Assembly (NCBI GenBank): GCA_945931735.1
Contig: CAMEPN010000028.1
Location: forward strand, 1-10,183
DNA: 10,183 nucleotides
Direction: 5' to 3'
Origin: an uncultured Clostridia bacterium
Lineage (GTDB): Bacteria > Bacillota > Clostridia > Oscillospirales > Ruminococcaceae
Positions 1-10,183 of the stretch are shown here, one piece after another. Each line of letters starts with the position of its first letter. The first letter of the stretch is position 1. Under the pieces are notes generated by a model. The model was given only the letters and a program-made list of their open reading frames with translations, was not told where the DNA came from and ran no database searches. The position numbers and the translations under genes were made by a program.

Positions 1-2
1 CA

Positions 3-140
3 GCGCCATTTTCGCGTTCAGAGGCGCTAAAGGGGGCGTGGGGGAAAAACAAGAGAGCAATTCCCATTGCGCATTTCAAACCAGACAGAATTAGAATATG
101 CGCAAAACAATACCCAGATTTATATAAAATGTTTGAATAA
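3..140 (+). CDS. 3' end of an unidentified gene cut by the window edge
   Basis: Frame 3 is open from the window edge to TAA at 138-140, giving about 45 residues ending in HFKPDRIRICAKQYPDLYKMFE-like sequence (key run PDRIRICAKQYPDLYKMFE). The mix of charged and aromatic residues looks coding, and it ends just before a hairpin at 142-168. A second frame (2-94) is also open and ends in CAFQTRQN, so the frame choice is an inference. I do not recognise the family. A nearly identical 17-nt stretch recurs downstream of the reverse transcriptase (2020-2036), which suggests that the DRT2 module sits between related flanks. Confidence 0.35.
   Translation, partial: APFSRSEALKGAWGKNKRAIPIAHFKPDRIRICAKQYPDLYKMFE
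82..98 (+). repeat. Imperfect direct repeat flanking the DRT2 module (copy 1; copy 2 at 2020-2036)
   Basis: The 17-nt stretch cagacagaattagaata at 82-98 matches cagacagaatcagaata at 2020-2036 at 16 of 17 positions. The copies lie either side of the ncRNA-RT cassette. They could be remnants of one pre-insertion sequence or of homologous coding ends. The sequence is A/G-rich, so a chance match cannot be excluded. Confidence 0.35.
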
Positions 141-141
141 G

Positions 142-168
142 CATTGATAAGTACTTTCCTTATCGATG
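142..168 (+). terminator. Hairpin after the upstream partial gene, possible weak terminator
   Basis: CATTGATAAG (142-151) pairs with CTTATCGATG (159-168) over 10 bp with one wobble and a 7-nt loop. It begins 2 nt after the TAA of the partial frame-3 gene. It lacks a following T-run, so termination is only inferred. The remaining stretch to 255 is A/T-rich, and I see no gene in it. Confidence 0.3.
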
Positions 169-255
169 TAAATGGCGATAGTATTTCTTGAATGAGGTTT
201 TCTATAAATGAAATTATTGTAAGTTTCTATTTTTACTATTTTTTTCAAAAAACTA

Positions 256-284
256 TTGCAAAGTATGATAATCCGTGCTATAAT
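256..284 (+). promoter_or_regulatory. Promoter of the DRT2 ncRNA and reverse transcriptase
   Basis: TTGCAA (256-261), a 17-nt spacer and TATAAT (279-284), with TGC directly before the -10 forming an extended -10 element. The region upstream (about 225-250) is rich in A and T runs, as in an UP element. The predicted start is near 291, exactly where the first hairpin of the ncRNA begins. No other promoter is apparent before the RT start at 584. Confidence 0.8.
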
Positions 285-293
285 ATTTATGCA

Positions 294-425
294 TCATATA
301 CTGATATGATGGAGAGGAATTGTTGTCAAGTAGTTTCCGATGATTTCGAATAGAAGTTTCGGAACAACTTGTTCAGGTACGAACAGCAAGACTATTGCTA
401 TTGCAATTATGTTTACGCTGGTCAT
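294..425 (-). CDS. neo: neo open reading frame, endless in concatemeric cDNA (48-residue repeat)
   Basis: The chromosomal copy reads 43 codons from ATG (425-423) to TGA (296-294), antisense to the ncRNA. It is preceded by AAGGAAGG with 7-nt spacing. In the predicted cDNA concatemer (unit 319-462) the frame does not stop. Residues 1-35 run from MTSVNIIAIAIVLLFV through PEQVVPKLLFEIIG to NYLTT. The junction codon is ATA (320, 319, 462), and LHCGIITKEGGY then leads back to the ATG, giving 48 sense codons. The other five frames each meet a stop inside the unit. The peptide has a strongly hydrophobic N-terminal segment (about residues 4-16) followed by an amphipathic stretch. In Klebsiella DRT2 the corresponding Neo product arrests growth after phage infection, and I infer the same role here. 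A conventional small type I toxin is the alternative, but it would lack a -35. Confidence 0.6.
   Translation of the reverse strand: MTSVNIIAIAIVLLFVPEQVVPKLLFEIIGNYLTTIPLHHISI
324..329 (-). promoter_or_regulatory. Orphan -35 box (TTGACA) of the junction-assembled neo promoter
   Basis: On the cDNA-sense strand this is a perfect TTGACA with no matching -10 on its 3' side in the chromosome. After the AACAAT jump, it is followed by ACAAT plus ACTCCATTGTGG, 17 nt in total, and then TATAAT at 450-445. The promoter therefore exists only in concatemeric double-stranded cDNA. Confidence 0.65.
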
Positions 426-450
426 GTAACCACCTTCCTTTGTTATTATA
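426..450 (-). promoter_or_regulatory. Extended -10 and ribosome binding site of neo
   Basis: On the minus strand, TGG-TATAAT has its -10 at 450-445, followed by AAGGAAGGTGG at 440-430 and ATG at 425-423. In the chromosome the -35 position holds TAAAAA or a similar hexamer, so the element should be silent. With the TTGACA supplied by the repeat junction it becomes consensus. The predicted start near 438 gives a leader of about 13 nt containing GGAAGG. Confidence 0.65.
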
Positions 451-583
451 CCACAATGGAGTATTGTTTTTAGGGTAGTCGATATTGAAGGGACTTTCTT
501 TCTATGTCGTGTTAATGTATATGCCTGACGGTGCTGGATGCTACCCCCTTGCCGTTGGGCATTTTCACTTTTTAGGAGAAAAA

Positions 584-1912
584 ATGGATATATTAAAATG
601 GAGAAAAAAGAACAGCGCCATCAAGAGCTATGCTCATTTTGACAAGAGAGTATCTGTTGGAAACAACTTTATATGGAACTACATCACAAATCCTAAGTCG
701 GTTGCTCATCACGGGTTTTATCCTTTTATTCGAAGCACAAGGAAATTTAAAAAGTATAACAAAACCGATGGTGTAAAGAATAAAGAGCGACCAATTTGCT
801 ACTCCGCCCATATTGATAGATGCATCTATCAATATTACTCTTTCCTGCTGAATGAAAGGTATAATCAGAGAGCTTTGGATGACGGGATAAACAATGTCGC
901 TATTGCATACAGAAACAATTTAGAAAAGCAAAATAATATTACATTTGCTAAAACAGCATTTGATTTTATTAAAGCAAACCAAGATTGCTTTGTTATGATA
1001 GGTGATTTTACAAGTTTTTTTGACAAAGTTGACCACAATTACCTTAAATCTCAACTGTGCAGTCTTTTGAGTGTGACAAAGCTGCCCGACGATTACTACG
1101 CAGTATTTAAGAACATAACAAGATACTCTTTTTGGGATATAAATGACTTGCTTACAATAAATGGGTTACCCAATACTCAAAAGGGTATTCGTGAGCTTAA
1201 CGAAAAGGAAACAGTACTATCTTCTCAGGAATTCAAACAGCACAAAAAGCAGTATTTACAGCGCAATGGAAATTGCGGGATTCCGCAAGGCTCTGCAATC
1301 AGCGCCGTTTTGGCGAATATCTATATGCTTAGCGCAGATAAGATAATCAATAACTATGTTCGTGAGTTGGGCGGACTATATATGAGGTATAGCGATGATT
1401 TTATTATTGCTTTACCAAATATCTCTGTATCAAAGTTTAATGAAGTATATTCATGGATAATGCAGTATTATAAAGATATGCCGGGCGTGGAGTTATCTCC
1501 AGAAAAGACAAAGCTATACCATTTCTGTGATAAAGTGGTATTTTCTTATGAGTCCGCCGAGGAGGAGCTTACTCAAAAGTCACGAATAAACTTTTTGGGG
1601 TTCTCGTTTGATGGAACGGAAGTTACCATAAGGGATAAAACCGTTTCCAAGTACTATTACAGGCTTTACAGAAAAGCCAAACAAATTGTTGAAAGCGATT
1701 TTATTTCTCCAAACGGAAATCCTATTTCTTGCAGGAATTTGTACAGGCTCTATTCATGCAAGGGCGCAAAAGCCAATTTGGGAATGAAAGGTGGCAACTT
1801 TATTACCTATGTAAATCGCGCATACAATACCTTCGATAGAGCTGAATCGGTAAAGCGTCCTGTGCGCAAGCACATGAGAAAAATCAGAAAAGCGCTCAAC
1901 AAACCACAATAA
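584..1912 (+). CDS. drt2: DRT2-type (UG2-like) antiviral reverse transcriptase
   Basis: This 442-residue reverse transcriptase is proposed to copy the upstream ncRNA into repetitive cDNA as an anti-phage defence. RT landmarks are ERPICYSAHIDR at about 68-79, motif A IGDFTSFFD with catalytic D141, a PQGSAIS template/primer-grip motif at 234-240, and the YSDD active site at 269-272. The sequence continues with the FLGFSFDG region and a basic C-terminus. The retron NAxxH and VTG signatures and the DGR-type SQ motif are absent, and no maturase or endonuclease domain follows. I chose ATG 584 because AGGAGA lies at 574-579. The in-frame GTG/TTG-type extension back to 485 runs through the strong 521-562 RNA hairpin, so it is untranslated. 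The single-gene layout with a roughly 270-nt structured leader fits DRT2. Membership in UG2 rather than another UG group is inferred from layout and the neo signals, not from an alignment. Confidence 0.75.
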   Translation: MDILKWRKKNSAIKSYAHFDKRVSVGNNFIWNYITNPKSVAHHGFYPFIRSTRKFKKYNKTDGVKNKERPICYSAHIDRCIYQYYSFLLNERYNQRALDDGINNVAIAYRNNLEKQNNITFAKTAFDFIKANQDCFVMIGDFTSFFDKVDHNYLKSQLCSLLSVTKLPDDYYAVFKNITRYSFWDINDLLTINGLPNTQKGIRELNEKETVLSSQEFKQHKKQYLQRNGNCGIPQGSAISAVLANIYMLSADKIINNYVRELGGLYMRYSDDFIIALPNISVSKFNEVYSWIMQYYKDMPGVELSPEKTKLYHFCDKVVFSYESAEEELTQKSRINFLGFSFDGTEVTIRDKTVSKYYYRLYRKAKQIVESDFISPNGNPISCRNLYRLYSCKGAKANLGMKGGNFITYVNRAYNTFDRAESVKRPVRKHMRKIRKALNKPQ

Positions 1913-2019
1913 ATCCGCAGAATAACTCCCTTAGCCCAAATAAGCAGCCCCCTGCTATTGATGCAGAGGGCGAAGTATTATATGCAGAAATCGGGCGCTT
2001 CCGATTGTGCAAAGAAAGG

Positions 2020-2036
2020 CAGACAGAATCAGAATA
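2020..2036 (+). repeat. Imperfect direct repeat flanking the DRT2 module (copy 2)
   Basis: This matches 82-98 at 16 of 17 positions. It lies between the RT stop and the terminator at 2047. Together the two copies frame the DRT2 cassette, with about 1.9 kb between them. Confidence 0.35.
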
Positions 2037-2046
2037 ATGCTTTCAA

Positions 2047-2074
2047 CGGCAGCAAAACAGCTGCCGCTTTTTTT
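2047..2074 (+). terminator. Rho-independent terminator downstream of the reverse transcriptase
   Basis: CGGCAGC (2047-2053) pairs perfectly with GCTGCCG (2060-2066) around the loop AAAACA. It is followed by C and seven Ts (2068-2074). It is the first strong terminator after the RT stop at 1912 and would end the ncRNA-RT transcript. Confidence 0.88.
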
Positions 2075-2176
2075 ACAAGGTATACTGTTTTTGAAGGTGT
2101 TTCTCTGCTAGGTATATCGCCTGCCACAAAATTACATCAGCACAATAGTACCGCTGAGCTACGATGAAAGGAGGGT

Positions 2177-2254
2177 TTGTCAATTCTGATTTATATCGCA
2201 GATTCCCGTGAAACATTCAACGCAATAATTCGTTCATATTGTTTTGACTTATAA
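2177..2254 (+). CDS. Very short ORF with a strong RBS, possibly a truncated gene start
   Basis: AAAGGAGGG at about 2167-2175 leads to TTG at 2177, which opens 25 codons (MSILIYIADSRETFNAIIRS, then YCFDL) ending in TAA at 2252-2254. The start resembles a folded-domain beta strand plus helix, and the sequence then becomes A/T-rich, as if the rest of a gene had been lost. The spacing from RBS to TTG is very short, so translation is doubtful. I cannot name a family. Confidence 0.2.
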   Translation: MSILIYIADSRETFNAIIRSYCFDL

Positions 2255-2256
2255 AA

Positions 2257-2363
2257 TACTACTACGGAATTCAAAAAAATCGCGACCTAGACAGACAGTA
2301 AAAATTGATAATGTCATCCCCCAGCAGGGACTTGGAACAATTAACTCCAAACTTGTAGTAGTA
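2257..2363. repeat. Small inverted repeat TACTACTAC / GTAGTAGTA
   Basis: TACTACTAC at 2257-2265 is the exact complement of GTAGTAGTA at 2355-2363, 89 nt apart. This could be the ends of a tiny degenerate element or a chance pairing of simple triplets. No coding content or target-site duplication was seen. Confidence 0.2.
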
Positions 2364-2377
2364 AATATATTAACTGA

Positions 2378-3718
2378 TCAAAGCTCTTTCTTAAACAGCA
2401 GCACTCGACAGTTAAACACCAGTTCCTCCTCGTAAAAATCAAGGCTGCCGTTATATTTTTCGGCAATGTGCCATATAGACCTTATTCCAAAGCCGTGTAA
2501 AGCTTTATTACTCTTGCTGGTTTTGAGTTTGGGGTTATTTTTCAGAACGGAACTTGCAATAGAGTTTGAAACGCAAATGTTCAATTTGTCCTCATCAACC
2601 AATATTGAAACCTCTATGAATTTTGCGCCTTGAATTTTTTCAGCTGCTTCTATGGCGTTATCAAGCATATTTCCGAGCAGAATGCAAAGGTCGTGCTCGC
2701 ATATACCGGATATGTCGCTGCTTGAACTGCAAAGAACCGTTATCCCCTTAGATTTGGCTATGCTGAGCTTGGAATTAAGGATAGCGTTTATAAAATTATT
2801 CTTTACATCAACGAATATGTCAACTGCTTCAAGTAGATTTGAGCATTCGGCTGCGTATTCTGCCGCGCCCGATATGTCTCCTTCGTTGGCGAGCCGTGAT
2901 ATTACTGCAAGGTGCTGTTTCATATCGTGCCGAATGCTTCGCATTTCCTCGTACTGCTTTCTGATTGATTCGGCATATTGGATATTATGCTCCTGTTGCT
3001 GTTCAAGCAGTTTGATTTTTTCTGCGGCGCTGTTGCTTTTGCTGAGTGAAAGCGTCATATACAGGCATATCACATTAAGAAGGACAATTCCCGATTCCGA
3101 AGCAAAAACCAATACAGTATTGACTGCATTCAGATTAATGGCGGAAAAAATCGTATGTATCAAAGCCAGTACCATGAACGAAACTAAAAATACTGAGATA
3201 ACAAGCGCCCATTCGGACTTTTTCATTCTAAGCAGCGAACCATCAACAAACTTCAGAATAAGGCTGAACAGATACACATTTATGACCTGTATCGTAACCA
3301 GCACCAAAAAGCGAACAAGTCCGGGCTTGGTATAAACATAGGATACATCAATATCAATCAAGGCACAAGCAATGCTTGTCACTAGAGCTTTTGTGCCTAA
3401 TAACACTACATCGGCGACCACAGAGGCGAACAGTTTTTTCAGGACAGCGCCCTTAAAACAAATCAACGAAAATATAAACCAGTACACGCCAATCAATGAA
3501 TATATAAACCAGTACATGACATAAGCTATCCCAATCCAGTAAGTAGAACGGGAGAATAAGCTCAATGCTATTGCAAAGACCGTACCGACCACGCTTCCGC
3601 AGATGTATGCTATCCTTCCTTTCGGACAGGATATATCATATTTCAGCACTCCGCAGATGAACCGAAAAACCAAAAGCTGCTCGAATAAGGTGACTAACGC
3701 TTCAAATATATTCCACAT
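2378..3718 (-). CDS. AgrC-like sensor histidine kinase (GHKL ATPase, multi-TM sensor)
   Basis: This is a 446-residue membrane sensor kinase, expected to phosphorylate the LytTR regulator encoded just upstream. Residues 1 to about 225 are a series of hydrophobic segments, roughly six or seven TM helices with no large extracellular domain. That is typical of AgrC/ComD-class peptide sensors. A coiled linker (about 230-260) leads to the phosphoacceptor H264 in SIRHDMKQHL. The N-box is GNMLDNAIEAAE (349-360) and the G-box is HGFGIRSI (408-415). ATG 3718 is chosen over an in-frame TTG at 3730 because GGAGGA lies just before it. The gene starts 12 nt after the regulator stop, so the two are one operon. 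The TM region carries a 30-bp tandem duplication (3461-3520). No AgrD-like or AgrB-like gene is present in the window, so the signal is unknown. Confidence 0.9.
   Translation of the reverse strand: MWNIFEALVTLFEQLLVFRFICGVLKYDISCPKGRIAYICGSVVGTVFAIALSLFSRSTYWIGIAYVMYWFIYSLIGVYWFIFSLICFKGAVLKKLFASVVADVVLLGTKALVTSIACALIDIDVSYVYTKPGLVRFLVLVTIQVINVYLFSLILKFVDGSLLRMKKSEWALVISVFLVSFMVLALIHTIFSAINLNAVNTVLVFASESGIVLLNVICLYMTLSLSKSNSAAEKIKLLEQQQEHNIQYAESIRKQYEEMRSIRHDMKQHLAVISRLANEGDISGAAEYAAECSNLLEAVDIFVDVKNNFINAILNSKLSIAKSKGITVLCSSSSDISGICEHDLCILLGNMLDNAIEAAEKIQGAKFIEVSILVDEDKLNICVSNSIASSVLKNNPKLKTSKSNKALHGFGIRSIWHIAEKYNGSLDFYEEELVFNCRVLLFKKEL
3461..3520 (-). repeat. 30-bp in-frame tandem duplication inside the kinase membrane domain
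   Basis: Positions 3461-3490 and 3491-3520 match at 26 of 30 bases. In the protein this gives two consecutive copies, YWFIYSLIGV and YWFIFSLICF, at about residues 69-88. The reading frame is kept and both copies are hydrophobic, so they add or lengthen a TM segment of the sensor. Confidence 0.85.
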
Positions 3719-3730
3719 TTTTTCCTCCAA

Positions 3731-4453
3731 TCAGCTGTTGTTTCTGAGATAAAGGTTATATTTTTCCGTCAGCAGAGGCTTATATGCTCTGCTTATATCC
3801 AGTTCAATGCCGCTGTCCAGCAGGACATAAAAACGGGTGTTATCTATCCTGCAAAGGTGAGATAAATTGATGATGTATCTGTTATGAATACGGGCAAAAT
3901 ACATTTCCGGCAGCTGCTCCAAAAGGCTTTCAAGCTTGGAGCGCAAATGTATGACCTCGTTTTTGCAGTTTATATCGACATAATTTGATTTGCTGGATAC
4001 ATAGAGAATATCCTCGGCATGAACATATTTCTTTTCACCGTGCGGCAGCGAAAAACAGATGGGCATATTTGCCGAAATATGTGCAGCAAGCTTTTTGATA
4101 ACACTGTTCAGTTTTATCTCCATTATTTCGGCGGTGTCCTTTGTAATAAAGTTAAACGGTCGGAAATCAAGACTATCGTAAACAAGAGCGTTCTCAGTAG
4201 TGATGAATATTATGTATGTCTTTTCGGAAAGCCGGCGTATCTGCCGCGCGACCTCAAAGCCGTCTGTTTCCGGCATTTTTATATCCAGAAATACAATGTC
4301 AAACATATTGATTCTATGTGCTTTAAGAAAGCTGTTCCCCGAGGTGAAGGTCTGAAATTCACACTTTACCGCGTTTCTTGCCATTGCACCTGATATCCGC
4401 TCCAACAGATGTTTTAACATAGTTTCATTATCATCGCATATTGCCGCTCTCAT
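3731..4453 (-). CDS. LytTR-family response regulator (AgrA/ComE type)
   Basis: This is a 240-residue cytoplasmic two-component regulator. The receiver domain (1 to about 120) has D7-D8, phosphoacceptor D57 in FLDIKMPETDGFE, T85 in FITT and K105. The LytTR DNA-binding domain (about 137-240) includes the conserved stretches YVSSKSNYVDI, RSKLESLLEQLP and FARIHNRYIINL. Such domains bind pairs of short direct repeats. ATG 4453 is chosen because AAGGAGGG lies just upstream and a consensus promoter (4484-4512) overlaps the longer ORF that extends to 4549. The kinase follows 12 nt after its stop. The divergent ABC operon and repeats at 4527-4557 are the probable target. Confidence 0.92.
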   Translation of the reverse strand: MRAAICDDNETMLKHLLERISGAMARNAVKCEFQTFTSGNSFLKAHRINMFDIVFLDIKMPETDGFEVARQIRRLSEKTYIIFITTENALVYDSLDFRPFNFITKDTAEIMEIKLNSVIKKLAAHISANMPICFSLPHGEKKYVHAEDILYVSSKSNYVDINCKNEVIHLRSKLESLLEQLPEMYFARIHNRYIINLSHLCRIDNTRFYVLLDSGIELDISRAYKPLLTEKYNLYLRNNS

Positions 4454-4483
4454 AACGCCCTCCTTGATATTGCCCTTGAAATA

Positions 4484-4512
4484 ATTATACGCTGAAAAAG
4501 AAAGGCTGTCAA
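4484..4512 (-). promoter_or_regulatory. Promoter of the regulator-kinase operon
   Basis: On the minus strand, TTGACA (4512-4507), 17 nt and TATAAT (4489-4484) form a perfect consensus. The predicted start near 4477 gives a leader of about 24 nt with the ribosome binding site. This predicts substantial basal expression of the two-component pair. Confidence 0.85.
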
Positions 4513-4526
4513 TCAGGTAATAATTC

Positions 4527-4557
4527 CAAACTTCACTTTTTATTGTCAAACTTCACT
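4527..4557. promoter_or_regulatory. Paired 11-bp direct repeats, likely LytTR operator
   Basis: CAAACTTCACT occurs identically at 4527-4537 and 4547-4557, a 20-bp period or about two helical turns. The second copy ends 6 bp before the -35 of the transporter promoter, and the first lies 14 bp from the -35 of the divergent regulator promoter. LytTR regulators bind such paired repeats, usually about 21 bp apart. Activation of the transporter is the likely outcome, and some effect on the pair's own promoter is possible. Confidence 0.75.
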
Positions 4558-4563
4558 AATTTG

Positions 4564-4592
4564 TTGACAAGCGGCTAAATCAATGATATTAT
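4564..4592 (+). promoter_or_regulatory. Promoter of the VanZ-ABC-permease operon
   Basis: TTGACA (4564-4569), 17 nt and TATTAT (4587-4592), with a predicted start near 4599, precede GGAGGAG at 4616-4622 and ATG at 4630. The operator repeats lie immediately upstream. Confidence 0.82.
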
Positions 4593-4629
4593 TAGTAAAA
4601 CTTTCAGATATTTTTGGAGGAGCCTGAAA

Positions 4630-5220
4630 ATGTACATGATTGATACTCATAGCGGAATACTCCCGGCGGCGCTTATTCTCATTGCGATAATCGCTATTGC
4701 TGTGCCGCTTATAATGCGAAAGCTGACGCTAAGACAGCTGATATGCGCTGTTGTCCTTGCGGCAGCGATGATATTCTGGCTTATTCAGTCGCTGGGTACA
4801 TATGTGATATTTGGCGGGGCGTTAAGGGGACAGAGCATTGATGTTATTCCGTTTTCAAGCGTTTTGCTGACAGTCGATGATTTTGGCGGTTTGTTGACAC
4901 AGCAGGAGCTTTGGGAAAACTGTATTGCGCCGCAGCTGTTTGGGCTGTCGGTTTCGCTGGGGTTCGGGATAGTATGGGGGATAACAGCCGCCGAAGCGTT
5001 CAACCTGCGTACTGCGAAAAAATTCGCTGTTGTTTCTCTTGCCGTGGTGCTTCCTTTGGAACTGGCAATAAACCTTGCCGCTCTGTCCGGCATAGTGTAC
5101 AGCTACTGGTATGATACGGCAAGATACCTGCTTACCGCAGCAGGAATAACAGGCGGGTGGTTCATAAGAAAAGGTGTAATGTGTCTGAAAAAGGAGCGCA
5201 GAGATGATAACGATAAATGA
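4630..5220 (+). CDS. VanZ-like integral membrane protein
   Basis: This 196-residue protein has about five hydrophobic segments (about 10-28, 36-56, 105-125, 132-155 and 160-180). VanZ-like features are SIDVIPF at 69-75, followed by a later LPLELAINL segment and a TAGITGGWFI segment, in the same order as the RxNLIPF, IEllQ and NtlGgllGY motifs of the family. VanZ relatives affect glycopeptide or lipoglycopeptide susceptibility, though many are of unknown role. It is first in an operon, overlapping the ATPase gene by 17 nt. GGAGGAG with 7-nt spacing supports ATG 4630. An auxiliary role in resistance to cell-envelope compounds with the ABC transporter is inferred. Confidence 0.65.
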   Translation: MYMIDTHSGILPAALILIAIIAIAVPLIMRKLTLRQLICAVVLAAAMIFWLIQSLGTYVIFGGALRGQSIDVIPFSSVLLTVDDFGGLLTQQELWENCIAPQLFGLSVSLGFGIVWGITAAEAFNLRTAKKFAVVSLAVVLPLELAINLAALSGIVYSYWYDTARYLLTAAGITGGWFIRKGVMCLKKERRDDNDK

Positions 5221-5863
5221 GCTAAGAAAATGCTATACTCTCGGCGAAAACAACACCGTCACGGCTCTGGACGGAGTTTCGTTTGAGGTGAATGACGGCG
5301 AGTTGGTCTTTGTAATGGGAAAGAGCGGTTCGGGGAAATCAACGCTGCTGCACATTTTAGGCGGCATTGACAGACCGACCTCGGGCAGTATCAAGTACGG
5401 CGATATTGATATATCATCACTTTCGGAAAGGAAGCTGGCGAGGTTCCGGCGCGATAATATCGGTTTTGTTTTTCAGGATTATAACCTTGTTCCTGAGCTT
5501 ACCGCCGCAGAAAACATCAAGTACCCTGTGCTGCTTGCCGGAAAAAAGCCTGACCGCAGATTATGGGAGCATCTGATTTCCACACTTGAACTCGGTGACA
5601 GGCTGGAACATCTGCCGTCGCAGCTTTCCGGCGGTCAGCAGCAGCGCGTTGCAATCGCGAGAGCGCTTATTTCAGACCCGCAGGTGATTCTGTGCGATGA
5701 ACCGACCGGAAATCTTGATTCCGAAGCGGCTGAGAATGTTCATAATATGCTGTTCAGACTCAACAGCGATTTGAAAAAGACAGTAGTAATTGTTACCCAT
5801 GACCCTGATTTTGCACGAAAAGGAAAGCGGACAATAACGCTCATGGACGGAAGGATCACATAA
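5204..5863 (+). CDS. ABC transporter ATPase (MacB/LolD/BceA type)
   Basis: This is a 219-residue nucleotide-binding subunit. Walker A is GKSGSGKST (39-47) and the Q-loop is Q91 in FVFQDYNLVP. The signature is LSGGQQQR (141-148), Walker B is VILCDEPTG with D165-E166, the D-loop is NLD (170-172) and the switch histidine is H199 in VTHD. Length and motifs fit the family that partners FtsX-type permeases in peptide or lipoprotein handling. GGAG at 5193-5196 precedes the ATG. The gene overlaps the VanZ-like gene by 17 nt and abuts the permease with no gap, so translation is coupled. Confidence 0.96.
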   Translation: MITINELRKCYTLGENNTVTALDGVSFEVNDGELVFVMGKSGSGKSTLLHILGGIDRPTSGSIKYGDIDISSLSERKLARFRRDNIGFVFQDYNLVPELTAAENIKYPVLLAGKKPDRRLWEHLISTLELGDRLEHLPSQLSGGQQQRVAIARALISDPQVILCDEPTGNLDSEAAENVHNMLFRLNSDLKKTVVIVTHDPDFARKGKRTITLMDGRIT

Positions 5864-8239
5864 ATGAAACTGATAACACATTATGTGCTGAGAAATATGT
5901 CGCTTCACAGGGCAAGGAACATAGGCGTATTTCTGGCATATCTGGTCATAACAATATTCTTCGCGGCGGAACTGTCTATGCTTGATGATTTCAGAATATC
6001 GAACGAAACCGCGCTTGACGGTATTTTCGGAACGCATGACGGGATATTCTGTACCGAAACTCCGAATGTCGAACATTATGGTGATTTTGAAGAAACCGGC
6101 GTTATAGCAGTAGCATTCAACGGAACAAAGGACAACGAAAGCACCGACAGGTTAATTATTGCCGGCAATGCGGACGATACCGCCGTGAGCCATTGCAGCA
6201 TTACTGCTGTTGAAGGAAGGCTTCCCCAAACTGAAAACGAGATTGCTCTTGAGCGCTCGCTGCATGACATTCTCTATCCCAATTCCGCTGTTGGCGATAA
6301 AATCACCATTAACATCAATTCACCGGAAAAATCTCAGGCTGTGTTTTCGCTTTGCGGCATTGTCAACGACTTTTCGGGGTATCAGTGGGATTCCGCCGGG
6401 AACATGCCGGAGATGCCCAATGCATTTGTAGGCGGTGAATGTGTTGACGCAATGTATTACTTTGTGAGCGTGAAGGGCAATGTAACCGGTACTGACGGAG
6501 CGGTATTCCTGCCGAACCAACGAAACAGCCTTGATGTGATGAATTCCATGTTCGGGATAAGCTCCGACAATAGCGTGGCGATATTGAATGTTGTGCTTAT
6601 CGTGTTTGTCTTAATATCATTTTTGGCTGTACTTTTTGTTTTCAGCAGAATGACCGGAAAAGAGCTTGGCGTTCTGAGGTCAGCTGGCTTTGACGAAAAA
6701 AGCGTTTCCGCTATTTCGGTGATAAGGCTCTGCCTGCTTATTGTTCCGGCGCTTATTTTTGGAGCAGTCGGCGGCTGTGCGATAACCATGTTCCGTGCAG
6801 GAATGGTTCATTGTATCTCCATAATCAAGCTGGCGGCTTTTGTTGTTTTTTCAGTAGTAATATTATGTGCAGTGGAGATATACTGGGTCAAAAAAGGGTT
6901 TAGAAGACCTGTCAACTGTGAGTTGCGGAAATGTCCTCCAAAAACAGGCATGAAGGTCACAAGCAGCGACCCGATTTGGCTGTACTCCCTTCGCTGCTAC
7001 ATTATGAACGGTCAGGAGATTTCTGCCTGTGCGGTCACGACATTTCTTGCGGTAATGCTGTTATTTATTGCTGTGTCTGTGAATGCCCAAATGCGTTCCA
7101 CAATACTTCAGATGGAGCGACCGTATGATATGTCGGTGTTGTTCACCGACCAGACAGTAACCACGCTGAATGTGTCAAGATACAATTCAGGCCTTTCAGA
7201 GCAGGAATTTCAGGCTTTAAAGAACAGAGGTGCTGATGTAATCGGAATAAAGCGGCAGTATGTCTATGAGCTTGGTGTCAGCGATGGTTCGGGTGATATT
7301 TATTCCGACAGCCACAACGATGATATAAAGCAGGACATGGAGCGGCTCGGATTTTCCGACCAAGATATATTTGCACTTAGAATTAACGGTCTTGATGACG
7401 ATTCGATGAATTACATTAGTGGTCATATTATTGACGGCGAAATAGATAGAATAGGACTGCAAACAGGAACTCAGGCAATATGGGTCAGCTCGGGCGGCGC
7501 TTATGAGCATTCCGTTGGAGATGTGATACAGCTGGGCTTTGTGGTCAATAGTGACCCTGACGCACCGTCATACGACAAGATGAAATATTACGAGATAAAT
7601 GTGACTATCTGCGCGGTCGCTGAATTTTCTTTTGATTCGCCCGACAGGAAAACACGGGCTTTATCCGACTGCATAGAAGGCGGTTTGATATGGTCAGATA
7701 AGGCGTTTGAGAACATTGGAATACAGAAAGGGTACGACGCCGTGTATTTATGGCTTCCGGAGGACAGCACGGCAGTATATCGGCTTATAAATGATTTCAA
7801 ATCTCATTACGGCAGCCTGTTCCATACGACTGATTATATACAAGAGCAGCAGGTGCGCACTGAAATCACTTCACAAATTGAAATGGTGTCTGTCGTATTT
7901 ATTTCCGGTATTGCGGCGGTTTCGCTGATAAGCTTTGCAATAGTCACTGCTTCCAGAGCTGCACAGCGCAGAAAAGTATATGGATATTTACGCGCGGCGG
8001 GTCTAACCGGTGGGCAGCTGTTCCGTCTGCTTTCGGCAGAGAACGGAATATCCATAGCAGTATCGTTTCTGAGCGGCGCAGTGCTTGGGTGGCTGCTGGT
8101 ATGGGTTTTGCAGATACCTATGTCTGGCGGGTGGCTGATTGCTGTTATGGCGGCAGGATATGCCGTGGTCACAGCTTGTGTTGGTGCAGTAATTGCGTAT
8201 CGGATATGTCGGGTCAGCATTGCTGAGTGTATTAGGTAG
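5864..8239 (+). CDS. FtsX/MacB-like ABC permease, BceB-size
   Basis: This 791-residue permease has two repeated halves. A single N-terminal TM (about 17-38) is followed by an extracellular MacB-like core domain (about 40-235), then three TM segments (about 240-340). A further TM follows at about 385-405, then a second large extracellular domain (about 410-675) and three C-terminal TM segments (about 680-785). The conserved FtsX pattern appears as GKELGVLRSAGF in the first half and RRKVYGYLRAAGLTGGQL in the second. Such permeases act as mechanotransmitters or as peptide exporters/target-protection pumps with their ATPase. The ATG follows the ATPase TAA directly, and the operon ends at the hairpin at 8292. 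The neighbouring two-component pair suggests inducible resistance to an antimicrobial peptide or a peptide signal. The substrate is unknown. Confidence 0.9.
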   Translation: MKLITHYVLRNMSLHRARNIGVFLAYLVITIFFAAELSMLDDFRISNETALDGIFGTHDGIFCTETPNVEHYGDFEETGVIAVAFNGTKDNESTDRLIIAGNADDTAVSHCSITAVEGRLPQTENEIALERSLHDILYPNSAVGDKITININSPEKSQAVFSLCGIVNDFSGYQWDSAGNMPEMPNAFVGGECVDAMYYFVSVKGNVTGTDGAVFLPNQRNSLDVMNSMFGISSDNSVAILNVVLIVFVLISFLAVLFVFSRMTGKELGVLRSAGFDEKSVSAISVIRLCLLIVPALIFGAVGGCAITMFRAGMVHCISIIKLAAFVVFSVVILCAVEIYWVKKGFRRPVNCELRKCPPKTGMKVTSSDPIWLYSLRCYIMNGQEISACAVTTFLAVMLLFIAVSVNAQMRSTILQMERPYDMSVLFTDQTVTTLNVSRYNSGLSEQEFQALKNRGADVIGIKRQYVYELGVSDGSGDIYSDSHNDDIKQDMERLGFSDQDIFALRINGLDDDSMNYISGHIIDGEIDRIGLQTGTQAIWVSSGGAYEHSVGDVIQLGFVVNSDPDAPSYDKMKYYEINVTICAVAEFSFDSPDRKTRALSDCIEGGLIWSDKAFENIGIQKGYDAVYLWLPEDSTAVYRLINDFKSHYGSLFHTTDYIQEQQVRTEITSQIEMVSVVFISGIAAVSLISFAIVTASRAAQRRKVYGYLRAAGLTGGQLFRLLSAENGISIAVSFLSGAVLGWLLVWVLQIPMSGGWLIAVMAAGYAVVTACVGAVIAYRICRVSIAECIR

Positions 8240-8291
8240 GTAATATATATTCTTTTATTATCCTATTTCGTTTGTTTTTCATCAAATACTA

Positions 8292-8322
8292 AAAGCTCCT
8301 GCAAAAACAGGAGCTTTATTTT
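8292..8322. terminator. Bidirectional terminator between convergent operons
   Basis: AAAGCTCCTG (8292-8301) pairs perfectly with CAGGAGCTTT (8308-8317) around CAAAAA. It is followed on the plus strand by ATTTT (8318-8322), and on the minus strand by TTTTAGTATTT. It serves both the permease operon and the convergent DUF1848 gene, whose stop (8321-8323) touches its tail. Confidence 0.9.
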
Positions 8323-9256
8323 ACCATAAATCAAGCTGATTATCAATCAGTGATTTCATCGGACGTTCTGTCACCTTGTCCTCTGGCTGAAGCAAACTGC
8401 ATAGCAGAGGAGAATTTGGGTCGTAGCAGCTAAAGTTGTTTAAGACAACACCTGAGCTGTAATTGGCATAGCAATATTTACAGCCATGTGTGCAGGTGTT
8501 GTAAGAGCCGATATCAATGCTGTCAACACACCCGCATTCATCGCGCTGTGTTTTATCTTTCTGAACTTTCAGCTTTGCTCCGACAAGACTTTCGATAAGC
8601 TCTTTGTCTATGCAACTGTTGTGTTCAATTCCGTAATCGCTTAGGTCTATTTGTTCGGCACAGGTATAAATCTTAAAGCTATACCTTTTTGCTATTTCGG
8701 AAAAACGCTGTGCAATGTCAGCCATTTGAATTCTTTCAAGCTCTTTCAGACCATTATCACGGAAATTCTTTGCGTTCTTTTTGTATTCATCTACAAAACT
8801 GATAACACATCTGCCGAATTTCCCGCTCAGAGCCAGAGCAAGCTTTTCAAAGTAGGTGGCGTGATATTCAATAGAATATTTTTCGGTTACAATAATTGGG
8901 TCGTAACGCCAAATGATTCTTTCAGGTCCAACCATATCCGAAAGCTCAATAAAAGTATTAAGTATATCCTTGCCCTTTGATGGAACATTCGGCTCAACAT
9001 CTGTCGAATACGAATTAAGTGTAAACTGAAAATAATAGTTGTAACCTTTCAGCTCATCAAGTCGGCTCATCATTGGCTTGGGGTTCTTTGTCCAAAACAC
9101 GATACAATCCACAACATCGGGAGAAAGGCTTATGCGGCTCACCTGATGAATGTTCATCGGATTTCTGACAAGCACATAGCCGTCTTTTATTCTGTTGAAG
9201 AACCACTCGCTGTAAAATGCGGGAATGTCAGTTCTGCGGCTTGCGCTTATTATCAC
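8321..9256 (-). CDS. DUF1848 family protein with Cys-cluster (radical-SAM-like)
   Basis: This 311-residue protein begins ISASRRTDIPAFYSEWF, a hallmark N-terminus of DUF1848. Further family-like stretches are DCIVFWTKNPKPM, YYFQFTLN, ERIIWRYDPII and FKIYTCAEQ. The C-terminal part carries C241, C243 and a CX3CX2C cluster (C255, C259, C262 in CTHGCKYCYAN), the spacing of a radical-SAM type 4Fe-4S site but placed near the C-terminus instead of the N-terminus. No substrate has been assigned that I know of. The start is GTG at 9256, with AAGGAG 9 nt upstream; a nearby ATG at 9263 is out of frame. It lies 6 nt after the methyltransferase-like gene and its RBS is inside that gene's end, so the two are translated from one message. 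Confidence 0.8.
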   Translation of the reverse strand: MIISASRRTDIPAFYSEWFFNRIKDGYVLVRNPMNIHQVSRISLSPDVVDCIVFWTKNPKPMMSRLDELKGYNYYFQFTLNSYSTDVEPNVPSKGKDILNTFIELSDMVGPERIIWRYDPIIVTEKYSIEYHATYFEKLALALSGKFGRCVISFVDEYKKNAKNFRDNGLKELERIQMADIAQRFSEIAKRYSFKIYTCAEQIDLSDYGIEHNSCIDKELIESLVGAKLKVQKDKTQRDECGCVDSIDIGSYNTCTHGCKYCYANYSSGVVLNNFSCYDPNSPLLCSLLQPEDKVTERPMKSLIDNQLDLW

Positions 9257-9262
9257 GAGACA

Positions 9263-10153
9263 TCACTCCTTGTATATAATTATTTGAGCACTGGCACAGG
9301 TCTCGAATGGACTATAATTTATGTATTTCCCAATGACTTTATCGGGAAAAACTAAATTGTTTGAAGAATACTCTATACCATAATGATAATGATTCTCCCT
9401 ATTACTGTTATTAAAATGCCTTCTGGAACATTGAAAGCCCATAGGCTGTAATTTCCAAAACAAAGTATCAAAATAGTCTCTGCCGCCGCCTCTTGAGCAT
9501 TCAAGGTTTATATCATTTATGATAATAACAGTGTTAGGACATACTTTTTCTATATAATACACCAGTTCGTCCAAAAAGTCAAGAACATTCTCTTGACCTC
9601 CATATTTATGGAAATCGGAAAGAAGATAATTCATAATAATCACATCTGCTTCAAAGCCCTCGTTTTTTAGTATGGGCAGAACCCTTTGAATATCGCTATA
9701 CTCAAAGTGCACGCTGAAATCTTCATCATATTGGGCTATCTTGTTATGAATTCTGCTCCATGAAGCCAATGGCTCTACACCCAGATATTCTACCTTCTCA
9801 AAGCTATAATGCCCTCTTTTTCTCATAATATCAAGGGCAAACAGGTCTGTGCATGGGCCACAGCCAATAGACAGGACTTTTAGTTTTTCTGCACTTGCTA
9901 TCTTTCCCAAGCCATAAAGTGCATTGTATATCTCGGATGTGTATTTTAAGGCGTATTTGCATACATAGTAATTCACGAGGTTAACACAATCGTAACTGTG
10001 CCTTGCTTGGGGGATATTGGATTTAAAATGTATTTGTTTGAGGCAATCGCCACAGTTGCCCGGACACATGTTAGGGTGGTTACAGTCAGGGCACTCACAC
10101 GATTTATGCAAATAATCTTTATCACAATACTCCAATATTTCTTTTATAAGCAT
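9263..10153 (-). CDS. Cys-rich SAM-dependent methyltransferase-like protein
   Basis: This 296-residue protein has seven cysteines between residues 10 and 37 (C10, C19, C21, C24, C30, C34, C37), a probable zinc-binding module. A class I methyltransferase fold follows: motif I LKVLSIGCGPCTDL (GCG at 97-99), acidic strand YLGVEPLASW, an acidic DIQRVLP stretch, then ADVIIMNYLLSDF. CAGGAGGT (10166-10159) gives a strong start at ATG 10153. The promoter must lie at or beyond the window edge. The substrate is unknown. The Cys module could bind nucleic acid, and the partner DUF1848 protein may hold an Fe-S cluster, so a modification pathway is possible but unproven. Confidence 0.7.
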   Translation of the reverse strand: MLIKEILEYCDKDYLHKSCECPDCNHPNMCPGNCGDCLKQIHFKSNIPQARHSYDCVNLVNYYVCKYALKYTSEIYNALYGLGKIASAEKLKVLSIGCGPCTDLFALDIMRKRGHYSFEKVEYLGVEPLASWSRIHNKIAQYDEDFSVHFEYSDIQRVLPILKNEGFEADVIIMNYLLSDFHKYGGQENVLDFLDELVYYIEKVCPNTVIIINDINLECSRGGGRDYFDTLFWKLQPMGFQCSRRHFNNSNRENHYHYGIEYSSNNLVFPDKVIGKYINYSPFETCASAQIIIYKE

Positions 10154-10183
10154 AGTCTACCTCCTGTTAAAATTGACCCCAAT

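What the first reader, a model, noticed from the sequence alone, without database searches (positions are those of the whole stretch)
319..468. A promoter that exists only after template jumping: TTGACA-N17-TGGTATAAT across a 144-nt repeat junction
In the chromosome, the cDNA-sense strand carries an orphan perfect TTGACA (329-324) downstream of an orphan perfect extended -10 TGGTATAAT (453-445 region). Joining the unit at the shared hexamer AACAAT (324-319 and 468-463) places them in the right order with a spacer of exactly 17 nt (ACAAT plus ACTCCATTGTGG). A 6-nt repeat, two perfect boxes and optimal spacing are unlikely to coincide by chance. This matches the published Klebsiella DRT2 mechanism, in which rolling-circle reverse transcription of an ncRNA makes a concatemer with a junction promoter. 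It would show the principle in a Firmicute system.
Basis: partly seen in the sequence, partly recalled or inferred. Interest (0 to 1): 0.95.

Follow-up and report, generated by a model that had tools for sequence, protein, structure and literature searches.

The report
Clostridial defence RNA hides split promoter
Beside a phage-defence reverse transcriptase in a Clostridia genome lies an RNA template whose ends carry the two halves of a promoter, and copying it head to tail would likely create a working promoter and a stop-free gene; the same split promoter sits beside half of the related enzymes examined, but in this Firmicute branch it would be read in a different frame from the Klebsiella-type systems.

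Summary
On the minus strand, joining 325 to 468 at a shared AACAAT gives TTGACA-N17-TATAAT and a 144-nt (48-codon) unit with one stop-free frame, a ribosome-binding site and an ATG. The neighbouring gene (584-1912) is a DRT2 reverse transcriptase (PADLOC E 3e-142; best fold match the Klebsiella DRT2 structure 9c0i). In 12 rows of the window's clade the two boxes are the most conserved part of the template while its interior drifts. Two things go beyond the published account as far as I could read it: this clade reads the same promoter in another frame than the Klebsiella-like and C. difficile-phage types, one switch on the RT tree; and Rfam RT-6 and RT-12 match DRT2 RNAs. No cDNA, promoter activity or toxicity was measured. 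"Only after jumping" is slightly too strong, because the chromosomal -10 is of the extended type.

The parts
256..284 (+). predicted promoter of the ncRNA: TTGCAA (256-261), 17-nt spacer, TATAAT (279-284)
   Evidence: read from the sequence; not tested
290..570 (+). predicted DRT2 ncRNA (about 280 nt; 3' end approximate)
   Evidence: Rfam RT-6 match 290-363, 53.6 bits; fold of 290-575 z -2.99; alignment A2
292..311 (+). 5' handle hairpin of the ncRNA
   Evidence: helix 1, 6 of 8 pairs with changes on both sides
325..468 (-). 144-nt template unit (cDNA sense) that would be repeated head to tail
463..468 (-). AACAAT, landing copy of the repeat (template 3' end)
319..324 (-). AACAAT, departure copy of the repeat (template 5' end)
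   Evidence: majority fraction 0.96 in 12 rows
324..329 (-). TTGACA, -35 half
   Evidence: most conserved hexamer of the template
445..453 (-). TGGTATAAT, extended -10 half
   Evidence: majority fraction 0.96 for 445-450
430..441 (-). AAAGGAAGGTGG, predicted ribosome-binding site of neo
423..425 (-). ATG, predicted neo start codon; the frame runs 425-325, then 468-426, and so on without a stop
   Evidence: a label 425-427 in the script is wrong
473..479 (+). 5' strand of the predicted pseudoknot (GGGTAGT), pairs with 540-546 (GCTACCC)
   Evidence: helix 3, 5 of 7 pairs with changes on both sides, 95% of cells paired
521..562 (+). scaffold stem-loop whose loop holds the other pseudoknot strand
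   Evidence: helix 4, 8 of 10 pairs with changes on both sides
584..1912 (+). DRT2 reverse transcriptase, 442 aa, YSDD active site
   Evidence: PADLOC Drt2 E 3.3e-142; AlphaFold2 model matches 9c0i, TM 0.76/0.79

Best explanation
This locus is a Firmicute DRT2 phage-defence system by sequence and predicted fold: its reverse transcriptase is predicted to copy the 144-nt middle of the upstream RNA over and over, likely jumping at the repeated AUUGUU, so that each cDNA junction would join a -35 box to a -10 box and open a stop-free gene for a hydrophobic repeat protein (Neo). Shown in sequence: the DRT2 enzyme, a structured RNA with covarying helices, the repeat pair, the two perfect boxes in reversed order, exact 17-nt spacing on joining, a unit divisible by three with one stop-free frame, and recurrence of this in relatives. 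Inferred from Klebsiella DRT2: that phage infection triggers the copying, that the cDNA becomes double-stranded, that host RNA polymerase transcribes it, and that Neo arrests growth. New here as far as I could read: in the window's clade the same promoter is read in the other of the two frames that are free of stops, so the promoter appears to be held by selection on DNA while Neo changed.
For: Observation exact. DRT2 by profile and by fold. Rfam RT-6 at 290-363. 18 of 35 distinct loci with perfect split promoter and stop-free unit against 0.008 expected; with 3 more Firmicute loci and 2 E. coli loci 20 of 40. Of 21 perfect split promoters found without asking for a frame in 38 loci, 20 were divisible by three and stop-free (L004 has two). 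The -35 is the most conserved hexamer of the template, the -10 next and tied only with hexamers overlapping the -35 or 5' repeat copy; interior 0.51. Frame 0 in 9 loci and frame 1 in 11 need one change on the RT tree, support 93/91, 96% of 200 bootstrap trees. Handle, scaffold and pseudoknot covary: 93.3% of cells paired, 22 of 30 pairs with two-sided changes, slid controls 32.9-48.2%. Window Neo is more hydrophobic than every stop-free shuffle of its interior (GRAVY 1.14 against mean 0.00).
Against: No measurement of cDNA, transcript or toxicity. 20 of 40 loci lack the perfect form; among the 16 RT-clade members, L048 keeps handle, -35 and scaffold but has no stop-free unit and at best a poor -10 (2 mismatches, spacer 18, at its 7-nt repeat), and L195 has no repeat of 3 nt or more where its near kin have one. 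The ACA jump motif of the Klebsiella system is absent at both ends. Codon-position counts in 16 pairs of Neo units show no uniform coding signal. The extended -10 could work without a junction.
Confidence: 0.88

Rival explanations
1. The two boxes are kept because of RNA structure or RT binding, and the promoter match on joining is incidental.
For: The -10 complement lies in the loop of a small hairpin that partly covaries (helix 2, 3 of 5 pairs with two-sided changes, 80.6% of cells paired), and the -35 complement lies close behind the 5' handle.
Against: RNA structure does not explain perfect sigma consensus hexamers, 17-nt spacing after joining, units divisible by three, or a stop-free frame (20 of 21), nor the same boxes in the Klebsiella-like RNAs, which match another Rfam family.
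Confidence: 0.06
2. The extended -10 is an ordinary antisense promoter on the chromosome that makes a single-unit peptide or an antisense RNA that tunes the ncRNA.
For: [quoted passage not shown]
Against: It leaves the conserved TTGACA downstream, the repeat pair, and divisibility by three unexplained.
Confidence: 0.03
3. The locus is a decayed DRT2 in which the parts persist without function.
For: Relative L048 looks decayed or follows another rule.
Against: In the window the RT frame, YSDD site, RNA helices, boxes, repeat and neo frame are all intact in sequence; the RT is identical in two further assemblies.
Confidence: 0.02
4. Chance.
For: One unrelated perfect split promoter at a 3-nt repeat exists elsewhere in the window; 25 of 5,984 overlapping control tiles have one, 3 of them with a stop-free unit.
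Against: 18 of 35 DRT2 loci against 0.008 expected.
Confidence: 0.01

Closest known systems
Klebsiella pneumoniae DRT2 (PMC12039810, Wilkinson et al. 2024; PMC11100668, Tang et al. 2024 preprint)
   Same: DRT2 RT beside an upstream structured ncRNA; 5' handle, template, pseudoknotted scaffold; ends of the template carry a short repeat; junction gives TTGACA-17-TATAAT; unit divisible by three and stop-free; hydrophobic Neo.
   Different: About 30% RT identity; 144-nt unit (120 nt in Klebsiella, 111-129 in its close homologues by PMC12039810); AUUGUU in place of ACA at the jump; junction lies directly behind the -35; the promoter is read as TTG ACA...ATA AT where Klebsiella-like E. coli and viral-contig loci read TT GAC A...TAT AAT (the Klebsiella locus itself was not fetched); a TRTG run before the -10 in 11 of 14 clade units; RNA matches Rfam RT-6, not RT-12.
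C. difficile-phage-type DRT2 (my label for L059, L060, L191, L192)
   Same: Perfect split promoter, stop-free unit of 132-135 nt.
   Different: Repeat TAC, ATAC or AATACG, frame as in the Klebsiella type, no RT-6 match over cut-off.
DRT9 and DRT10 (PMC12483538, PMC12632851; passages read)
   Same: RT plus ncRNA, repetitive cDNA.
   Different: Homopolymer or tandem-repeat cDNA; for DRT9 the authors argue against a coding role. The window RT model matches DRT9 at TM 0.43-0.46, below a group II intron RT (TM 0.57) and far below DRT2 (0.76).
IS911-type circle-junction promoters (cited in PMC12039810; recalled, not read)
   Same: A promoter assembled from two separated halves.
   Different: Made by DNA circularisation in a transposon, not by reverse transcription.

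Membership tests
DRT2 | RT of the DRT2 (UG2) family | tested here: met
   PADLOC Drt2 3.3e-142; three PDB sequences at 1e-10 or better, two of them named Drt2; 9c0i top fold match
DRT2 | Upstream ncRNA with 5' handle and pseudoknotted 3' scaffold | tested here: met
   Covariation of four helices including the pseudoknot on 15 rows
DRT2 | Short repeat at the two template ends | tested here: met
   AACAAT pair, 144 apart
DRT2 | Promoter assembled across the junction, 17-nt spacer | tested here: met
   Sequence level only
DRT2 | Unit divisible by three with an endless frame | tested here: met
DRT2 | Phage-triggered concatemeric cDNA and Neo growth arrest | not testable with these tools
   Needs cells
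DRT2 | Primer made on a primer-binding site near the template 3' end and linked to the ncRNA 3' end | not tested
   Site not identified here
Klebsiella-type (ACA) subgroup of DRT2 | ACA motif pair as jump site | tested here: not met
   AUUGUU pair instead; clade repeat contains AAT in cDNA sense in 10 of 11 members with at most one box mismatch
Klebsiella-type (ACA) subgroup of DRT2 | ncRNA matches the same Rfam family as the subgroup (RT-12) | tested here: not met
   Window matches RT-6 only; RT-12 in 7 of 16 other loci and both E. coli loci
Retron | msr-msd RNA with branched msDNA | not tested
   RT profile and fold point to DRT2; retron chains rank from 13th with TM about 0.4

The most novel reading that the evidence does not exclude
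A whole Firmicute branch of DRT2 switched the reading frame of its hidden gene while keeping the hidden promoter letter for letter: one split promoter, two unrelated Neo protein families. That makes the junction promoter an element under DNA-level selection across phyla, and Neo a replaceable toxic payload. Two Rfam candidate RNAs that I found explained in no paper I could search (RT-6, RT-12) are the RNAs of these gene-building machines.
Probability: 0.72. Interest if true: 0.75.

Novelty: new variant of a known kind. Interest (0 to 1): 0.62.

Why it matters
It extends RNA-templated gene creation with a host-type promoter to a divergent Firmicute branch. Wilkinson et al. speculated that diverse DRT2 systems might build different, even phage-specific promoters; here a divergent branch keeps the housekeeping consensus exactly. 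The frame switch separates selection on the promoter from selection on the protein, which a single system cannot do, and it gives a simple sequence rule for finding hidden neo genes: two boxes out of order, a repeat of 3 nt or more, and a unit divisible by three. It also gives Rfam RT-6 and RT-12 a function to test.

Tried and rejected
The single genome scan found only an identical copy. A coding test by codon position on 16 pairs of Neo units was inconclusive: the second position changes least in some pairs, most in others. The 20 of 40 loci without the perfect form are L033, L034, L035, L037, L048, L049, L050, L054, L055, L056, L182, L184, L186, L187, L188, L189, L190, L195, L196 and L208. 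Of these, L033 and L190 have one box mismatch and L054-L056 have TTGACT with TATGAT or TAAGAT and a repeat moved 8 nt; a looser rule recovers these in the clade's frame, but loose scores also pick false units, so they are not counted. L184 has both boxes but a 145-nt unit. Proposed pseudoknot columns for three pairs were moved by one after looking at alignment A2, because the window has one C fewer there. In one search I labelled 425-427 as the start codon; it is 423-425. Bare chance, chromosomal antisense promoter, and pure RNA structure were considered and set low.

Full report
OBSERVATION. On the minus strand AACAAT stands at 468-463 and 324-319, TTGACA at 329-324 and TATAAT at 450-445 preceded by TGG; joining at the hexamer gives TTGACA, 17 nt, TATAAT. 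The joined unit has 144 nt and one stop-free frame on the cDNA strand; the other two cDNA frames and all three ncRNA-sense frames have stops. In that frame lie AAAGGAAGGTGG and ATG (425-423). In 20,000 dinucleotide shuffles of the 613-nt stretch, 108 gave any perfect split promoter at a repeat of 3 nt or more, 3 at a repeat of 6 nt or more, and 4 with a stop-free unit divisible by three. The scan also finds one unrelated match on the plus strand of the window (183 nt, 3-nt repeat), so one locus alone is not proof.

THE GENE BESIDE IT. 584-1912 encodes a 442-aa RT: PADLOC Drt2, E 3.3e-142; by sequence its PDB matches at 1e-10 are three distinct sequences, two of them named Drt2; an AlphaFold2 model (mean pLDDT 81.9, 20-row alignment) matches 9c0i, a DRT2 RT with its ncRNA, at TM 0.76/0.79; DRT9 chains come next by E-value with TM 0.43-0.46, and a group II intron RT has TM 0.57. 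An identical RT lies in a record titled uncultured Clostridia bacterium and in a genome of the same genus, with near-identical flanks. DRT2 RTs like this one are sparse: in the class search 28 of 391 genomes had any match, 4 of them over most of the query (G000, G261, G331, G360); at E 1e-40 with alignment A1, 4 of 398 in the phylum, 2 of 150 relatives, 6 of 197, 5 of 250, 1 of 10, 1 of 2, 6 of 246 and 1 of 70; the sets overlap.

THE RNA. Rfam RT-6 matches 290-363 (53.6 bits). A TTGCAA-17-TATAAT promoter (256-284) would start an RNA near 290. In an alignment of 15 related RNAs (A2; four rows, L054-L056 and L195, are close kin), the handle, a hairpin at the -10 complement, the scaffold stem and a pseudoknot (473-479 with 540-546) were counted: 93.3% of 435 cells paired, 22 of 30 pairs with changes on both sides, 0 of 500 shuffles as high, slid controls 32.9-48.2%. 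Three pseudoknot pairs were set one column over by eye beforehand. This is the layout published for Klebsiella DRT2 (PMC12039810, sections 6, 9, 10 and 23 read, passages of 7 and 8; PMC11100668, sections 7 and 10 read, other passages).

CONSERVATION TEST. I took the upstream stretch of 35 distinct DRT2 loci; left out were five copies of the window locus (L001-L003, L047, L051) and two with almost no upstream DNA (L181, L041). 18 of 35 have a perfect TTGACA-17-TATAAT made by joining at a repeat of 3 nt or more, with a stop-free unit divisible by three; 500 shuffles per locus predict 0.008 in all. With L194-L196 it is 19 of 38, with two E. coli loci 20 of 40 (L209 yes, L208 no). Without asking for a frame, 21 perfect split promoters appeared in 38 loci (two at L004); 20 are divisible by three and stop-free, the exception being L184 (145 nt). 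In 146 control loci without a DRT2 RT, 25 of 5,984 overlapping tiles had a perfect split promoter and 3 a stop-free unit.

WHAT DRIFTS. Over 12 rows of A2 (L055, L056, L195 dropped as near copies), the mean majority fraction is 0.99 for the -35 complement, 0.96 for the -10 complement and the 5' repeat copy, 0.74 for the ribosome-site complement, 0.58 for the 3' repeat copy, and 0.51 over 95 columns of template interior. Among 145 hexamers of the template the -35 ranks first; the -10 follows, tied with hexamers that overlap the -35 and the 5' repeat copy.

TWO FRAMES. TTGACA and TATAAT 17 apart can be read without a stop in two frames. Nine loci (window, L004, L005, L006, L052, L053, L057, L058, L194) read TTG ACA ... 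ATA AT; ten read TT GAC A ... TAT AAT (L036, L038, L039, L040, L183, L185, L059, L060, L191, L192), and E. coli L209 makes eleven. L038 is Klebsiella-like (PDB 9c0i, E 1e-169). On an RT tree of 40 rows the label needs one change (support 93/91, 96% of 200 bootstrap trees; 20 rows carry no label). The non-perfect clade members L033 and L190 also read frame 0, as do L054-L056 under the looser rule (by their translations). The promoter letters are thus the same while the amino acids over it differ, which speaks for selection on the DNA. A TRTG run before the -10, which I recall as typical of Gram-positive promoters, is in 11 of 14 clade units and 0 of 10 others.

NEO. The window unit is hydrophobic (GRAVY 1.14); of 2,000 interior shuffles 10.95% were stop-free and none of these reached it. 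Across the 24 units examined, the fraction of stop-free shuffles that reached the observed value ran from 0 to 0.28, so the excess is not clear in every locus. Codon-position counts were mixed.

RFAM LINK. RT-6 reaches its cut-off in 7 of 20 mostly Firmicute loci and in L194 among 5 more sources; RT-12 in 7 of 16 others and both E. coli loci. In 20 genomes with a DRT2 RT, 13 have an RT-6 match at E 0.001 or better, 9 over cut-off, one each; set against the RT coordinates (for G1294, locus L058), all 13 start within about 330 nt upstream of the RT on its strand. In 255 genomes of the class, searched with stricter filters, only the window's match passes the cut-off; three weak ones (27-30 bits) are probably chance.

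MISSES. L048 keeps handle, -35 and scaffold, and has a 7-nt repeat, but the unit (166 nt) has stops in each frame and at best a -10 with two mismatches at spacer 18. L195 lacks a repeat of 3 nt or more where its kin have it. Half of the 40 loci have no perfect form; near forms exist in several.

LITERATURE. Tang et al. report conserved ACA motifs and junction promoters in homologues and say that Neo annotation was harder in divergent clades. The main texts of both papers hold no mention of Firmicutes, Clostridia, Rfam or RT-6. Searches: RT-6 RNA, no paper; DRT2 with neo or Firmicutes, 30 of 1,596 listed (the one paper with all three terms, review PMC12593503, was not opened); DRT2 with Clostridia or ncRNA, 30 of 820 listed; RT-12, 10 of 24 listed; DRT2 with template jumping, Neo or Bacillota, all 8 listed; UG2, 10 of 325 listed; DRT with Rfam, all 3 listed. 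No listed title or abstract start links RT-6 or RT-12 to DRT2 or describes a Firmicute junction promoter. PMC12596737, PMC12483538 and PMC12632851 were checked by passage. Supplementary trees could not be opened and may include Firmicute members, so priority is uncertain.

VERDICT. A member of DRT2, in a Firmicute variant with its own jump motif, unit length and Neo frame. Mechanism by analogy, with strong sequence support; biochemistry untested.

Noticed in passing
290-363 (+); L035-L040, L183, L208, L209: Rfam RT-6 is the 5' part of Firmicute DRT2 RNAs and RT-12 lies in proteobacterial-type DRT2 RNAs just before the RT; both look like unexplained families that now have a system.
   Followed up: yes
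L048, upstream of the RT: Keeps handle, -35 complement, scaffold and a 7-nt repeat pair, but has no good -10 and no stop-free unit: decayed, or another way of making a gene.
   Followed up: partly
L054, L055, L056: Repeat pair moved 8 nt further upstream in the RNA, with TTGACT and TATGAT/TAAGAT boxes; the protein motif over the junction still resembles the clade's.
   Followed up: partly
423-453 (-): Extended -10, ribosome site and a 43-aa single-unit ORF with a stop exist on the chromosome, so leaky single-unit Neo is conceivable.
   Followed up: partly
2378-4549 (-) and 5204-8239 (+): GHKL-type kinase and LytTR response regulator beside an ABC ATPase and an FtsX-type permease (Pfam); ordinary neighbours.
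   Followed up: no
8321-9256 (-): DUF1848 protein (Pfam, E 1.7e-112).
   Followed up: no
L191 (Clostridioides phage HGP05): A phage-borne DRT2 with its own perfect split promoter and stop-free 132-nt unit, in the other frame.
   Followed up: partly
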